Position numbers and translations under genes: made by a program. A stretch of DNA of 64,000 nt from Micromonospora rubida (GTDB taxonomy: Bacteria; Actinomycetota; Actinomycetes; Mycobacteriales; Micromonosporaceae): positions 62,001-126,000 of the forward strand of contig NZ_JAAALO010000003.1 in NCBI RefSeq assembly GCF_009908295.1. The letters are read 5' to 3'. Of the stretch, positions 1 to 64,000 are shown piece after piece. Below the pieces are notes generated by a model. It was not told where the DNA came from. It did not search any database and saw only the letters and a list, made by a program, of their open reading frames with translations. Numbering within the stretch: position 1 is the stretch's first letter; every line of letters begins with the position of its first letter.

Positions 1-434
1 GGGTGCGCCCGCGCGGCCCGGCGCAGCGCCGGCTTCGACACGTCCAGGGCGAGACCCGCGGCGTCCGGCAGCGCCGCCAGCACCGCCGCGAGGTGCCGGC
101 CCGTCCCCGCCCCGGCATCCACCACCAGGGGGTACGCCCCGACGGCGCGCGCCCCGACCAGGTGCTCCACGGCCTGCGTGGCGGCGGCGGCGAGGGCGGT
201 GGAGATCAGGTCGTAGTGGCCGGCGGAGAGGAAGTCGGCGCGGGCGGCCACCATCTCGGCGGTGTCCCCGACGTGCGGGGCGCGGCCGGCGAGCAGGTTC
301 ACGTAGCCCTGGCGGGCCACGTCGAAGCTGTGCCGGCGCGGGCAGCGCAGCGCGCTGGCACCGCCGGCGACGACCTCGGCCAGCGGCTCGGCGCAGACCG
401 GGCAGCGGAGCCGGTCGACGATGCGGGGGTCCAC
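1..434 (-). CDS. Putative 23S rRNA (guanine) methyltransferase, RlmA/TlrB type (partial, 3' end outside window)
   Basis: Only the N-terminal ~144 residues are present; the frame runs off the left edge. It opens with a GTG and reads as a zinc-binding start with Cys pairs (CPVC, then CPRRHSFDVARQGYVNLL), followed by a SAM-binding glycine motif (VVDAGAGTGRHLA). This arrangement is typical of RlmA-type guanine-N1 methyltransferases that modify 23S rRNA helix 35; some relatives give macrolide resistance. The GTG lies 1 bp after the stop of the small membrane-protein gene upstream, so the two are probably co-transcribed. Position-specific activity (G745 or G748 type) cannot be told from the fragment. 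Confidence 0.8.
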   Translation of the reverse strand, partial: MDPRIVDRLRCPVCAEPLAEVVAGGASALRCPRRHSFDVARQGYVNLLAGRAPHVGDTAEMVAARADFLSAGHYDLISTALAAAATQAVEHLVGARAVGAYPLVVDAGAGTGRHLAAVLAALPDAAGLALDVSKPALRRAARAH

Positions 435-435
435 G

Positions 436-633
436 TCAGGCGTCCAGGTAGGTCAGCACCGCGCGTACCCGGCGGTGGTCGTCGTCGCAGTCGCGCAGGG
501 GCCGGCCGACGCCGAGCAGGCTGAGCCCGGCGGTCAGGAGGGTGGCCAGGAAGTACACGATGCCCAGGAAGGCCAGCCCCGCCGCGACGGTCAGCCGGGT
601 GACCTGCCGCCAGATCTGCCGCACGCCGCTCAT
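436..633 (-). CDS. Small membrane protein, unknown function
   Basis: A 65-residue protein with a basic N-terminus (MSGVRQIWRQVTRLT), a hydrophobic stretch at about residues 16-42 that could be one long or two short membrane helices, and a charged C-terminus (DCDDDHRR). The stop is 1 bp from the GTG of the rRNA methyltransferase gene, which suggests an operon. I do not recognise the family. The coding call rests on codon bias, spacing and hydrophobicity. Confidence 0.6.
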   Translation of the reverse strand: MSGVRQIWRQVTRLTVAAGLAFLGIVYFLATLLTAGLSLLGVGRPLRDCDDDHRRVRAVLTYLDA

Positions 634-718
634 CGGACCATTCTCCCAGCCGGCACGACGGCCTCCGGTGGCGCGGGGCGCGTACGCCGGTCCGAAGGTG
701 GCGTGGGCACCACCAGGG

Positions 719-1210
719 TCACCGCCGCGCGTCGTCCGGGCCGGTCAGGTGGTCGACCACCCGGTGGGTCAGCGCGTCCAGCGCGGCGATCTCGTCGGGG
801 GTCAGCAGGTCGATGAGGTGCCGGCGGACCGCCGCCACGTGGCCGGGGGCCGCTGCCTCGACGGCGCGTCGGCCCTCGGCGGTGAGCGCGACGACCGCGC
901 CCCGCCCGTCCGCCGCGCACTCCTCGCGGGTGACCAGGCCACGCTGCTGCATGCGGGTCAGATGGTGGGAGAGCCGGCTGCGCGACCAGAGCATCCGGTC
1001 GGCCAGCTCGCTGAGCCGTAGCCGCCGGTCGGGCGTCTCCGCCAGGTCGGAGAGGACGTCGTAGTCGGGCTCGGAGAGCCCCGCGTCCCGCATCAGCTCG
1101 CGGGCCAGCTCCAGGTCGAGCAGGCGGCGCATCCGCCGGTATCCGCGCCAGGCGCTCTGCTCCCGCTCGTCGAGCCAGCGTGGTCGTTCCATGCCATCCA
1201 TCCTAGACAT
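719..1210 (-). CDS. MarR-family transcriptional regulator
   Basis: A 163-residue winged-helix repressor. The HTH region reads LRLSELADRMLWSRSRLSHHLTRMQQRGLV, split here only by description: recognition helix around SRSRLSHHL and wing around ADGRGAVVALT. The N-terminus (EQSAWRGYRRMRRLL) and C-terminal dimerisation helices are typical of the family. ATG codons at 1210, 1201 and 1192 are all possible starts; a seven-codon leader frame ends 1 bp before the 1201 ATG. It is divergent from a small operon with FMN-reductase-like and flavin-binding-like genes, and two perfect palindromes lie between them. It probably represses both directions. The ligand is unknown. Confidence 0.88.
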   Translation of the reverse strand: MSRMDGMERPRWLDEREQSAWRGYRRMRRLLDLELARELMRDAGLSEPDYDVLSDLAETPDRRLRLSELADRMLWSRSRLSHHLTRMQQRGLVTREECAADGRGAVVALTAEGRRAVEAAAPGHVAAVRRHLIDLLTPDEIAALDALTHRVVDHLTGPDDARR

Positions 1211-2104
<894 letters not shown>

Positions 2105-2110
2105 CCAGGC

Positions 2111-2150
2111 GCGGGGCCGGCCCCGCGGCCCGGCCACGCGGGCCGGGCCG
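2111..2150 (+). terminator. GC-rich hairpins after the PPOX gene
   Basis: Two stacked inverted repeats: a perfect 16-bp palindrome GCGGGGCCGGCCCCGC (2111-2126) and a 10-bp stem CGGCCCGGCC / GGCCGGGCCG with a 5-base loop (2126-2150). There is no T run, as is common in actinomycetes. It lies 7 bp past the stop and upstream of adenosine deaminase. Confidence 0.55.
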
Positions 2151-2255
2151 GTCGGGTGACCCGGGGCGCCTGGCCGGACCGGACCGGCGGTACGCCGACC
2201 GCCGATCCCCGCCGGTCCCGTAGGCGGGCTCGGCGGGGCCGACTAGGGTCTGAGC

Positions 2256-3335
2256 ATGGTCGCGACAATCCGTTACGAGGACATCGTCAAGATCCCGAAG
2301 GCGCTGCTGCACGATCACCTCGACGGCGGCCTGCGGCCGGCGACGATCGTCGAGCTGGCCGCCGAGGTGGGTCACGAGCTGCCCACCACCGACCCCGAGG
2401 CGCTGGGCCGGTGGTTCGTCGAGGCGGCCGACTCCGGCTCCCTGGAGCGCTACCTGGAGACGTTCGCGCACACCGTCGCCGTCATGCAGACCGCGTCGTC
2501 GCTGCGGCGGGTGGCCAGGGAGTGCGCCCAGGACCTGGCCGCCGACGGGGTGGTCTACGCCGAGGTGCGGTTCGCCCCCGAGCAGCACCTGGAGCGGGAC
2601 CTGACGCTGGACGAGGTGGTGGAGGCCGTCGTCACCGGGTTCACCGAGGGCGCGGCGCTGGCCGCGGAGGCCGGCACCCCGATCCGGGTCGGCACCCTGC
2701 TCACCGCGATGCGGCACGCCGCCCGGTCGCAGGAGATCGCCGAGCTGGCCGTCCGGCACCGGGACGCCGGGGTGGTCGGCTTCGACATCGCCGGCGCGGA
2801 GGCGGGCTTCCCGCCCACCCGGCACCTGGACGCCTTCGAGTACCTCCAGCGGGAGAACTTCCACTTCACCATCCACGCCGGCGAGGCGTTCGGGCTGCCG
2901 TCGATCTGGCAGGCCATCCAGTGGTGCGGCGCGGACCGGCTCGGCCACGGGGTGCGCATCGTCGACGACATCACCCCCGGCGACCCGCCGACGCTCGGCC
3001 GGCTGGCCGCGTACGTGCGGGACAAGCGGATCCCGCTGGAGCTGTGCCCGTCGTCGAACGTGCAGACCGGGGCGGCGGCGTCCATCGCCGAGCACCCGAT
3101 CGGGCTGCTGCGCGACCTGCGCTTCCGGGTGACGGTGAACACCGACAACCGGCTGATGAGCGGCACCTCGATGTCCCGGGAGATGGCGCTGCTGGTGGAC
3201 GCCTTCGGCTATGGCTGGAAGGAACTCCAGTGGTTCACGATCAACGCGATGAAGAGCGCCTTCATCCCGTTCGACGAGCGGCTGGCGATCATCGATGAGG
3301 TGATCAAGCCCGCGTACGCGAAGGTGTTGGGCTGA
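2256..3335 (+). CDS. add: Adenosine deaminase
   Basis: A 359-residue cytosolic zinc enzyme that converts adenosine or deoxyadenosine to inosine in purine salvage. The metal-binding HDHLDGG lies at residues 19-25, the catalytic HAGEAFG segment mid-protein, the H-G-V-R-I-V loop after it, and NTDNRLMS carries the last zinc Asp. Length is normal for the family. It is monocistronic and convergent with the uridine-kinase-like gene: the two stops touch, as TGA at 3333-3335 is followed directly by the reverse TGA at 3336-3338 (TGATCA), with no room for a terminator. Confidence 0.95.
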
Positions 3336-3941
3336 TCAGTGGTGGTGCGGGTGGCCGGCGAGCAGGTCGGCCACCCGGCGCAACACCTCGCGGGCCGGGG
3401 CCGGCTGCGCGCCGAGCCCCGCCTGTCGGCGCAGCACCGCAGGCTCGGCGCGCAGCAGGGCCAGCCCTCGGCGCAGCAGCACGCCTGGGGCCTTGCGCTG
3501 TTCGGCGAGGTCACGGGTCAGCCGCCGGAGGAAGGTGGTCCCCCTCGGGCGGCGCAGCGCGTACGCCCCGGCGAGCAGCCCCCGGCGTCGACACTCCTCG
3601 ACGATTTCGGCGGCGAAGATTCCTTCGGCGACGAAGAGCGGCGACCCGGCGACCTCGAACGGCCGGGTGGCCACTCGGCGATCCGCACCGATCGCATAAA
3701 CCGGCACTTCGGCCTTTCCGTCTCGGGACAGCCGGGCGATCGTCTCCACGGCGGCCTCGGCGTCCCACGACCGCGGTGAATCCCAGTCCACAAGGTTGTT
3801 TCGGCGTGGCAACGTAGGGTCATCGCCGTTCTTGTAGAAGTCGTCCAAACAGAGAACCGGAAGCCCGGTTCGTTGCGCGATGTACGACTTTCCGGAGCCG
3901 GATGGGCCAGCGAGCAGGACGACGCGGTGCGGGTGATCCAT
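3336..3941 (-). CDS. Uridine kinase-like P-loop NTPase
   Basis: A 201-residue protein with a Walker A (LLAGPSGSGKSYIAQ), the nucleoside-kinase lid approach LCLDDFYKNGDD with catalytic Asp, and VDWDSPRSWD as in uridine kinases. VAEGIFAAEIVEEC matches the Walker B-like strand. It probably phosphorylates uridine or cytidine in pyrimidine salvage. The C-terminal third is Arg/Ala-rich and less conserved, so a different small-molecule substrate is possible. It is divergent from the conservon and tail-to-tail with adenosine deaminase. Confidence 0.85.
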   Translation of the reverse strand: MDHPHRVVLLAGPSGSGKSYIAQRTGLPVLCLDDFYKNGDDPTLPRRNNLVDWDSPRSWDAEAAVETIARLSRDGKAEVPVYAIGADRRVATRPFEVAGSPLFVAEGIFAAEIVEECRRRGLLAGAYALRRPRGTTFLRRLTRDLAEQRKAPGVLLRRGLALLRAEPAVLRRQAGLGAQPAPAREVLRRVADLLAGHPHHH

Positions 3942-4134
3942 TACTTTGTGTGACTCCGGCCAGACGGATTGCGAGCAAATTGCATCAACATCTCATCACA
4001 CCCCCGGCAACCGCCAACCTGGGCTTTCTCTTTGGAAGTCGGCGTGATGGAATCTCGGAGGTCCGACCCGCCGGGTCGGTCGCTGGGCGGTGCCCGGGAC
4101 AACACGCGGACGCTGTGATCGCGAGGGCGGTGAC

Positions 4135-7100
4135 GTGAGCAAACGGCCGAAGACGGCGGGCTCCTTCCTGTCGCGACTGCGTCGGCCGGCCGGCCGGCTC
4201 CGCGACATGCCGATCTGGTCCAAGCTCGGTCTCATCATGATCGTGCCGACCATCGCGACGGTGGTCGTCGGCACCAGCGGCCTCGTCGACAACCTGGACA
4301 CCCTGAACAACGCCAACCGCTCCGGCGACCTGGCCAACCTCGTCGGCTACTCCGGTGAGCTGGTCAACAGCCTCCAGGACGAGCGCACCTCGGCGGTGCT
4401 GCTGCTCGGGGCCACCGGCGAGCAGCCCACGGCCCGATACCAGGAGTTGTACAACCGGGTCAACGGCCGGGTCGACCAGGCCACGAAGCCCTACCTGCAA
4501 CAGCGCGCCAAGATCGAGGACCTGCCGGCCAGCCTGGACAGCATCCTCGACGGGATCGACCGGAACCTCAAGGACCTGCCCGGCACCCGCAGCCAGGTGT
4601 TCAACGGCAAGCTGAAGAGCATCGACGCGATGCAGGCGTACGAGGGTCTGATCAACGACCTGCTCGCCGTCCGCGACTCCGCCACCCAGCTCGCCGGCGA
4701 CAACGACCTGAGCGACCGGATGCGGGCCGCAGCCGCCGTCGCCCGCGAGAAGGAATACCTCTCGGTCCGCCGGGTCGTGGTGCACCGCGCGCTGATCCAG
4801 CGCGAGCTGACCCCGGTGCTGCGCACCGACTACATCGCCAGCGGCACCGGCCAGCAGCAGGCGCTGCAGAGCTTCAAGGCGGTCGCCAACTCCGCCGAGG
4901 CGGACCTGCACGACCAGACCGTGTCCGGCGGTGACCGGCGCGAGGCGCAGAACTACACCGGCTGGATCGACGGCAACATCAACGGCAGCATGACCGAGGC
5001 GCCGTTCGCGGCGGACCAGTGGGACGCGGCCATGGTGGCCAACGCCAAGCTGATCCGCACCGTCGAGGCGAAGCTGGACGGCGACGTGGTCCGGCAGGCC
5101 GACGGGTTGCGCTCGGACGTGCAGCGCACGGTGTTCCTGCAGACCGGCCTGCTGCTCAGCATGCTGCTGCTGGCCATCCTCTTCGCCTACCTGGTCGCCC
5201 GGTCGATGGCCCGCTCGCTGCGCGACCTGCGGGAGGGCGCGCTCAACATCGCCCGGTACGGGCTGCCCCAGGCGGTCGCCCGGCTGCGCGACCCGCAGAT
5301 CTCCAGCCAGCTCTCCCCGGTCCAGGTGGCCAACCAGATCGCCGAGCCGCTGCCGGTCCGCAGCAAGGACGAGTTCGGCCAGGTGACCGAGGCGTTCAAC
5401 GCGGTCCACCTGGAAGCCGTCCGGACCGCGGCCGAGCAGGCCGCGCTGCGCGCGTCCGTCGCGACCATGTTCGTCAACCTGGCTCGCCGCTCGCAGATCC
5501 TGGTCGACCGGCTGATCGGCCACCTCGACCGGCTGGAGCGCGGCGAGGAGGACCCGGACCGGCTGGCCGAGCTGTTCCAGCTCGACCACCTGGCCACCCG
5601 GATGCGCCGCAACGACGAGAACCTGCTGGTGCTCGCCGGTGCCGACTCCACCCGCGTGCAGCGCGAGCCGGCGGCGTTGATCGACGTGCTCCGGGCCGCC
5701 CAGTCCGAGGTCGAGCACTACACCCGGATCGAGTTCGGGGTGATCGACCGGGACATCGAGGTCGCCGCGCACGCGGTCAACGACATGGTCCACCTGGTCG
5801 CCGAGCTGTTCGACAACGCGACCGCCTTCTCCCCGCCGGACTCGCAGGTGATGGTGGAGGCCCGTCGCGTCGGCGACCGCGCCTCCCTCTACGTCGAGGA
5901 CCGGGGCATCGGCATCAGCGGCGACCAGCTCGCCGAGCTGAACGAGCGGCTGGCCACGCCGCCGCAGGTGGACGTGGCCGTCTCCCGGATGATGGGTCTG
6001 GTCGTGGTCGCCCGCCTGGCGTCCCGGCACGGGGTCAGGGTCGAGCTGCGGCCCGGAGCCGACCGGGGCACCGTCGCCGACGTCACCCTGCCCACCTCGG
6101 TCCTGGTGCCCCGCGCGCTCTCCGGCCGGGTCCAGCAGCCGTCCGCGCTGCCAGCCTCCGGTCCGCAGTCGGCCGGTCCGCAGCCCTTCGGTCCGCACTC
6201 GTCCTCCAGCCCGCAGCCGGCCGGGGCACCCCCGGCCCTGGGTGCGTTCGCCGCCTTCGGTGGCGGCCCGTCGGCCCCCGTGCCGACGCAGCGGCCCGGG
6301 CACTCCGGCAACCAGGTCACCCTGGGCGGCCGGACGTTCGACCCGGCCTCGCGCAACGGCCACGACACGCCCACCCCGGCCGGGGGTCCCGTCCGGTCGA
6401 TGCCGGCCTGGTCCGACCTGACGGGGGCCAGCGGGGTCGGCGGCGGTGACGCTGTCGGCCCGCGCACCTCGAACGGGCAGCCGATCGACCCGCTGCCGCA
6501 ACGGCGTGCCCCCGGCGGCGCCGGCCCGGACAGCACGGGTCAGCAGCCGGTGATCCCTCGGCAGCTGCCGAGCAGCCCTGAGGCCCGGGGTTGGACCCCG
6601 CCGCCGGTCTCCGCCCCTCCGGTTTCGGGCGTGCCGGTCTCCGGCCAGCCGATCTCGGCCGCCCCGTTCCCGGGCGCGCCGGTCTCCGGTCAGCCGTATT
6701 CTGCGGCGCCCGTCTCCGGTCAGCCGTATTCTGCGGCGCCCGTCTCCGGTCAGCCGTATTCTGCGGCGCCGCTGCCGAGCCGGCCGGCGCCGTCGGCTCA
6801 GGGGCCGGCCGCGCCGCCGGCTTGGCCGCCGGTGGCCCCGCCGGCGCGGGAGCCGGCCACCCCGCCGGTGCCCGAGCGCCTCGCAGCCGCCCTGGACATG
6901 ACCACGGAACTGCCGCGGGTGCCGCGCACCGACGGGCCGCCCGGGCCGTACGCCCCGGTCGCCCAGCCGACCCCACCGGAACCGGTCCGGCGGCCGGTGC
7001 CCCCGCAGGCCCAGAACCAGCAGCGGTACGCCGACGAGACGATGGAACTGCCGATCTTCCGGGAGCTCGAGTCGGCGTGGTTCCGCACCCGCCGTGGGGG

Positions 7101-7692
7101 CTCCGAGGAGGGCGCCGCCCAGTCGGCACCGGCAAACGGAGCCACGGACCGGACCAGCAGCGCCGTGACCCAGCAGTTCTCCGCGGTCGACGTCGCCGAC
7201 CGGGCCGTTCAGACACCAGCACCCGGGACGACAGGTAACGCACCGATGGCAGACATCCCGATGGCCGGAGGAGTGCCCCGCGACAACGGGCTGACGACCA
7301 GCGGTAGCGCCCAACGGGGTCCCGCCGTCGACCCGTTGACGGCCCGCCGGCCCGGTAGCGCCTGGCAGACCTCAGCCGACGACGGCTGGCGGGCCGCCTC
7401 GGCGGCCACCGAGGTCCCGGTCGCGGAGACCACCCGCCAGGGCCTGCCCAAGCGGGTGCCGATGGCCCAGTTGGTGCCGGGCGCGGTGGAGAAGCCGACC
7501 GTCTCCGCCCAGCGCCGTACGCCGGAGGGAGTCCGGGGCCTGCTCTCCGCATACCATCGAGGCGTGCAGCGCGGGCGTACCCAACCCGACGGCAACCCGA
7601 CCAGCCCGGACGTGACTCCGGGAGGGCAGCAATCCTCGCAGTCTGGCTCAGGCCCGGTGGCCGGGAGCGGGCAGAAGGAGCAACAACGATGA
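4135..7692 (+). CDS. cvnA: Conservon sensor histidine kinase-like protein CvnA (nitrate/nitrite-sensor-type)
   Basis: An 1185-residue membrane protein. Membrane helices lie at about 31-50 and 335-360, enclosing a helical extracytoplasmic sensor domain of the NIT type (contains [12 protein letters not shown]). HAMP-like and dimerisation regions follow, then a HATPase domain at about 545-660 with N-box ELFDNATAF and G1 box DRGIGI. From 665 onward it is Pro/Ala-rich and disordered, including three 30-bp repeats near 6685-6775. The last 220 residues hold LPIF..SAWF, TSADDGW and [14 protein letters not shown]. The GTG start is preceded by GAGGGCGG. The stop overlaps cvnB by ATGA. In Streptomyces such proteins act with CvnB-D as a membrane G-protein-like complex. 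Confidence 0.92.
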
Positions 7693-8093
7693 CAACTACG
7701 CAGGATCTCGGTTGGCTGCTGGCCAACTTCGCCGACCGGGTGCCCGGTGTCGCGCATGCGGTCGCCGTCTCCGCGGACGGCCTGCTCCTCGCGTCGTCAC
7801 GAGACCTTCCGCGTGACCGGGCCGACCAGTTGGCCGCGATCGCGTCCGGACTGGTCAGCCTGACCCAGGGGGCGGCCCGCTGCTTCGAGGGCGGTGCGGT
7901 GTTGCAGACAGTGGTCGAGATGGACAATGGCTTCCTGTTCCTGATGTCCATCTCGGACGGTTCGTCCTTTGCCGTGCTCGCAGCCCGTAGCTGCGACGTC
8001 GGGCAGGTCGGCTACGAGATGGCCCTCCTGGTCGACCGGGTGGGCGACGCGTTGACCCCGCAGCCGCGTGCGGCTGTGGGAATGATGGGCTGA
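7689..8093 (+). CDS. cvnB: Roadblock/LC7-domain protein CvnB
   Basis: A 134-residue single-domain roadblock/LC7 protein ([40 protein letters not shown] split across strands one and two). Such proteins act as GTPase-interacting scaffolds, like MglB. It overlaps cvnA by 4 bp and is followed after 103 bp by cvnC. It is expected to bind the CvnD GTPase at the membrane as part of the conservon complex. Confidence 0.93.
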
Positions 8094-8196
8094 CCTACGC
8101 GCTGGCCGGTGGGTCAGGCAGGGCGGCAAGGACAACGACGAGGGGTTCCCTTCCAGGGCCCAGCCGGTGTCAGGGACGAAGGAGGTGAGCGGCGAG

Positions 8197-8574
8197 ATGG
8201 TCGATCGTGACGAGCCGACCGGAGCGTTGGTCCGTCCGTACGCCGTCACCCGCGGTCGTACCCGCCCCCGGTTGGACATCGCCCTGGAAGCGCTCGTCGA
8301 GACGACGGTGCGCGGCCGTACCGCTGCCAGCAGCAACGGCAGCCAGGGTCGCGAACACCAGTACATCGCCGCGCTGTGTGACGGACGTGTACAGTCGCTC
8401 GCCGAGATCGCGGCGCGGCTGCAGCTTCCGCTTGGCGTAGCTAGGGTGCTCATCGCCGACATGGCGACGGACGGCCTGGTCGCGGTCCACGAGCCGACCA
8501 TTCTGGACGACTCCGACGACACGGTGGGCACTGAACTGCTGGAGAGGGTGCTGAGTGGACTTCGCAGGCTCTGA
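8197..8574 (+). CDS. cvnC: DUF742-domain protein CvnC
   Basis: A 125-residue protein with the DUF742 signature: LVRPYAVTRGRTRPR near the N-terminus and a winged-helix-like half (ALCDGRVQSLAEIAARLQLP, then VARVLIADMATDGLV). The ATG at 8197 follows AAGGAGGT (8179-8186) by 10 nt; an in-frame GTG at 8167 would precede this site and is less likely. The 3' end overlaps the GTPase gene by 20 bp. It is the third conservon component; the biochemical role is unclear. Confidence 0.88.
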   Translation: MVDRDEPTGALVRPYAVTRGRTRPRLDIALEALVETTVRGRTAASSNGSQGREHQYIAALCDGRVQSLAEIAARLQLPLGVARVLIADMATDGLVAVHEPTILDDSDDTVGTELLERVLSGLRRL

Positions 8575-9169
8575 CATGTCGCACCGCCCGCCCGCGCCGA
8601 GCGGTCGGGTGACGTCGGCGAAGATCGTTATCGCCGGTGGGTTCGGCGTCGGCAAGACGACGCTGGTCGGCTCGGTCTCGGAGATCACTCCGCTGACCAC
8701 CGAGGCCATCATGACCTCGGCCGGCGTGGGCGTCGACGACACCCGGCAGGTGCCGGGCAAGACGACGACCACGGTGGCGATGGACTTCGGTCGTATCTCG
8801 ATCGACCGGGACCTGATCCTGTACCTGTTCGGCACACCAGGCCAGACCCGGTTCTGGTTCATGTGGGACGAACTGGTCCGGGGCGCCATCGGCGCGGTGG
8901 TGCTGGTCGACACCCGACGACTGGCCGACTGCTTCGCGGCCATCGACTTCTTCGAGCACCGGCGGCTGCCGTACCTGGTGGCCATCAACTGCTTCGACGG
9001 GATGCAGTACCACGACCCGCAGGACGTCCGGGACGCGCTGGCGATCTCCCGGGACGTGCCGGTGGTGGCCTGCGACGCCCGGAACCGGGAGTCGACGAAG
9101 CACGTGCTGATCTCGCTGGTCGAGTACGTGCTGACGATGCGCCGCTCGCGCGCCGTCACGCCGGCCTGA
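8555..9169 (+). CDS. cvnD: Small Ras-like GTPase CvnD
   Basis: A 204-residue GTP/ATP-binding protein. P-loop GGFGVGKTTLVGS, switch region with TTTTVAMDFGRI, TPGQ motif (LFGTPGQTRFWFMWDEL) and NCFD in place of NKxD. This is the conservon GTPase class related to MglA. The GTG start lies inside the end of cvnC, so the two are translationally coupled. It probably signals downstream of the sensor; the output is unknown. Confidence 0.93.
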   Translation: MDFAGSDMSHRPPAPSGRVTSAKIVIAGGFGVGKTTLVGSVSEITPLTTEAIMTSAGVGVDDTRQVPGKTTTTVAMDFGRISIDRDLILYLFGTPGQTRFWFMWDELVRGAIGAVVLVDTRRLADCFAAIDFFEHRRLPYLVAINCFDGMQYHDPQDVRDALAISRDVPVVACDARNRESTKHVLISLVEYVLTMRRSRAVTPA

Positions 9170-9178
9170 GATCGCCCG

Positions 9179-9223
9179 GGCAGCGCCCGGCCACCGGCAC
9201 GCCGCCGGTCGCCGGGCGCTGCC
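9179..9223 (+). terminator. Terminator of the conservon operon
   Basis: A perfect 13-bp stem GGCAGCGCCCGGC (9179-9191) / GCCGGGCGCTGCC (9211-9223), whose loop contains an inner 6-bp stem (ACCGGC / GCCGGT). It starts 10 bp after the cvnD stop. No T run. Confidence 0.75.
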
Positions 9224-9317
9224 TGCTGTCCGAGACCGCCCGCCGCCGTCCGACCCGCTCCGCCTCTCGGCGGGCTGGCGGGGTGGGGCCGGCCGCTCGG
9301 GCGACGGGCGGATCGGG

Positions 9318-10541
9318 TCAGGACACCCGGACCCAGCCGCCGTGGTCGACCCGGTAGATGCCGAGGGAGTTGCGGTCCATGCCGCCGTGCCGGATCGGCG
9401 CGAACGCGTACGCCCCGGCGATTCCCTCGGTGACCTGGTTCTGCAGGTACGCCCGCAGCCGACCCCGGTCGACGCTGGCCGCCGACCGGGCCGCGTTGGC
9501 GATCAGTTGCAGCGCGTCCGAGGCGTACGGGGCGAAGCCGCTGAAGCTGCCGTGTCGCTGGATGTAGCGGTACACGAAGTCCCGCCGGGCCAGCGCCGCC
9601 GTGGTGGTGTTGGTGAGGGTGGACCCGCCGAGGCAGATCGGGTGCACCGCGTACGCGCCCTCCAGGGCGGCCGAGTTGCCGTCGGCCAGGGTGTCCTCGG
9701 CGACGCCGCCCGCGTCCAGGTAGAGCGGCCCACGGTGGCCGGCCTGGCGCAGCGCCAGTACCGCCCCGCCGGTGTCGGGGGCGGTGCCCCAGACCACCAC
9801 GGCGTCGGGCTCCGCCGCCACCACCCGTCGCGCGGCCCGCAGGAAGCTCTCCCCGGCCCGGGGTAGCCGGACGACCTCGCCGGGCGGCAGCTCGACGGCC
9901 CGTAGGGCCGCTGACATCGCCCGTACGCCCGAGTTGCCGTGCAGCCCGTCTGCTGCCAGCACCGCGACCCGTTTCCGCCCCTGCGAGGCGATGAGGCGGG
10001 CCAGCCGGCGGGCCACGTCGGAGGCGTCCGGGGTCAGCTTGTAGACGTACGTCCGCTGGGCCAGCGGCAGCACGATCCCGTCCCCGTACGCCAGCGAGAC
10101 GTACGGGGTCCGGAGTTGCTGGGCGACGCCGACGATGGCGGCGGAGGTCTCGGTGAGGGTCCCGCCGAGCAGGGCGTGCGCCCCGTTCCGTTGGATCAGC
10201 TCGGTGGCGTGCCGGGCGGCCAACTCCGGGTCGCTGGCGTTGTCGCGCACCTCCAGCCGGACGGTCCGGCGCAGGTTGCCGACGGGCACACCGTCGGCGT
10301 TGAGCGACTCCAGACTGATCCGCAGGGCCCGCTCCTGAAGCACCCCGAGCGCCGCGCCGGCACCGGTCAGCTCCAGGCTGACGCCGAGCACCAGTTCCTG
10401 GTCGCCGGTCCGGGGCGTGCCGTCGGTGGGACCGTCCCCCGCCCCGGTCCGCCCGCAGGCGGCCAGCAACAGGACGCCCGCCGCAGCCGCGAGCACCCCC
10501 CGCCGGTTGGGTGTGGCCGGGTCGATCGCCGGTGTCGCCAT
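9318..10541 (-). CDS. Branched-chain amino acid ABC transporter-type substrate-binding lipoprotein
   Basis: A 407-residue receptor of the type I periplasmic-binding fold (Peripla_BP_6). The N-terminus carries a signal peptide with lipobox (GVLLLAACG, lipidated Cys near residue 23), so it is anchored outside the membrane. The two lobes can be followed (LVLGVSLELTGAGAALG at the first strand, RLIASQGRKRVAVLAADG in the second lobe). ATG at 10541 is chosen because it opens the signal peptide; a longer frame begins at 10616. No permease or ATPase gene is adjacent, so it may be a sensory receptor rather than a transporter part. It is convergent with the conservon. Confidence 0.85.
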   Translation of the reverse strand: MATPAIDPATPNRRGVLAAAAGVLLLAACGRTGAGDGPTDGTPRTGDQELVLGVSLELTGAGAALGVLQERALRISLESLNADGVPVGNLRRTVRLEVRDNASDPELAARHATELIQRNGAHALLGGTLTETSAAIVGVAQQLRTPYVSLAYGDGIVLPLAQRTYVYKLTPDASDVARRLARLIASQGRKRVAVLAADGLHGNSGVRAMSAALRAVELPPGEVVRLPRAGESFLRAARRVVAAEPDAVVVWGTAPDTGGAVLALRQAGHRGPLYLDAGGVAEDTLADGNSAALEGAYAVHPICLGGSTLTNTTTAALARRDFVYRYIQRHGSFSGFAPYASDALQLIANAARSAASVDRGRLRAYLQNQVTEGIAGAYAFAPIRHGGMDRNSLGIYRVDHGGWVRVS

Positions 10542-10784
10542 GTGCCAGTCGCCTTCCCCACCCCGGCGACACCTGCCGCCGGCCGATACCGCCGGGTATG
10601 TTCCCGGCCGCCGCAACCCGGCGTCAACTTATCCGGGTGTGGGCAGGAACACGCAGGTGGGAGGCGGTTTTCCGGGGATCGATGGCGGTGGCGGGCCGCT
10701 GTCCGAGAGACGGTCTCACACCCGCCGCTCCGGGTTAACCGTTGTCGTCCGGCATGCCGACTGACCCGCCACGGGCATGGCTTG

Positions 10785-10821
10785 CCGACTGACCCGCCAC
10801 CGGACGTGGCGGGTCAGTCGG
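10785..10821. terminator. Perfect 16-bp hairpin downstream of the IS110-like gene, with a direct-repeat copy
   Basis: CCGACTGACCCGCCAC (10785-10800), loop CGGAC, and its exact complement (10806-10821). The left arm also occurs as a direct repeat at 10757-10772. It lies about 45 bp past the stop (10867) of the minus-strand gene and can act as its terminator. The rest of 10542-10866 holds only the lipoprotein promoter region. Confidence 0.65.
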
Positions 10822-10866
10822 TCGGCGTTGCACCGGCGCGTCGGGCCGGATCGGGCCTGCCGGGTC

Positions 10867-13470
10867 TCAGGACCGGTATCCGGCGGACCGGTACTCGTAC
10901 TCCCGGTCGTCGTCGCGGTCCCCGGTGTCCCGGGTGAAGTCCCAGCCGCCGGCCGCTTCCCGTCCCGGGCGCCCGCCGACCGCGAAGCCGCCGATCTCCT
11001 GCCCGCGACGCCAGCCCCGGAAGTAGCCGGTGGTGTTCTCGGCCAGGCTGGCCGCGTCGCGGACGATCCGAAGCGGACGCTCCTCGCGCAGCGGTGAGCC
11101 CGGGACCAGGTTGGCCTGCGGCACCCGCTTCGGCAGCCCGGCCTTCGTCTCGGCGCCCACGGCCGGGCGGGCGGCCTGCTCGGCGGCCTGCCAACCGGTG
11201 TCCGCGGTGCTCGACCATTCGACCTCGGCCTCGTCGTCCTGGCCCACGAACCAGGCCGACTTGGCGGCGGCGAAGATCAGCAGGTCGCCGTCGCCCTCGT
11301 CGGAGATCGGCGGCGTGCGCCGCTCCATCGGAGCGGCACGCGGCGGCTGGACCGGGGCCGGCCGGTGTTCCATCCCGGGCCGGTCAAGGCGGCGTTCGAG
11401 GGTCGGCCGTTCGGGGCGGTGTTCCATCGCGGGCGGTTCGGGACGGTGCTCCGTCCCGGGCCGCTCAAGGCGGCGTTCGAGGGTCGGCCGTTCGGGGCGG
11501 TGTTCCATCGCGGGCGGTTCGGGACGGTGCTCCGTCCCGGGCCGCTCAAGGCGGCGTTCGAGGGTCGGCCGTTCGGGCCGGTGTTCCATCGCGGGCCGTT
11601 CGGGACGTTGCTCCATCCCGGGCCGGTCAGGGTGGGGCTGCGGGGCGGGCCGGTCGGCGCGGGTCGACTCTCCCCGGTCGACCAGCCGCAGCGGCGGCGT
11701 CTCCAGTTGCGGGTCACCGGCCGGGGCCGGCCCCTCGCGCAGCGCCCGGTCCGCCAGCGGCGGCGGCTCGACCAGCCGCAGCATCGGTGGTTCCTGGGGC
11801 AGGTCGTCGGCGAGCCAGGGCGGGGTGACCCGACCGTCGGCCGGCACCAGCTCCGTCGGCGCGTCGATCTGTCGCGCCCCTCGGTCCTCGAAGGACCGGG
11901 CGACCGGGTTGTCGGCGGCGCTGTCGGACGGGGCCTCGGGGTTGTTGACCAACGGCCAGTTCGCCCGCGAGCCCGGGGGAGCGGACTCCGGGCCGGGCCG
12001 CGGGGTCGGGACCGGCACGCTCAGGTCGGTGACGCTGAACCCGCCGGTGGGCAGGGCGGGCTCGCCGGTGGTCTTGGGCCGGGGTGGGATGACGGTGCGT
12101 TGCCGCTCCGCCCTGGCGTGCTGGATCGCGGCGGTGGTCAGCGTGGGCCGGAACGGCTCGCCGGCCTCGGCCGGCGGCACCGAGCCACGCTCGCGCTGGG
12201 CCGGCGCGAACGGGGTCATCCCCGGCGGCGGGGGCGGCGGCGCGGACACCGGCCGGTTGGTCGGGCCGTCCACCATCCGGCGCGGGTCGCCGGCCGACGG
12301 CGGTGCGGAGACGGGCGGGGTGGCGGTGGCGGCCGGGGCCATCGGGCGCGGGGCGATCGGCGGCGGTGCGATCGGCTCCGGTGCGCTCGGCGGTGGGCCG
12401 AGGGGCCGGGGCGAGGGCGGCATTGCTCCGCCGGGGATCGGCTCGGGGCGGCTGCGGCGGCCGACCGGCTCAGGTTCGGTGGGCCGTAGCGTGCGCAGCC
12501 CGCCGGTGCCGCCGAGGCCGGTCAGCTCGGTGACCGGCTCGCCCCGGCGAGCGGCGGACCGTCGGCCAGCCCCCTGGGCCGGGTTGGTGACCCGGGCACC
12601 GAGCGCGCTGACCAGCGCCTCACAGCCCGCGTCGCAGGCCCGCACCGAGGCGACCGCCTGGCGGACCGTCTCCGCCACGGCAGAGGTGAGCGCCCGGCTG
12701 ACCGCCGCGCGGCGCGGGGTCTCGGAGATGGCGACCTGCAGGGCGGTCACCGCGTCGTTGATCTCGTCGGCGTCGGCCACCCCGTCGGCCGCGAGGTGGG
12801 CGGCGATGGCGTCCGCCGCAACCGACATCTCCCGGCCCCGGCCGAGCGTGCCGCCCAGCATGCCGGGCTCGGGCAGCGCGTCGAGCACGGCCAGCGCGAC
12901 CGGCTCGGCCGGGTCCGGGTACGCGCGCAGCGCGGCCGGGTAGAGCTCCCGCAGCACCTCGCGCAGCGCCACGGCGGCGGAGTGCCGGCCGCTGGCGAGC
13001 GCGGCATGGGCCGCGAGGACCTGCTTGTAGCCGGTGAGGTCCCGGTGCGCCGGCAGGGTGACTGCGGAGAGCGCCCCGGCCTGGAGGGCCCGGGCCAGCC
13101 CGACCGCCTGCCGCTCGGCCGGCGGGGACTGCATCTCCTCCAGCGAGTCGTCGTCGGCGAACCGCTCGGCGAAGTCGTCCACCGAGTCGTCGTCGGCGAT
13201 GGCCAGTGGCCGCCCGGCGGCGCTGAGCAGCGAGGTGACCGTGTGGTCGTCGCTGTCAGCCGCGATCGCGGCGCCGCTCGGCCCGCCCGACCGCTCCACC
13301 AGCAGGGCGACCAGCTGGGCGTATCCGGCCGGGTCGTCGCCGATCTCGCAGACATGGAGCAGCCGGCCTGCGTCGTCGACGACAGCGGACGTCAGCGTCG
13401 AACCGGCCGAAGCCGGTCGATCGGCCGGATCCGCTGAGGCCAGACCGCAGTACACGCGCACGAGCGCCAC
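10867..13470 (-). CDS. IS110-transposase-like N-terminal domain fused to a disordered region and a CvnA-type C-terminal tail
   Basis: An 867-residue protein. Residues 1-300 resemble IS110-family transposases by eye: VVDDAGRLLHVCEIGDDPAG, then LLSAAGRPLAIADDDSVDDF, and a middle part with RELYPAALRAYPDPAEPVAL. The expected first acidic residue after YCGL is absent, so catalysis is doubtful. Residues 330-720 are Pro-rich, with about 2.7 copies of a 27-residue repeat (RPTLERRLERPGTEHRPEP type). The last 130 residues (SAWF, STADTGW, GLPKRVPQANLVPGS) match the tail of CvnA. The GTG at 13470 follows GGGAGGAGGA. No terminal repeats or partner transposition genes are seen, so it looks domesticated. 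It is likely annotated only as transposase or hypothetical elsewhere. Confidence 0.6.
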   Translation of the reverse strand: MALVRVYCGLASADPADRPASAGSTLTSAVVDDAGRLLHVCEIGDDPAGYAQLVALLVERSGGPSGAAIAADSDDHTVTSLLSAAGRPLAIADDDSVDDFAERFADDDSLEEMQSPPAERQAVGLARALQAGALSAVTLPAHRDLTGYKQVLAAHAALASGRHSAAVALREVLRELYPAALRAYPDPAEPVALAVLDALPEPGMLGGTLGRGREMSVAADAIAAHLAADGVADADEINDAVTALQVAISETPRRAAVSRALTSAVAETVRQAVASVRACDAGCEALVSALGARVTNPAQGAGRRSAARRGEPVTELTGLGGTGGLRTLRPTEPEPVGRRSRPEPIPGGAMPPSPRPLGPPPSAPEPIAPPPIAPRPMAPAATATPPVSAPPSAGDPRRMVDGPTNRPVSAPPPPPPGMTPFAPAQRERGSVPPAEAGEPFRPTLTTAAIQHARAERQRTVIPPRPKTTGEPALPTGGFSVTDLSVPVPTPRPGPESAPPGSRANWPLVNNPEAPSDSAADNPVARSFEDRGARQIDAPTELVPADGRVTPPWLADDLPQEPPMLRLVEPPPLADRALREGPAPAGDPQLETPPLRLVDRGESTRADRPAPQPHPDRPGMEQRPERPAMEHRPERPTLERRLERPGTEHRPEPPAMEHRPERPTLERRLERPGTEHRPEPPAMEHRPERPTLERRLDRPGMEHRPAPVQPPRAAPMERRTPPISDEGDGDLLIFAAAKSAWFVGQDDEAEVEWSSTADTGWQAAEQAARPAVGAETKAGLPKRVPQANLVPGSPLREERPLRIVRDAASLAENTTGYFRGWRRGQEIGGFAVGGRPGREAAGGWDFTRDTGDRDDDREYEYRSAGYRS
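11358..11630. repeat. 81-bp tandem repeat within the IS110-like gene
   Basis: About 2.7 copies of an 81-bp unit coding for a 27-residue, Arg/Pro/Glu-rich repeat. Copies are nearly identical, implying recent expansion or homogenisation. Confidence 0.8.
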
Positions 13471-13534
13471 GGCGTCGTCCTCCTCCCGGGACTGATGTCT
13501 TTCTCTGCCAGAGACTGATGCTCCCTGGAACGCG

Positions 13535-14521
13535 TCAGTCGCGCCAGTCCACGACCGCAGAGATCTTGCCGACAATGGTGCGCCAACCGAGACTCGCGGT
13601 CTGCGCCCCGATCTTCTTCAGCCGCCGCCGGCCGAGGAAGCCGCCGATCCCGCCGTTGACCGTGGACCGCAGCGCCTCGTCCAGGTCGTCCAGGCTGGAG
13701 CCGGAGGAGAGCATGTCCAGCACAGCGGGCAGACGCAGCGCGTACGCGACGTCCCGGGCCGCCTCGCCGGCCTCGATGAGCAGGGGAGCGTCCCAGGTGT
13801 CGTGTCCGCCGCGCAGGTTCTCCACGACCAGGTCGAGCTCGTAGGTGTCCTCATCGAGGGGCACGATGTCGCCCGGGCTCAGCCGATCGGACAGTTCATT
13901 CCAGCTGTCCAGCTGGGACATGTCGTTGGGTGCGCCGGACCGGACGAAGCTGACCAGCGACTCCGGCGTCTTGAACAGCAGCAGCTTGCCCTGGTGGCTG
14001 AGGAAGACCGGGACCTCCTCGTCGCCCTCCTCGTCGTCCTCGTCTTCGTCTTCGGCGTCCGTGGCCTCGTCGGCCTCGTCCTCGTCGGTCTTGGTCGAGG
14101 AGTCGTCGGAACCCCGGCGTCGGGACTTCCCGCCGTTCTCCTCCTCCTCGGCCTCGGCGAACTCGGCGGCCACCTCCTCGTCGAGGATCACGACCTCGTC
14201 CTCGTCGCCGTCCTCGTCGACCTCGATCGCCTGACGGCGGGCCAGGAACGGGTCGTCGGTGTCGCGGTCGGCGACGTCGGTGGGGGTTAGCTCCCGAGCC
14301 GGCCGGTACGCCCGCAGGGTGTAGCCGGTGCCGGAGGGCAGGGCGATCTCCACCGGGTCGATGCGCACCTCGTCCCAGAGGGAGCGGTCGGCGTCCCGCG
14401 CCGACGGACGCTCGATCTCCTCGTCGACCTCTTCAACGGTGCCGTCCTCTTCGACGGTGTCGTTGGTCTCGTCGAGCTCGGGCTCGTCGGCGTCGGGCCG
14501 TTGGGGCGACTGGCGGGCCAC
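13535..14521 (-). CDS. Highly acidic protein, possible primosomal/DNA-associated family, function unknown
   Basis: A 328-residue protein. Residues 1-190 are very acidic, with runs of Asp/Glu (for example TDAEDEDEDDEEGDEE). The C-terminal ~140 residues are folded-looking: VPVFLSHQGKLLLFKTPESL, then WNELSDRLSPGDIVPLDEDT, YELDLVVENLRGG and a helical end with GGFLGRRRLKKIG. Similar actinobacterial proteins are sometimes labelled primosomal proteins, without proof that I know of. GTG at 14521 follows GGAGG by 5 nt; an ATG at 14590 gives 23 more residues rich in Arg. It is in line with the IS110-like gene and may share its transcript. Confidence 0.65.
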   Translation of the reverse strand: MARQSPQRPDADEPELDETNDTVEEDGTVEEVDEEIERPSARDADRSLWDEVRIDPVEIALPSGTGYTLRAYRPARELTPTDVADRDTDDPFLARRQAIEVDEDGDEDEVVILDEEVAAEFAEAEEEENGGKSRRRGSDDSSTKTDEDEADEATDAEDEDEDDEEGDEEVPVFLSHQGKLLLFKTPESLVSFVRSGAPNDMSQLDSWNELSDRLSPGDIVPLDEDTYELDLVVENLRGGHDTWDAPLLIEAGEAARDVAYALRLPAVLDMLSSGSSLDDLDEALRSTVNGGIGGFLGRRRLKKIGAQTASLGWRTIVGKISAVVDWRD

Positions 14522-14593
14522 GCTGACCTCCGGGTGCTTCGGGTTGCCCACTCGGCGGCGTCTCCGGCTGCCGAGTGACTCTGGGCACATACC

Positions 14594-14767
14594 CTAGTGG
14601 GCCGCTCGCGGGGACCGGTGCCCGCACCCCGGTGGCGATCGGTCGGGCGGACAAGTAGCTTTGCTACCTATTAAGGCCCAGGCCCTGCACGGACACCTCG
14701 ACGCGTGCAGCCGGGCGTTCAACTCGCGCAGCCGGTCCTCCACGCGTACGTCCTCGCAGCGGGCCAT
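14594..14767 (-). CDS. Possible short hypothetical protein
   Basis: A 57-residue frame starting MARCEDVRVEDRLRELNARL. The first ~28 codons have strong GC3 bias and a helical, charged composition; the rest (from about 14685 down) loses the bias and contains a small AT-rich hairpin (GTAGC TTT GCTAC at about 14656-14668). It may be a decayed gene or chance. It lies between cydC and the acidic-protein gene on the same strand. No convincing ribosome site. Confidence 0.22.
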   Translation of the reverse strand: MARCEDVRVEDRLRELNARLHASRCPCRAWALIGSKATCPPDRSPPGCGHRSPRAAH

Positions 14768-14826
14768 GGGGCCGAGCCTGCCACGGCGGGCCCCGGTGCG
14801 CGTCAGGGGATTCCCGGAACGCGGGC

Positions 14827-16815
14827 TCAGGGCCGCCGGGTCAGGGCCAGGTAGCCGCGTTCCGCCGCCTCCTGGAGCAGCCACTGGTCCCGGTACCAGC
14901 CCGGCGCGGCCACCAGCTCGGCGTGCCGGCCGCGCTGCACCACCCGGCCGGCGTCGAGCACCACGATCTCGTCGAGACCGGCCAGCCCGCTGAGCCGGTG
15001 GCTGATCAGCAGTACCGAGTGCCCCGCCGGGGTGGCGGCCAACGCCGAGGCGAGCACCGCGTCGGCCGCGGCCGGGTCGAGGCCCTCGGTCGGCTCGTCG
15101 AGCACCAGCACCCCGGGCGCGGCGAGCAGCGCCCGGGCCAGCGCGAGGCGTTGCCGCTGGCCGCCGGAGAGCTGCCCGCCCTCCTCGCCGACCACGGTGT
15201 CCCAGCCGGCGGGCTGGGCGCGCACCCAGTCGAGCAGGCCGGCGGCCCGGGTCGCGGCGGTCAGCGCGTCGGTGTCGGCGGTGGGCCGGCCGAGTAGCAG
15301 GTTCTCCCGGACCGTGGCGTGGAAGACGTACGCCTCGGCGAGCAGGCCGCCGATCGCCCGGGGCAGTTCCTGCGCCGGGTACGCCGACAGGTCCACCCCG
15401 TCCAGGGTGGCCCGGCCGTCCCCGGGGCGCACCGTGCCGGTGAGGACGGCCGCGAGCGTGCTCTTGCCGGCGCCGCTCGGGCCGACCACGGCGACCCGGC
15501 GGCCGGCTGGCAGGTCCAGGGTGACCCGGTCCAGCGCCGGCGCGGCACCCACCCGGTATCGCACGCTCACCTCGTCCAGGTGCACGTCGTGCGGGGCGTC
15601 GGCGGTCACCGTGGCGGTCCCTGCGGCGGGGGTCTCGGCGGCGCTGGTCTCGGTGCCGGCCGGCTCGGTACCGGTCTCGGGGCCGGTCAGCGGGGCAGGG
15701 CCGGTCCCGGGGCCGGTCAGCAGGGCGGCGACCCGGACCAGGCCGGCCCGGAGCTGGGTGCGCTGCCGGGCGGCGCCGACCAGGGCGAGCGCCACCTCGA
15801 CGGCGGTCAGGGAACCGACCGCCAGCACCCCGACCATTACCCCGCCGACCCCGGCGCGCAGCGCGGCGACCACCACCCCCGCGGCGGTCGCCCCGGCGAC
15901 CAGCACCCCGGCCGCGTCCACGGCGAAGCCGGTCGCGGCGAGCCGCCGTTCCAGCCGGGCCAGCCGCCTGGCCCGCCCCCCGGCGGCGGCCAGCGCCTGC
16001 CGGGTGGCGCCGAACGCGGCCAGGTCGGCCGCGCCGTGGGTCAGGTCGACCGCGTCCGTGGCGAGCGCCCCGCGCAGCGGGGCGACCTCGTCGGCGGCCC
16101 GGCGGGTCAGCGCCGTGGCCGCCAGGGGCAGTGCGACCCCGGCGACGAGCAGGCCCAGCGCCAGCACCCCGGCGGCCGGGAGTGAGACGAGGCCGGCTCC
16201 CGCCACGGCCAGCACGCTGACTCCGGCGGCGGCAGACCCGGGCACGAGCACCCGCAGCAGCAGGTCCTGTACGGCCTCCACGTCGGAGACCAGCCGGCTC
16301 AGCGCGTCCCCGGTGCGTCCCCGGGCGGCGTCGCCCCGGGCCGCCAGGGTGGCGAACACCCGGGCCCGCACGTCGGTGATCATCCGAAGCACGGCGTCGT
16401 GGCCGGCCAGCCGTTCGGTGTAGCGGAACACGCCCCGACTGATCGCCAGGGCCCGGACCGCGACGATCGCCACGGTGAGCCGGTCCAGCGGCGGCCGGCC
16501 GGCGGCGCTCATCAGCAGCCAGGTGGCGGTGGCCATCAGGGCCAGCCCGGCGAATTCGGTGGCGGCGGCGAGCAGCCCCGCCCCGACCAGCCGCCCCAGG
16601 TACGGCCGGGCCAGCCGGAGCACGGTCCGCTCGGCGGCCCGGACACTCCGGCCGTCGGGCGGTGGGGCGGCAGCGGCGTCCGCGCCCGGGTTCGGCAACG
16701 TGTCGCTCGGCGGGGCCGTGGCGTCCACTCCGGCCGGCCCCTCGCCGAGCGCAGCGGCGTCCGCGCCCGGGTTCGGGAGCGGGGGGGACGCGCCGTCGGC
16801 GGGACCGGTGCTCAT
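14827..16815 (-). CDS. cydC: ABC exporter CydC (cytochrome bd assembly, thiol export)
   Basis: A 662-residue half-transporter: a Pro/Ala-rich N-terminal stretch of about 55 residues, six membrane helices, then a nucleotide-binding domain with Walker A GPSGAGKST, signature LSGGQ and Walker B VLVLDEPT. With CydD it forms the exporter of glutathione or cysteine (or a haem-related ligand) needed for cytochrome bd assembly. The ATG at 16815 overlaps the cydD stop by 4 bp. The N-terminal extension is longer than usual. It continues the cydB-cydD-cydC order, but only a cydB fragment remains upstream. Confidence 0.9.
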   Translation of the reverse strand: MSTGPADGASPPLPNPGADAAALGEGPAGVDATAPPSDTLPNPGADAAAAPPPDGRSVRAAERTVLRLARPYLGRLVGAGLLAAATEFAGLALMATATWLLMSAAGRPPLDRLTVAIVAVRALAISRGVFRYTERLAGHDAVLRMITDVRARVFATLAARGDAARGRTGDALSRLVSDVEAVQDLLLRVLVPGSAAAGVSVLAVAGAGLVSLPAAGVLALGLLVAGVALPLAATALTRRAADEVAPLRGALATDAVDLTHGAADLAAFGATRQALAAAGGRARRLARLERRLAATGFAVDAAGVLVAGATAAGVVVAALRAGVGGVMVGVLAVGSLTAVEVALALVGAARQRTQLRAGLVRVAALLTGPGTGPAPLTGPETGTEPAGTETSAAETPAAGTATVTADAPHDVHLDEVSVRYRVGAAPALDRVTLDLPAGRRVAVVGPSGAGKSTLAAVLTGTVRPGDGRATLDGVDLSAYPAQELPRAIGGLLAEAYVFHATVRENLLLGRPTADTDALTAATRAAGLLDWVRAQPAGWDTVVGEEGGQLSGGQRQRLALARALLAAPGVLVLDEPTEGLDPAAADAVLASALAATPAGHSVLLISHRLSGLAGLDEIVVLDAGRVVQRGRHAELVAAPGWYRDQWLLQEAAERGYLALTRRP

Positions 16816-18488
16816 CGGGCCCCCTCCGTGACCTTCGCGGGGGTCAGCTCGGTGACCCGGCCGTCCTCGACCCGCAGGATCCGGTCGGCGTCCTCCAGCA
16901 GCGCCGGCCGGTGGGCCACCAGCAGGGCGGTCCGCCCGGCGACGAGCCGGCGGGTGGCGGCCAGCACCACGGCCTCGCTGGCGGTGTCGAGCCGCGCGGT
17001 GGGCTCGTCGAGGAGCACCACCGGGGCGTGCCGGAGGAACGCCCGGGCCAGCGCCACCCGCTGCCGTTGGCCGCTGGACAGCCCGTGTCCGCGCTCGCCG
17101 AGCATGGTGTCGAGCCCGTCGGGCAGGGCGGCGACCACCTCGTCCAGCGCGGCGGCGGTGACCGCCGCGGCGAGCGCGTCGTCGTCGGTGTCGGGCGCGC
17201 CGAGCCGGATGTTGTCGGCCAGCGTCGCGGCGAACAGGTGGGCGCGTTGCGGCACCCAGGCGAGCCGGCTCCGCCAGCCGTCCGGGTCGACGCCGGCCAG
17301 GTCGACCCCGCCCACGGTGACCCGGCCCCGCGTCGGGGCGACGAAGCCGAGCAGCAGGTTGAGCAGGGTGCTCTTGCCCGCGCCGCTGGGCCCGACGACG
17401 GCGATCCGCTCGCCCGGCCGGATGGTCAGCGTGACGTCCCGCAGCGCGACCGTCCGCTCGTACTCGACGGTCACGCCCTCGAACCGGATCTCGCCCCGCC
17501 CGTCGGGGGCCGGCGACGGCTCCGCTCGGGCGGCGGCCGGCTCGACCGCGGAGAGGGTGAGCGCCTCGTCCAGCGCGGTCAGCCCCTCCATGCTGGCGTG
17601 GAACCGGCTGCCCGCAGCCCGCAGCGGCAGGTACGCCTCCGGGGTGAGCAGCAGCACCAGCAGCGCGGTGGAGAGGGTCAGCCCGCCGCCGAGCAGCCGG
17701 ATGCCCACCGGCACCGCGACCAGCGCCACCGACAGCGTGGCGACCAGCTCCAGCACCAGCGCGGACAGGAACGCGATCCGTAGCGTCTTCATGGTGGCCG
17801 CGCGGTGTCCGTCGGCGATCCGGCGCACCACCTCGACCTGCCCCCGTACCCGGCCGAACGCGCGCAGGGTGGGCAGCCCGGCGACCATGTCGAGGAAGTG
17901 TCCGCCGAGCATCGACAGCCGCCGCCACTGGCGTTCCGTGGCGGCCTGCGCCTGCCAGCCGAGCAGCGCGCCGAAGACCGGGATCAGCGGCAACGTCAAC
18001 GCGATGATCACCGCCGAGCCCCAGTCGGCGAAGACGATCCGGGCCAGCACGGCCACCGGCACGGTGACACTGAGCACGAGCTGCGGAAGGTATCCGGTGA
18101 AGTACGCGTCCAACGCGTCGAGCCCGCGCCCGGCCAGGGTGGCGAGCTGGCCGGCCCGCTGGCCGGCGACCCAGCCGGGACCGTGCCGGCCGACGGCCGC
18201 GAGCAGGTCCTCCCGGAGCGTGGCCTTTACCGTCGCGGCGGCCCGCGCCGCCACCGTGCCCTGCGCCCAGGTGACCAGCGACCGCCCGGCAACCGCGGCG
18301 AGGAAACCGCCCAGCGCCGCCCGGTCCAGCCGCCCGTCGATCGCGGTGGCCAGCAGCATGGCCAGCGCGGTCGCCTGCCCCACGACCAGTAGCGCCGTCA
18401 GCCCGCCGAGTAGCGCGAGCACGGCGAGGTCGCGCCGGGCCGCGGGGACCCGGCGCAGCAGACGCGGGTCGAAGGGACGGCGGTTCAC
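16812..18488 (-). CDS. cydD: ABC exporter CydD (cytochrome bd assembly)
   Basis: A 558-residue half-transporter. The membrane domain covers about residues 1-310 (QATALAMLLATAIDG at the first helix pair, GRVRGQVEVVRRI in a coupling loop). The ATPase has Walker A GPSGAGKSTLL, signature LSSGQRQRVALA and Walker B VVLLDEPTARLD. The signature has LSSGQ instead of LSGGQ. The GTG start at 18488 overlaps the cydB stop (GTGA). It is expected to work only as CydDC heterodimer. Confidence 0.9.
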   Translation of the reverse strand: MNRRPFDPRLLRRVPAARRDLAVLALLGGLTALLVVGQATALAMLLATAIDGRLDRAALGGFLAAVAGRSLVTWAQGTVAARAAATVKATLREDLLAAVGRHGPGWVAGQRAGQLATLAGRGLDALDAYFTGYLPQLVLSVTVPVAVLARIVFADWGSAVIIALTLPLIPVFGALLGWQAQAATERQWRRLSMLGGHFLDMVAGLPTLRAFGRVRGQVEVVRRIADGHRAATMKTLRIAFLSALVLELVATLSVALVAVPVGIRLLGGGLTLSTALLVLLLTPEAYLPLRAAGSRFHASMEGLTALDEALTLSAVEPAAARAEPSPAPDGRGEIRFEGVTVEYERTVALRDVTLTIRPGERIAVVGPSGAGKSTLLNLLLGFVAPTRGRVTVGGVDLAGVDPDGWRSRLAWVPQRAHLFAATLADNIRLGAPDTDDDALAAAVTAAALDEVVAALPDGLDTMLGERGHGLSSGQRQRVALARAFLRHAPVVLLDEPTARLDTASEAVVLAATRRLVAGRTALLVAHRPALLEDADRILRVEDGRVTELTPAKVTEGAR

Positions 18489-19057
18489 CAGTACACCGGT
18501 GCCCTGCCGTCGGTCCGTCCTCGGAACACCCACCAGCACATTGCCTGAAAGCCTAGTAGGGCCGGCAGGAGCGGCACCGTCAGCCAGCCCAGCAGCGCCA
18601 GGGTCGGCCCGCTGGCCGCCCCGCCGGTCACCGTCAGTGATGCCGCCGGATCGGCGGTGGAGATTAGCGCGTAGGGCCAGAGCGACGCCCCGACCAGCGT
18701 CACCGGCAGCGCCAGCGCCGCCGAGGTGGCGGCGAAGGCGACCCCGGATCGCCGCCGCGCGAGCGCCGACCGCGCCGCCAGAAGTGCCGCGACCAGCACA
18801 AACGGCAGCAGTACGGCGAACAACGGGCGCTGCGTCGCGGCGCGTACCCGATCGGAGAGGCCGCCCGCGACGGTGGCCAGGGCGACTGCGGCGAGTGCCA
18901 CCGCGACCAGCCTGCGGGCGGCCCGCGCCAGCGGCGCGGCGTCGGCGGCCGGGAGCCGGAGCGTGAGGAAGATCGCACCGTGGACGGCCACCAGGGCCAC
19001 CATCGCGACCCCGGCGGCGGCCACGAACGGGGTGGCCACGTGCCCGAGCCCCGCCAC
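18485..19057 (-). pseudogene. cydB: Cytochrome bd oxidase subunit II (CydB), C-terminal half only
   Basis: The 190-residue frame matches the second half of CydB: VHGAIFLTLRLP, ALPVTLVGASLWPYALISTA, SLTVTGGAASGPTLALLGW and WWVFRGR at the end. CydB is normally about 330-340 residues; the first ~140, with the first membrane helices, are missing. Upstream in the frame there is only Arg-rich sequence leading straight to the M56 peptidase gene at 19102. cydA, which carries the haems, is not in the window. A 5' deletion has probably removed cydA and half of cydB. The remaining stub may still matter as the translated leader of cydD. Confidence 0.8.
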
Positions 19058-19101
19058 GTGCCGCCGGCGGTCGGATCGACGGGAGTCGGTCCGGTGGGCC
19101 G

Positions 19102-20007
19102 TCAGCTCAGGAAGAGGGAGATCGGCAGCGTGAGCAGGGTGGCCGCCACCGTCAGCGCGGTGGCCCCGATCAGCCGGGGCGGCCGGTCGGCGATCAGCAG
19201 TCGCTGGACCCGGACGTCCAGGTCCCCTTCGCCCATGCCGAGCGCGCCGGCCGGGGTGACCCGGTGGCCGGCCGCGGCGAACCGCCGCAGCGCGCCCGCG
19301 AGGGGCGCCTCGGCGTGCAGCTCCCGGGCCTTGTCGTCGGCGCGCATCTCGACCAGCAGAGCGACCCGCGCGTGCGCGTCACGCACCCAGCGGAACCAGG
19401 GCAGCGCCCGGCACAGCGCCGTGAATGGCAGCAGTACGAGGTCGTGCCGCTCCTGTGCGTGCGCCCGCTCGTGGGTGAGCACCGCCTCCAGCTCGGCCCG
19501 GTCGAGCATGCTGAGCGTTCCGGCGCTGACCACCACCCGGGGCCGCACCCCGGGCAGGCAGTACGCCGCCGCGCCCGGATGGTCCAGCACCAGCGCACCC
19601 GGCACCTCGGGATCCCGGCGGGCGACCAGGGTCAACAGGTCCCGGTGCCGGCGCTGGGCCCGGACGGCCGCGTGCAGGCTGCGTACCGTCGTGCCGAACA
19701 GCACCGCCCCGATGCCGAAGCCGATGCCGACCAGCCCGAGGTGGATCGCGCCCATCCCGGCGGGGAGGGTGCCGTGGGTCAGGTCGGAGCCGAGGGCGAG
19801 CAGCGCGCCGCCCGTCGGCCGGTCGTACGCGGTCAGCCCGAGCGCCATGGGCAGGCCCATCGCGGAGAGGCCGAGCGCGAGCCCGACCGCCTGCCAGCAG
19901 ACGATCGCCACCCGGGGGCTGCGCCACGTCCAGGTGGAGGTCGCGAGGACCTGGGCGGTCAAATAGCAGGCCAGGACCGTCGCGGCGAAGTGCGCGGCGT
20001 ACGCCAT
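19102..20007 (-). CDS. M56-family (BlaR1/MecR1-type) membrane metallopeptidase
   Basis: A 301-residue integral membrane zinc peptidase. Membrane helices flank an HExxH site (LEAVLTHERAHAQERHDLV, first His near residue 174), with VEMRADDKAR as the downstream Glu motif. It lacks the extracellular penicillin-binding sensor of true BlaR1. It lies 10 bp after the BlaI-type repressor gene, the usual pair in which the peptidase inactivates the repressor on envelope stress. Its target operon is not evident here; it could include cydDC downstream. Confidence 0.9.
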   Translation of the reverse strand: MAYAAHFAATVLACYLTAQVLATSTWTWRSPRVAIVCWQAVGLALGLSAMGLPMALGLTAYDRPTGGALLALGSDLTHGTLPAGMGAIHLGLVGIGFGIGAVLFGTTVRSLHAAVRAQRRHRDLLTLVARRDPEVPGALVLDHPGAAAYCLPGVRPRVVVSAGTLSMLDRAELEAVLTHERAHAQERHDLVLLPFTALCRALPWFRWVRDAHARVALLVEMRADDKARELHAEAPLAGALRRFAAAGHRVTPAGALGMGEGDLDVRVQRLLIADRPPRLIGATALTVAATLLTLPISLFLS

Positions 20008-20017
20008 GACGGCGGCC

Positions 20018-20464
20018 CTACCGGTCCGTCGCCTCGTCGGCCAGGGCGGGCTGCCCGGCCCGGTCCGTACGCGGATCCTCGACCCGATCGGTCAGCGAGC
20101 CGGCCGCCTCGGCGCCCAGGGCGGCGCGTAGCACGTCGGCCTCGGTCCCGGTGACCGAGCGGGCGAAGCGCACCAGTGCGGCGTCCCGGCTGCCGCCGAG
20201 GTCCAGCGCGTCGAGCATGAGCTGGGCAATGTACGCCTCGCGGCTGGCCGTGGCCCGGTACCGCCAGGCCCGCCCCTCCCGCTGGCGCTGCACCATGCCC
20301 TTGCCGGCGAGCCGGTCCAGCACGGTCATCACCGTCGTGTACGCCAGCTCGCGCCCGTCGAGCGCGTCGGCGACCTCGCGCACGGTCACCCCGTCCGACG
20401 TGCCCGGGACGGTGTCCCACAGCACATCCATCACCGCACGTTCAAGATCCCCAAGCCGCGTCAC
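20018..20464 (-). CDS. BlaI/MecI/CopY-family transcriptional repressor
   Basis: A 148-residue winged-helix repressor: LGDLERAVMDVLW at the N-terminus, TVREVADALDGRELAYTTVM as HTH, and LDRLAGKGMVQRQREGRAW with the wing. The C-terminal half is helical (dimerisation and cleavage region). It starts with GTG and is co-transcribed with the M56 peptidase. A dyad with GTAG/CTAC half-sites just upstream suggests self-regulation. Confidence 0.92.
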   Translation of the reverse strand: MTRLGDLERAVMDVLWDTVPGTSDGVTVREVADALDGRELAYTTVMTVLDRLAGKGMVQRQREGRAWRYRATASREAYIAQLMLDALDLGGSRDAALVRFARSVTGTEADVLRAALGAEAAGSLTDRVEDPRTDRAGQPALADEATDR

Positions 20465-20471
20465 CCGTCAA

Positions 20472-20490
20472 TCCTACCCTCCGTAGTAGA
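20472..20490 (-). promoter_or_regulatory. Candidate BlaI operator
   Basis: TCCTACCCTCCGTAGTAGA (20472-20490) has CTAC and GTAG half-sites around a short centre, similar to the TACTAC/GTAGTA dyads bound by actinobacterial BlaI proteins. It overlaps the ribosome-binding region of the repressor gene. Confidence 0.4.
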
Positions 20491-20521
20491 CCCCCACGGC
20501 CCGGCCGCTCCCACCGCCCCC

Positions 20522-20575
20522 CTCCGCGCGGGCCGCCCTCTCCGCGCGGGCCGCCCTCTCCGCGCGGGCCGCCCT
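20522..20575. repeat. Three 18-bp tandem repeats
   Basis: CTCCGCGCGGGCCGCCCT is repeated exactly three times (20522-20539, 20540-20557, 20558-20575). It lies in the 394-bp stretch 20465-20858, which otherwise holds no convincing gene. Confidence 0.85.
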
Positions 20576-20598
20576 CCACCGCACTGCCGAGCACGCTC

Positions 20599-20650
20599 TT
20601 TCCGTGAATTAGTGGCCTTCCCCCGTCGAATGGCCACTAATTCACGGAAA
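20599..20650. terminator. Perfect 19-bp inverted repeat (long hairpin)
   Basis: TTTCCGTGAATTAGTGGCC (20599-20617), a 14-base loop, and its exact complement (20632-20650). The arms are AT-richer than the surroundings. It lies past the 3' end of the short aldehyde dehydrogenase-like gene and could terminate that operon. It shares the CACGGAAA and GGCCACT blocks with the hairpin at 25756-25813. Confidence 0.7.
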
Positions 20651-20656
20651 CTGCGC

Positions 20657-20691
20657 GGGGTGCGGGGTGCGGGGTGCGGGGTGCGGGGCGC
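20657..20691. repeat. 7-bp G-rich tandem repeat
   Basis: GGGGTGC is repeated four times, plus a fifth variant GGGGCGC, directly after the long hairpin. The G-rich, repetitive sequence continues to about 20858 without a credible gene. Confidence 0.75.
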
Positions 20692-20858
20692 GGGTCGCGG
20701 GTCGGGCGGGGTGCGGGTCGGGCGGGGGCGGGCGGGCGGTCGGCCCGCCGGGCGCCCCAGTGGGCGGGCGCGGGCGGGCACCGCCGGGCGTGGGCGCGCT
20801 CGCACGGCAGGGCGCGGGCTGGGCTGGGTGTGGGCGGAGGTGGGTTCGGCGGGTGGGT

Positions 20859-21683
20859 TCAGGTGCCCTTGGGGTGCCAGACCGTCTTCGTCTCCAGCAG
20901 GGCGGTCATCCGGGTGATGCCGGGGTCGGCGGACCAGTCGTGGTCGGCCGGGGCCGGCCGGAGCACCCGCTTCAGGTTCTCCGCCGCCTTCACCTCCAGC
21001 TCGGTGGCGAGCGAGGGGTCGGTCACCCCGGTCAGGTCGATCGCGTTGACGTCCATGTGGCCGGCGAGCGCCGGCGCGGTCTCGGTGATCTTCCCAGTGA
21101 GGATGTTGACCACCCCGCCGGGCAGGTCGGAGGTGGCCAGCACCTCGGCCAGGGTCACCGCCGCCAGCGGCTGCGCCGGGGAGGCCGCCACCACCACCGT
21201 GTTGCCGGTGACGATCGCCGGGGCGATCACGCTGACCAGGCCGAGCAGCGCCGGCTGCTCGGGTGCCACCACCGCCACCACGCCGGTGGGCTCGGGCGCG
21301 GACAGGTTGAAGTACGGGCCGGCGACCGGGTTCGCGCCGCCGTACACCTGGGGGAGCTTGTCGGACCAGCCGGCGTACCAGACCCAGCGGTCGATCGCCG
21401 CGTCGACCTCGTCGGCCGGCACGCCGAGCGCGACGAACTGCTCGCGGCGGCCCTCCAGCATCTCGGCGACCCGGTAGAGGATCTGGCCCCGGTTGTACGC
21501 GGTCGCCCCGGCCCAGCCCTTCACGGCCGCTCGGGCGGCGACGACGGCGTCCCGGGCGTCCTTCCGAGAGGCAAGAGACACGTTCGCGGATTGCACGAGA
21601 TACGACCGTCCCGACTCGCTGCGCGGGAACTTCCCGCCGATGAAGAGCTTGTACGTCTTGCGTACCGCGACCCGCTCAGACAT
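20859..21683 (-). CDS. Short aldehyde dehydrogenase-like protein lacking the catalytic domain
   Basis: A 274-residue protein homologous to the NAD-binding half of aldehyde dehydrogenases (YKLFIGGKFPRSESGRSY, RWVWYAGWSDKLPQVYGG, PGGVVNILTGK). It stops before the ELGGK and catalytic Cys region that its 475-residue neighbour keeps, so it cannot be a normal dehydrogenase. The ATG overlaps the stop of the full-length gene by 8 bp, indicating coupled translation. It may act as a partner or regulator of the larger enzyme. The frame is intact and codon bias normal, so it does not look like random decay. Confidence 0.82.
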   Translation of the reverse strand: MSERVAVRKTYKLFIGGKFPRSESGRSYLVQSANVSLASRKDARDAVVAARAAVKGWAGATAYNRGQILYRVAEMLEGRREQFVALGVPADEVDAAIDRWVWYAGWSDKLPQVYGGANPVAGPYFNLSAPEPTGVVAVVAPEQPALLGLVSVIAPAIVTGNTVVVAASPAQPLAAVTLAEVLATSDLPGGVVNILTGKITETAPALAGHMDVNAIDLTGVTDPSLATELEVKAAENLKRVLRPAPADHDWSADPGITRMTALLETKTVWHPKGT

Positions 21684-23103
21684 TGAGGTAGCCCTCCAGC
21701 CCGTGCCGGCCGCCCTCGCGACCGTAGCCCGACTCCTTGTACCCGCCGAACGGCGAGGTGGGGTCGAACTTGTTGAACGTGTTGGCCCAGACCACCCCGG
21801 CGCGCAGCCGGTCGGCCATCCACAGGATGCGGGAGCCCTTGTCGGTCCAGATCCCGGCCGACAGCCCGTACGGCGTGTTGTTGGCCTTCTCGACGGCCTC
21901 GGCCGGGGTGCGGAAGGTCAGCACGGACAGCACCGGCCCGAAGATCTCCTCCCGGGCGACCCGGTGCGCCTGGGTGACCCCGGTGAAGATCGTCGGCGCG
22001 AACCAGAAGCCGCGCTCGGGCAGCTCGCACGGAGGCGACCAGCGCTCGGCCCCCTCGGCGGAGCCGGCGTCGGACAGCTCGCGGATGCGGGCGAGCTGGT
22101 CGGCCGAGTTGATCGCCCCGATGTCGGTGTTCTTGTCCAGCGGGTCGCCGACCCGCAGCAGGGCCATCCGCCGCTTCAGCGACTCCAGCACCTGCTCGGC
22201 GACGGACTCCTGGACCAGCAGCCGGGAGCCGGCGCAGCAGACGTGCCCCTGGTTGAAGAAGATGCCGTTGACGATCCCCTCGACCGCCTGGTCGATCGGG
22301 GCGTCGTCGAAGACGATGTTCGCGGCCTTGCCGCCCAGCTCCAGGGTGAGCTTCTTGCGGGTGCCGGCGACCGACCGGGCGATGGCCCGGCCGACCTCGG
22401 TGGAGCCGGTGAAGGCCACCTTGTCCACGCCCGGGTGCTCGACCAGGGCCCGGCCGGTGTCGCCCGCCCCGGTGACGATGTTGACCACGCCGGCCGGCAG
22501 GTCGGCCTGCTGGCAGATCTCGGCGAACAGCAGCGCGGTCAGCGGGGTGGTCTCGGCGGGCTTGAGCACCACCGTGTTGCCGGCGGCCAGCGCCGGGGCG
22601 ATCTTCCACGCCAGCATGAGCAGCGGGAAGTTCCACGGGATGACCTGGGCGGCCACGCCCAGCGGCTGCGGGTCCGGCCCGAAGCCCGCGTGCGGCAGCT
22701 TGTCGGCCCAGCCGGCGTAGTAGAAGAAGTGCGCGGCGACCAGCGGCAGGTCGACGTCCCGGGACTCCTTGATCGGCTTGCCGTTGTCCAGCGACTCCAG
22801 CACGGCCAGCTCGCGGGAGCGCTCCTGGATGAGCCGGGCGATCCGGAACAGGTACTTGGCCCGGTCCCGGCCGGGCATCGGGCCCCACACCTTCTCGTAC
22901 GCCTTGCGGGCGGCGCGGACCGCGCGGTCCACGTCCTCGCTCCCGGCCCAGGTGACCTCGGCGAGGACCTCCTCGGTGGCGGGGTTGACCGACTTGTTGA
23001 GATGCTCGCCGTCGACGAACTCGCCGTCGATGAACAGACCGTAGGAGGATCTGATGTCGACGATCGCGCGCGACTCGGGCGCAGGGGCGTATTCGAACAT
23101 CAC
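21676..23103 (-). CDS. Aldehyde dehydrogenase
   Basis: A 475-residue NAD(P)-dependent dehydrogenase. VIPWNFPLLMLAWKIAPALA binds the cofactor, FTGSTEVGR and ELGGKAANIVFDDA carry the general-base Glu, and NQGHVCCAGSR has the catalytic Cys. It sits 2 bp after deoC, which releases acetaldehyde from deoxyribose 5-phosphate, so oxidation of that acetaldehyde is the likely role. Confidence 0.93.
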   Translation of the reverse strand: MMFEYAPAPESRAIVDIRSSYGLFIDGEFVDGEHLNKSVNPATEEVLAEVTWAGSEDVDRAVRAARKAYEKVWGPMPGRDRAKYLFRIARLIQERSRELAVLESLDNGKPIKESRDVDLPLVAAHFFYYAGWADKLPHAGFGPDPQPLGVAAQVIPWNFPLLMLAWKIAPALAAGNTVVLKPAETTPLTALLFAEICQQADLPAGVVNIVTGAGDTGRALVEHPGVDKVAFTGSTEVGRAIARSVAGTRKKLTLELGGKAANIVFDDAPIDQAVEGIVNGIFFNQGHVCCAGSRLLVQESVAEQVLESLKRRMALLRVGDPLDKNTDIGAINSADQLARIRELSDAGSAEGAERWSPPCELPERGFWFAPTIFTGVTQAHRVAREEIFGPVLSVLTFRTPAEAVEKANNTPYGLSAGIWTDKGSRILWMADRLRAGVVWANTFNKFDPTSPFGGYKESGYGREGGRHGLEGYLNV

Positions 23104-23105
23104 TC

Positions 23106-24065
23106 TCAGTCCAGGGTGAAGTAGTCGGGACCGGAGTAGACGCCGGTCGTCAGCTTGGTGCGCTGCATGAGCAGGTCGTTGAGCAGGCTGGACGCGCCGA
23201 ACCGGAACCAGTCCGGGTCGAGCCAGTCCGCGCCGACGGTCTCGTTGACCATGACCAGGTACTTGATCGCGTCCTTGGTGGTCTTGATCCCGCCGGCCGG
23301 CTTCACGCCGACCTGCCGGCCGGTGGCGTCGCGGAAGTCGCGGACCGCCTCCAGCATCACGAGGGTCACCGGCAGGGTGGCGGCGACCGGGACCTTGCCG
23401 GTGGAGGTCTTGATGAAGTCGCCGCCGGCCAGCATGGCCAGCCAGGAGGCCCGCCGCACGTTGTCGTACGTGGCCAGCTCGCCGGTCTCCAGGATCACCT
23501 TGAGGTGGGCGTCCCCGCAGGCCTCCTTGGTGGCCACGATCTCGTCGTAGACCTCCTTGAAGCGCCCGGACAGGAACGCGCCCCGGTTGATCACCATGTC
23601 GATCTCGTCGGCGCCGGCCGCCACGGCGGCCCGGGTGTCGGCGAGCTTGACCTCCAGCGGCGCCTGCCCGGACGGGAACGCGGTCGCCACGCTGGCCAGG
23701 TGCACGCCGCTGCCGGCCAGCACCTCGGCCACGTGCGGGACCATCGCCGGGTAGACGCAGACCGCGCCGACGTGCGGGCAGGACGGGTCGGCCGGGTCGG
23801 GGCGCAGCGCCTTGGCCGCGAGCGCCCGTACCTTGCCGGGGGTGTCCGCCCCCTCCAGGGTGGTCAGGTCGACCATCCGGATGGCCAGGTCGATCGCCTG
23901 CGCCTTGGCCGTGGTCTTGATGGAGCGGGTGCCGAGCTGTGCCGCCCGCTGCTCCGCGCCCACCTGGTCCACGCCCGGCAGGCCGTGCAGGAAGGTCCGC
24001 AGAGCGGTCTCGGATCGTCCCAGCCCGGAGAGATCCGACCGGGCCGACGTCGCTGTCGCCGTCAT
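23106..24065 (-). CDS. deoC: Deoxyribose-phosphate aldolase
   Basis: A 319-residue aldolase cleaving 2-deoxyribose 5-phosphate into glyceraldehyde 3-phosphate and acetaldehyde. VGAVCVYPAMV, ADEIDMVINRGAFLSG, AHLKVILETGEL (catalytic Lys) and VGVKPAGGIKT (Schiff-base region) are all present. ATG at 24065 is chosen over one at 24083. It leads the operon deoC - aldehyde dehydrogenase - short aldehyde dehydrogenase and is divergent from upp. Confidence 0.94.
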   Translation of the reverse strand: MTATATSARSDLSGLGRSETALRTFLHGLPGVDQVGAEQRAAQLGTRSIKTTAKAQAIDLAIRMVDLTTLEGADTPGKVRALAAKALRPDPADPSCPHVGAVCVYPAMVPHVAEVLAGSGVHLASVATAFPSGQAPLEVKLADTRAAVAAGADEIDMVINRGAFLSGRFKEVYDEIVATKEACGDAHLKVILETGELATYDNVRRASWLAMLAGGDFIKTSTGKVPVAATLPVTLVMLEAVRDFRDATGRQVGVKPAGGIKTTKDAIKYLVMVNETVGADWLDPDWFRFGASSLLNDLLMQRTKLTTGVYSGPDYFTLD

Positions 24066-24244
24066 GCCGGGAAGTCTACGCATCCACGGGCGTTGTGAGA
24101 CTGGTCACGATGCGGCCGTCGCGGGCGCCGCCGCGCCGCCGCAGGCTCGTCGGGCTGCCGTCGAGGCACCGTCGGGGTGAGCCGGGTCGCTGCCGGGCCC
24201 GCTCCCGCACTGCGGGAGCCGACCGTTCGGTAGGTTGAGCGATC

Positions 24245-24877
24245 GTGGACGTACACGTCATTGACCACCCGCTCGCCCAGTCGCGGCTGACCGCCATGCG
24301 GGACGCCCGCACCGACTCCTCTTCGTTCCGGGCCGCGCTGCACGAGCTCACCACCATGCTCGTGTACGAGGCCGCACGATCCTTCCCCGTCGAGAAGTAC
24401 CCGGTGCAGACCCCGGTGACCGGCGCCGAGGGCACCCGGCTGGCCAACCCGCCGCTGCTGGTGCCGGTGCTGCGGGCCGGTCTCGGCATGGCCGACGCGG
24501 CGCTCGGCCTGCTGCCCGAGTCGTCGATGGGCTTCGTCGGCCTGGCCCGGGACGAGGAGACGTACGAGCCGCGGGCGTACATGGAGTCGCTGCCCCGCGA
24601 CCTGGCCGGCCTGCCGGTGCTGGTCCTGGACCCGATGGTGGCCACCGGCGGCTCCCTGGAGCACTGCTGCCGGCTGCTGGCCGACCGGGGCTGCACCGAC
24701 ATCACCGTGCTCTGCGTGCTGGCCGCGCCGGTCGGCATCCAGCGGCTGGAGCAGTCCGGCCTGCCGCTGCGGCTGGTCACCGCCTCGATCGACGAGGGCC
24801 TCAACGACAAGATGTTCATCGTGCCGGGCCTCGGCGACGCCGGCGACCGCCAGTTCGGCGGCATGCCCCGCTTCTGA
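24245..24877 (+). CDS. upp: Uracil phosphoribosyltransferase
   Basis: A 210-residue type I phosphoribosyltransferase making UMP from uracil and [20 protein letters not shown], the PRPP loop [10 protein letters not shown] and [18 protein letters not shown] are diagnostic. GTG start at 24245, with GGTAGG upstream. Monocistronic with its own terminator. Confidence 0.95.
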
Positions 24878-24894
24878 CGCCCGCTCGTACCATT

Positions 24895-24931
24895 CCGCCC
24901 GCCCCGGCATTGCCGGAGCGGGCGGTCTTTT
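24895..24931 (+). terminator. Intrinsic terminator of upp
   Basis: CCGCCCGCCCCGGCA (24895-24909) pairs with TGCCGGAGCGGGCGG (24911-24925) with one mismatch, followed by TCTTTT. It is one of the few hairpins in the window with a T run. Confidence 0.85.
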
Positions 24932-25007
24932 CCTGCCGCCCGCTCGGCGCGCTATCGGGCGTCGAGTTGGTGCGCGGGAGTGCCCGCACCCGCTAGCGTG
25001 TCCGGCC

Positions 25008-25685
25008 ATGACTGGTGTTGCTCTCGCCGAAGAGTTGCTTCTCCTCGCGTACGACGACGAATCCGGCAAGGCGACCATGCCGCGGATCAGCCTCGACCTC
25101 GGGATGGCCGCCGCGGTGTTGATCGAACTGGCCCTGGCCGGCCGGATCACGTACGCCGCCGGGAACCTGACGGTCGCCGACCCCACCGGAACGGGCGAGC
25201 CGACCCTCGACGGGGTGCTGGCCCGGATGGCCGCCGACGCCCCGAACACCCCCTCCTCGTGGGTGCAGCGGCTGCGCCACGGCCTGCGCGACCGGATCCT
25301 CGGCGACCTGGTCGCCCGGGGCGCGGTGCGCGACGTCGAGGAGACCGAGTTGGGCTTCATCGTCGTGCATCGCTACCCGGCGGCGGACGCCTCCGTGGAG
25401 GAGGACAGCCGTCGCCGGCTCGCCGAGGCGCTGGCCGGCGGGCAGCTACCCGACGAGCGGACCGCCGCGCTGGCCACCCTGGTCGCGGTGCTCCGGATGG
25501 AGCCGGCGCTCGGCCTGACCGGCGACGCCGCCCGGGACGCCCGGGTACGGCTGGAGGAGATCGCCGGCGGGGCCGGCTTCTCCGGCACGGTCGGCCTGGA
25601 CGCCTCGGTGGTCCGCCCGTCGGTGGCACTGGTCGTCACCGCCCTGGGCACCGCCGTCGACGCCGCCCTCGGCAAGCGCGCCTGA
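25008..25685 (+). CDS. GPP34/GOLPH3-family phosphoprotein
   Basis: A 225-residue protein of the GPP34 (Vps74/GOLPH3-like) family, common in actinomycetes: LAEELLLLAYDDESGK at the start, LGMAAAVLIELALAGRI, LRDRILGDLVARGAVRD, and paired helices at the end. In eukaryotes the fold binds phosphatidylinositol 4-phosphate; the bacterial role is unknown. It stands alone between upp and the convergent phospho-sugar mutase. Confidence 0.88.
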   Translation: MTGVALAEELLLLAYDDESGKATMPRISLDLGMAAAVLIELALAGRITYAAGNLTVADPTGTGEPTLDGVLARMAADAPNTPSSWVQRLRHGLRDRILGDLVARGAVRDVEETELGFIVVHRYPAADASVEEDSRRRLAEALAGGQLPDERTAALATLVAVLRMEPALGLTGDAARDARVRLEEIAGGAGFSGTVGLDASVVRPSVALVVTALGTAVDAALGKRA

Positions 25686-25755
25686 CCGCTCCAGCCGGGA
25701 CGAACGACCCGGACCGACTGCCCACCCACCCCCCACCCCGCCCCGCATGATCGCG

Positions 25756-25813
25756 CTCTTACACGGAAAGAGTGGCCTCGAAGCGCTGCGAGGCCACTCT
25801 TTCCGTGTAAGAG
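25756..25813. terminator. Perfect 25-bp inverted repeat between convergent genes
   Basis: The left arm 25756-25780 and right arm 25789-25813 are exact complements (key blocks CTCTTACACGGAAAG and GTGGCCTCG), with an 8-base loop. It lies between the tail-to-tail GPP34 and phospho-sugar mutase genes and can stop transcription from both sides. Compare 20599-20650. Confidence 0.8.
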
Positions 25814-25853
25814 CCAACATGCCGAACCCGCGTAACGGGGTTGATCGACTTTG

Positions 25854-25881
25854 GGGGGTGGGGGGTGGGTGGGTGGGTGGG
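25854..25881 (+). other. G-quadruplex-type G-rich tract
   Basis: At least six runs of three or more Gs separated by single Ts (pattern GGGTGGGTGGGTGGG), ending at the stop codon of the phospho-sugar mutase. Short single-base loops make this a strong G4 pattern on the plus strand. Confidence 0.6.
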
Positions 25882-27606
25882 TTAGAGGTTCAGGGTGGTG
25901 GCGATCTCGGTGCGGAGGGTGGCCGTGGCCGTGGCCGCGCGGGTGCGGGCCGCCGGCACGTCGCCGTCCGCGACCGGCTCCACGACCTCCAGGTACGCCT
26001 TGAGCTTCGGCTCGGTGCCTGACGGGCGGATCACCACCCGGGCCGTGTCGGTGCGCAGGATCACCACGTCCGCCTCGGGGAGCAGGTCCCGCGCCTCGGT
26101 GACCGGGTGCCCGAGCAGCGTGGTCGGGGTGGCCGCCCGGACCCGGGCCATCGCGTCGGCGATCACCCGCAGGTCGTCCACCCGGACGGAGAGCTGGTCG
26201 GTGTGGTGCACGCCGAACTCGGCGGCCAGCTCGTCCAGCCGGTCGGTCAGCGTGCGCCCCGCCGCCTTGAGGCCGGCGGCCAGCTCGGCGATGGTCAGCG
26301 CGGCGGTGATGCCGTCCTTGTCGCGCACGTGTTCCGGGGCGACGCAGTAGCCCAGCGCCTCCTCGTAGCCGTACACCAGCGGCGCGGACCCGCCGCCGGC
26401 CCGGACGATCCACTTGAACCCGGTCAGCGTCTCGTCGTACGGCAGGCCCCTGGCGGCGCACATGGCCCGTAGCAGGGACGACGACACGATCGTGGTGGCG
26501 TACAGGCCCCGCACGCCCCGGCGCATCAGATGGTCGGCGAGCAGGACGCCCACCTCGTCGCCGCGCAGCATCCGCCAGCCGCCGGGCTGCTCCTCGCCCG
26601 TGGCCGGAAGGCTCGCCGGCTCACCGCTCGGGCTCGCCGGCCCGCCGTCGCGGACGGCCACCGCGCAGCGGTCCGCGTCCGGGTCGTTGGCGATCGCCAG
26701 GTCCGCGCCGGTCCGCTCGGCGAGCGCGACGAGGCGGTCCACCGCCCCCGGCTCCTCCGGGTTGGGGAAGCTCACGGTCGGGAAGTCCGGGTCGGGCTCC
26801 GCCTGATCGGGCACCACGCCGGGGATGCCGAACCCGGCGTGGGCGAAGGCGGCGGTCAGCACCGCCGCGCCCACCCCGTGCAGCGGGGTGTAGGCCACCT
26901 TCAGGTCCCGGGGCCCGGCCGGGTCGATCACGGCGGCGGCCCGGTCCACGTACGAGGCGACCAGGTCGTCGCCGAGCACCTGGCCGGCCGGGCCGAGCGG
27001 CACCTGGGCGAGCGGGCCGACCGCCCGGATGGCCGCCTCGATCCCGGCGTCGGCGGGCGGCACGATCTGCGCCCCCGCGCCCAGTTCGCCGCCGAGCCGG
27101 GCGCCCAGGTACACCTTGTAGCCGTTGTCCTGCGGCGGGTTGTGGCTGGCCGTGACCATCACGCCGGCCGCCCCGTCGAGCTGCCGCACCGCGTACGCCA
27201 GCACGGGGGTGGGCAGCGGGCGGGGCAGCAGCAGCGCCGGACGGCCCGCGCCGGTGGCGACCTGGGCGGTGCGCTCGGCGAACTCCCGGGAACCGTGCCG
27301 GGCGTCGTACCCGATCACCAGCGGGCCGGTCGCGCCCTGGGCGGCGAGCCAGCCGACGAGCCCGGCGGCGGCCTGGCTGACCACGGCGAGGTTCATCCCG
27401 TTCGGGCCGGCCCGTAGCGGGCCACGCAGCCCGGCGGTGCCGAAGGTCAGCGGCCCGGCGAACCGGTCGGCCAGCTCGGGCGCGCTCGCCGGCAGCCGGT
27501 CGAGCACGGCTCTCAGCTCCTCGCGGGTGGCCGGGTCGGGGTCGTCGTCGAGCCAACGCTGGGCCCGGTCGCGAATGTCGTCAAGGTCAATGGTGTCCGC
27601 CGCCAT
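25882..27606 (-). CDS. Phospho-sugar mutase (phosphomannomutase/phosphoglucomutase)
   Basis: A 574-residue alpha-D-phosphohexomutase. The phosphoserine loop reads VMVTASHNPPQDNGYKVY, the metal loop DPDADRCAVAV, the sugar loop GYEEALGY and the phosphate-binding end RPSGTEPKLKAYLE. Such enzymes interconvert hexose 1- and 6-phosphates; linked to nucleoside salvage they may act as phosphopentomutase. ATG at 27606 starts the family-typical DTIDLDDIRDRAQRWL; a frame from 27636 is possible. Confidence 0.92.
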   Translation of the reverse strand: MAADTIDLDDIRDRAQRWLDDDPDPATREELRAVLDRLPASAPELADRFAGPLTFGTAGLRGPLRAGPNGMNLAVVSQAAAGLVGWLAAQGATGPLVIGYDARHGSREFAERTAQVATGAGRPALLLPRPLPTPVLAYAVRQLDGAAGVMVTASHNPPQDNGYKVYLGARLGGELGAGAQIVPPADAGIEAAIRAVGPLAQVPLGPAGQVLGDDLVASYVDRAAAVIDPAGPRDLKVAYTPLHGVGAAVLTAAFAHAGFGIPGVVPDQAEPDPDFPTVSFPNPEEPGAVDRLVALAERTGADLAIANDPDADRCAVAVRDGGPASPSGEPASLPATGEEQPGGWRMLRGDEVGVLLADHLMRRGVRGLYATTIVSSSLLRAMCAARGLPYDETLTGFKWIVRAGGGSAPLVYGYEEALGYCVAPEHVRDKDGITAALTIAELAAGLKAAGRTLTDRLDELAAEFGVHHTDQLSVRVDDLRVIADAMARVRAATPTTLLGHPVTEARDLLPEADVVILRTDTARVVIRPSGTEPKLKAYLEVVEPVADGDVPAARTRAATATATLRTEIATTLNL

Positions 27607-27672
27607 GCCTCTTGATAGCAGGCGGCGGATCACCACGTCCCGGCGGCCTCGCTCCGGTCGGCCCGGTGGGGC

Positions 27673-29946
27673 TCAGTTGGCCCCGCCGAGCTTGAACGAC
27701 TCCACCATCCGGTCGAAGATCGGCTTGCTCTCCGCGAACCGGGCGTCGGTGGAGGAGAGGTAGAACGAGTAGACCTTCCCCTCGTGCACCACCCCGCGCC
27801 ACACGCCGTGCCGCATGCCGTCGCCCTCGCCGCAGGTGTACTCGAACTCGGCCGCAGCCTGACCGTCCAGCTTCTGCTCGGTCATCGACACCCGGTTGTA
27901 CGGCTTCGGGCAGGAGGTCGACTTGGTCCGCAGGCCCTTCTCGGCGACCTCGGCCCAGCGCGACGACGACGTGCCGCCCCACTCCTCGGAGAGGACGCGC
28001 ACCTTGCGGCCGCTGTCCTCCGGGTCGACGAAGTCGACCCACACGCCGGCGCTGTTGCGCTGCCAGCCCTTGGGCACCTGCACCGTGACGCCCCGGGTCG
28101 ACTGCTCCTGCATCTCCACCGGCGCGGCGGCGGGGGCGGTGGGCTGCGCCGAGGGGGTGGTCGGCTGGTCCGGTTCGCCGCCGCCGAACAGGACGACCGC
28201 GCCGACCACCAGCAGCACGACGAGGCCGCCGGCCGCCGCGAGCTGCACCTTGCGCGGCCAGCCCTTGACGGTGGCGACGAGGCCGCCGATCCCGCCGGTC
28301 GCACCGCCGCCGGCCGGGGCGGGCGCCGTGGCCGGGGTGGCCCACGGCTGGCCGGTGCCGGGCACCGACCACTGGGCGCCGCCGTACGTCCCGCCCACCC
28401 GCTGGGTCGCCTCGGGCGGGCCACCGAAGCCGGGCACCGCCTGGGTGGCGTCGGGCTGGCCGACCCCCTGGGCGGCGTTCGACCCGGCGCCGAACGGGAC
28501 CTGCTGGGTGGCGTTCGACCCGGCGCCGAACGGGACCTGCTGGGTGGCGTTCGACCCGACGCCGAACGGGACCTGCTGGGTGGCGTTCGAACCGACGCCG
28601 AACGGGACCCGCTGGGTGGCGTCCGGGCGGGGCCCGAACGGGACCTGCTGGGTGGCGTCGGGCGACGTGCCGTACGTCACCCGCTGGGTGGCCTCCGGCG
28701 CACCGCCCGCGTCCACCCGCTGGGTGGCCTCCGAGGCCCCGCCGTACGTCCGGCCGGCCGGCGACGTCGGCGTCTGCGTGGGCATCGCCCCGGTGGGGGT
28801 GTGCAGCGGGCCGGCGAGCGCGTCGGCGCTGGTGTCGTCCAGCGCGGCGGCGCTCGCGGCGGCGGCGGTCTTCTTCCTCGCCTTCTCGCCCCTGCGCAGG
28901 GCGGCCAGCCGGTCGGTCAGCGACTCCTCGGGGGAGAGCATCGCCCGGCCGCCGATCTGCCCGCTCGGCTTCGGCTCCGGGTCGGGCGGCGGTGGCGGGG
29001 CGACCACCGGCCGCTGCGCCGGCACCACCGCGTACGGGTCGGTGACCGAGTTGACGGCGGTCGCGGTGCTGGTCAGCGGGCCGGCCAGCAGCTCGCGCAG
29101 CATCGCCCGGGAGGTGTGCACGTCGAGCCGGCGGGCCGGGTCCTTCTCCAGCAGGCCCATCAGCACCCGGGTCAACGGGCCGCTGCGCTGCGGGGTGGCG
29201 GGCGGGTCCTCGACCACGGCGTGCATGGTCTCGATCGGGTCGCCCCGGTCGAACGGGGGCCGGCCCTCGACCGCCGTGTACAGCGTCACACCGAGGGAGA
29301 AGAGGTCGCTGGGCGGGCCGAACTCGTGGCCCATGGCCCGCTCGGGGGAGATGAAGTGCGGCGAGCCGAGCACCATCCCGGGGGTGGTGAGCTGCACGTC
29401 CGTGGGGAGCTTGGCCACCCCGAAGTCCGTCAGCACACACCGGCCGTCGGTGCAGATCAGCACGTTGGCCGGCTTCACGTCGCGGTGCAGCACGCCGATC
29501 GCGTGGGCCACCTCCAGCGCGCCGAGCAGGGCGATACCGATCTTGGCGACCGCGCGGGGCGCGACCGGCCCGTCCTCGATCACCATGTCGGCCAGGCTGC
29601 GGGCGTCCAGTAGTTCCATCACGATCCAGGGGCGGCCACCCTCGGTGACCACGTCGTACACCTGGACCACGGCCGGGTGCTGGATGGCCGCGGCGGCGCG
29701 GGCCTCGCGCAGCGTCCGCTCGTACATCGAGTCGCGGTCGCTGGGGGCGAGGCCCGGCGGAAGGATGACCTCCTTCACCGCCACGTCACGCCGCAACAGG
29801 GTGTCTGTGGCACGCCAGACCGTACCCATGCCGCCGTTGCCCACCGCGGACCGGAGCGAGTAGCGACCACCGATGGTGGTGCCGGGCGCCGCGCGTCCGT
29901 GGGGTGGACTGACCGGTCCGCCGCTCCACGTCGGGATCTGAGTCAC
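27673..29946 (-). CDS. Transmembrane Ser/Thr protein kinase with ATQ-x-V repeat array
   Basis: A 757-residue PknB-type kinase. Kinase domain about residues 27-285: [34 protein letters not shown]. Then a cytoplasmic linker with about nine ATQ[RQA]V motifs in 9-12-residue repeats (residues ~400-520), one membrane helix (~560-582, [19 protein letters not shown]) and an extracellular domain of about 150 residues beginning [20 protein letters not shown]. The extracellular domain is related to that of the second kinase at 59944. The Thr in each repeat has Val at +3, the preference of FHA domains for phosphothreonine. Divergent from the mutase gene. Confidence 0.93.
28392..28742. repeat. Degenerate tandem repeats encoding ATQ-x-V units
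   Basis: About ten copies of a 27-36-bp unit containing CTGCTGGGTGGCGTT-like sequence. One copy has lost the Thr (AAQGV). Four of the central copies are nearly identical (NATQQVPFG). Confidence 0.85.
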
Positions 29947-30152
29947 AGAAAAGCCACCGGGGGAAATCGAGGGGGCTGGGACACAACTCCCCTATCTTGC
30001 TGGTTCCGACGCCCGATGCGAAACCCGACGCGACGGACGTTTCCCGAACTCCACGGTACGTGCTCGGTCGCTCACCCTGGGGTCGCCGAAGTTGGGGCCG
30101 TTGTGCGGAATCCCTCACCCTTCGATGCATCGGCGCGTCCTACCATCCGGGG

Positions 30153-31736
<1,584 letters not shown>

Positions 31737-31791
31737 CCACCCCCCGCCGGCCGCCCCGCGCTCGGGTGTGCGGCCCGGGGGCGATGGGTAA

Positions 31792-31809
31792 CCCGTTCGG
31801 GTGAACGGG
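31792..31809 (+). terminator. Small hairpin after the mutase gene
   Basis: CCCGTTC, loop GGGT, GAACGGG, 55 bp past the mutase stop. The rest of 31737-32192 has reduced GC3 in every frame and holds no convincing gene; a strong AGGAGGT at 31991-31997 precedes an ATG at 32007 that is in frame with the M20 gene. Confidence 0.45.
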
Positions 31810-32192
31810 ACGGACAGCGTGTGCGCGAGCGTCGCGTCCCGCCGTGTCACCGTCAGGAATCGCCCCGCCACCGCGTGCGGTCGGCTAATTGTCCGAGCGG
31901 CAGGCAACCGAAGCGACTAATGCGACAATTCGGGAAACGGCGGCCCCGGATCGACGGTGATTTCGTGACGCCGACTCGGTTACGGGTTGTAGGAGGTGGG
32001 GGGCAGATGACGGCGTTCGACCGCGATCTACCTGCTGTCCCGCAGATTGTCGAGCCCTTCCACCAGGGCTTTCGTGACTCTGCGCCATCTGATCGCTACG
32101 GGAATGAAGTTGCACAGCGTCACCGCCGGAGGTCTAGGCTGTCTGCTGTCATCCCCGATGATCCATCCATTTCTACTGATCGAGATTTCGAC

Positions 32193-33455
32193 GTGACGAG
32201 TGCGTTGACGCTGCCGAACGGCAGCAAGCTGGCGTCGTCGGACTCGCCGGAGGCGCCGTCCGGATCCCAGCCCCTGCCCTTCGAGCTGGACCATCTGCTC
32301 GCCCTGCGGGTGCCCGGGCTCATCGCCACCCGACGGCACATCCACTCCCATCCGGAGCTCTCCGGCGAGGAGTTCGAGACCGCCGCCCTGATCGCCCGCG
32401 AGCTGTCCCTCGCCGGGCTGAACCCGCGCCTGCTCCCGAAGGGCAACGGGGTGATCTGCGACGTCAACGGCCGCCCCGACGGCCCCGTCGTCGCGCTCCG
32501 CGCCGACATCGACGCGCTACCGCTCACCGACATCAAGGACGTGCCGTACCGGTCCACGAAGGACGGCGTGTGCCACGCCTGCGGGCACGACGTGCACACC
32601 GCCGTGCTGCTCGGCGTCGGCATGTTGCTCGCCCAGCTCGCCGACCTGGGCGAGCTGGACGGCCGGGTCCGGCTGATCTTCCAGCCGGCCGAGGAGATCC
32701 TGCCCTGCGGCTCGCTGGAGGTCATCGAGGCCGGCGGGCTGGACGACGTGGTGCAGATCTTCGCCCTGCACTGCGATCCCAACCAGCCGGTCGGCAAGAT
32801 CGGCCTGCGGGTCGGCCCGATCACCGCCGCCGCCGACAACGTCACCGTCAAGCTCACCGGGCCGGGCGGGCACACCGCCCGCCCGCACCTGACCGTCGAC
32901 CTGGTCGACGCGCTCGGCCGGCTGGTCACCGAGGTGCCCGCCCTGGTCGCCCGCCGGGTGCCGGCCAACAGCGGGCTGCTGCTGGTGTTCGGCCACGCCT
33001 CGGCCGGCACCCGGAACAATGTCATCCCGTCCGAGGCGAGCGCCTCCGGCACCCTGCGGGTGATGGACCGCGACACCTGGGGGCAGGCCCCCAAGATCGT
33101 CGCTCAGGTGGTCCGGGACGTCATCGCCCCGACCGGCGCCACGGTCGACCTGGAGTATCTGCGCGGCCGGCCGCCGGTCTGCAACGACGCCAAGGCGATC
33201 CAGGTGCTCACCGCCGCCACCGTGGCCGCGCTCGGCCCGGACGGCGTGGCGGAGACCCCGCAGAGCATGGGCGGCGAGGACTTCTCCTGGTACCTGGAGA
33301 ACGTCCCCGGCGCGCTGGCCCGCCTCGGCGTCGGCCGGTCCGGCCCGAACGTCGACCTGCACCGGGCCTCGTTCGACGTCGACGAGCGGGCCATCGCGTT
33401 CGGCGTCCGACTCATGGTGCAGACCGCGCTGCGGGCACTGGCGGCGACTCGCTGA
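32193..33455 (+). CDS. M20-family amidohydrolase (peptidase M20D)
   Basis: A 420-residue metallohydrolase of the M20D group (hippurate or N-acyl-amino-acid hydrolases): RRHIHSHPELSGEEFET, ADIDALPL, CHACGHDVHTAVLLG (metal ligands), FQPAEEILPCGS and GGEDFSWYLENVPG. Cytosolic. The GTG at 32193 is chosen because the 61 codons upstream to the ATG at 32007 have only about 54% GC3 against >90% in the gene; however, 32007 has an excellent Shine-Dalgarno, so an N-terminal extension or separate leader is possible. The 3' end overlaps the convergent lipoprotein gene by 44 bp. Confidence 0.88.
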   Translation: MTSALTLPNGSKLASSDSPEAPSGSQPLPFELDHLLALRVPGLIATRRHIHSHPELSGEEFETAALIARELSLAGLNPRLLPKGNGVICDVNGRPDGPVVALRADIDALPLTDIKDVPYRSTKDGVCHACGHDVHTAVLLGVGMLLAQLADLGELDGRVRLIFQPAEEILPCGSLEVIEAGGLDDVVQIFALHCDPNQPVGKIGLRVGPITAAADNVTVKLTGPGGHTARPHLTVDLVDALGRLVTEVPALVARRVPANSGLLLVFGHASAGTRNNVIPSEASASGTLRVMDRDTWGQAPKIVAQVVRDVIAPTGATVDLEYLRGRPPVCNDAKAIQVLTAATVAALGPDGVAETPQSMGGEDFSWYLENVPGALARLGVGRSGPNVDLHRASFDVDERAIAFGVRLMVQTALRALAATR

Positions 33456-34338
33456 GCACCGGCGCCGGCCTGCGCCGGCGCCGGCGCAGCACCGCCACCA
33501 GCAGCGCCACGGGCACGCCCAGTGCCACCGCGAAGGGCAGCAGCGCGCCCAGCACGGTGAGCAGCACGCCCAGCGAGGTGACGAACGCGTCCCAGCCGCC
33601 GCGCAGCCCCACCAGGAAGCCGGTCCCGTCCTTCTCCTCCTCGGAGGAGGCGTCGCCGTCCGACCCGACCAGGGTGAGGGTGACGGTGGAGAGCGCGGTC
33701 AGGTCGGCCAGCCGGCGCTTCTTCGCCTCCAGCGACGCGAGGTCGGCCTCCCGCCGGGCCACCTCGCCCTCCAGCGTCACCAGGTCGCCGATCGAGCTGG
33801 CCCGGGCCAGCAGCTTGCGGCCGCTCTCCACCCGGGCCCGCTGCGTGATGATCCGGGCGTCCAGGTCGACGGTCTCCTCGGTGACGTCCTCCGTGCGGAT
33901 CGAGCGGCGCTCCTGCCGGCCCAGCTTGGCCAGGTCCTCCACCACGGCGGTGAACCGCGCCGCCGGCACCCGCAGCTCCAGTTCGGCGCGGGCGTTGTCG
34001 CCCGTGCTGTTGCGCTCGTCGCCGCCGACGAAACCGCCGACCGCCGTGACCGCCGTGACGGCGGACCGGGCGGCGGCGTCCACATCGTCCACCCGTACCC
34101 GCATGTTTCCCGTGTAGATGATCGACCGCTGGTCGACCCGTAGGTCCGGGGCGCCGGCGCCGGCCTTCGCCCCTCCCGCCTCGGCCGGGGCCGCGCCGGC
34201 CGGCGCGGCCTTCTCCGGCGCCGATGCGGCCGAGTCCTCCGACGAGTCCCCGCCGCTGAGACCACCGCACCCACCCACCGCCAGCAGGGCCGCCAGCCCC
34301 ACCGCGGTCAGCAGTGCACCTCGTGCGCGTCCGTCCAT
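33412..34338 (-). CDS. DUF4349-domain lipoprotein
   Basis: A 308-residue membrane-attached protein. Signal peptide with lipobox (LLAVGGCGG, Cys about residue 24), a Ser/Ala/Glu-rich linker, a DUF4349 domain (IIYTGNMRVRVDDVDAAARS, VGGDERNSTG), a coiled coil at about 155-210 (EGEVARREADLASLEAKKR), a membrane helix at about 255-285 and a basic tail RRRRRR. The end overlaps the M20 gene tail to tail by 44 bp in GC-palindromic sequence. Function unknown. Confidence 0.88.
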   Translation of the reverse strand: MDGRARGALLTAVGLAALLAVGGCGGLSGGDSSEDSAASAPEKAAPAGAAPAEAGGAKAGAGAPDLRVDQRSIIYTGNMRVRVDDVDAAARSAVTAVTAVGGFVGGDERNSTGDNARAELELRVPAARFTAVVEDLAKLGRQERRSIRTEDVTEETVDLDARIITQRARVESGRKLLARASSIGDLVTLEGEVARREADLASLEAKKRRLADLTALSTVTLTLVGSDGDASSEEEKDGTGFLVGLRGGWDAFVTSLGVLLTVLGALLPFAVALGVPVALLVAVLRRRRRRPAPVLSESPPVPAARSAP

Positions 34339-34449
34339 TCCCGCTCCCCTTTTCCTGGCCCGTCGGGCGATACGTCAGACGTGACGCGGAGACCCGCAGG
34401 TTCCGGCAGACTGCGCTCAGGGACGTCACGATTTGATAATCAGGGGGTC

Positions 34450-35082
34450 ATGATGCAACTCACCAAGTACGCCCACTCCTGCCTGCGGGTCGAGCACGAC
34501 GGCGGGGTGCTGGTCGTCGACCCGGGCGGGTTCAGCGACCCGGCGGCGCTGGACGGGGCGGACGCGGTGCTGATCACCCACGAGCACCCCGACCATCTCG
34601 ACGTCGAGGCGGTCACCCGGCAGCTCGACCGCCGGCCGTTCCGCGTCCACGGCCCGGCCTCGCTGGCCGGCGTCCTCGGCGACGCGGCCGAGGCGCTGGA
34701 GCCGGTCGTCCCCGGGCAGTCGTTCACGGCGGCCGGCGTGCCGGTCCGGGCGTACGGCGGGCGGCACGCCGTCATCCACCCGGACATCCCGGTGGTGGAC
34801 AACCTGGGGTACCTGCTGAACGACGTGGTCTACCACCCCGGCGACTCCCTCGTGGTGCCCGAGGACGTCCAGGTGGACACCCTCTTCGCGCCGATCCACG
34901 CCCCCTGGTCGAAGTTCTCCGAGGTGGTCGACTTCATCCGCGCGGTCGCCCCGCGCCGCGCCTTCGCCGCGCACGACGGGCTGCTCAACGACAACGGCCT
35001 CGCGGTGCTCAACCGCCAGTACACGGCGCTGTCCAAGACCGACTATCAGCGCCTCGAACCGGGCAGCCGGCTCGACGCCTGA
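34450..35082 (+). CDS. Metallo-beta-lactamase-fold hydrolase (UlaG-like)
   Basis: A 210-residue MBL-fold protein: LTKYAHSCLRVEHDGGVLVVDPG, the metal motif THEHPDHLD, GGRHAVIHPDIP, YHPGDSLV and a closing HDG. It fits the compact L-ascorbate-6-phosphate-lactonase-like group; substrate unknown. GGGGG precedes tandem ATG codons at 34450 and 34453. It is the first gene of a three-gene run with two proteins of unknown function. Confidence 0.88.
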   Translation: MMQLTKYAHSCLRVEHDGGVLVVDPGGFSDPAALDGADAVLITHEHPDHLDVEAVTRQLDRRPFRVHGPASLAGVLGDAAEALEPVVPGQSFTAAGVPVRAYGGRHAVIHPDIPVVDNLGYLLNDVVYHPGDSLVVPEDVQVDTLFAPIHAPWSKFSEVVDFIRAVAPRRAFAAHDGLLNDNGLAVLNRQYTALSKTDYQRLEPGSRLDA

Positions 35083-35086
35083 CCCG

Positions 35087-36088
35087 GTGCCGCCCCCTCG
35101 GGACCTGGTCCGACGGCTCTACGAGGAGCCGCCGGACCGGTTCGTCGCCACCCGGGACGCCGCCGTCGCCGAGGCCCGGCGGGCCGGCGACCCGGCCACG
35201 GCCCGGGAGATCGCCCGGCTGCGCCGCCCGACCGTGGCCGCCTGGCTGGTCAACCTGCTCGCCGTCCGCTGCCCCGAGCTCGTCGCCGACCTGGGCCAGC
35301 TCGCCGAGGCGCTGCGCGCGGCCCAGCGCGACCTGCGTGGCCCCCGGCTGCGGGAGCTCTCCGCCCAGCGGCGCGCGGTGGTCGCCGCGCTGGTGGCCGA
35401 GGTGCGCCGGCTGGCGGCCGACGCCGAGGGCGGCCCGCCGGGCGGAAAGCTGCCCCTGGCCGAGGTGGAGGCGACGCTCAACGCCGCCCTGTCCGACACC
35501 GCGGTCGCCGAGCAGGTGCGTACCGGCCGGCTGCTGCGGGCCGCCAGCTACGCCGGCTTCGGCGAGGTGCCCCGCCCCCAACTGCGGCTGGTCACCGACG
35601 ACGAGGAGCCCGCACCGGCCGCCCCGGGCCGATCGACCGACCGGGATCGGGCCCTCGACCGGGATCGGGCCGCCGACCGGGATCGGAACCGGCAGGAACG
35701 CGACGAGCGGGCGACGGAACGCGCCGCTCGGGCCGAGCGGGCCCGGCAGCGCCGGGCGCTGGAACGGGAACTGGCGAAGGCGCGTACCGACCAGGGCCGG
35801 GCCGAGGCGGAGCTGGCCGGCGCGGCGGACGCCGAGCACGACGGCGCCGAGGAACTGGCCGACATCGAGCGGTCGTTGGCTGAGCTGGAACGGCGGCGGG
35901 CCGAGGCCGAGCAGGAGCTGAGCCGGCGGAAACTGGCCCGGCGGGCGGCGGAACGGACCGTCACCGCCGCCCGCCGGCGCACCGGCGAGGTCGAGGGGGC
36001 GATCGAGGCGATCGACGCCGAAGAAGGGACTGACGCCGAAGAGGGGACTGACGCCGGGGCGGCGGCGGGGCAGACTGAACGACGATGA
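35087..36088 (+). CDS. Coiled-coil protein of unknown function
   Basis: A 333-residue protein. Residues 1-175 are helical and globular-looking (PRDLVRRLYEEPPDRFVATR, RRPTVAAWLVNLLAVRCPEL). Residues 180-310 are highly charged and predicted coiled coil (RQRRALERELAKARTDQGRAE region), including an 18-bp repeat coding for DRDRALDRDRAADRDR (about 35636-35690). The C-terminus has a repeated AEEGTD. The GTG start is 4 bp after the previous stop and the end overlaps the next gene by ATGA. Not recognised beyond being common in actinomycetes. Confidence 0.72.
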   Translation: MPPPRDLVRRLYEEPPDRFVATRDAAVAEARRAGDPATAREIARLRRPTVAAWLVNLLAVRCPELVADLGQLAEALRAAQRDLRGPRLRELSAQRRAVVAALVAEVRRLAADAEGGPPGGKLPLAEVEATLNAALSDTAVAEQVRTGRLLRAASYAGFGEVPRPQLRLVTDDEEPAPAAPGRSTDRDRALDRDRAADRDRNRQERDERATERAARAERARQRRALERELAKARTDQGRAEAELAGAADAEHDGAEELADIERSLAELERRRAEAEQELSRRKLARRAAERTVTAARRRTGEVEGAIEAIDAEEGTDAEEGTDAGAAAGQTERR

Positions 36089-36861
36089 CGCCGGAGCAGG
36101 TCGCCGCCGCGAGCAAGCCGTTCGTGCTGGAGCTCGGGGAAACGTTCACCCGCTGCCCCGGCACGCTGCGCCGGGCCCGCCTGCTGGGCATCTCCGGCTG
36201 GGCCTTCTACATCACCGGCCGGGCCGGGGCGCTGGGCGACGTCCGGGCCCCGACGGTGGCCGCCGCCCTCGGCTTCATCGCCCCGGACGCCGTCGCCGAC
36301 GGCTGGGACGGCGCCGCCCGGGTGATCCGCCCGCTGGAGGTGGCCGCCGCGAACCTCGCGGAGTGCTGCCGCTGGGGCGACGAGCACCTCACGGCCCTGC
36401 CCGGGGTGCACCGGCTGGGCGCGCTGCTGCGTCGGGTCGTCGACACGGCGGACGCCAGCGGCATGCCGCTGTTCGCCGCCTGGCAGGCCATGCCGACACC
36501 GGAGGGCTCCCCGGGCGCCCGGGCCGCCGTCGGGTTGCTGCTGCTGCGCGAGCACCTCGCCGGGGCGTACCTGATGGCCGTGCGGGCCGGCGGGATGACC
36601 CCGCTGGAGGCGGTGCTGGCCGGGCCGGAGGGGGAGGCCGGCGCGCTGGCCTGCGGCTGGCCGCCGCCGTACCCCCGGGTCGGGCCCCTGGTGCGGCGGC
36701 GCTTGTGGGCGGAGGCGGTGACCGACCGGCTGGCCTCGGCGGGCTTCCGCGCCCTCGCCCCCGGCGAGGGCGCCGAGCTGCTGGACCTGCTGGCCGCCAC
36801 CCGCGTTCAGGTGCGGGGACGGCCCGCCCAGCGGAACCCCGATTGGCCGGGGCGGAGATAA
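36085..36861 (+). CDS. SCO6745-family protein (helical, unknown function)
   Basis: A 258-residue protein starting MTPEQVAAASKPFVLELGETF, with GWAFYITGRAGALGDV, AVADGWDGAARVIRPLEVAA, ECCRWGDEHL and GWPPPYPRVGPL, matching an actinobacterial helical family named after SCO6745. Members sometimes carry regulatory annotations without evidence. It overlaps the coiled-coil gene by 4 bp. Confidence 0.75.
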   Translation: MTPEQVAAASKPFVLELGETFTRCPGTLRRARLLGISGWAFYITGRAGALGDVRAPTVAAALGFIAPDAVADGWDGAARVIRPLEVAAANLAECCRWGDEHLTALPGVHRLGALLRRVVDTADASGMPLFAAWQAMPTPEGSPGARAAVGLLLLREHLAGAYLMAVRAGGMTPLEAVLAGPEGEAGALACGWPPPYPRVGPLVRRRLWAEAVTDRLASAGFRALAPGEGAELLDLLAATRVQVRGRPAQRNPDWPGRR

Positions 36862-36862
36862 A

Positions 36863-37258
36863 TGGGCGGCGGCGCGCGGTGAGTGGCTGCCAGGATCGGG
36901 GTACGACCAGTGGCGGGAGCACCTGCCCCCGTACGCCCGGACCTGGGACGAGTGGTTCGTCGCCGAGGTCGACGGGGTGCCGGCCGGCGCGTTGCAGTCG
37001 TCCGACCAGGCGTTGGAGCAGGACCAGGGGTGGGTCCGCACCCTGTCGGTGCTGCCGGCGTACCGGCGACACGGGGTGGGCGCCGCGCTGCTGCGGCGGG
37101 CCTTCACGGTCTACGCCGCCAAGGGCCGGCGGTCCGCCGGCCTGGGCGTCGACCTGGCCAACCCGACCTCCCCGGCGACGCTCTACCGCTCGGTGGGGCT
37201 GGGCGAAGTGCGGTGGACCGACATGTGCGAGCGGGTGGTTCCGGCGGCCGGCGTGTGA
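36863..37258 (+). pseudogene. GNAT-family N-acetyltransferase lacking a start codon
   Basis: The frame codes EWLPGSGYDQWREHLPPYAR, then FVAEVDGVPAGALQSSDQ, the acetyl-CoA motif WVRTLSVLPAYRRHGVGAAL and YRSVGLGEVRWTDM near the end: about 130 residues of a GNAT fold. No ATG, GTG or TTG occurs in this frame before the GTG at 36977, which would cut into the domain and leave only 93 residues. The N-terminal strand and helix are missing. The gene probably lost its 5' end next to the SCO6745-type gene. Confidence 0.6.
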
Positions 37259-37332
37259 CCGGAGCCGCCCGTCGGGGGGCGGCTCCGCGCGCCGCCACTC
37301 ACCGGGAGCAGACTGGGGGCGTGGGAGACGCG

Positions 37333-37788
37333 CTACGCCGACGCGGTGCCGGTGGGGCGGGACCGCAGCTCGCTGACGTAGTCGTCGGGCGCGCCCGCCT
37401 TCTCGGCGGCGTTGGCGATCTCCGACAGGTACCACGCCGTTGGCAGGCCGCCCTCGTACCCGTCGAAGACGTAGACCCAGGCGGTCACGTCCCCGTCGAG
37501 GGTGGAGACCCGGACGTGCAGCTTGCGGTACGTCCCGGAGGTCACCCCCTCGATCTCGTCGAGCTGGACGGTGTCGTACGGGTTGATGTCGTAGAGCGCG
37601 ACGAACACCCGCTCGCCGGGGGACTCGACGATGGTGCTGACCGCACCCTCCCAGCCGATGACGCCCTCGCCCGCGAATGTGAGCCGCCAGCCTTCCAGCC
37701 AGCCGATGCCAACCATCGGCGAATGCGGGCAGTAGGCACGCATCCGGGCGGGGTCCAGGTTTGAGCCGTAGGCGGCGTAGTGACGCAC
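37333..37788 (-). CDS. Gamma-glutamylcyclotransferase family protein
   Basis: A 151-residue protein with the AIG2/GGCT signature YAAYGSNLDPARM near the N-terminus and a catalytic-acid position in YDTVQLDEIEG. It may form pyroglutamate from gamma-glutamyl amines or belong to the sub-family of unknown substrate. Starts with GTG; divergent from the quinone reductase gene. Confidence 0.88.
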   Translation of the reverse strand: MRHYAAYGSNLDPARMRAYCPHSPMVGIGWLEGWRLTFAGEGVIGWEGAVSTIVESPGERVFVALYDINPYDTVQLDEIEGVTSGTYRKLHVRVSTLDGDVTAWVYVFDGYEGGLPTAWYLSEIANAAEKAGAPDDYVSELRSRPTGTASA

Positions 37789-37894
37789 GGCGATGACGAT
37801 AGCCCTACGGGCGGGTGGGGGAGAATACGACGGTGCGTGTCGGACGTGTCGGAGAGAAGAAAGTCACTGTGAGCATGGACGAGGGGCGAGAGCT

Positions 37895-39298
37895 GTGAGC
37901 CAGATCGTGATCATCGGCGGGGGGCCGGCCGGGTACGAGGCGGCCCTGGTCGCCGCCCAGCTGGATGCTGATGTCACCGTGGTGGAGGCCGACGGGGCCG
38001 GCGGTGCCTGCGTGCTGTCCGACTGCGTCCCGTCCAAGACCTTCATCGCCAGCTCGGAGGTGGTCACCGGGTACCGGGACACCGAGGAGTTCGGGGTGCA
38101 CTCCGACGGGCTGGAGGCGGTCACCGTCGACGCCCGGACGGTGCACGAGCGGGTCAAGCGGCTCGCCCTTCACCAGTCCGCCGACATCCACGCCAAGCTG
38201 GTCAAGGCCGGCGTCACCTTCGTGGCCGGCACGGCCCGGCTCGGCGAGGACACGCTCGGTCACACCCACCGGGTCGTCGTCAATCCCGCCGACGGGGCCG
38301 AGGAGTACTCGATCGCCGCGTCGACCGTGCTGGTCGCCACCGGGGCCACCCCGCGTCAGCTCCCCACCGCCCTGCCCGACGGCGAGCGCATCCTGACCTG
38401 GCGACAGGTCTACGACCTGCCCGAGCTGCCCGAGCACCTGATCGTGGTCGGCTCGGGCGTCACCGGGGCGGAGTTCGCCAGCGCGTACCTGGCCATGGGG
38501 GTCGAGGTCACCCTCGTCTCCAGCCGGGACCGGGTGATGCCGCACGAGGACGCCGACGCCGCGATGGCCATCGAGCGGGTCTTCCGCTCCCGGGGGATGA
38601 CCATCCTCAACAACTCCCGCGCCGAGGGCGTCCGCCGCACCGCCGACGGGGTGGAGGTGGAGCTGGCCGACGGCCGGCTGGTGCAGGGCTCGCACGCGCT
38701 GATCGCCGTCGGGTCGATCCCCAACACGGCCGGCCTGGGCCTCGGCGAGTACGGCGTGGAACTGGCCCGGGGCGGCTACGTCACCGTCGACCGGGTGTCC
38801 CGGACCAACGTCCCCGGCATCTACGCCGCCGGCGACTGCACCGGGGTGCTGCCGCTGGCCAGCGTCGCCGCGATGCAGGGCCGGATCGCGATGTGGCACA
38901 CGCTCGGCGAAGCGGTCCGGCCGCTGCGGCTGCGTACGGTCGCGGCGAACGTCTTCACCGACCCGGAGCTGGCCACCGTCGGCGTCTCCCAGGACGAGGT
39001 GGACTCCGGCAAGACGCCCGCCCGTCAGGTGATGCTGCCGCTGGGGGGCAACGCCCGGGCGAAGATGGACGACCTGGCCGACGGCTTCGTCAAACTGTTC
39101 TGCCGCCCGGCCAGCGGCCAGGTGATCGGCGGCGTCGTGGTGGCCCCCAAGGCCAGCGAGCTGATCCTGCCGATCACCCTGGCGGTGGAGAACAACCTCA
39201 CGGTCAACGAGCTGGCCCAGACGATCACCATCTACCCGAGCCTGTCGGGCTCCATCACGGAGGCCGCCCGCCAGCTCATGCTGCACGAGCTGGAGTAG
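37895..39298 (+). CDS. lpdA: NAD(P)H-quinone dehydrogenase / LpdA-type flavoprotein
   Basis: A 467-residue pyridine nucleotide-disulfide oxidoreductase close to mycobacterial LpdA (a quinone reductase). FAD motif IVIIGGGPAGYEAAL, NAD motif VVGSGVTGAEFASAY, FAD/ribityl motif YAAGDCTGVLPLASVAAM. GGACVLSDCVPSKTF keeps two Cys in CxxxxC spacing, which as far as I recall is incomplete in the mycobacterial protein. The C-terminus (YPSLSGSITEAAR) lacks the HxxxxE base of dihydrolipoamide dehydrogenases. GTG at 37895 begins the flavin fold; a longer frame from 37793 is unlikely. Confidence 0.9.
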   Translation: MSQIVIIGGGPAGYEAALVAAQLDADVTVVEADGAGGACVLSDCVPSKTFIASSEVVTGYRDTEEFGVHSDGLEAVTVDARTVHERVKRLALHQSADIHAKLVKAGVTFVAGTARLGEDTLGHTHRVVVNPADGAEEYSIAASTVLVATGATPRQLPTALPDGERILTWRQVYDLPELPEHLIVVGSGVTGAEFASAYLAMGVEVTLVSSRDRVMPHEDADAAMAIERVFRSRGMTILNNSRAEGVRRTADGVEVELADGRLVQGSHALIAVGSIPNTAGLGLGEYGVELARGGYVTVDRVSRTNVPGIYAAGDCTGVLPLASVAAMQGRIAMWHTLGEAVRPLRLRTVAANVFTDPELATVGVSQDEVDSGKTPARQVMLPLGGNARAKMDDLADGFVKLFCRPASGQVIGGVVVAPKASELILPITLAVENNLTVNELAQTITIYPSLSGSITEAARQLMLHELE

Positions 39299-39320
39299 CC
39301 GCCGTCAGCCGGCTCGTCGG

Positions 39321-39938
39321 TCAGTCGGCCGGGGCCTCGGGGCTGGTGCGGCGGGCGCTGAAGGCCGACATTGCCCAACCGGCGGCCGCGAAGCCGCCCG
39401 CCGCCGCCCCCGCGATCACCAGCAGTTGCCACGCCGACTCGGTCAGCGCCGTGCCGCCCAAATGCCCGACCAGCGCCCCGTACGTGGCCCAGCCGGCCGC
39501 CGCCACCGCCTCGTACGTCAGGAACAACCGGTACGGGTACCGGCTGCGGCCGGCGGCGAAGCAGGCGGCCATCCGGCCGCCCGGCACGAACCGGCAGAGC
39601 AGGATCACCAGCGGGCCGGGTCGGCGCAGCCCCCGGGTCATCCGTCCGGCCATCCGGCGGGCCCGGCTCGGCTCGGCCTGCCGGCCCTGCCGACGGTCGG
39701 GTGCGCCCCGGCCGATCAGGTAGCAGGCCAGGTCGCCGGCGAAGACGCCGAGCGCGCCGACCCCGATGGTCAGCGGGAGGTTCAGCCCGCCGTACACGGT
39801 GAGCGCCCCGCCGGTGATCATGATCGCCTGGGTGGGGATGACCGGCACGAACGCGTCCACCGCCAGCAGCCCGAGCAGCGCCGCGTACGCCCACAGCGGC
39901 GACGCCATGTGGGTGAGTAGCTCAAGCACGACTGACAC
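39321..39938 (-). CDS. DedA-family membrane protein
   Basis: A 205-residue membrane protein: FVPVIPTQAIMITGGALTVY, VGALGVFAGDLACYLIGRGA (family G-D-x-x-x-Y motif), FVPGGRMAACFAAG and three C-terminal helices. DedA proteins flip or transport lipid carriers. The region 39939-40354 upstream/downstream holds two hairpins and no gene. Confidence 0.88.
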   Translation of the reverse strand: MSVVLELLTHMASPLWAYAALLGLLAVDAFVPVIPTQAIMITGGALTVYGGLNLPLTIGVGALGVFAGDLACYLIGRGAPDRRQGRQAEPSRARRMAGRMTRGLRRPGPLVILLCRFVPGGRMAACFAAGRSRYPYRLFLTYEAVAAAGWATYGALVGHLGGTALTESAWQLLVIAGAAAGGFAAAGWAMSAFSARRTSPEAPAD

Positions 39939-40191
39939 CTCGGCGGGTCCGGCAGATTGGGTACCCCGAGCCTGACCCGGTGGCGGGCATCACCGGGGCC
40001 CACCCCGGCCGGTGGTGACCGCCGACACGGCGGTTCCGGCCCCTGACGTGCCGGAACGTGGCGGCTCGACCGCCCTGGGCGACCTCGGCGTACGGGCCGG
40101 GGCGGGCGGCGGATCGGCTACGGGCGGCGTACCGTTGTCGGCGCGCGGCCCCGGGCGCGTCGGGCCCCCCGTTTCCGACGACCGGGCCGCC

Positions 40192-40226
40192 GCGGGCCGC
40201 CGGCAGGTCCCGTGCCGGCGGCCCGC
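40192..40226. terminator. Perfect 14-bp hairpin in the 39939-40354 intergenic stretch
   Basis: GCGGGCCGCCGGCA (40192-40205), 7-base loop, and its exact complement (40213-40226). With 40292-40324 it is the only structure seen in this 416-bp gap. Confidence 0.5.
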
Positions 40227-40291
40227 CCCTGCGCCGCCCACCCGCCGGAAGCCCGCGCTGACGCGATACGCGCACCAGGCTCGCTGCTGCC

Positions 40292-40324
40292 CCGACCCCG
40301 GGCCGTCACTCGGCCCGGGGTCGG
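40292..40324 (-). terminator. Terminator of the ABC exporter operon
   Basis: CCGACCCCGGGCCG, loop TCACT, CGGCCCGGGGTCGG; perfect 14-bp stem, 31 bp downstream of the ABC gene stop on the minus strand. No T run. Confidence 0.7.
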
Positions 40325-40354
40325 TCGCTGTCGCTGGATCTCCGGCCACGACGA

Positions 40355-42502
40355 TCAGCCCTGGACCGAGGCGGCGGTCTGCGGGGTGGGGTCGGGGGGG
40401 AGGACCGGGTCGGGCTGGCTGAACTGGGACTGGTAGAGCCGGTGGTAGGCGCCCCGGGCGGCCAGCAGCCGCTCGTGGGTGCCCTGCTCGACGATGCTGC
40501 CGTTCTCCATCATCAGGATCAGGTCCGCGTCCCGGATGGTGGAGAGCCGGTGGGCGATGACGAAGCTCGTCCGGTCCGAGCGCAGCGCCGCCATGGCCCG
40601 CTGGAGCAGCACCTCGGTCCGGGTGTCCACCGAGCTGGTCGCCTCGTCGAGGATCAGCAGCGACGGCTCGGCCAGGAATGCCCGGGCGATGGTGATGAGC
40701 TGCTTCTCGCCGGCGCTGACGTTGCTGCCCTCCTCGTCGATGACGGTGTCGTAGCCGTCGGGGAGGCTGCGGACGAACCGGTCCACGAAGGTGGCCTTGG
40801 CGGCGGCGACGATCTCCTCGTCGCTGGCGGTCGGCCGGCCGTAGGCGATGTTGTCCCGGATCGTGCCGCCGAACAGCCAGGTGTCCTGGAGCACCATGCC
40901 GATCCGGCCGCGCAGGTCGTCCCGGCTCAGGGTGGTGACGTCCACCCCGTCCAGGGTGATCCGGCCGGCGTCCAGCTCGTAGAACCGCATGATCAGGTTG
41001 ACCAGGGTGGTCTTGCCCGCCCCGGTCGGCCCGACGATCGCCACCGTGTGTCCCGGCTCGGCGACCAGCGACAGGTCATCGATCAACGGCTTGTCCGGCT
41101 CGTACCGGAAGGAGACGCGCTCGAACTCGACCCGGCCGTGCGGGTCGGTCACCCGGGCCGGCGCGGCCGGGTCGGGGCTCTGCTCGTCGGCGTCGAGGAC
41201 GGCGAACACCCGCTCGGCGGACGCCACCCCGGACTGGAGCAGGTTCGCCATCGCGGCGACCTGGGTGAGCGGCTGGGTGAACATCCGGTTGTACTGGATG
41301 AATGCCTGCACGTCGCCGAGGCTCATCGACCCCGACGCCACCCGCAGGCCGCCCACCACGGCGATCGCCACGTAGCTGAGGTTCCCGACGAACATCATCG
41401 CCGGCATGATGATCCCGGAGATGAACTGGGCGCCGAAGCTGGCCTGGAACAGCTCCTCGTTCTTGGCGGTGAAGGTCGCCTCCACCTCGCGCTGCCGGCC
41501 GAAGACCTTGACCAGCTCGTGGCCGGTGAAGGCCTCCTCGATCTGGCCGTTCAGCTCGCCGGTGTGCTTCCACTGGGCGATGAACTTCTGCTGCGAGCGC
41601 TTGGCGATCGCGCCGGTCACCACCACCGACAGCGGCACCGCCACCAGGGCGACCAGCGCCAGCAGCGGCGAGAGCCAGAACATCATGGCCAGCACGCCGA
41701 CCAGGGTGAGCAGCGCGGTGAGCAACTGGCTCAGGGTCTGCTGGAGGGTCTGCGAGATGTTGTCGATGTCGTTGGTGACCCGGCTGAGCAGCTCGCCGCG
41801 CGGCTGCTTGTCGAAGTAGGGCAGCGGCAGCCGGTTCAGCTTCTCCTCCACCTCGGCGCGCAGCCGCAGCACGGTGCGCTGCACCACGCCGTTGAGCAGC
41901 CAGCCCTGCCACCACATCAGCAGGCTGGCCGCCAGGTAGAGGCCGAGCGCCAGCAGCAGCACCCGACCCAGCGCGGTGAAGTCGATGCCCACCCCGGGCA
42001 CCAGGTCCATCCGGGCGAGCATGTCGGCGAAGTTGTCGTTGCCGGACGCCCGGGCCGCAGCCACGGCCTGCTCGGCGGTGGTCCCGGCCGGGAGCTGCCG
42101 GCCGATCACCCCGCTGAAGATCAGGTCGGTGGCGTGGCCGAGGATCTTCGGCCCGTACACGCTGAACCCGACGCTGACCAGGGCGAGCCCGACGATGACG
42201 ACGAGCGGGAGCCGGTGTGGCCGCAGCCGCCCCATCATCCGGCGGGCCGACGGCCCGAAGTTCATCGACTTCTCGGCCGGCATGCCGGCGCCCGGCATCG
42301 GGCCGCCGCGATGGCCGCCCGGCATCGGGCCGCCGCGATGGCCGCCCGGCATCGGGCCGCCGCGATGGCCGCCCGGCATCGGGCCGCCGCGATGGCCGCC
42401 CGGCATCGGGCCGCCGCGATGGCTGCCCGGGGGCAGCCGCGTCGGCGTCCGCGCCTCGGCGCCGGCCGCGGGCGCGGGCTTCTGACCCGGTACGGCGGTC
42501 AT
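40355..42502 (-). CDS. Heterodimeric ABC exporter subunit (catalytic-Glu half) with His/Gly-rich N-terminal repeats
   Basis: A 715-residue half-transporter. The first ~75 residues contain five copies of HRGGPMPGG. Six membrane helices follow (about 95-400), then the ATPase: Walker [11 protein letters not shown]-loop VLQDTW, signature NVSAGEKQ (degenerate) and Walker [13 protein letters not shown] with a proper catalytic Glu. Its partner is the overlapping gene upstream (ATGA). The arrangement matches mycobacterial Rv1272c/Rv1273c-type exporters. The His/Gly-rich leader could bind metal; it is unusual for the family. Confidence 0.92.
42293..42427. repeat. Five 27-bp tandem repeats at the 5' end of the ABC gene
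   Basis: Five head-to-tail 27-bp units (42293-42319, 42320-42346, 42347-42373, 42374-42400, 42401-42427), the last with one substitution. They encode HRGGPMPGG. Near-identity at silent positions shows recent expansion. Confidence 0.9.
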
Positions 42503-44232
42503 GCCGGCACCCCCGCACTCTGCTGGGAGGCGACGATCTCCGCGTACGTCGGACAGTTCTCCAGTAGCTCGGCGTGTCGGCCCATCCCGACGATGCCCCC
42601 GTTCTCGAGCACGATGATCTGGTCGGCGTCGACGATCGTGGAGACCCGTTGGGCCACGATCACCACCGCGGCGTCCGCGGTGACCGGTCGCAGCGCCGCC
42701 CGGAGCCGGGCGTCGGTGCCGAGGTCGAGCGCCGAGAACGAGTCGTCGAACAGGTAGATCTCCGGCCGGCGGACCAGGGCCCGGGCGATGGCCAGGCGCT
42801 GCCGCTGCCCGCCGGAGACGTTGGTGCCGCCCTGCACGATCGGGGCGTCCAACCCCTCGGACAGCTCGGCGACGAAGTCGCGCGCCTGGGCGACCTCCAG
42901 GGCCGCCCACAGCTCCGCGTCGGTGGCGTCCGGGTTGCCGTACCGCAGGTTGCTGGCGATCGTCCCGCTGAACAGGTACGGCCGCTGCGGCACCAGCCCG
43001 ATCCGCCGCCACAGCTCGTCGGGCGCCAGGTCGCGGACGTCCACGCCGTCGACCAGCACCGCCCCCGCCGTGGTGTCGACCAGCCGGGGGACCAGCGAGA
43101 GCAGGGTGCTCTTGCCGGATCCGGTGCTGCCGATGATCGCCGTCGTGCGCCCGGCCTCGACCCGGAAGGAGATGTCGTGCAGCACGGGCTCGCTCGCACC
43201 CGGGTACTGGAACCGCACGCCGCGCAGCTCCAGCTCGCCCCGGCTGGCGACCTCGGTGACCGGCGCGGCCGGTGGGACCACCGAGGAGTCGGTGTCCAGC
43301 ACCTCGATGATCCGCTCGGCGCAGACCGCGGCGCGCGGCACCATCATCAGCATGAAGGTGGCCATCATGATGGCCATCAGGATCTGCATCAGGTACTGCA
43401 GGAAGGCGGTGAGGGCACCGACCTGGATCTGGCCGGCGTCCACCCGTTCCGCGCCGAACCACAGCACGGCGACGCTGGAGACGTTGAGGACCAGCATCAC
43501 CACCGGGAAGACCAGGGCCATCAGCCGGCCGGTGCGCAGGGCGGTCGCGGTCAGGTCGGCGTTCGCGCGGCCGAAGCGCTCCTTCTCGTACGGCTCGCGG
43601 ACGAACGCCCGGACCACCCGGATGCCGGTGATCTGCTCGCGCAGCACCCGGTTGACCGTGTCGATCCGCTCCTGCATGAGCCGGAACCCGGGCACCATCC
43701 GCCGGATGATCAGCCCGAACGCGATCGCCAGCACCGGGACGCAGACCAGCATCAGCCAGGACAGCCCGACGTCCTCGCGCAGCGCCATCACCACCCCGCC
43801 GACGCTCATGATCGGCGCGGCGACGAGCATGGTGCAGCTCATCAGCACGAGCATCTGCACCTGTTGCACGTCGTTGGTGTTGCGGGTGATCAGCGAGGGC
43901 GCGCCGAACCGGGCCACCTCGCGGGCGGAGAAGCGGTTGACGTGGCCGAAGATCTCCGCCCGGACGTCCCGGCCGAAGCCCATCGCTGTGCGGGCGCCGA
44001 GGTAGACCGCAGCGATCGAGCAGGCGATCTGAACCAGGCTGACCAGCAGCATCCAGCCGCCGGTGCGCACGATGTAGCCGGTGTCGCCACGGGACACGCC
44101 CTGGTCGATGATGTCGGCGTTGAGGCTCGGCAGGTAGAGCGACGCCATCGTGCCGACGAACTGGAACGCCACCACGGCCGCCAGCGGGCTGCGGTAGGGC
44201 CGCAGGTGGGCGCGGAGAAGCCGGATCAGCAC
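42499..44232 (-). CDS. Heterodimeric ABC exporter subunit (degenerate Walker B half)
   Basis: A 577-residue half-transporter: six membrane helices to about residue 320, Walker [10 protein letters not shown], signature [11 protein letters not shown], and Walker [13 protein letters not shown], in which Asp replaces the catalytic Glu. This is the degenerate half typical of heterodimers such as LmrC or TM287. Its consensus signature complements the Glu-containing site of the other subunit. The start lies 7 bp inside the end of the MarR gene. Confidence 0.92.
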
Positions 44233-44708
44233 GCCGGCTCCTGCGGTTTCGTTTCGGGACTTGTCATCTGTGGTTCCTCTCCACTGCCGATGACCTCGAT
44301 CAGGAACTTCCGGATCACAGCTGCGTTCGCGGGGTCGGCGTCGACGGAGGTCAGCGGTCCCCTGGTCTGCATGAGGGTGGTGAGCTTGGCGACCCGGTCC
44401 CGGCCGGCGGGGGTGAGGGCCAGCCGCACGCTGCGCCGGTCGGCGTCGTCGCGGTGCCGCTCCACCAGGCCGTCGCGTTCCAGCGTGTCGACGATGCCGG
44501 TGAGGGTGGCGGGCCGGACGAAGCAGCGCTCGGCGACCACCCGGTGCGGCAGTTCACCGTGCCGGGCGAGGGTGATCAGGGTGCCCATGCCGGCCTGGGT
44601 GAGGCCGTGCTCCTCCGCCAGGTAGCGGTTCCACTGCTGGCCGACGATGTGGCCGGCGGTGACCAACAGACGGCCCAGCGGCACGTCCCCCAGCCCGATC
44701 ACATCCAT
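44226..44708 (-). CDS. MarR-family regulator of the ABC exporter
   Basis: A 160-residue MarR protein: [40 protein letters not shown] as recognition helix region, and the wing [22 protein letters not shown] at 44708 follows GAGGG by 5 nt; an upstream start at 44744 would overlap DoxX. Its overlap with the exporter operon indicates local control of efflux. Confidence 0.9.
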
Positions 44709-44733
44709 GTCCCTCAGATTAGCTCCCTGATGG

Positions 44734-45180
44734 TCAGGCCCCAAACGATATTACGGCGGCGGTAGCGAGGAACACCGCTTGGAGCAACGTGCGTGGGGCG
44801 AGCGGGGTCACGGGCCGCCCGGCCAGTGTCAGGCCGCGGCGGGCGGCCGAGACGTTGGCCGGGAACATGGCGATCAGTAGGAGCCCCAGCCCAGCCGCCG
44901 CCCATCGGGCCGTGGCGGGGACGAGCAGCCCGGCCGCGCCGGCCAACTCCAGCACCCCGGTGGCGGTGACCAGCAGCCCGGGGCGGGGCAGCCGGGGCGG
45001 CACCATGGCCAGCAGGCCGGCCCGGCGGGGGTTGGTGAAGTGGGCCAGGCCGGTGAACACGAACATGACGGCCAGCCCGACGCGCAGCGCGGGGTGCCAG
45101 CCGTCGAGGGGGCCGACGCCGGCCAAGCCGGCCAGCCGGGCGAGCGCGGTGCCGGCCACGAGGGTGATCAGCGGAACCAT
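44734..45180 (-). CDS. DoxX-family membrane protein
   Basis: A 148-residue four-helix membrane protein of the DoxX group: VGLAVMFVFTGLAHFTNPRR, VTATGVLELAGAAGLLVP and AGLGLLLIAMFPANV. Good GAGGAGG ribosome site. It is divergent from a TetR gene with two shared operators, so it is probably TetR-controlled. Function is unknown; relatives are linked to redox or envelope stress. Confidence 0.88.
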   Translation of the reverse strand: MVPLITLVAGTALARLAGLAGVGPLDGWHPALRVGLAVMFVFTGLAHFTNPRRAGLLAMVPPRLPRPGLLVTATGVLELAGAAGLLVPATARWAAAGLGLLLIAMFPANVSAARRGLTLAGRPVTPLAPRTLLQAVFLATAAVISFGA

Positions 45181-45201
45181 CAGGGAGCCTCCTCAGGGTG
45201 A

Positions 45202-45255
45202 ATCTTGTCGCTGGCAAGTTTCCCCTCCCGGCGGCCATCTTGTCAACAGCAAGAT
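45202..45255. promoter_or_regulatory. Twin TetR operators between doxX and tetR
   Basis: ATCTTG-N7-CAAGTT (45202-45220) and ATCTTG-N7-CAAGAT (45237-45255), centres 35 bp apart. The second is a perfect dyad. A TAGGCT -10-like box at 45255-45260 places the start site at about the ATG of tetR (45267), implying a leaderless tetR mRNA. Confidence 0.75.
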
Positions 45256-45266
45256 AGGCTGGCGCC

Positions 45267-45836
45267 ATGACTGGAACGCGCGGCTACCACCACGGCGATC
45301 TGCGCCGAACCCTGCTCACCACGGCGGTGCAGGTGATCGAGGAGTCTGGGCCGGCTGCACTGAGCCTGCGTGACCTGGCCCGCCGGGCCGGTGTCTCGCA
45401 CGCCGCCCCCGCCCACCACTTCGGCGACAAGGCCGGGCTGCTCACCGCCCTCGCCGCCGACGGGTTCGACCTGCTCGCCAAGGCGCTGCACGGCGCGGGC
45501 GACGCCCTGCTGGACAGGGGCGTCGCGTACGTTGACTTCGCGGTCCGGCACCGCGCGCACTTCGAGGTGATGTTCCGTGCGGACCTCTACCGGCCCGACG
45601 CGGAGGAGCTGGTGGCGGCCCGCCAGCGCGCCGGCGCCGCGTTGAACTTGGGCGTCGCCGCGCTGCCCGAGGACCGCCCGACGGCGGAGGATCCACAGGG
45701 CGACGCGCTCGCGGCCTGGTCGATCATGCACGGCTTCGCCACGCTCTGGCTCTCGGGCGCGCTGCCGGCCCGGATCGGGGACGACCCCCGGGCCGCGGCC
45801 CGGGCGATCGCCGGCCGCCTCTTTCGGATGGAGTGA
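45267..45836 (+). CDS. TetR-family transcriptional regulator
   Basis: A 189-residue TetR protein: HHGDLRRTLLTTAVQVIEES, then LSLRDLARRAGVSHAAPAHH as HTH (with HFGDKAGLLTALA). The C-terminal ligand domain has the WHG-type region (AAWSIMHGFATLWLSGAL). Likely represses itself and doxX. Confidence 0.92.
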   Translation: MTGTRGYHHGDLRRTLLTTAVQVIEESGPAALSLRDLARRAGVSHAAPAHHFGDKAGLLTALAADGFDLLAKALHGAGDALLDRGVAYVDFAVRHRAHFEVMFRADLYRPDAEELVAARQRAGAALNLGVAALPEDRPTAEDPQGDALAAWSIMHGFATLWLSGALPARIGDDPRAAARAIAGRLFRME

Positions 45837-45844
45837 CGGCGCCG

Positions 45845-45861
45845 GCCGCCGGACCGGCGGC
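45845..45861. terminator. Short hairpin between convergent tetR and guaB1
   Basis: GCCGCCGG A CCGGCGGC, immediately beside the guaB1 stop. Probably shared by both genes. Confidence 0.5.
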
Positions 45862-47382
<1,521 letters not shown>

Positions 47383-48003
47383 TCAGCCGAGCAGCAGGGT
47401 CACCGCGACCGCGACCATCACGAGGGCGACCAGGCCGTCGACGAGCCGCCAGGCCGCCGGGCGGGCCAGCACGGGCGCGAGCCGGTGGGCGGCGGCGCCG
47501 ATGACCGTGAACCAGACCGCGCTGGCTAGCGCGGCACCCGCGCCGAAGACCCAGTGGTGCGGATGCTGGCGGGCCACCCCACCGAGCAGGAGGACGGTGT
47601 CGAGGTACACGTGCGGGTTGAGGTAGGTGAACGCGAGGCAGGCCAGCAGCGTCGCCCCGAGGGGTGCCGGCGGCCGGTCGGCGGGGGAGAGCGCGCCGGG
47701 CCGCAGCGCGCGGCGAACGGCCAGCGCGGCGTACCCGAGCAGGAACGCGGCGCCGAACCAGCGGACGGCGGTGACGGCGGCGGGGTGTTCCGCCGTGGCG
47801 GTGCCCATCCCGGCGATGCCGAGCGAGATGAGCAGCGCGTCGGACGCGGCGCAGACGGCGACCACCGGCACGACGTGCTCCCGGCGCAGGCCCTGCCGCA
47901 GGACGAAGGCGTTCTGCGCGCCGATGGCGGCGATCAGCGCGATGGAGAGGGAGAAACCTGCGGCGGCGGAGCCGGCCACGGAGCTGCTGAGGATTTCGGG
48001 CAC
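47383..48003 (-). CDS. LysE/ArgO-family amino acid exporter
   Basis: A 206-residue, six-helix exporter of basic amino acids: GFSLSIALIAAIGAQNAFVL and LACLAFTYLNPHVYLDTVLL are diagnostic. GTG start. Divergent from its LysR-type activator, as in Corynebacterium lysE-lysG. Confidence 0.92.
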   Translation of the reverse strand: MPEILSSSVAGSAAAGFSLSIALIAAIGAQNAFVLRQGLRREHVVPVVAVCAASDALLISLGIAGMGTATAEHPAAVTAVRWFGAAFLLGYAALAVRRALRPGALSPADRPPAPLGATLLACLAFTYLNPHVYLDTVLLLGGVARQHPHHWVFGAGAALASAVWFTVIGAAAHRLAPVLARPAAWRLVDGLVALVMVAVAVTLLLG

Positions 48004-48075
48004 GGGCAGACGCTACGAGCCACCCGCGATGCAGCCCAGCTAAGGATTCTCATGGTGGATAAGCTCAGCTTCATC

Positions 48076-48966
48076 ATGCTGGACTCGACGCAGCTCCGGA
48101 CGTTCGTCGCGGTGGTCCGCGAGGGCAGCTTCGAGGCGGCGGCGCGGTCCCTGCACGTCACCCCCTCGGCCGTCAGCCAGCGGATCAAGGCGCTGGAACA
48201 GGCCGTCGGGCAGGTGCTCATCCGTCGCTCGAAGCCGTGCCGGCCCACCGACGCGGGCCGTCCGCTGCTGCGGCTGGCCGGGCAGGTGGCCCTGCTGGAG
48301 CGGGAGGCGCTGCACGCCGCCCGGCCGCCGACGGTCGGCGGGCCCGCCCCCACCCGGGTGACGGTCGTCGCGAACGAGGACTCGCTCGGCACCTGGTTCG
48401 TCGGCGCGCTGGCGCTGCTGCCCACCGAACTGGCGCTGCTGTTCGACGTCCGCCGGGACGACGAGGAGCACACGGCGGAGCTGATCCGCGACGGTACGGC
48501 GATGGCGGCGGTGACCGCGCAGCGGGAGGCCGTCCAGGGCTGCCGGGTGGAGCGGCTGGGCGCGATGCGGTACGTCGCGCTGGCCCGGGCCGGGTTCGCC
48601 GCCCGTCACTTCCCCGACGGGCTCACCGAGGCAGCCCTCGCGTCGGCGCCGATGATGGCGTTCGACCGCAAGGACCAGCTTCAACACAGGTTCGCCCGTA
48701 CGGTGACCCGCCGCCGGATCGACCCGCCGATCCACTACGTCCCGTCCTTCGACGGCTTCAACGAGGCGGTTCGGCTCGGGCTGGGCTGGGGCCTGGTCCC
48801 GGAGCGGTTCGCCCGCGCCGACATCGCCGCCGGGCACTGCGTCGACCTCGGCGCCGGGCGTCACCTGGACCGCCCGTTGTACTGGCAGCACTGGCGGGTC
48901 GCCTCGGCCACCCTGGACGCGCTGACCGTCGCCGTCCGGGCGGTGGCAAGCGCCGAACTGCGCTGA
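48076..48966 (+). CDS. LysR-family regulator of the ArgP/LysG type
   Basis: A 296-residue activator: MLDSTQLRTFVAVVREGSFE, ARSLHVTPSAVSQRIKALEQ as HTH, RRSKPCRPTDAG, and the ligand domain ending LYWQHWRV as in ArgP/LysG/Rv1985c. ATG at 48076 is chosen; one at 48052 would add eight residues. The sequence between (AAGCTCAGCTT dyad) looks like a regulator site. It is expected to activate lysE when Lys or Arg rises. Confidence 0.9.
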   Translation: MLDSTQLRTFVAVVREGSFEAAARSLHVTPSAVSQRIKALEQAVGQVLIRRSKPCRPTDAGRPLLRLAGQVALLEREALHAARPPTVGGPAPTRVTVVANEDSLGTWFVGALALLPTELALLFDVRRDDEEHTAELIRDGTAMAAVTAQREAVQGCRVERLGAMRYVALARAGFAARHFPDGLTEAALASAPMMAFDRKDQLQHRFARTVTRRRIDPPIHYVPSFDGFNEAVRLGLGWGLVPERFARADIAAGHCVDLGAGRHLDRPLYWQHWRVASATLDALTVAVRAVASAELR

Positions 48967-49081
48967 CGTCGCCGTGTCCGGGCGGTGGCGGGCGCCGAGC
49001 CGCTGACGTCGCCCCGCCTGCGCCGCGCCGGGGTGGGGTCGGCCTGTGCCGCGCTGGGGCCGCCCCCGCCCGGGGTGTGGG

Positions 49082-50833
49082 TCAGGCGATGGTGCAGATT
49101 GCCGCGCCAGCGGTGATGACGGCGCCGACCTCGGCCGCGAGGCCGCTGACCGTGCCCGCCTTGTGGGCGTGCAGCGGCTGCTCCATCTTCATCGCCTCCA
49201 GCACCACGACCAGGTCACCCTCGGCGACGGTGTCGCCGTCGACGACCGCGATCTTGACGATGGTGCCCTGCATCGGGGACGTGAGCGCGTCGCCGCTGAC
49301 CGCGACGCCGGCCTTGGCCCCGCCGCCCCGGCGGGCCGGCCTGCGCGCGGCGGGCGCGGCTGCGGTCGTACCCCCGTTGAGGCCGGCGGGGAGGCTGACC
49401 TCCAGCCGCTTGCCGCCCACCTCGACCACGACGGTCTCCCGCTCGGCCGGGCCCTCGGCGGGGCCGGCGGCGGCGGTGAACGGCGGGACGGTGTTGTCGA
49501 ACTCCGTCTCGATCCACCGGGTGTGCACGGTGAACGGCTCGGCGGTGAACGCCGCGTCGCGTACCACGAGCCGGTGGAACGGCAGGGCGGTGGCCATTCC
49601 CTCGACGACCATCTCGTCCAGCGCCCGCCGGGCCCGCTCCAGGGCCTCGGTGCGGGTCTCACCGGTGATGATCACCTTGGCCAGTAGTGAGTCGAAGTTG
49701 CCGCCGATCACGTCGCCGGCCGAGATGCCGGTGTCCACCCGGACGCCCGGGCCGGTCGGCAGCCGCAGCGCGGTGACCGTGCCGGGGGCGGGCAGGAAGT
49801 TGCGGCCCGGGTCCTCGCCGTTGATCCGGAACTCGATGGAGTGCCCGCGCGGGGTCGGGTCCTCGGTCAGCCGCAGCTTCTCGCCGTCGGCGATCCGGAA
49901 CTGCTCGCGGACCAGGTCGACGCCGGCGGTCTCCTCGGAGACCGGGTGCTCGACCTGGAGCCGGGTGTTTACCTCCAGGAAGGAGATGGTGCCGTCCGCG
50001 CCGACCAGGTATTCCACGGTGCCGGCGCCCTGGTAGCCGGCCTCCCGGCAGATCGCCTTGGCGCTGTCGTGGATCTGGGCGCGCTGGGCGTCGGTGAGGA
50101 ACGGCGCGGGGGCCTCCTCGACCAGCTTCTGGTGCCGGCGCTGCAGCGAGCAGTCCCGGGTGCCCACGACGACCACGTTGCCGTGCTGGTCGGCGAGGAC
50201 CTGCGCCTCGACGTGCCGGGGCTTGTCCAGGTACCGCTCGACGAAGCACTCGCCCCGCCCGAACGCGGCGACCGCCTCCCGGGTGGCCGACTCGAACAGC
50301 TGCGGAATCTCCTCCATCGTGCGCGCCACCTTCAGGCCGCGCCCGCCGCCGCCGAAGGCGGCCTTGATGGCCACCGGCAGCCCGTGGTCGACGGCGAAGG
50401 CGATGACCTCGTCCGGGCCGCCGACCGGGTCGGGGGTGCCGGGGACCAGGGGAGCGCCGGCCCGCTGGGCGATGTGCCGGGCGGTGACCTTGTCGCCGAG
50501 GTCGCGGATCGCCTGCGGGGCCGGCCCGATCCAGGTGAGCCCCGCGTCGAGGACGGCCTGGGCGAAGTCGGCGTTCTCGGCGAGGAAGCCGTACCCGGGG
50601 TGCACCGCGTCCGCGCCGGCCCGCGCGGCGACGTCGATCAGCTTGTCGATCCGCAGGTACGTCTCGGCGGCGGTGTCGCCGCCCAGGGCGTACGCCTCGT
50701 CGGCCAGGGTGGCGTGCAGGGCGTCCCGGTCGGAGTCCGCGTAGACGGCGACGCTGCCGAGGCCGGCGTCACGGCAGGCGCGGATGACGCGGACGGCGAT
50801 CTCGCCGCGGTTGGCGATGAGTACCTTGCGCAC
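49082..50833 (-). CDS. accA: Acyl-CoA carboxylase alpha subunit (biotin carboxylase + biotin carrier)
   Basis: A 583-residue protein: N-terminal biotin carboxylase ([22 protein letters not shown]-grasp loop [33 protein letters not shown]), then a linker and biotinyl domain with EAMKMEQPL, whose Lys (about residue 549) is biotinylated. In actinomycetes it pairs with beta (AccD/PccB) and epsilon (AccE) subunits to carboxylate acetyl- and propionyl-CoA. GTG at 50833 follows GGGGAGGAG. The epsilon gene lies 9 kb away; no beta subunit is in the window. Confidence 0.94.
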
Positions 50834-50935
50834 CTTGGTGGCTCCTCCCCGGAGGTTACTGACCGGGAGTTTATCGGCCACTGCCGTCGCCCTAACGATC
50901 GCTCAGTGTGGCATATGGCACTGCCCGAACGTCGA

Positions 50936-50951
50936 TAGTCAAACTTGTCTA
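50936..50951. promoter_or_regulatory. PadR operator 1
   Basis: TAGTCAAACTTGTCTA, a near-perfect dyad just upstream of padR. A -10-like TAATAC (50950-50955) overlaps its end, giving a start near the GTG at 50965. A copy matching 13 of 16 bases precedes the ABC operon. Confidence 0.65.
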
Positions 50952-50964
50952 ATACGCTCTTCCG

Positions 50965-51627
50965 GTGTCTGCCACGCGCATGATGATTCTCGGGCTGGTC
51001 AAGTGGATGCAGCCGGTGCACGGCTACGACGTCCGTCGTGAGCTGCTCAGTTGGGGCGCCGACAAGTGGGCCAACGTGCAGCCCGGCTCGATCTACCACG
51101 CGCTGCGCAAGCTGGCCCAGGACGGGCTGCTCCGCGAGGTGGCGACCGAGCAGGTCGGGGCCCGGCCGGCCCGGACGACGTACGAGATCACCCCGAGCGG
51201 GCTCGACGAGTTCGAGACCCTGCTGCGCGACCTGTGGTGGGGCAACCAGCAGCCCGCCGATCCGTTCATGGCCGCGTTCGCGTTCCTGCCGGCGCTGCCC
51301 CGCCCGGAGGCGGTGGCCGCGCTGCGTAGCCGGGGCAAGGTGATCCGGGCCGGCGTGGAGAGCATGCGCGCCTCGATGGAGTCGTCCTGGATCCGGGATT
51401 CCAAGCCGGTCGGGGTCGCCTGGACGTACGAGTTGTGGATCGCCCGGGGGGAGGCGGAGGCGGACTGGTGCGACCGGGTGGCCGACCGGATCGAGGCCGG
51501 CGTGCCGTACCTGCCGGAGGGCCTGGTCGGCCGCGACGGCTGGACCGTGGTGGAGCCGGCCCCGGCCGCCGCCCCGACGCCGGGGTCGGAACCCGGGTCC
51601 GCCCCGGACGCGGACGGGAACGCGTAA
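50965..51627 (+). CDS. PadR-family transcriptional regulator
   Basis: A 220-residue PadR: MMILGLVKWMQPVHGYDVRR, WANVQPGSIYHALRKLAQDG as recognition region, TTYEITPSGLDEFE wing, then a helical Vir-like C-terminal domain. GTG start, probably leaderless. It is followed by a two-gene ABC-2 exporter preceded by the same operator, as with drug-responsive PadR regulators. Confidence 0.92.
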   Translation: MSATRMMILGLVKWMQPVHGYDVRRELLSWGADKWANVQPGSIYHALRKLAQDGLLREVATEQVGARPARTTYEITPSGLDEFETLLRDLWWGNQQPADPFMAAFAFLPALPRPEAVAALRSRGKVIRAGVESMRASMESSWIRDSKPVGVAWTYELWIARGEAEADWCDRVADRIEAGVPYLPEGLVGRDGWTVVEPAPAAAPTPGSEPGSAPDADGNA

Positions 51628-51665
51628 TAAACAAAGTTGACTAGTGAAGCTATATCGCGTTAGTC
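51628..51665 (+). promoter_or_regulatory. PadR operator 2 and promoter of the ABC-2 exporter
   Basis: The reverse complement of 51628-51643 is TAGTCAACTTTGTTTA, matching operator 1 at 13 of 16 positions. It covers the -35 TTGACT (51637-51642); TTAGTC (51660-51665), 17 bp on, is the -10. Bound PadR would block the promoter. Start of the first gene is 85 bp downstream. Confidence 0.7.
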
Positions 51666-51749
51666 TCGGCGGGACGTCCGGGGTGACGCCCCCGTGCCAC
51701 CCCTGGGGAACGGCCGGCTCCGTCCGGCCACGGACGACCAGGAGCGAAG

Positions 51750-52709
51750 ATGATCGAGACCAGAGGGTTGCGGAAGTCGTTCCGCTCCCGTGCCGGTCGG
51801 GACAAGAAGACCGTGGACGCCGTCCGCGGGGTCGACCTGAACGTCGCCGAGGGGGAGATCTTCGGCTTCCTCGGGCCCAACGGGGCCGGCAAGACCACCA
51901 CGCTGCGGATGCTGGCCACCCTCATCGAACCCGACGGAGGCGCGGCCACGATCGCCGGCGCCGACCTGCTCCGCCAGCCCGCCGAGGTGCGCCGCCGGAT
52001 CGGCTACGTCGCCCAGGGCGGCAGCACCTGGGACGAATCCACCGCCCGCGAGGAGCTCGTCCTGCACGCCCGGATGTACGGCATCCGCAAGGCCGACGCC
52101 CACCGCCGGGCGGAGCGCGCCCTGGCCGCCTTCCAGCTCACCGAGTACGCCGACCGCAAGTGCAAGACCTACTCGGGCGGCCAGCGCCGGCGGGTCGACA
52201 TCGCCCTCGGCATCATCCACGAGCCACGGATCGTCTTCCTGGACGAGCCGACCAGTGGCCTCGACCCACAGAGCCGGGCCCACATGTGGGACGAGATCCG
52301 CCGGCTGCGCAGCGAGGGGATGACCGTCTTCATCACCACGCACTACCTGGACGAGGCCGACGCGCTCTGCGACCGGATCGCGATCATGGACCATGGCGAG
52401 GTGGTCGCCGAGGGAACCCCGGCCGAGCTGAAGCGCGAGATCTCCGGTGAGGTGGTCGTCGTCGGGCTGGACGCCGCCGCCACCCCGGACGCCGCCCAGC
52501 TGCTCGACTCCGAGCCGTACGTCAACAAGCTGGAGACCGTCGACGGCGGTGGCCTGCGCCTGCACGTCGACGAGGGGGCGACCGCCATCCCGCAGATCCT
52601 GCGCCGCATCGACCACGCCGGCCTCGCGCTGAGCTCCATCGAGCTGCACCGGCCCAGCCTCGACGACGTGTTCCTCACCAAGACCGGCCGCTCGCTGCGC
52701 GAGTCCTGA
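51750..52709 (+). CDS. ABC-2-type drug exporter ATP-binding protein (DrrA-like)
   Basis: A 319-residue ATPase: Walker A GPNGAGKTTTL, signature YSGGQRRRVDIA, Walker B RIVFLDEPTSGLD, H-loop TTHYLDEAD, and the DrrA-type C-terminal extension ending PSLDDVFLTKTGRSL. It works with the permease 24 bp downstream. Likely exports a hydrophobic drug or metabolite under PadR control. Confidence 0.93.
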   Translation: MIETRGLRKSFRSRAGRDKKTVDAVRGVDLNVAEGEIFGFLGPNGAGKTTTLRMLATLIEPDGGAATIAGADLLRQPAEVRRRIGYVAQGGSTWDESTAREELVLHARMYGIRKADAHRRAERALAAFQLTEYADRKCKTYSGGQRRRVDIALGIIHEPRIVFLDEPTSGLDPQSRAHMWDEIRRLRSEGMTVFITTHYLDEADALCDRIAIMDHGEVVAEGTPAELKREISGEVVVVGLDAAATPDAAQLLDSEPYVNKLETVDGGGLRLHVDEGATAIPQILRRIDHAGLALSSIELHRPSLDDVFLTKTGRSLRES

Positions 52710-52733
52710 TCCGCCCCCGACAGGAGAACCCCC

Positions 52734-53489
52734 GTGAAACTCGCCCGCGAAACGTGGCTGATCTTCCAGCGCCAGACACAACTGCTGCTGCGCAACCCGG
52801 TCTGGGTCGTCGTCGGCGTCTTCCAGCCGGTGATGTACCTGCTCCTCTTCGCGCCGCTGCTCAAGCCGGCCCTGAACGCGCCGACCCAGGCGGAGGCGTA
52901 CAAGGTCTTCGTGCCCGGCGTGCTCGTGCTGCTGGCCATCTTCGGCGGCCTGTTCCAGGGCTTCGGCCTGATCGCCGAGCTGCGCGCCGGGATCATCGAG
53001 CGGTCCCGCGTCACCCCCGTGAGCCGGCTCGCCCTGCTGCTCGGCCGCTCGATGCGTGACGTGGTGTCGCTGCTGGTCCAGGCCGTCATCATCACCCTGC
53101 TCGCGCTGCTGTTCGACCTGCGGGTGTTCATCGGCGACCTGCTGCTGGCGTACCTGATGCTCGCCCTGATCGCACTGATGACCTCGGCCGTCTCGTACGG
53201 CGTCGCGCTCAAGGTCAAGAGCGAGGACGCGCTCGCCCCGCTGATGAACACCGTCGCGCAGCCGGTGCTGCTGCTCTCCGGCATCCTGCTGCCGCTCACC
53301 TTCGCCCCCGGCTGGCTCCAGGGCGTCGCCGTGTGGAACCCGTTCTCCTGGGCGGTCGACGGCACCCGGGCGCTGTTCGCCGGGGACCTCGGCAACGACA
53401 AGGTCTGGCAGGGGCTGGCCATCATCGCGGTGCTGGCCGCCGCCGGCGTCGGCTGGGCCGCCCGCCAGTTCGCCCGCAGCGTGCGGTGA
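52734..53489 (+). CDS. ABC-2-type drug exporter permease (DrrB-like)
   Basis: A 251-residue permease with six membrane helices: VVVGVFQPVMYLLLFAPLL, VFVPGVLVLLAIFGGLFQGF, IERSRVTPVSRLALLLGRSM (the DrrB coupling motif) and PVLLLSGILLPLTFAPGWLQ. GTG start with AGGAG upstream. Partner of the ATPase gene before it. Confidence 0.92.
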   Translation: MKLARETWLIFQRQTQLLLRNPVWVVVGVFQPVMYLLLFAPLLKPALNAPTQAEAYKVFVPGVLVLLAIFGGLFQGFGLIAELRAGIIERSRVTPVSRLALLLGRSMRDVVSLLVQAVIITLLALLFDLRVFIGDLLLAYLMLALIALMTSAVSYGVALKVKSEDALAPLMNTVAQPVLLLSGILLPLTFAPGWLQGVAVWNPFSWAVDGTRALFAGDLGNDKVWQGLAIIAVLAAAGVGWAARQFARSVR

Positions 53490-53606
53490 GCCGAAGGGTG
53501 CTCTCCCGTCGCCCGCTGGATGCAGGGCAGGGGGACGCCAACCCTTACCGAGAGCTACCTCTCACCGAGGGCGGGGCACGGGTCCGGCGCGCGTAGCGTA
53601 AGGGCA

Positions 53607-54971
53607 GTGCCCCGCCTCACCCGTGACCGAACCACCTGGCTGGCCTACTCCCAACTGGCGCTGTGGGGCTTCTTCCTCTACGGCTTCGGCCCTGTCGTCC
53701 CGCTGCTGCGCGACGAGCAGGGCACCAGCGCCGCCGTCGCCGGCCTGCACAGCACCGCCATCGCCGTCGGCGCGCTCCTGGGCGGGGCGCTGTTCGCACC
53801 GGTCGCCCGCCGGATCGGCCGGGGCCGGACGGCCTGGCTCGGCCTCGCCGGGGTGGCCGTCGGTGTCACCGCGTTCGGCACCATCCGGCCCCTGCCCGCG
53901 ACCCTCGCCGCCGTCGTGGTGATCGCCACCTTCGGGATGCTGATGATCAGCGGGGTCAACGTCATACTCACCGCTCACCACGGTTCCACCGCGTCGGCCG
54001 CCCTCACCGAGGCCAACGCCGCCTGTGCCGGCATGGGCATCCTGGCGCCGCTGCTCATCGGCGCGACCGTCGACGCGGGGCTCGGCTGGCGGCCGGTGAT
54101 GGCCGTCGAGGTCGGCCTGATCGCGCTGCTCGCCCTCGCCGCCCTGACCTTCCGGGTACGCCCACCCGCCGCATCGCCGGCCCTGTCGGTCCCCGCCACA
54201 TCGTCGGCTCCGTCGGTCCCCGCCACATCGTCGGTTCCGCCGGTCCCCGCCACATCGTCGGTTCCGCCGGTCCCCGCCGTGTCGCAGGTTCCGCCGGTCC
54301 CCGCCGTGTTGCCGGAGCACGGGCGCACGGGGGGCGGTCGGCTGCCCCGGCCGTACTGGATCGCCTGGTTCCTGATGGCGGTGACCGGCTCGATCGAGGT
54401 CTGCCTGTCGCTCTGGACCGCCGACGTGCTCCGCTCGCACGCGGGGCTGGGTGCCGGGGCGGCCTCGGCGGCGGTCGCCGCGATCGTCTGCGGGATGTTC
54501 CTCGGCCGGCTGGCCGGCGGCCGGGCCGCGCTGCGCTACCGGCCCGTGCCGCTGCTGCTGGTCGCGCTGGCCGTCTCGCTGACCGGGTTCGCCGTCTTCT
54601 GGGTCGCCCCGGTCGGCTGGCTGGCGGTGACCGGGCTCGTCGTGCTCGGCCTCGGCAACGCGCTGCACTACCCCCTGGCCATCTCGATCGCCCTGGCCGT
54701 CGCCGGGCCGGCCGCCGACAAGGCGGCCGGCTGGTCGTCGTACTCGATGGGGGTGGGCTTCGGGATCGCGCCGGTGGCGCTCGGCTGGGTGGCCGACGGC
54801 GTCGGCCCGCACCCGGCCTTCCTGCTGCTGCCCGGGTTCATCGCGACGGCCGCGCTGCTCACCCTGCGGCTGGGCCGCGCGCTGCGTCCGCACGACCAAG
54901 ATCGACATGGCGTACGGCATGCCGGCGCCTCCCGCCCGGCCCAGCCCGCGACATCCCACACATCGATCTGA
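53607..54971 (+). CDS. MFS transporter
   Basis: A 454-residue, 12-helix major facilitator. N-terminal half to about residue 185 (YGFGPVVPLLRDEQGTSAAV; RRIGRGRTAWLGLAGV), a central loop with about five VPATSS-x-PPVP repeats (54180-54310), and a C-terminal half with GRLAGGRAALRYR. Substrate unknown; possibly sugar or drug. GTG start. Confidence 0.9.
   Translation: MPRLTRDRTTWLAYSQLALWGFFLYGFGPVVPLLRDEQGTSAAVAGLHSTAIAVGALLGGALFAPVARRIGRGRTAWLGLAGVAVGVTAFGTIRPLPATLAAVVVIATFGMLMISGVNVILTAHHGSTASAALTEANAACAGMGILAPLLIGATVDAGLGWRPVMAVEVGLIALLALAALTFRVRPPAASPALSVPATSSAPSVPATSSVPPVPATSSVPPVPAVSQVPPVPAVLPEHGRTGGGRLPRPYWIAWFLMAVTGSIEVCLSLWTADVLRSHAGLGAGAASAAVAAIVCGMFLGRLAGGRAALRYRPVPLLLVALAVSLTGFAVFWVAPVGWLAVTGLVVLGLGNALHYPLAISIALAVAGPAADKAAGWSSYSMGVGFGIAPVALGWVADGVGPHPAFLLLPGFIATAALLTLRLGRALRPHDQDRHGVRHAGASRPAQPATSHTSI
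54180..54310. repeat. 24-bp tandem repeats in the MFS central loop
   Basis: About five copies of a 24-bp unit (core TCCCCGCCACATCGTCGG) coding for [S/P]VPATSS-type octapeptides, the last two diverged (VPAVSQVPPVPAV). They lengthen the cytoplasmic loop between the two halves of the transporter. Confidence 0.8.
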
Positions 54972-54991
54972 TCAGGGAGGCCCGGAGGCGG

Positions 54992-55642
54992 TCAGCGCAC
55001 CCGGGCGAGCGTCAGCCCGTCGGCGATCGGCAGCAGCACCGTCTCCACCCGGACGTCGGCCATGACCTCGTCGTTGAACGCGGCGATCGCCCGGTCGTCG
55101 GCGTTCTGCGGGGCGAGCACCCGGCCGCCGCGCAGCGTGTTGTCGACCGCGACGATGCCACCCGGACGCATCCGTGGCACCAGCTCCGCCCAGTAGACCG
55201 GATACCCGGTCTTGTCCGCGTCGATGAACGCGAAGTCCAGGTACCGGTCGTGCGGCAGCTCGCGCAGCGTCTCCCCGGCCGGCCCGATGCGCAGCTCGAT
55301 CCGGTCGGCCACCCCGGCCCGCGCCCAGTACCGCCGGGCGATGCCCGTGTACTCCTCGGAGATGTCGAAGCAGGTCAGCCGCCCGTCCTCGGGCAGGCCG
55401 CGGGCGATCGCCAGGGACGACAGCCCGGTGAAGGTGCCCACCTCCACCGCCTGCCGCGCTCCGAGCAGCCGGGTGAGGAAGGTCAGGAACGCCGCCTGCT
55501 CCGGCGCCACCCGCATGCCCGCCTGGGCCGGCAGCGCGGCGAGGGTCTCCTCGACCAGGTCGGCCATCACCTCGTCCGGGGCCGAGCCGTGGGCCACGAC
55601 GTACGCGTGCAGGTCCGGGGTCAGCGGCAGCGATTTGCTCAT
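54992..55642 (-). CDS. SAM-dependent O-methyltransferase (caffeoyl-CoA/MdmC type)
   Basis: A 216-residue class I methyltransferase: VEVGTFTGLSSLAIARGLP is the SAM-binding motif, FDISEEYTGIARRYW the second, and FAFIDADKTGYPVYW the metal/substrate motif of the cation-dependent O-methyltransferases. Substrate unknown. Convergent with MFS and in line behind maf. Confidence 0.92.
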   Translation of the reverse strand: MSKSLPLTPDLHAYVVAHGSAPDEVMADLVEETLAALPAQAGMRVAPEQAAFLTFLTRLLGARQAVEVGTFTGLSSLAIARGLPEDGRLTCFDISEEYTGIARRYWARAGVADRIELRIGPAGETLRELPHDRYLDFAFIDADKTGYPVYWAELVPRMRPGGIVAVDNTLRGGRVLAPQNADDRAIAAFNDEVMADVRVETVLLPIADGLTLARVR

Positions 55643-55651
55643 GCCTGGAAG

Positions 55652-56296
55652 CTAGCCGAGCGGCTCGACCGACTGGCCGCCGGGCGCGATCTTCGTCCAC
55701 AAGTCGGTGATCTGTAGGTCCAGCTCGGCGAGGAGCCTGCGCAGCAGAGGCAGGGAGAGCCCGATCACCGTCCCCGGATCGCCGTCGATCCCGTCGAGGA
55801 AGGCCCCGCCCAGGCCGTCGATGGTGAACGCCCCGGCCACGGCGAGCGGCTCGTCCGTAGCGACGTACGCGGCGATCTCGTCGTCGCTGATGTCGGCGAA
55901 CCGGACGGTCGTCGAGGCGACCGCCTCGGCGCGCGACTCGTGGACCACGTCGATCAGGCAGTGCCCGGTGTGCAGCACCCCGCTGCGCCCCCGCATCCGC
56001 TCCCAGCGCCCGACGGCGTCCGCCGCGTCGACCGGCTTCCCAAGGATCTCGCCGTCGAAGGCGAGCAACGAGTCGCAGCCCAGGACCAGGGTCCGCTCGT
56101 CCGGGGACGGCCGCATCCGGCCGACGACCGCCTGCGCCTTGAGCCGGGCCAGCTCCAAGCACAACTCCTCGGCGCTCTCGCTGACCACCTGGGACTCGTC
56201 GACCCCGCTCACCAGCACGTCGGGTTCGATCCCGGCGGCGTGGAGCAGCTTGCGGCGGGCGGGGCTCGCCGAGGCGAGCACGAGACGGAGTGGCAT
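55652..56296 (-). CDS. maf: Maf nucleotide pyrophosphatase
   Basis: A 214-residue house-cleaning phosphatase: LVLASASPARRKLLHAAGI at the N-terminus, GCDSLLAFDGEILGKP and FTIDGLGGAFLDGIDGDPGT. Maf hydrolyses non-canonical or dTTP/UTP-type triphosphates to monophosphates. ATG at 56296 starts the family core; a longer frame from 56353 is less likely. It is usually close to accE in actinomycetes. Confidence 0.93.
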   Translation of the reverse strand: MPLRLVLASASPARRKLLHAAGIEPDVLVSGVDESQVVSESAEELCLELARLKAQAVVGRMRPSPDERTLVLGCDSLLAFDGEILGKPVDAADAVGRWERMRGRSGVLHTGHCLIDVVHESRAEAVASTTVRFADISDDEIAAYVATDEPLAVAGAFTIDGLGGAFLDGIDGDPGTVIGLSLPLLRRLLAELDLQITDLWTKIAPGGQSVEPLG

Positions 56297-56497
56297 CGAG
56301 TTCGGCACGAAGCCGACGCTACCGGCTACCCCCGCCTCCACGCGTCGCGGCACGTGGCCCTTGGTTCTTTCGCCCCCGATCCCGCCTCTGATCGACTCCG
56401 TCTCAGTGACGCCGGGTGTCCCAGTGCCCCGAATTCCGCCACTTCACCGACGCGGAGTTGAGCAGAAGCGCCGGGCGGCCGATCCGATGCCGACCCC

Positions 56498-57676
56498 TCA
56501 CCGGCTGATCCGTGGCGGCGGGTCGTCGCCACGTCGCCGCCGTCGGGCGACCAGCGCCCAAGCACCCCCGGCGGCCACGATCACACCCAACGTGGCCAGT
56601 CCTCGGGCCGTCGCCCCGCCTTCGCCCCCGTCGTTGCCGGCCGGCTCAGCGACCGCCGTCGTGCCCGGCCCGGACCGGTCCGGGGCATCCGCCGTCGCTG
56701 ACTCGAAACCCAGCGGAGGTACGTCCGCCGTCAGCGCCGCGACCAGGTCGATGACGCCGTAGCCGTACTCGTCGTCCCGGCCAGGCGGGCCCTTGTCGAC
56801 GGCGGTGGCGGTCAGACGGTGGACGACCTCGGTGGCGGGGAGATCAGGGTACTTGGAGCGGATCAGGGCGGCAGCACCCGCGACAATCGCAGTCGCGCTG
56901 GAGGTCCCTGTGCCCTTTGAGTACTTGCCGCCGTAGCTGGTGCTGTAGATGTCGACAGCCGGTGCTACGACGTCGAGTCCTGTGCCGGTAACCGAGACTG
57001 AAGCGTGATTGCCCTGCTGGTCGATGCCGCCAACCGAAATCACTCCCTCTTCGGTGGCGGGATACTGAATCCCTGAGTCTTCTGGGGCGTTGCCGGCGGC
57101 TGCCACTACTACAATGTCCGCTGCGAGCGCCCCTCTGACCGCTTGAATTAGGCGAGTGTTCGACCCGCCCCCGCTGGAAATGCTGATGACCTTTGCGCCG
57201 TGTGAAGTCGCGTACTCGATACCTGCAGCAAGATCGTCCGCCTCTCCCAAGTTGTATGAGGAGGAGGATATAATCGGCATGATCTTCGCCCTGGGTGCAA
57301 TGCCCAGGGCGCCGCCATTTGCGTTTTGTCCGTGTGCTGCAATCAGCCCAGCCATGCTGGTTCCATGGCTATTCTGATCGCGATGGCCGTCGCCAGTTCC
57401 TCCCGCGACGACATCGATGCCGCTGAGTAGGTTTTTCTGGAGGTCTGGGTGCGGGTCGACGCCAGTGTCTGGCACCGCTACCACAACCCCTTCTCCTTGA
57501 GAAAGTCTTTGAGCTTCCGGTGCTCTAAGGAAGTTTAGGTGCCATTGGTCTGCGCGAATGTGAGCGCTGCCGTCTGTCTCGCGACCGAGCGTTGTCCTGC
57601 AAGGGTTGATCGTCAGTACATTTACCGCTAGGGCTAGTAGTGGAGCGGCAAGGCGCCACCGGGTGTTACTTCTCAC
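56498..57676 (-). CDS. Mycosin (S8 serine protease of type VII secretion)
   Basis: A 392-residue subtilase with N-terminal signal peptide, catalytic triad D70 (VPDTGVD), H104 (NSHGTSMAG) and S259 (GTSSATA), oxyanion Asn in VAAAGN, and a C-terminal membrane helix before RRRRRG. This is the MycP layout: an extracellular protease tethered at the type VII pore. The GTG start overlaps the upstream stop (GTGA). Codons for residues ~1-258 have clearly lower GC than the C-terminal part and the neighbours. No EccB/C/D/E genes are in the window. Confidence 0.9.
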   Translation of the reverse strand: MRSNTRWRLAAPLLALAVNVLTINPCRTTLGRETDGSAHIRADQWHLNFLRAPEAQRLSQGEGVVVAVPDTGVDPHPDLQKNLLSGIDVVAGGTGDGHRDQNSHGTSMAGLIAAHGQNANGGALGIAPRAKIMPIISSSSYNLGEADDLAAGIEYATSHGAKVISISSGGGSNTRLIQAVRGALAADIVVVAAAGNAPEDSGIQYPATEEGVISVGGIDQQGNHASVSVTGTGLDVVAPAVDIYSTSYGGKYSKGTGTSSATAIVAGAAALIRSKYPDLPATEVVHRLTATAVDKGPPGRDDEYGYGVIDLVAALTADVPPLGFESATADAPDRSGPGTTAVAEPAGNDGGEGGATARGLATLGVIVAAGGAWALVARRRRRGDDPPPRISR

Positions 57677-59091
57677 CTGTCGAAGCCAATGGCCGGTCCG
57701 GGATCGATTGTTCCGTCCTCCGTCGGCGGGCGAACGACTGGCGGGACTCCCTCATTGGTAGCCCAAGGATGGTCAGGGTCCCAGCGCTGTGGGCTGGCAT
57801 CACTCTGTGCGTGGGGTGAGGATCGTCCGAGTGGGCCATTCCAGCTTGGGGTGCCACTTGCTCCGAAAGAGCTGCCGAATGGAGGTGCAGCATGAGTTGC
57901 GCCAAGGTGAGGTCCGCGACCGGCACCTGGGCGGGAGCCTGCCCCGCCCGTTGGTGAAGTTCCAGCCCCTCCTCCTCCGATTACCCCCCCAATCGGGTTG
58001 ATTCGTCGCGATGGATGGGTAGTGGCGGGCTGACTCACGCCCATTCCAGGAAGGCCACCAATCAAGCCGCCAGGTGGAAGGGGGCGGGGCGGGGGTGTCG
58101 GATTTAACCCGCTTGGGTTGTTGCTGCCCCACTTATCAATTGAGCCGCTCTGGTTTCCTGTCTGCCCGACAGGATTGCCTCGGCCTGGTATTCCTGATGC
58201 GTTCGGGGTGCTTTGCGGCAAGCTTATACCCGGCCCGACTGGCGGGGAGTTTTTAATGGTTTGATTTCCGGAACTAGGCGGGCTGGCTGGCGGAGTTGTG
58301 AGGCCTGCTCCGGTTCCGCCAAGAATAGGCCCCGTTCCTAGAATGGGCCCTTTTGCCGGGGCGCGACTGACCGGCAACGCCGTCCGTGGTCCCTTTACAA
58401 AAGAGCTTGACGAATCCGTAGTAGGTGCTGTGATTGGAACTGGTAGGACGGGCGGGATAACTGGGATGGTGGTGTTACCGTAGACGTCTGGGTCATTGGG
58501 CTGCCGACCAGGTCGGGATGGCGGCGGCGGGGGCTGGCGGAGCATTACCTGGGCCTGTTGGAGTTCGCCGCTGAGGCCGTACATCAGGTTCCGGGCTTGG
58601 GTGTTGAGTCGTTCCAGGTCGACGTCGGTCACCGGCTTGTCCGGTACCCGGCTGCCCATCGCCGCCTTCGGGTCCGCCAGCGTCGCCTCGTACGTCCGCT
58701 TCTGCTGGAGTTTGGTCACGTACTCGTCGTGGAGCGGCTTCAGCTCGACGCGGGCGCTGCTGATCGCGCGGGTGGCTGCGGCGAGGGCGTCGTAGTTCGC
58801 GGCGGCCGTGTCGTGGGTGCGCTGCACCTTGCCGATGAGGTCGTCAAGTTCGCCCAGGTACGCGCGGGCGGCGGCGTTGGTCGCCGGCGGCCACGCCTCG
58901 GCCAGGCCGCGCCGGTATTCCTTCAGGCGGCCCAGGTGGGCCTGGGCGAGGTCGCAGACCTTGCGCCAGCCGGCGACCTGCTTCCAGTGCCCGGCGGGGT
59001 CATGGTCCTGAATGCAGGCCCACATGCTGAGCAGGTCCATCAGCCGCCACTCGGTGAGGCCGGACGTCCGGCCGCTGCCTCGCTCGATCAC
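57673..59091 (-). CDS. Type VII secretion-associated protein, helical N-terminus with Pro/Gly-rich tail (PPE-like)
   Basis: A 472-residue protein. Residues 1-185 are helical (GHWKQVAGWRKVCDLAQAHL, RRGLAEAWPPATNAAARAYL), like WXG100/PPE-type secreted helical domains. Residues 190-472 are rich in Pro, Gly, Ser, Asn with no fold visible. Its GTG overlaps the previous stop and its own stop overlaps the mycosin start, so the three genes are tightly coupled. From about residue 165 on, the GC content drops sharply. Probably a secreted substrate or partner. Confidence 0.72.
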   Translation of the reverse strand: MIERGSGRTSGLTEWRLMDLLSMWACIQDHDPAGHWKQVAGWRKVCDLAQAHLGRLKEYRRGLAEAWPPATNAAARAYLGELDDLIGKVQRTHDTAAANYDALAAATRAISSARVELKPLHDEYVTKLQQKRTYEATLADPKAAMGSRVPDKPVTDVDLERLNTQARNLMYGLSGELQQAQVMLRQPPPPPSRPGRQPNDPDVYGNTTIPVIPPVLPVPITAPTTDSSSSFVKGPRTALPVSRAPAKGPILGTGPILGGTGAGLTTPPASPPSSGNQTIKNSPPVGPGISLPQSTPNASGIPGRGNPVGQTGNQSGSIDKWGSNNPSGLNPTPPPRPLPPGGLIGGLPGMGVSQPATTHPSRRINPIGGVIGGGGAGTSPTGGAGSRPGAGRGPHLGATHAAPPFGSSFGASGTPSWNGPLGRSSPHAQSDASPQRWDPDHPWATNEGVPPVVRPPTEDGTIDPGPAIGFDR

Positions 59092-59549
59092 GGCAACACC
59101 ACCGGCCTCGGCCCGCTGCCGGGGCCGGTCGGATCGGGCAGGGTCGGTGTGGGACGGGTCGGGACGACGGCGCCGGGGTTGGCCAGGGCGCGCTCGACGT
59201 CGGAGACGCGGGCGGCGGAGAAGGCGTCGGTGTCGGCGTACTTCGTGGCGATCCTGCCGGCCGCGGCGGCCAGGCGGCCGGTGGCGCCGCCGACGGACCA
59301 GACCATCGTGGCCGTGGCCTGCTGGGTCTCGTTGTGGGCCTGGAGGAACTGCACCAGCTCCACGAAGGCGTCGGCGGGGTTGGGGATCTTCGCCTTCATG
59401 TCGTCCGCGATGTACGACAGGTGGGGCGTGTAGTTCCGCTCCACCTCGGCCTGGAGCCGGTCGGCGAAGTCGCGCAGCTGGCGGATGTCGGCCTCGATGC
59501 CGCCGAGGTCGCTCATCCAGGGCGCGGGGCGGTCCTCCTCAGGGATCAT
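59088..59549 (-). CDS. Small helical protein, probable type VII secretion substrate (WXG100/EspC-like)
   Basis: A 153-residue protein with two long helices (GGIEADIRQLRDFADRLQAE and AFVELVQFLQAHNETQQATA) followed by VWSVGGATGRLAAAAGRIA and a Pro-rich tail. ATG at 59549 has AGGGAGGG upstream; an internal ATG at 59516 is possible. It leads the three-gene T7SS-type operon. Family assignment is by layout and context only. Confidence 0.65.
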   Translation of the reverse strand: MIPEEDRPAPWMSDLGGIEADIRQLRDFADRLQAEVERNYTPHLSYIADDMKAKIPNPADAFVELVQFLQAHNETQQATATMVWSVGGATGRLAAAAGRIATKYADTDAFSAARVSDVERALANPGAVVPTRPTPTLPDPTGPGSGPRPVVLP

Positions 59550-59638
59550 CGACCCTCCCTACCTGTCACGGCGTCGTGTCCCTGAGTGAGGTTAACGGGT
59601 GCCAGTGACGTCCGGCAGTCCCGTACGCACCCCTCGCG

Positions 59639-59851
59639 TCAGCGGGGCAGGCCGGAGGCGCGCCACGCGCCGGGGCCGGCGGCGGGCGTCGCGGCGGCCG
59701 GCCTGCCGCTGCGGGCCCAGCCCGAAGTGGCGACCGGTTCGGCTGCGGCGACGGGGCGGGTCCGGGTGACAACGGCGCCGACCAGGGCGGCCAGTTCCTC
59801 GGCGGTCGGCACGCCCCGGGTCACCCGCAACAGCGGCTCTTCGGCAGACAT
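59639..59851 (-). CDS. accE: Acyl-CoA carboxylase epsilon subunit
   Basis: A 70-residue protein with the epsilon-subunit pattern: LLRVTRGVPTAEELAALVGA at the start, a variable middle and the terminal PGAWRASGLPR. AccE binds the alpha/beta carboxylase core and raises activity. In relatives it follows accD (beta) directly; here a kinase gene occupies that side on the other strand and no beta gene is present. ATG start at 59851. Confidence 0.85.
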   Translation of the reverse strand: MSAEEPLLRVTRGVPTAEELAALVGAVVTRTRPVAAAEPVATSGWARSGRPAAATPAAGPGAWRASGLPR

Positions 59852-59943
59852 GGGCTCAGCGTACGCGTCGCGAACTTGACCTTCGCCGCACTGTGGCGTG
59901 CCGGCGGTGTACGGCGAGCCGTTGCCGGGTACCGTCTCCTGCG

Positions 59944-62049
59944 ATGTCGAACCCGCTTCCCCAACTCGTCGCCGACCGGTACCGGCTCATCTCGCCGCTC
60001 GGCCAGGGTGGCATGGGTCGGGTGTGGAAGGCACGCGACGAGGTGCTGCACCGGGATGTGGCGATCAAGGAATTGGTCCCGCCGCCCAGCCTCACCGCGG
60101 AGGAGCGCCGCGAGATGCGGGAACGCTCGCTGCGGGAGGCCCGCGCGATCGCGCGGCTCAATAACGTCAACGTGGTCCGCATCTTCGACGTGCTGCGTAC
60201 CGACGGCGATCCGTGGATCGTCATGGAGTACGTCCCGTCGAAGTCCCTTCAGGACATTCTGGCCGAGGACGGGCCGGTGTCGCTGGCCAAGGCGATCGAC
60301 GTCGGCCTCGGGGTGCTCGGCGCGCTGAATGCGGCGCACAAGGCCGGCGTCATGCACCGGGACGTCAAGCCGGGCAACGTGCTGATCGGCGACGACGGCC
60401 GGGTGGTGCTGACCGATTTCGGGCTGGCCACCATCCCTGGCGACCCGAACGTGACGCGGACGGGCATGGTGCTCGGCTCCCCGGCGTACATCGCCCCGGA
60501 GCGGGCGAGGGACGGCACCGCCGGGCCGGAGGCCGACCTGTGGTCGCTGGGGGCCACCCTGTACGCGGCCGTGGAGGGCAAGTCGCCGTTCGCCCGGCCG
60601 TCGGCGATCGGCACCCTCGCCGCGCTGGCCACCGAGGAGATGCCGCCGCCGAAGAATGCCGGGCCGCTCAAGTCGGTGCTGACCGGCCTGCTGCGCAAGG
60701 ACCCGGCCGAGCGGATCGACGCGGTGGCGGCGGAGCGGCTGCTGCGCCGGGCCGCCGGCCGCCGGGCGAAGGGCATCTCGCTGCTCGACGGCGTACGCCG
60801 GCCGGGGCCGAACGGCCCGCGCGAGCCGCGCCGGACCGTGGTGCCGGCCCCGCGCCCGGCCGAGCAGGCCACGGAACGGACGGTCACCCCGCCCACGCCG
60901 CGTACCCCGGGGTTCGCCGCTGCCGCTGCGACCGGTTCGGGGGCGGCCGGCGCGAGCAGCGGCGACGCGACCGCGAAGGTCCCCGCCGGCGCGGACGCCG
61001 ATCCGACCGCGAAGGTGGACCGGACGACGCCGCCCACCGACGCGGATCCGACCGCGAAGGTCACCGAACCGGGTTCGGCCTTCGGCCAGCCGCCGACCGC
61101 TGACCCGACGGCGAGGATCGCCGACGGGGCGGGGACGGCCGCCGACCCGACGGCCGCGCTGTCCGAGCCGACCGCGAAGCTGTCCGAGCCGGCGACTTCG
61201 CGGGGCGGTGGCGCCCTGCGTGGTGCCGCCGACGACACGCGCGTCGAGCCGGCTGCCGACGCGCCGGTCTCGCCGCCCGCCCCGCCAAGTGAGCGGGCCA
61301 CGTCCCTGATGCCGACCCCGGTGAGCCCTTCGCCGGTCTCGTCGGGCCGGGCCGCCGTCGTCGCGGGCGCCAAGCCCGACCACCGCCGGCGCAACCTGCT
61401 GATCGGCGCGCTGGTCGCGGTGCTGCTGATCGGGCTGCTGGTGGCGGTCCCGCTGCTCGGCAACGACGACGATCCGGAGGAGGGCGGCGGCCAGCAGGCC
61501 GGTGCCACGAGCACCGCCTCCGTCGCCCCGTCGGCGCCGGTGACCTCGGCGCCCACGCCGTCGCAGACGAGCGCCTCGCCGACGCCGAGCCCGACCGGGC
61601 TGGTGCTGCCCGCCGGTTGGGCCCTGCACAAGGACCCGACCGGCTTCAGCATGCCGCTGCCGAAGGGCTGGCGGCGCAGTTCGGGCAGCACGTGGGTGCA
61701 GTTCCGGGAGCCGAACGGGGTCCGCGAGGTGACCATCGACCGGACCGACAGGCCAGGGGGCGACGCCGCCGCGGCCTGGCGGGACATCGAGGGCGACCGG
61801 GGGTCGAGAGTCAACAACTACAAGAAGCTGGGCATCCGCACCGTCCCGGGCTTCTGGAAGACCTGCGCGGACTGGGAGTGGCTGGAGACCCGGGACGGCA
61901 CCCGCATCCACGTCCGCAACCGCGGCTTCGTGACGGCCAAGAACCGCGGGTACGCCATCCGCTGGGAGGTCGCCGCCTCCGAGTGGGCGGCCAACCTCGA
62001 CGAGTTCGAGCTGATCGCGAAGAACTTCACGCCCGACCGCCAGGACTGA
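59944..62049 (+). CDS. Transmembrane Ser/Thr protein kinase with PTA-x-[V/I/L] repeats
   Basis: A 701-residue PknB-type kinase. Kinase domain at about 11-270: LGQGGMGRVWKARDEVLHRD, VAIKELV, HRDVKPGNVL, DFGLATI. A linker (residues ~339-417) carries six TA[KRA][VIL] units (DPTAKV, DPTARI, DPTAAL, EPTAKL). One membrane helix lies at ~482-505, followed by a Ser/Thr/Pro linker and an extracellular domain (FSMPLPKGWRRSSGSTWVQF) related to that of the kinase at 27673. Divergent from accE. Confidence 0.93.
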   Translation: MSNPLPQLVADRYRLISPLGQGGMGRVWKARDEVLHRDVAIKELVPPPSLTAEERREMRERSLREARAIARLNNVNVVRIFDVLRTDGDPWIVMEYVPSKSLQDILAEDGPVSLAKAIDVGLGVLGALNAAHKAGVMHRDVKPGNVLIGDDGRVVLTDFGLATIPGDPNVTRTGMVLGSPAYIAPERARDGTAGPEADLWSLGATLYAAVEGKSPFARPSAIGTLAALATEEMPPPKNAGPLKSVLTGLLRKDPAERIDAVAAERLLRRAAGRRAKGISLLDGVRRPGPNGPREPRRTVVPAPRPAEQATERTVTPPTPRTPGFAAAAATGSGAAGASSGDATAKVPAGADADPTAKVDRTTPPTDADPTAKVTEPGSAFGQPPTADPTARIADGAGTAADPTAALSEPTAKLSEPATSRGGGALRGAADDTRVEPAADAPVSPPAPPSERATSLMPTPVSPSPVSSGRAAVVAGAKPDHRRRNLLIGALVAVLLIGLLVAVPLLGNDDDPEEGGGQQAGATSTASVAPSAPVTSAPTPSQTSASPTPSPTGLVLPAGWALHKDPTGFSMPLPKGWRRSSGSTWVQFREPNGVREVTIDRTDRPGGDAAAAWRDIEGDRGSRVNNYKKLGIRTVPGFWKTCADWEWLETRDGTRIHVRNRGFVTAKNRGYAIRWEVAASEWAANLDEFELIAKNFTPDRQD

Positions 62050-62162
62050 CCGGCGGCGGAACACGGCCGCGTCGCGGCGGGATTCCCGTCCGCGCGAGAT
62101 TGACTTGCATGACCTTCCGTCGCGCGGGGTACATGACCTCCACGACGGAAGGAGGTACGACA

Positions 62163-62405
62163 ATGGGACACCGAATCAGGGATGCCCGGCCCCGACTGGC
62201 ACTGTGGATGCTCGTCGCCCTCGGCGACGTGGTGCTGCTGCTGGTGAGCGCGGGTCTGCCGGTGCTGTTCGCGCTGTTCAGCGTCGTCACCGTCACCGTC
62301 GCCGGGGTGGCCGCCTGGCGGATGACCCGGCGCGGAGCGTTGGCCCGCGAGGAGCGGATCTCCGGCCCGGTCGCGACGCCGGTGGCGTCACGGCGGAGGG
62401 CCTGA
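62163..62405 (+). CDS. Small membrane protein
   Basis: An 80-residue protein with two predicted membrane helices (WMLVALGDVVLLLVSAGLPV and LFSVVTVTVAGVAAWRM) and a basic tail. A very strong ribosome site (GGAAGGAGGT) is 6 nt before the ATG at 62163. Family not recognised. Its AT-poor, promoter-like upstream region separates it from the kinase. Confidence 0.72.
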   Translation: MGHRIRDARPRLALWMLVALGDVVLLLVSAGLPVLFALFSVVTVTVAGVAAWRMTRRGALAREERISGPVATPVASRRRA

Positions 62406-62507
62406 CCCCGGTCGTTCAGGTGACGAGCTGGCGGCAGCCGGACCAGTTGTCGACCGTACGGTCGTAGTCGATCCCGCTGCCGCCAACTGCCTGTTCGGGT
62501 GCCAGGA

Positions 62508-63260
62508 TCAGCCGTTGTTCGCGAGCGCGATCAGCCGGGTGCGGTCGCCGTTCCAGTAGTTGCGGTCGACGTTGCCGCTGATCCCGGAGACGGCCCCGGT
62601 GGCGGTGTACTGCCAGAAGCTGTAGAACGGCGCACCGGCCGGCAGGGTGCCCGGCGTGCTCGCCCAGCGGGCGAGCCAGAGCGGGTGGTTGGCCCAGGGG
62701 CCGGTCCAGCTGCCGGTGCACTGGTTCCACCAGCTCGTGGTCGTGTAGATGACCGCGTACCGGCTGGTGCGGGCCCGGTACGTGTTCAGGAAGTCCTGGA
62801 CCCAGTTGCGCATCCCGGTCGTGCTGAGGCCGTAGCAGTACCCGCCGGCGTAGGGGTTGCCCTCGAGGTCGAGCGCGGCCGGCAGGGTGCGGCTGTCCGC
62901 CGACCAGGCGCCGCCGTTGCTGGCGAGGTAGTTGGCCTGGGCGGCGCCGGAGGAGATGTTCGGCCGGGCGAAGTGGTACGCCCCGCGAATCACCCCGGCG
63001 TTGTAGGAGTTGACGTAGTTGGCGTTGAACTGGGGGTCCTTGTAGCTCGTACCCTCGGTGGCCTTGATGAAGGCGAACTGGATGCCGGAGTTGCGCACGC
63101 TGGTCCAGTTGATCGCCCCCTGGTAGTTCGAGACGTCGATCCCGGGGGTGGTGGCAGCCGCCGCCGGGCCTGCGGTGGCGACGAGGGCGGTGGCCGCAGC
63201 CGCCACGGCGGTGATGCCCGCCGCGATCAGTCGGCGCAGCATGAGTCCGGTACGGATCAT
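62508..63260 (-). CDS. Secreted GH25 muramidase (lysozyme)
   Basis: A 250-residue glycoside hydrolase family 25 enzyme. Signal peptide (residues ~1-36, ending AGPAAAA), then GIDVSNYQGAINWTSVRNSG, FAFIKATEGTSYKDP, GAYHFARPN, ALDLEGNPY (catalytic Asp-x-Glu) and WLARWAS. It cleaves the MurNAc-GlcNAc bond of peptidoglycan. No wall-binding domain follows. GAGGAGGAATCC ribosome site; upstream 63280-63350 is AT-rich with a TATAGAT -10-like box. Confidence 0.93.
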   Translation of the reverse strand: MIRTGLMLRRLIAAGITAVAAAATALVATAGPAAAATTPGIDVSNYQGAINWTSVRNSGIQFAFIKATEGTSYKDPQFNANYVNSYNAGVIRGAYHFARPNISSGAAQANYLASNGGAWSADSRTLPAALDLEGNPYAGGYCYGLSTTGMRNWVQDFLNTYRARTSRYAVIYTTTSWWNQCTGSWTGPWANHPLWLARWASTPGTLPAGAPFYSFWQYTATGAVSGISGNVDRNYWNGDRTRLIALANNG

Positions 63261-63433
63261 GGATTCCTCCTCAGGAGCACCAATCTATAGATAGACATCT
63301 TTGAAGCTGATTGCCTGGAATCGCAAGAGATAGTAAAGAAATTTTCATCCACGGCTTGGCTACCCGGTAGGGGCAGCGGCCGGGGCGGCGCAGCCTGGCC
63401 GGGCCGGGGCCGGGGCCGGTAGGCTCGCGCCCC

Positions 63434-64000
63434 ATGGTGTCGATCGACGGGCTGGGCACGCTCTGGGACCGGCTGTTCACCGCGCAGCCCGACCCGCCAC
63501 CGCTGCTTGTCCTCGTCACCGCCGTGGTGGCGCTGGTGGTGGTGTCCACCCGGCTGCCCTGGCGGATCGCCCGGAACGCCGTCACCATCGCCCACGAGGG
63601 CGGGCACGCCCTCGCGGCCCTGCTCACCGGCCGCCGGCTGCACGGCATCCGGCTGCACTCGGACACCTCCGGCCTGACCCTCTCGGCGGGCCGGCCGACC
63701 GGGCCCGGCATGATCCTCACCCTGCTCGCCGGGTACGTCGCCCCGTCGCTGATCGGCCTCGCCGGCGCCTGGCTGCTGGGTGGCAACCGGATCACCCTGC
63801 TGCTCTGGGTGGCCGTGGCGCTGCTGCTGGCCATGCTGGTCATGGTCCGCAACGTCTTCGGGGCGCTGTCGCTGCTGGTCACCGGCGGAGTGGTGCTCGC
63901 CGTGTCCTGGTACGCCTCCCCGCAGGTCCAGGCCGCCTTCGCCTGGACCTGCGTCTGGTTCCTGCTCCTCGGCGGCGTACGGCCGGTGGTCGAACTCCAG
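63434..64000 (+). CDS. M50-family (site-2 protease-like) membrane metallopeptidase, partial
   Basis: The first 189 residues; the frame runs off the window end. Membrane helices surround HEGGH (TIAHEGGHALAALLTGRRLH), the zinc-binding motif of M50B peptidases, with further helices (MILTLLAGYVAPSLIGLAGA). ATG at 63434. Probably an intramembrane or membrane-associated protease of unknown target. Confidence 0.85.
   Translation, partial: MVSIDGLGTLWDRLFTAQPDPPPLLVLVTAVVALVVVSTRLPWRIARNAVTIAHEGGHALAALLTGRRLHGIRLHSDTSGLTLSAGRPTGPGMILTLLAGYVAPSLIGLAGAWLLGGNRITLLLWVAVALLLAMLVMVRNVFGALSLLVTGGVVLAVSWYASPQVQAAFAWTCVWFLLLGGVRPVVELQ

What the first reader, a model, noticed from the sequence alone, without database searches (positions are those of the whole stretch)
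4135..13470. A non-kinase protein carries the same C-terminal tail as the conservon sensor CvnA
CvnA (4135-7692) and the 867-residue protein at 10867-13470 end in the same ordered motifs: LPIF or LLIF then SAWF, a TSADDGW/STADTGW block, GLPKRVP-x-A-x-LVPG and a distal Y-x-RG. Between the ends they are unrelated: one has sensor and HATPase domains, the other an IS110-like domain. A shared tail in two proteins 3 kb apart suggests a docking element for a common partner, for example CvnB, CvnC or CvnD, so the second protein may be an extra component of the conservon. The lipoprotein receptor between them could be the input. I see the shared motif directly; the function is inferred.
Basis: partly seen in the sequence, partly recalled or inferred. 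Interest (0 to 1): 0.78.

Follow-up and report, generated by a model that had tools for sequence, protein, structure and literature searches.

The report
Signalling-kinase tail on a dead transposase
Nearly all examined bacteria of the Micromonospora family carry a protein made of an inactivated transposase-like domain joined to the same short tail that ends the sensor kinase of a neighbouring G-protein signalling operon, and the gene patterns suggest that this tail is a handle for a small "roadblock" regulator.

Summary
The second protein (P2, 867 aa) is on the MINUS strand (13470..10867), convergent with cvnABCD. Its tail matches the CvnA tail (BLASTP E 3e-9). A tail model made outside Micromonosporaceae finds it in 55 of 55 P2 proteins tested (E<=1.5e-13; best of 1100 shuffles 6.7 bits). 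The tail contains the LPxR motif published in 2014 for conservon kinases (PMC4316618, passages), so the element is known; I found no report of it on a non-kinase. A P2-type domain is in 119 of 121 family genomes. It is IS110-like and has lost catalytic acids. A SatS-like gene lies upstream in 53 of 55 loci. In 18 of 55 loci P2 is followed directly by its own roadblock gene, a separate clade. Nineteen tailed kinases, from nine genomes, sit with a roadblock but no DUF742 or GTPase gene. Best explanation: the tail docks on the MglB-type roadblock and P2 is a kinase-free client or scaffold. Binding is untested. Against: two tailed kinases pair with DUF742 and no roadblock, one P2 paralogue stands alone, and tails show no same-genome matching. 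New variant of a known kind.

The parts
4135..7692 (+). cvnA: NIT sensor domain, HAMP, HATPase, proline-rich linker, tail
   Evidence: Pfam NIT 1.2e-40, HAMP 1.1e-06, HATPase_c 7.6e-13
7036..7083 (+). CvnA tail block 1 ([16 protein letters not shown])
   Evidence: coordinates from the query placement (C23 minus 62000)
7366..7578 (+). CvnA tail block 2 (ADDGW ... [14 protein letters not shown] ... YHRGVQRGR), contains the published LPxR motif
   Evidence: profile A1 at C23:69366-69578, E 2.5e-33 (this sequence is itself a row of A1)
7689..8093 (+). cvnB, roadblock/LC7 (MglB type), proposed tail partner
   Evidence: Pfam Robl_LC7 4.4e-23
8167..8574 (+). cvnC, DUF742
   Evidence: Pfam DUF742 4e-31
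8555..9169 (+). cvnD, small GTPase
   Evidence: Pfam ATP_bind_1 3.2e-34; GTP_EFTU 3.1e-05, just under its cut-off
9318..10616 (-). substrate-binding lipoprotein, downstream of and co-directional with P2
   Evidence: Pfam Peripla_BP_6 2.1e-37; gene in this place at 20 of 55 P2 loci
10867..13470 (-). P2: dead IS110-like domain, proline-rich repetitive linker, CvnA-type tail
12589..13470 (-). P2 N-terminal IS110-like domain (RuvC-like plus long helices), catalytic acids lost
11248..11301 (-). P2 tail block 1 (DEGDGDLLIFAAAKSAWF)
10999..11214 (-). P2 tail block 2 (ADTGW ... GLPKRVPQANLVPG ... YFRGWRRGQ)
   Evidence: profile A1 at C23:72999-73214 (also a row of A1); independently by the profile made outside the family, on orthologues, and by BLAST with the CvnA tail
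13535..14590 (-). SatS-like gene directly upstream of P2, 64 bp apart, probable operon
   Evidence: NCBIfam SatS 1.7e-10, far under the curated cut-off; PDB 6dnm SatS E 9.8e-08; upstream of P2 in 53 of 55 and 80 of 80 loci (the two sets share some genomes)

Best explanation
The tail is a short, mostly unfolded docking peptide for MglB-type roadblock proteins. CvnA uses it to hold CvnB, the presumed link between the kinase and the GTPase CvnD. P2 is a second protein that presents the same handle without a kinase: an IS110-derived domain that can no longer cut DNA is joined by a long proline-rich linker to the tail. In some genera P2 has its own roadblock (Rob2) encoded next to it. In Micromonospora and relatives no Rob2 follows P2, and P2 is convergent with a conservon, so it may share CvnB. 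P2 would then recruit or titrate the roadblock in response to whatever its N-domain or the SatS-like protein binds. Shown: shared tail, domain make-up, loss of catalytic residues, gene linkage. Inferred: that tail and roadblock touch, that P2 uses CvnB where Rob2 is absent, and the signal. Whether Rob2 was lost or gained was not tested.
For: Tail in 55 of 55 P2 by a model made outside the family and in 61 of 80 named P2 genes, the other 19 being cut by contig ends before the tail (the two sets share some genomes). Roadblock gene directly behind P2 in 18 of 55 loci, in 11 genera; no DUF742 or GTPase gene found behind P2 on its strand in these loci. Rob2 is one clade apart from CvnB, support 100/100. 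Tailed kinases: roadblock next in 46 of 46, 57 of 57 and 48 of 50 tail-bearing frames of three partly overlapping sets. 19 kinase(tail)+roadblock units without DUF742/GTPase in the 10-12 kb fetched, from 9 genomes of 4 genera. One stand-alone tail-only frame before roadblock-DUF742-GTPase (L193). P2 tail alone predicted disordered, mean pLDDT 42.8, with two short helices. CvnA9 was reported to interact with CvnB9 and CvnC9 (Komatsu et al., as told in passages of PMC8510531).
Against: No binding tested. Two tailed kinases have DUF742 behind them and no roadblock (L189, L330) and one has neither (L311). A P2 paralogue with the tail has no roadblock in the 18 kb fetched (L235). 37 of 55 P2 lack a co-directional roadblock. 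P2 and CvnA tails of one genome are no more alike where Rob2 is absent (mean 0.394, n 35) than where present (0.399, n 10; p 0.44), and same-genome pairs are no closer than cross-genome pairs, so there is no sign that P2 adapted to CvnB. The distal helix differs between P2 (TxGYFRGW) and CvnA (LLSAYHRGV) in both groups. The tail profile misses 2 of the 5 DUF742 loci of the own genome, and 13 of 22 kinase cores elsewhere.
Confidence: 0.55

Rival explanations
1. The tail acts on the GTPase: the arginine of LPxR serves as a finger in trans for CvnD, and P2 is a second such activator.
For: PMC4316618 points out the conserved arginine and the lack of an arginine finger in these MglA/MglB groups, but is itself cautious (passages).
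Against: The tail is kept in 19 kinase units and 8 P2/Rob2 loci without a GTPase gene in the stretch fetched; GTPases encoded elsewhere could still be the target.
Confidence: 0.15
2. The tail docks on the DUF742 protein CvnC rather than on the roadblock.
For: L189 and L330: tailed kinase followed by DUF742 without roadblock. CvnA9-CvnC9 interaction reported (passage in PMC8510531).
Against: No DUF742 gene found behind P2 on its strand in 55 loci; 19 tailed kinases have a roadblock but no DUF742 near; L334 has DUF742, no roadblock and no tail.
Confidence: 0.1
3. The tail docks on a protein outside the conservon (membrane, cytoskeleton, export machinery), and the roadblock linkage reflects operon history only.
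For: L235 P2 paralogue without roadblock linkage; SatS-like gene upstream of P2 in 53 of 55 loci; no same-genome matching of tails.
Against: Two unrelated head domains with the same tail each have a roadblock neighbour in many loci.
Confidence: 0.15
4. P2's tail is a relic of a fusion with a cvnA end and has no function.
For: P2 has no known function.
Against: Tail kept in 55 of 55 P2; 79 of 144 tail positions are invariant among 51 close orthologues, while the linker differs visibly in length and sequence.
Confidence: 0.05

Closest known systems
Conservons / actinobacterial G protein systems (cvnABCD), with the LPxR C-terminal extension of their kinases (PMC4316618)
   Same: The window has a complete cvnABCD; its CvnA tail contains GLPKR; P2 carries the same tail.
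   Different: P2 has no sensor, HAMP or ATPase match, is convergent with cvnABCD, and has its own roadblock in 18 of 55 loci. The 2014 passages I saw describe the motif on kinases only.
CvnE (P450) and CvnF (GAF) accessory proteins (PMC13343842)
   Same: Extra protein linked to a conservon.
   Different: No P450 or GAF match; not in the cvn operon; the paper links CvnE/F to kinases lacking a sensor domain, but this CvnA has a NIT domain.
IS110 transposases and box C/D Nop5
   Same: N-domain sequence and, at low confidence, predicted fold; Nop5 likewise has an inactive RuvC (PMC12045711, passages).
   Different: Catalytic acids lost; no other Pfam match in the full protein; one copy in the own genome, fixed synteny; linker and tail added; no known guide RNA family found.
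SatS export chaperone (PMC6333443, passages)
   Same: The upstream gene matches the SatS C-domain structure 6dnm.
   Different: Weak (E 9.8e-08), far below the NCBIfam cut-off (40.5 against 700 bits).

Membership tests
Conservon kinase CvnA (for P2) | HATPase / histidine-kinase core | tested here: not met
   No Pfam or NCBIfam match at E<=0.1
Conservon kinase CvnA (for P2) | C-terminal LPxR extension | tested here: met
   Profile made outside the family, 55 of 55
Conservon kinase CvnA (for P2) | Followed by a roadblock gene on the same strand | tested here: inconclusive
   18 of 55 P2 loci yes, 37 no; not in the window
CvnE/CvnF accessory proteins | P450 or GAF domain | tested here: not met
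CvnE/CvnF accessory proteins | Gene in the cvn operon, same strand | tested here: not met
   P2 convergent with the conservon in every locus where both were seen
IS110 transposase | Sequence match to DEDD_Tnp_IS110 | tested here: met
   7 of 13 orthologue domains at E<=1, best 1.2e-10; the window domain itself only 0.05; hhalign 98.6%
IS110 transposase | DEDD catalytic acids | tested here: not met
   In a MAFFT alignment the first D is kept in 0 of 55 P2; the E column is D in 48 and E in 2; the third D is kept in 4 and the fourth in 3 of 55; the 14 IS110 frames keep all four but for one gap in the first column
IS110 transposase | C-terminal transposase domain (PF02371, recalled as the second IS110 domain) | tested here: inconclusive
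   No match in the full window P2 at E<=0.1; orthologues scanned only over the N-domain
IS110 transposase | Mobility (varying sites, copies) | tested here: not met
   One copy in the own genome; SatS neighbour in 53 of 55 and 80 of 80 loci
Roadblock-docking tail | Physical binding to CvnB or Rob2 | not testable with these tools
   No complex prediction possible for the sequences allowed (no in-frame natural fusion among the accepted loci)

The most novel reading that the evidence does not exclude
P2 is a new kind of input to roadblock-based signalling: an exapted, catalytically dead relative of RNA-guided recombinases (IS110/Nop lineage) that presents, probably as a dimer through its long helices, the same handle as a sensor kinase to a dedicated roadblock. 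The tail would be a general roadblock adaptor that has been placed on different heads (sensor kinase, dead recombinase, none), and roadblocks would have outputs that do not need the conservon GTPase.
Probability: 0.3. Interest if true: 0.82.

Novelty: new variant of a known kind. Interest (0 to 1): 0.62.

Why it matters
The LPxR tail of conservon kinases was noted in 2014 and its role left open (PMC4316618, passages). A natural protein with the tail but no kinase, and tailed kinases that have a roadblock but neither GTPase nor DUF742 gene near, separate the candidate partners and make the question testable. It would also give conservon signalling a second, kinase-free entry point in most members of a family known (recalled) for antibiotic producers, and is a case of an inactivated transposase domain taken into a signalling protein.

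Tried and rejected
Single-gene coincidence or low complexity: rejected. P2 outside Micromonosporaceae: the class search with the broad N-domain profile matched 24 of 197 genomes, 3 of them the genus itself; none of the 17 loci fetched (L245-L261) showed the tail, and most hold frames of IS110 length. The order search with one sequence gave transposase-like frames without tail outside the family. Rfam: nothing but a chance miRNA match at E 0.44, so no known guide RNA family near P2; the P2-lipoprotein intergenic alignment used only 3 sequences. AlphaFold of the N-domain is poor (mean pLDDT 58.4). Its structure matches are at the level the tool calls common: SSU-processome and box C/D RNP chains (Nop5, Nop56/58 named in some titles) at Z about 9, mostly with rmsd 17-26, one with rmsd 2.7 over 123 residues; ISCro4 9t56 Z 7.8; IS621 8wt6 Z 7.5 over 68 residues; retroviral integrases Z about 6. 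They agree with the sequence evidence but add little. Sequence search of the PDB with the N-domain profile found nothing at E<=1. The test for matching of P2 and CvnA tails was negative. It was not tried with other loci. under-counted Rob2 (16 of 55) because it used frame ends; one search repeats the count on match coordinates (18 of 55). The frame filter gave a next gene for 15 of 19 two-gene units; 10 of the 15 were scanned.

Full report
Observation. CvnA (4135-7692, +) and the protein I call P2 end in the same ordered motifs. P2 is on the minus strand, 13470..10867; the + strand of the stated interval does not encode it. BLASTP of the two proteins gives one significant block, 30/76 identities, E 3e-9. 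In the own genome (7.47 Mb, 37 contigs) the CvnA tail finds itself, a second CvnA (C12) and P2 (4.6e-8). Profile A1, made from six tails of both kinds and including these three, finds six places in the own genome at E<=0.01: P2, four conservon-type kinases (one of them, at C3, in a two-gene unit) and one chance frame (L310). The own genome has five DUF742 loci; the tail profile reports a tail at three of them and not at C12:199038 or C12:919283.

Independent test. I built a profile from up to 47 tail segments of other families (L049-L075 and L189-L205; a few genes are in it twice, one is the kinase-less L193, and segments of 55 residues or less were dropped). It finds the tail in 55 of 55 P2 proteins at E 1.5e-13 or better, lowest score 49.3 bits. 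Of 1100 shuffled P2 sequences the best reaches 6.7 bits. The six tails of A1 have no Pfam match.

Organism and spread. The nearest named relatives are Micromonospora, Salinispora, Plantactinospora and Phytohabitans, so the window is from a Micromonospora-like genome. The N-domain profile finds P2-type domains in 119 of 121 genomes of the family, 43 of 44 genera. I fetched and annotated 55 of these places (16, 39; about one per genus for the second set, so not all independent). In 197 class genomes the broader profile matches 24, of which 3 are the genus itself; none of the 17 other loci looked at has the tail. P2 therefore looks family-specific.

What P2 is. The window P2 has no Pfam or NCBIfam match at E<=0.1, but 7 of 13 orthologue domains match DEDD_Tnp_IS110 at E<=1 (best 1.2e-10; window domain 0.05), and hhalign of the profile with an IS110 transposase aligns 192 columns at 98.6% probability. 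At the four catalytic columns, 14 IS110 frames keep D, E, D, D (one gap in the first). P2 keeps the first D in 0 of 55; the E column is D in 48 and E in 2; the third D is kept in 4 and the fourth in 3 of 55. The predicted topology is beta-beta-beta-alpha-beta followed by long helices, at low confidence (mean pLDDT 58.4). The structure comparison lists box C/D and SSU-processome chains, ISCro4 and IS621 near the top, at Z values that can be common arrangements. PMC12045711 (passages) links IS110 and Nop and says that the RuvC of the box C/D protein is inactive and recruits another protein. I use this as an analogy only.

Neighbourhood. SatS-like gene, then P2, is found in 53 of 55 loci and in all 80 named loci; the two sets share some genomes. 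In the window the two genes are 64 bp apart on one strand. The SatS relation is weak but also seen against the solved C-domain (6dnm, E 9.8e-08). The conservon is convergent with P2. A conservon lies in the fetched stretch in 36 of 37 P2 loci without Rob2 and in 10 of 18 with Rob2 (Fisher p 2.6e-4, not corrected for kinship). The lipoprotein gene stands behind P2 at 20 of 55 loci.

A second roadblock. In 18 of 55 P2 loci a roadblock gene follows P2 on the same strand; the roadblock match begins 22-149 bp after the P2 frame. By the labels they belong to 11 genera, five of the loci to one genus and three to another. These Rob2 proteins form one side of a branch with support 100/100, apart from 46 CvnB and 49 other conservon-type roadblocks (few columns, many unresolved forks). 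No DUF742 or GTPase gene was found behind P2 on its strand (single-sequence models). PMC4316618 (passages) mentions a small clade of actinobacterial MglB proteins that are orphans and not flanked by conservon genes; whether it is Rob2 I did not test.

Which partner? Among tail-bearing frames other than P2, the roadblock is next in 46 of 46 (P2 loci), 57 of 57 (named loci; in three the locus end hides the kinase) and 48 of 50 (other tail hits; 13 are cut before the kinase core, one is the kinase-less L193, some genes are counted twice; the two misses are one cut locus and one with DUF742 instead). The first two sets share genomes, so the numbers must not be added. I then fetched 20 stretches picked from the tail hits of ten genomes. 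Eighteen are two-gene units of tailed kinase plus roadblock without DUF742 or GTPase in about 10 kb, one is a tailed kinase without roadblock (L311), one is a chance frame (L310); L187 is a nineteenth two-gene unit. The 19 come from nine genomes of four genera, five genomes being of one genus. The check used profiles made from 85 DUF742 and 88 GTPase segments. L193 has a tail-only frame of up to 170 residues before roadblock, DUF742 and GTPase genes, with no kinase core found upstream in the stretch fetched. Against this: L189 and L330 have tailed kinase plus DUF742 and no roadblock, and the P2 paralogue L235 stands alone.

How general is the tail? In three genomes of other families 24 DUF742 places were found; I fetched 20 stretches that cover 22 of them and counted 22 CvnA cores; 9 carry the tail at E<0.05. 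By eye, 9 of the other 13 still show LPxR in the last 130 residues of the frame and 4 do not. So the motif core is wider than my profile, but not universal.

Mechanism. Published work seen here: CvnB-type MfpD is a GAP and MfpC probably a GEF for the small GTPase, and CvnB8 was proposed to connect the kinase with CvnC/D (PMC13343842, abstract, introduction and passages). CvnA9 interacts with CvnB9 and CvnC9 (Komatsu et al., as reported in PMC8510531, passages). PMC4316618 describes the LPxR extension and is cautious about its role. Putting the gene patterns beside these, the simplest reading is a docking peptide for the roadblock. Alone the P2 tail is predicted disordered with short helices in the DxGWQAAEQAA and distal segments, as expected for a peptide that folds on its partner. 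Histidine kinases are dimers (recalled); MglB is dimeric (passage of PMC4316618) and so is MfpD (abstract start of PMC13015309 in the listing); Nop5 and TasR dimerise through a coiled coil (PMC12045711, passages). P2 may likewise present two tails. That step is inference.

Results against. P2 and CvnA tails of the same genome are no more alike where Rob2 is absent (0.394, n 35) than where it is present (0.399, n 10; p 0.44), nor more alike than tails of different genomes (0.396 and 0.395). I see no adaptation of P2 to CvnB. The distal helices of the two tails remain distinct in both groups, so the two may serve different roadblocks or different sites.

Novelty. The tail itself is known in print as an LPxR extension. 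I found no report of it on a non-kinase, nor of P2, in the searches (open-access library only; listings, with passages or sections of five papers). I rate this as a new variant of a known kind.

Noticed in passing
L294-L309, L312, L313, L187 (own genome: L309, G000:C3): Two-gene units of tailed conservon-type kinase plus roadblock without DUF742 or GTPase. Of 10 downstream genes scanned, 4 are cytochrome oxidase subunit I (L301, L304, L308, L312), 3 are Peripla_BP_6 binding proteins (L294, L299, L313), 1 a branched-chain amino-acid permease (L187), 1 beta-lactamase-like (L300), 1 unmatched (L298).
   Followed up: partly
window 9318-10616; L045; L198; L294; L299; L313: Peripla_BP_6-type or similar binding proteins recur beside tailed kinases, also at the second conservon of the own genome (L045, 28% identity to the window lipoprotein; L198); a possible ligand-binding input.
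   Followed up: partly
L193 5740-6249 (+): Tail-only reading frame before roadblock, DUF742 and GTPase genes; upstream lie a terpene-cyclase-like and a P450-like frame (named by eye) in place of a kinase.
   Followed up: partly
L235 8094-9524 (+): P2 paralogue (476 aa, tail and IS110-like domain) in a genome that also has a longer P2; no SatS, roadblock or conservon found in the 18 kb fetched.
   Followed up: partly
L334 2703-4733 (+); L330; L189: Conservon-type kinases followed by DUF742 without roadblock; L334 has no tail match, L330 and L189 have one.
   Followed up: no
window about 11380-11640 (-): P2 linker holds near-identical repeats (HRPERPTLERRLERPGTEHRPEPPAME). 19 of 80 named contigs end within 351 bp of the P2 N-domain, so this gene often breaks assemblies.
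   Followed up: no
window 10636-10658 (-): ACCTGCGTGTTCCTGCCCACACC between P2 and the lipoprotein gene, partly kept in the two relatives aligned, single in the window; maybe an operator or promoter part.
   Followed up: no
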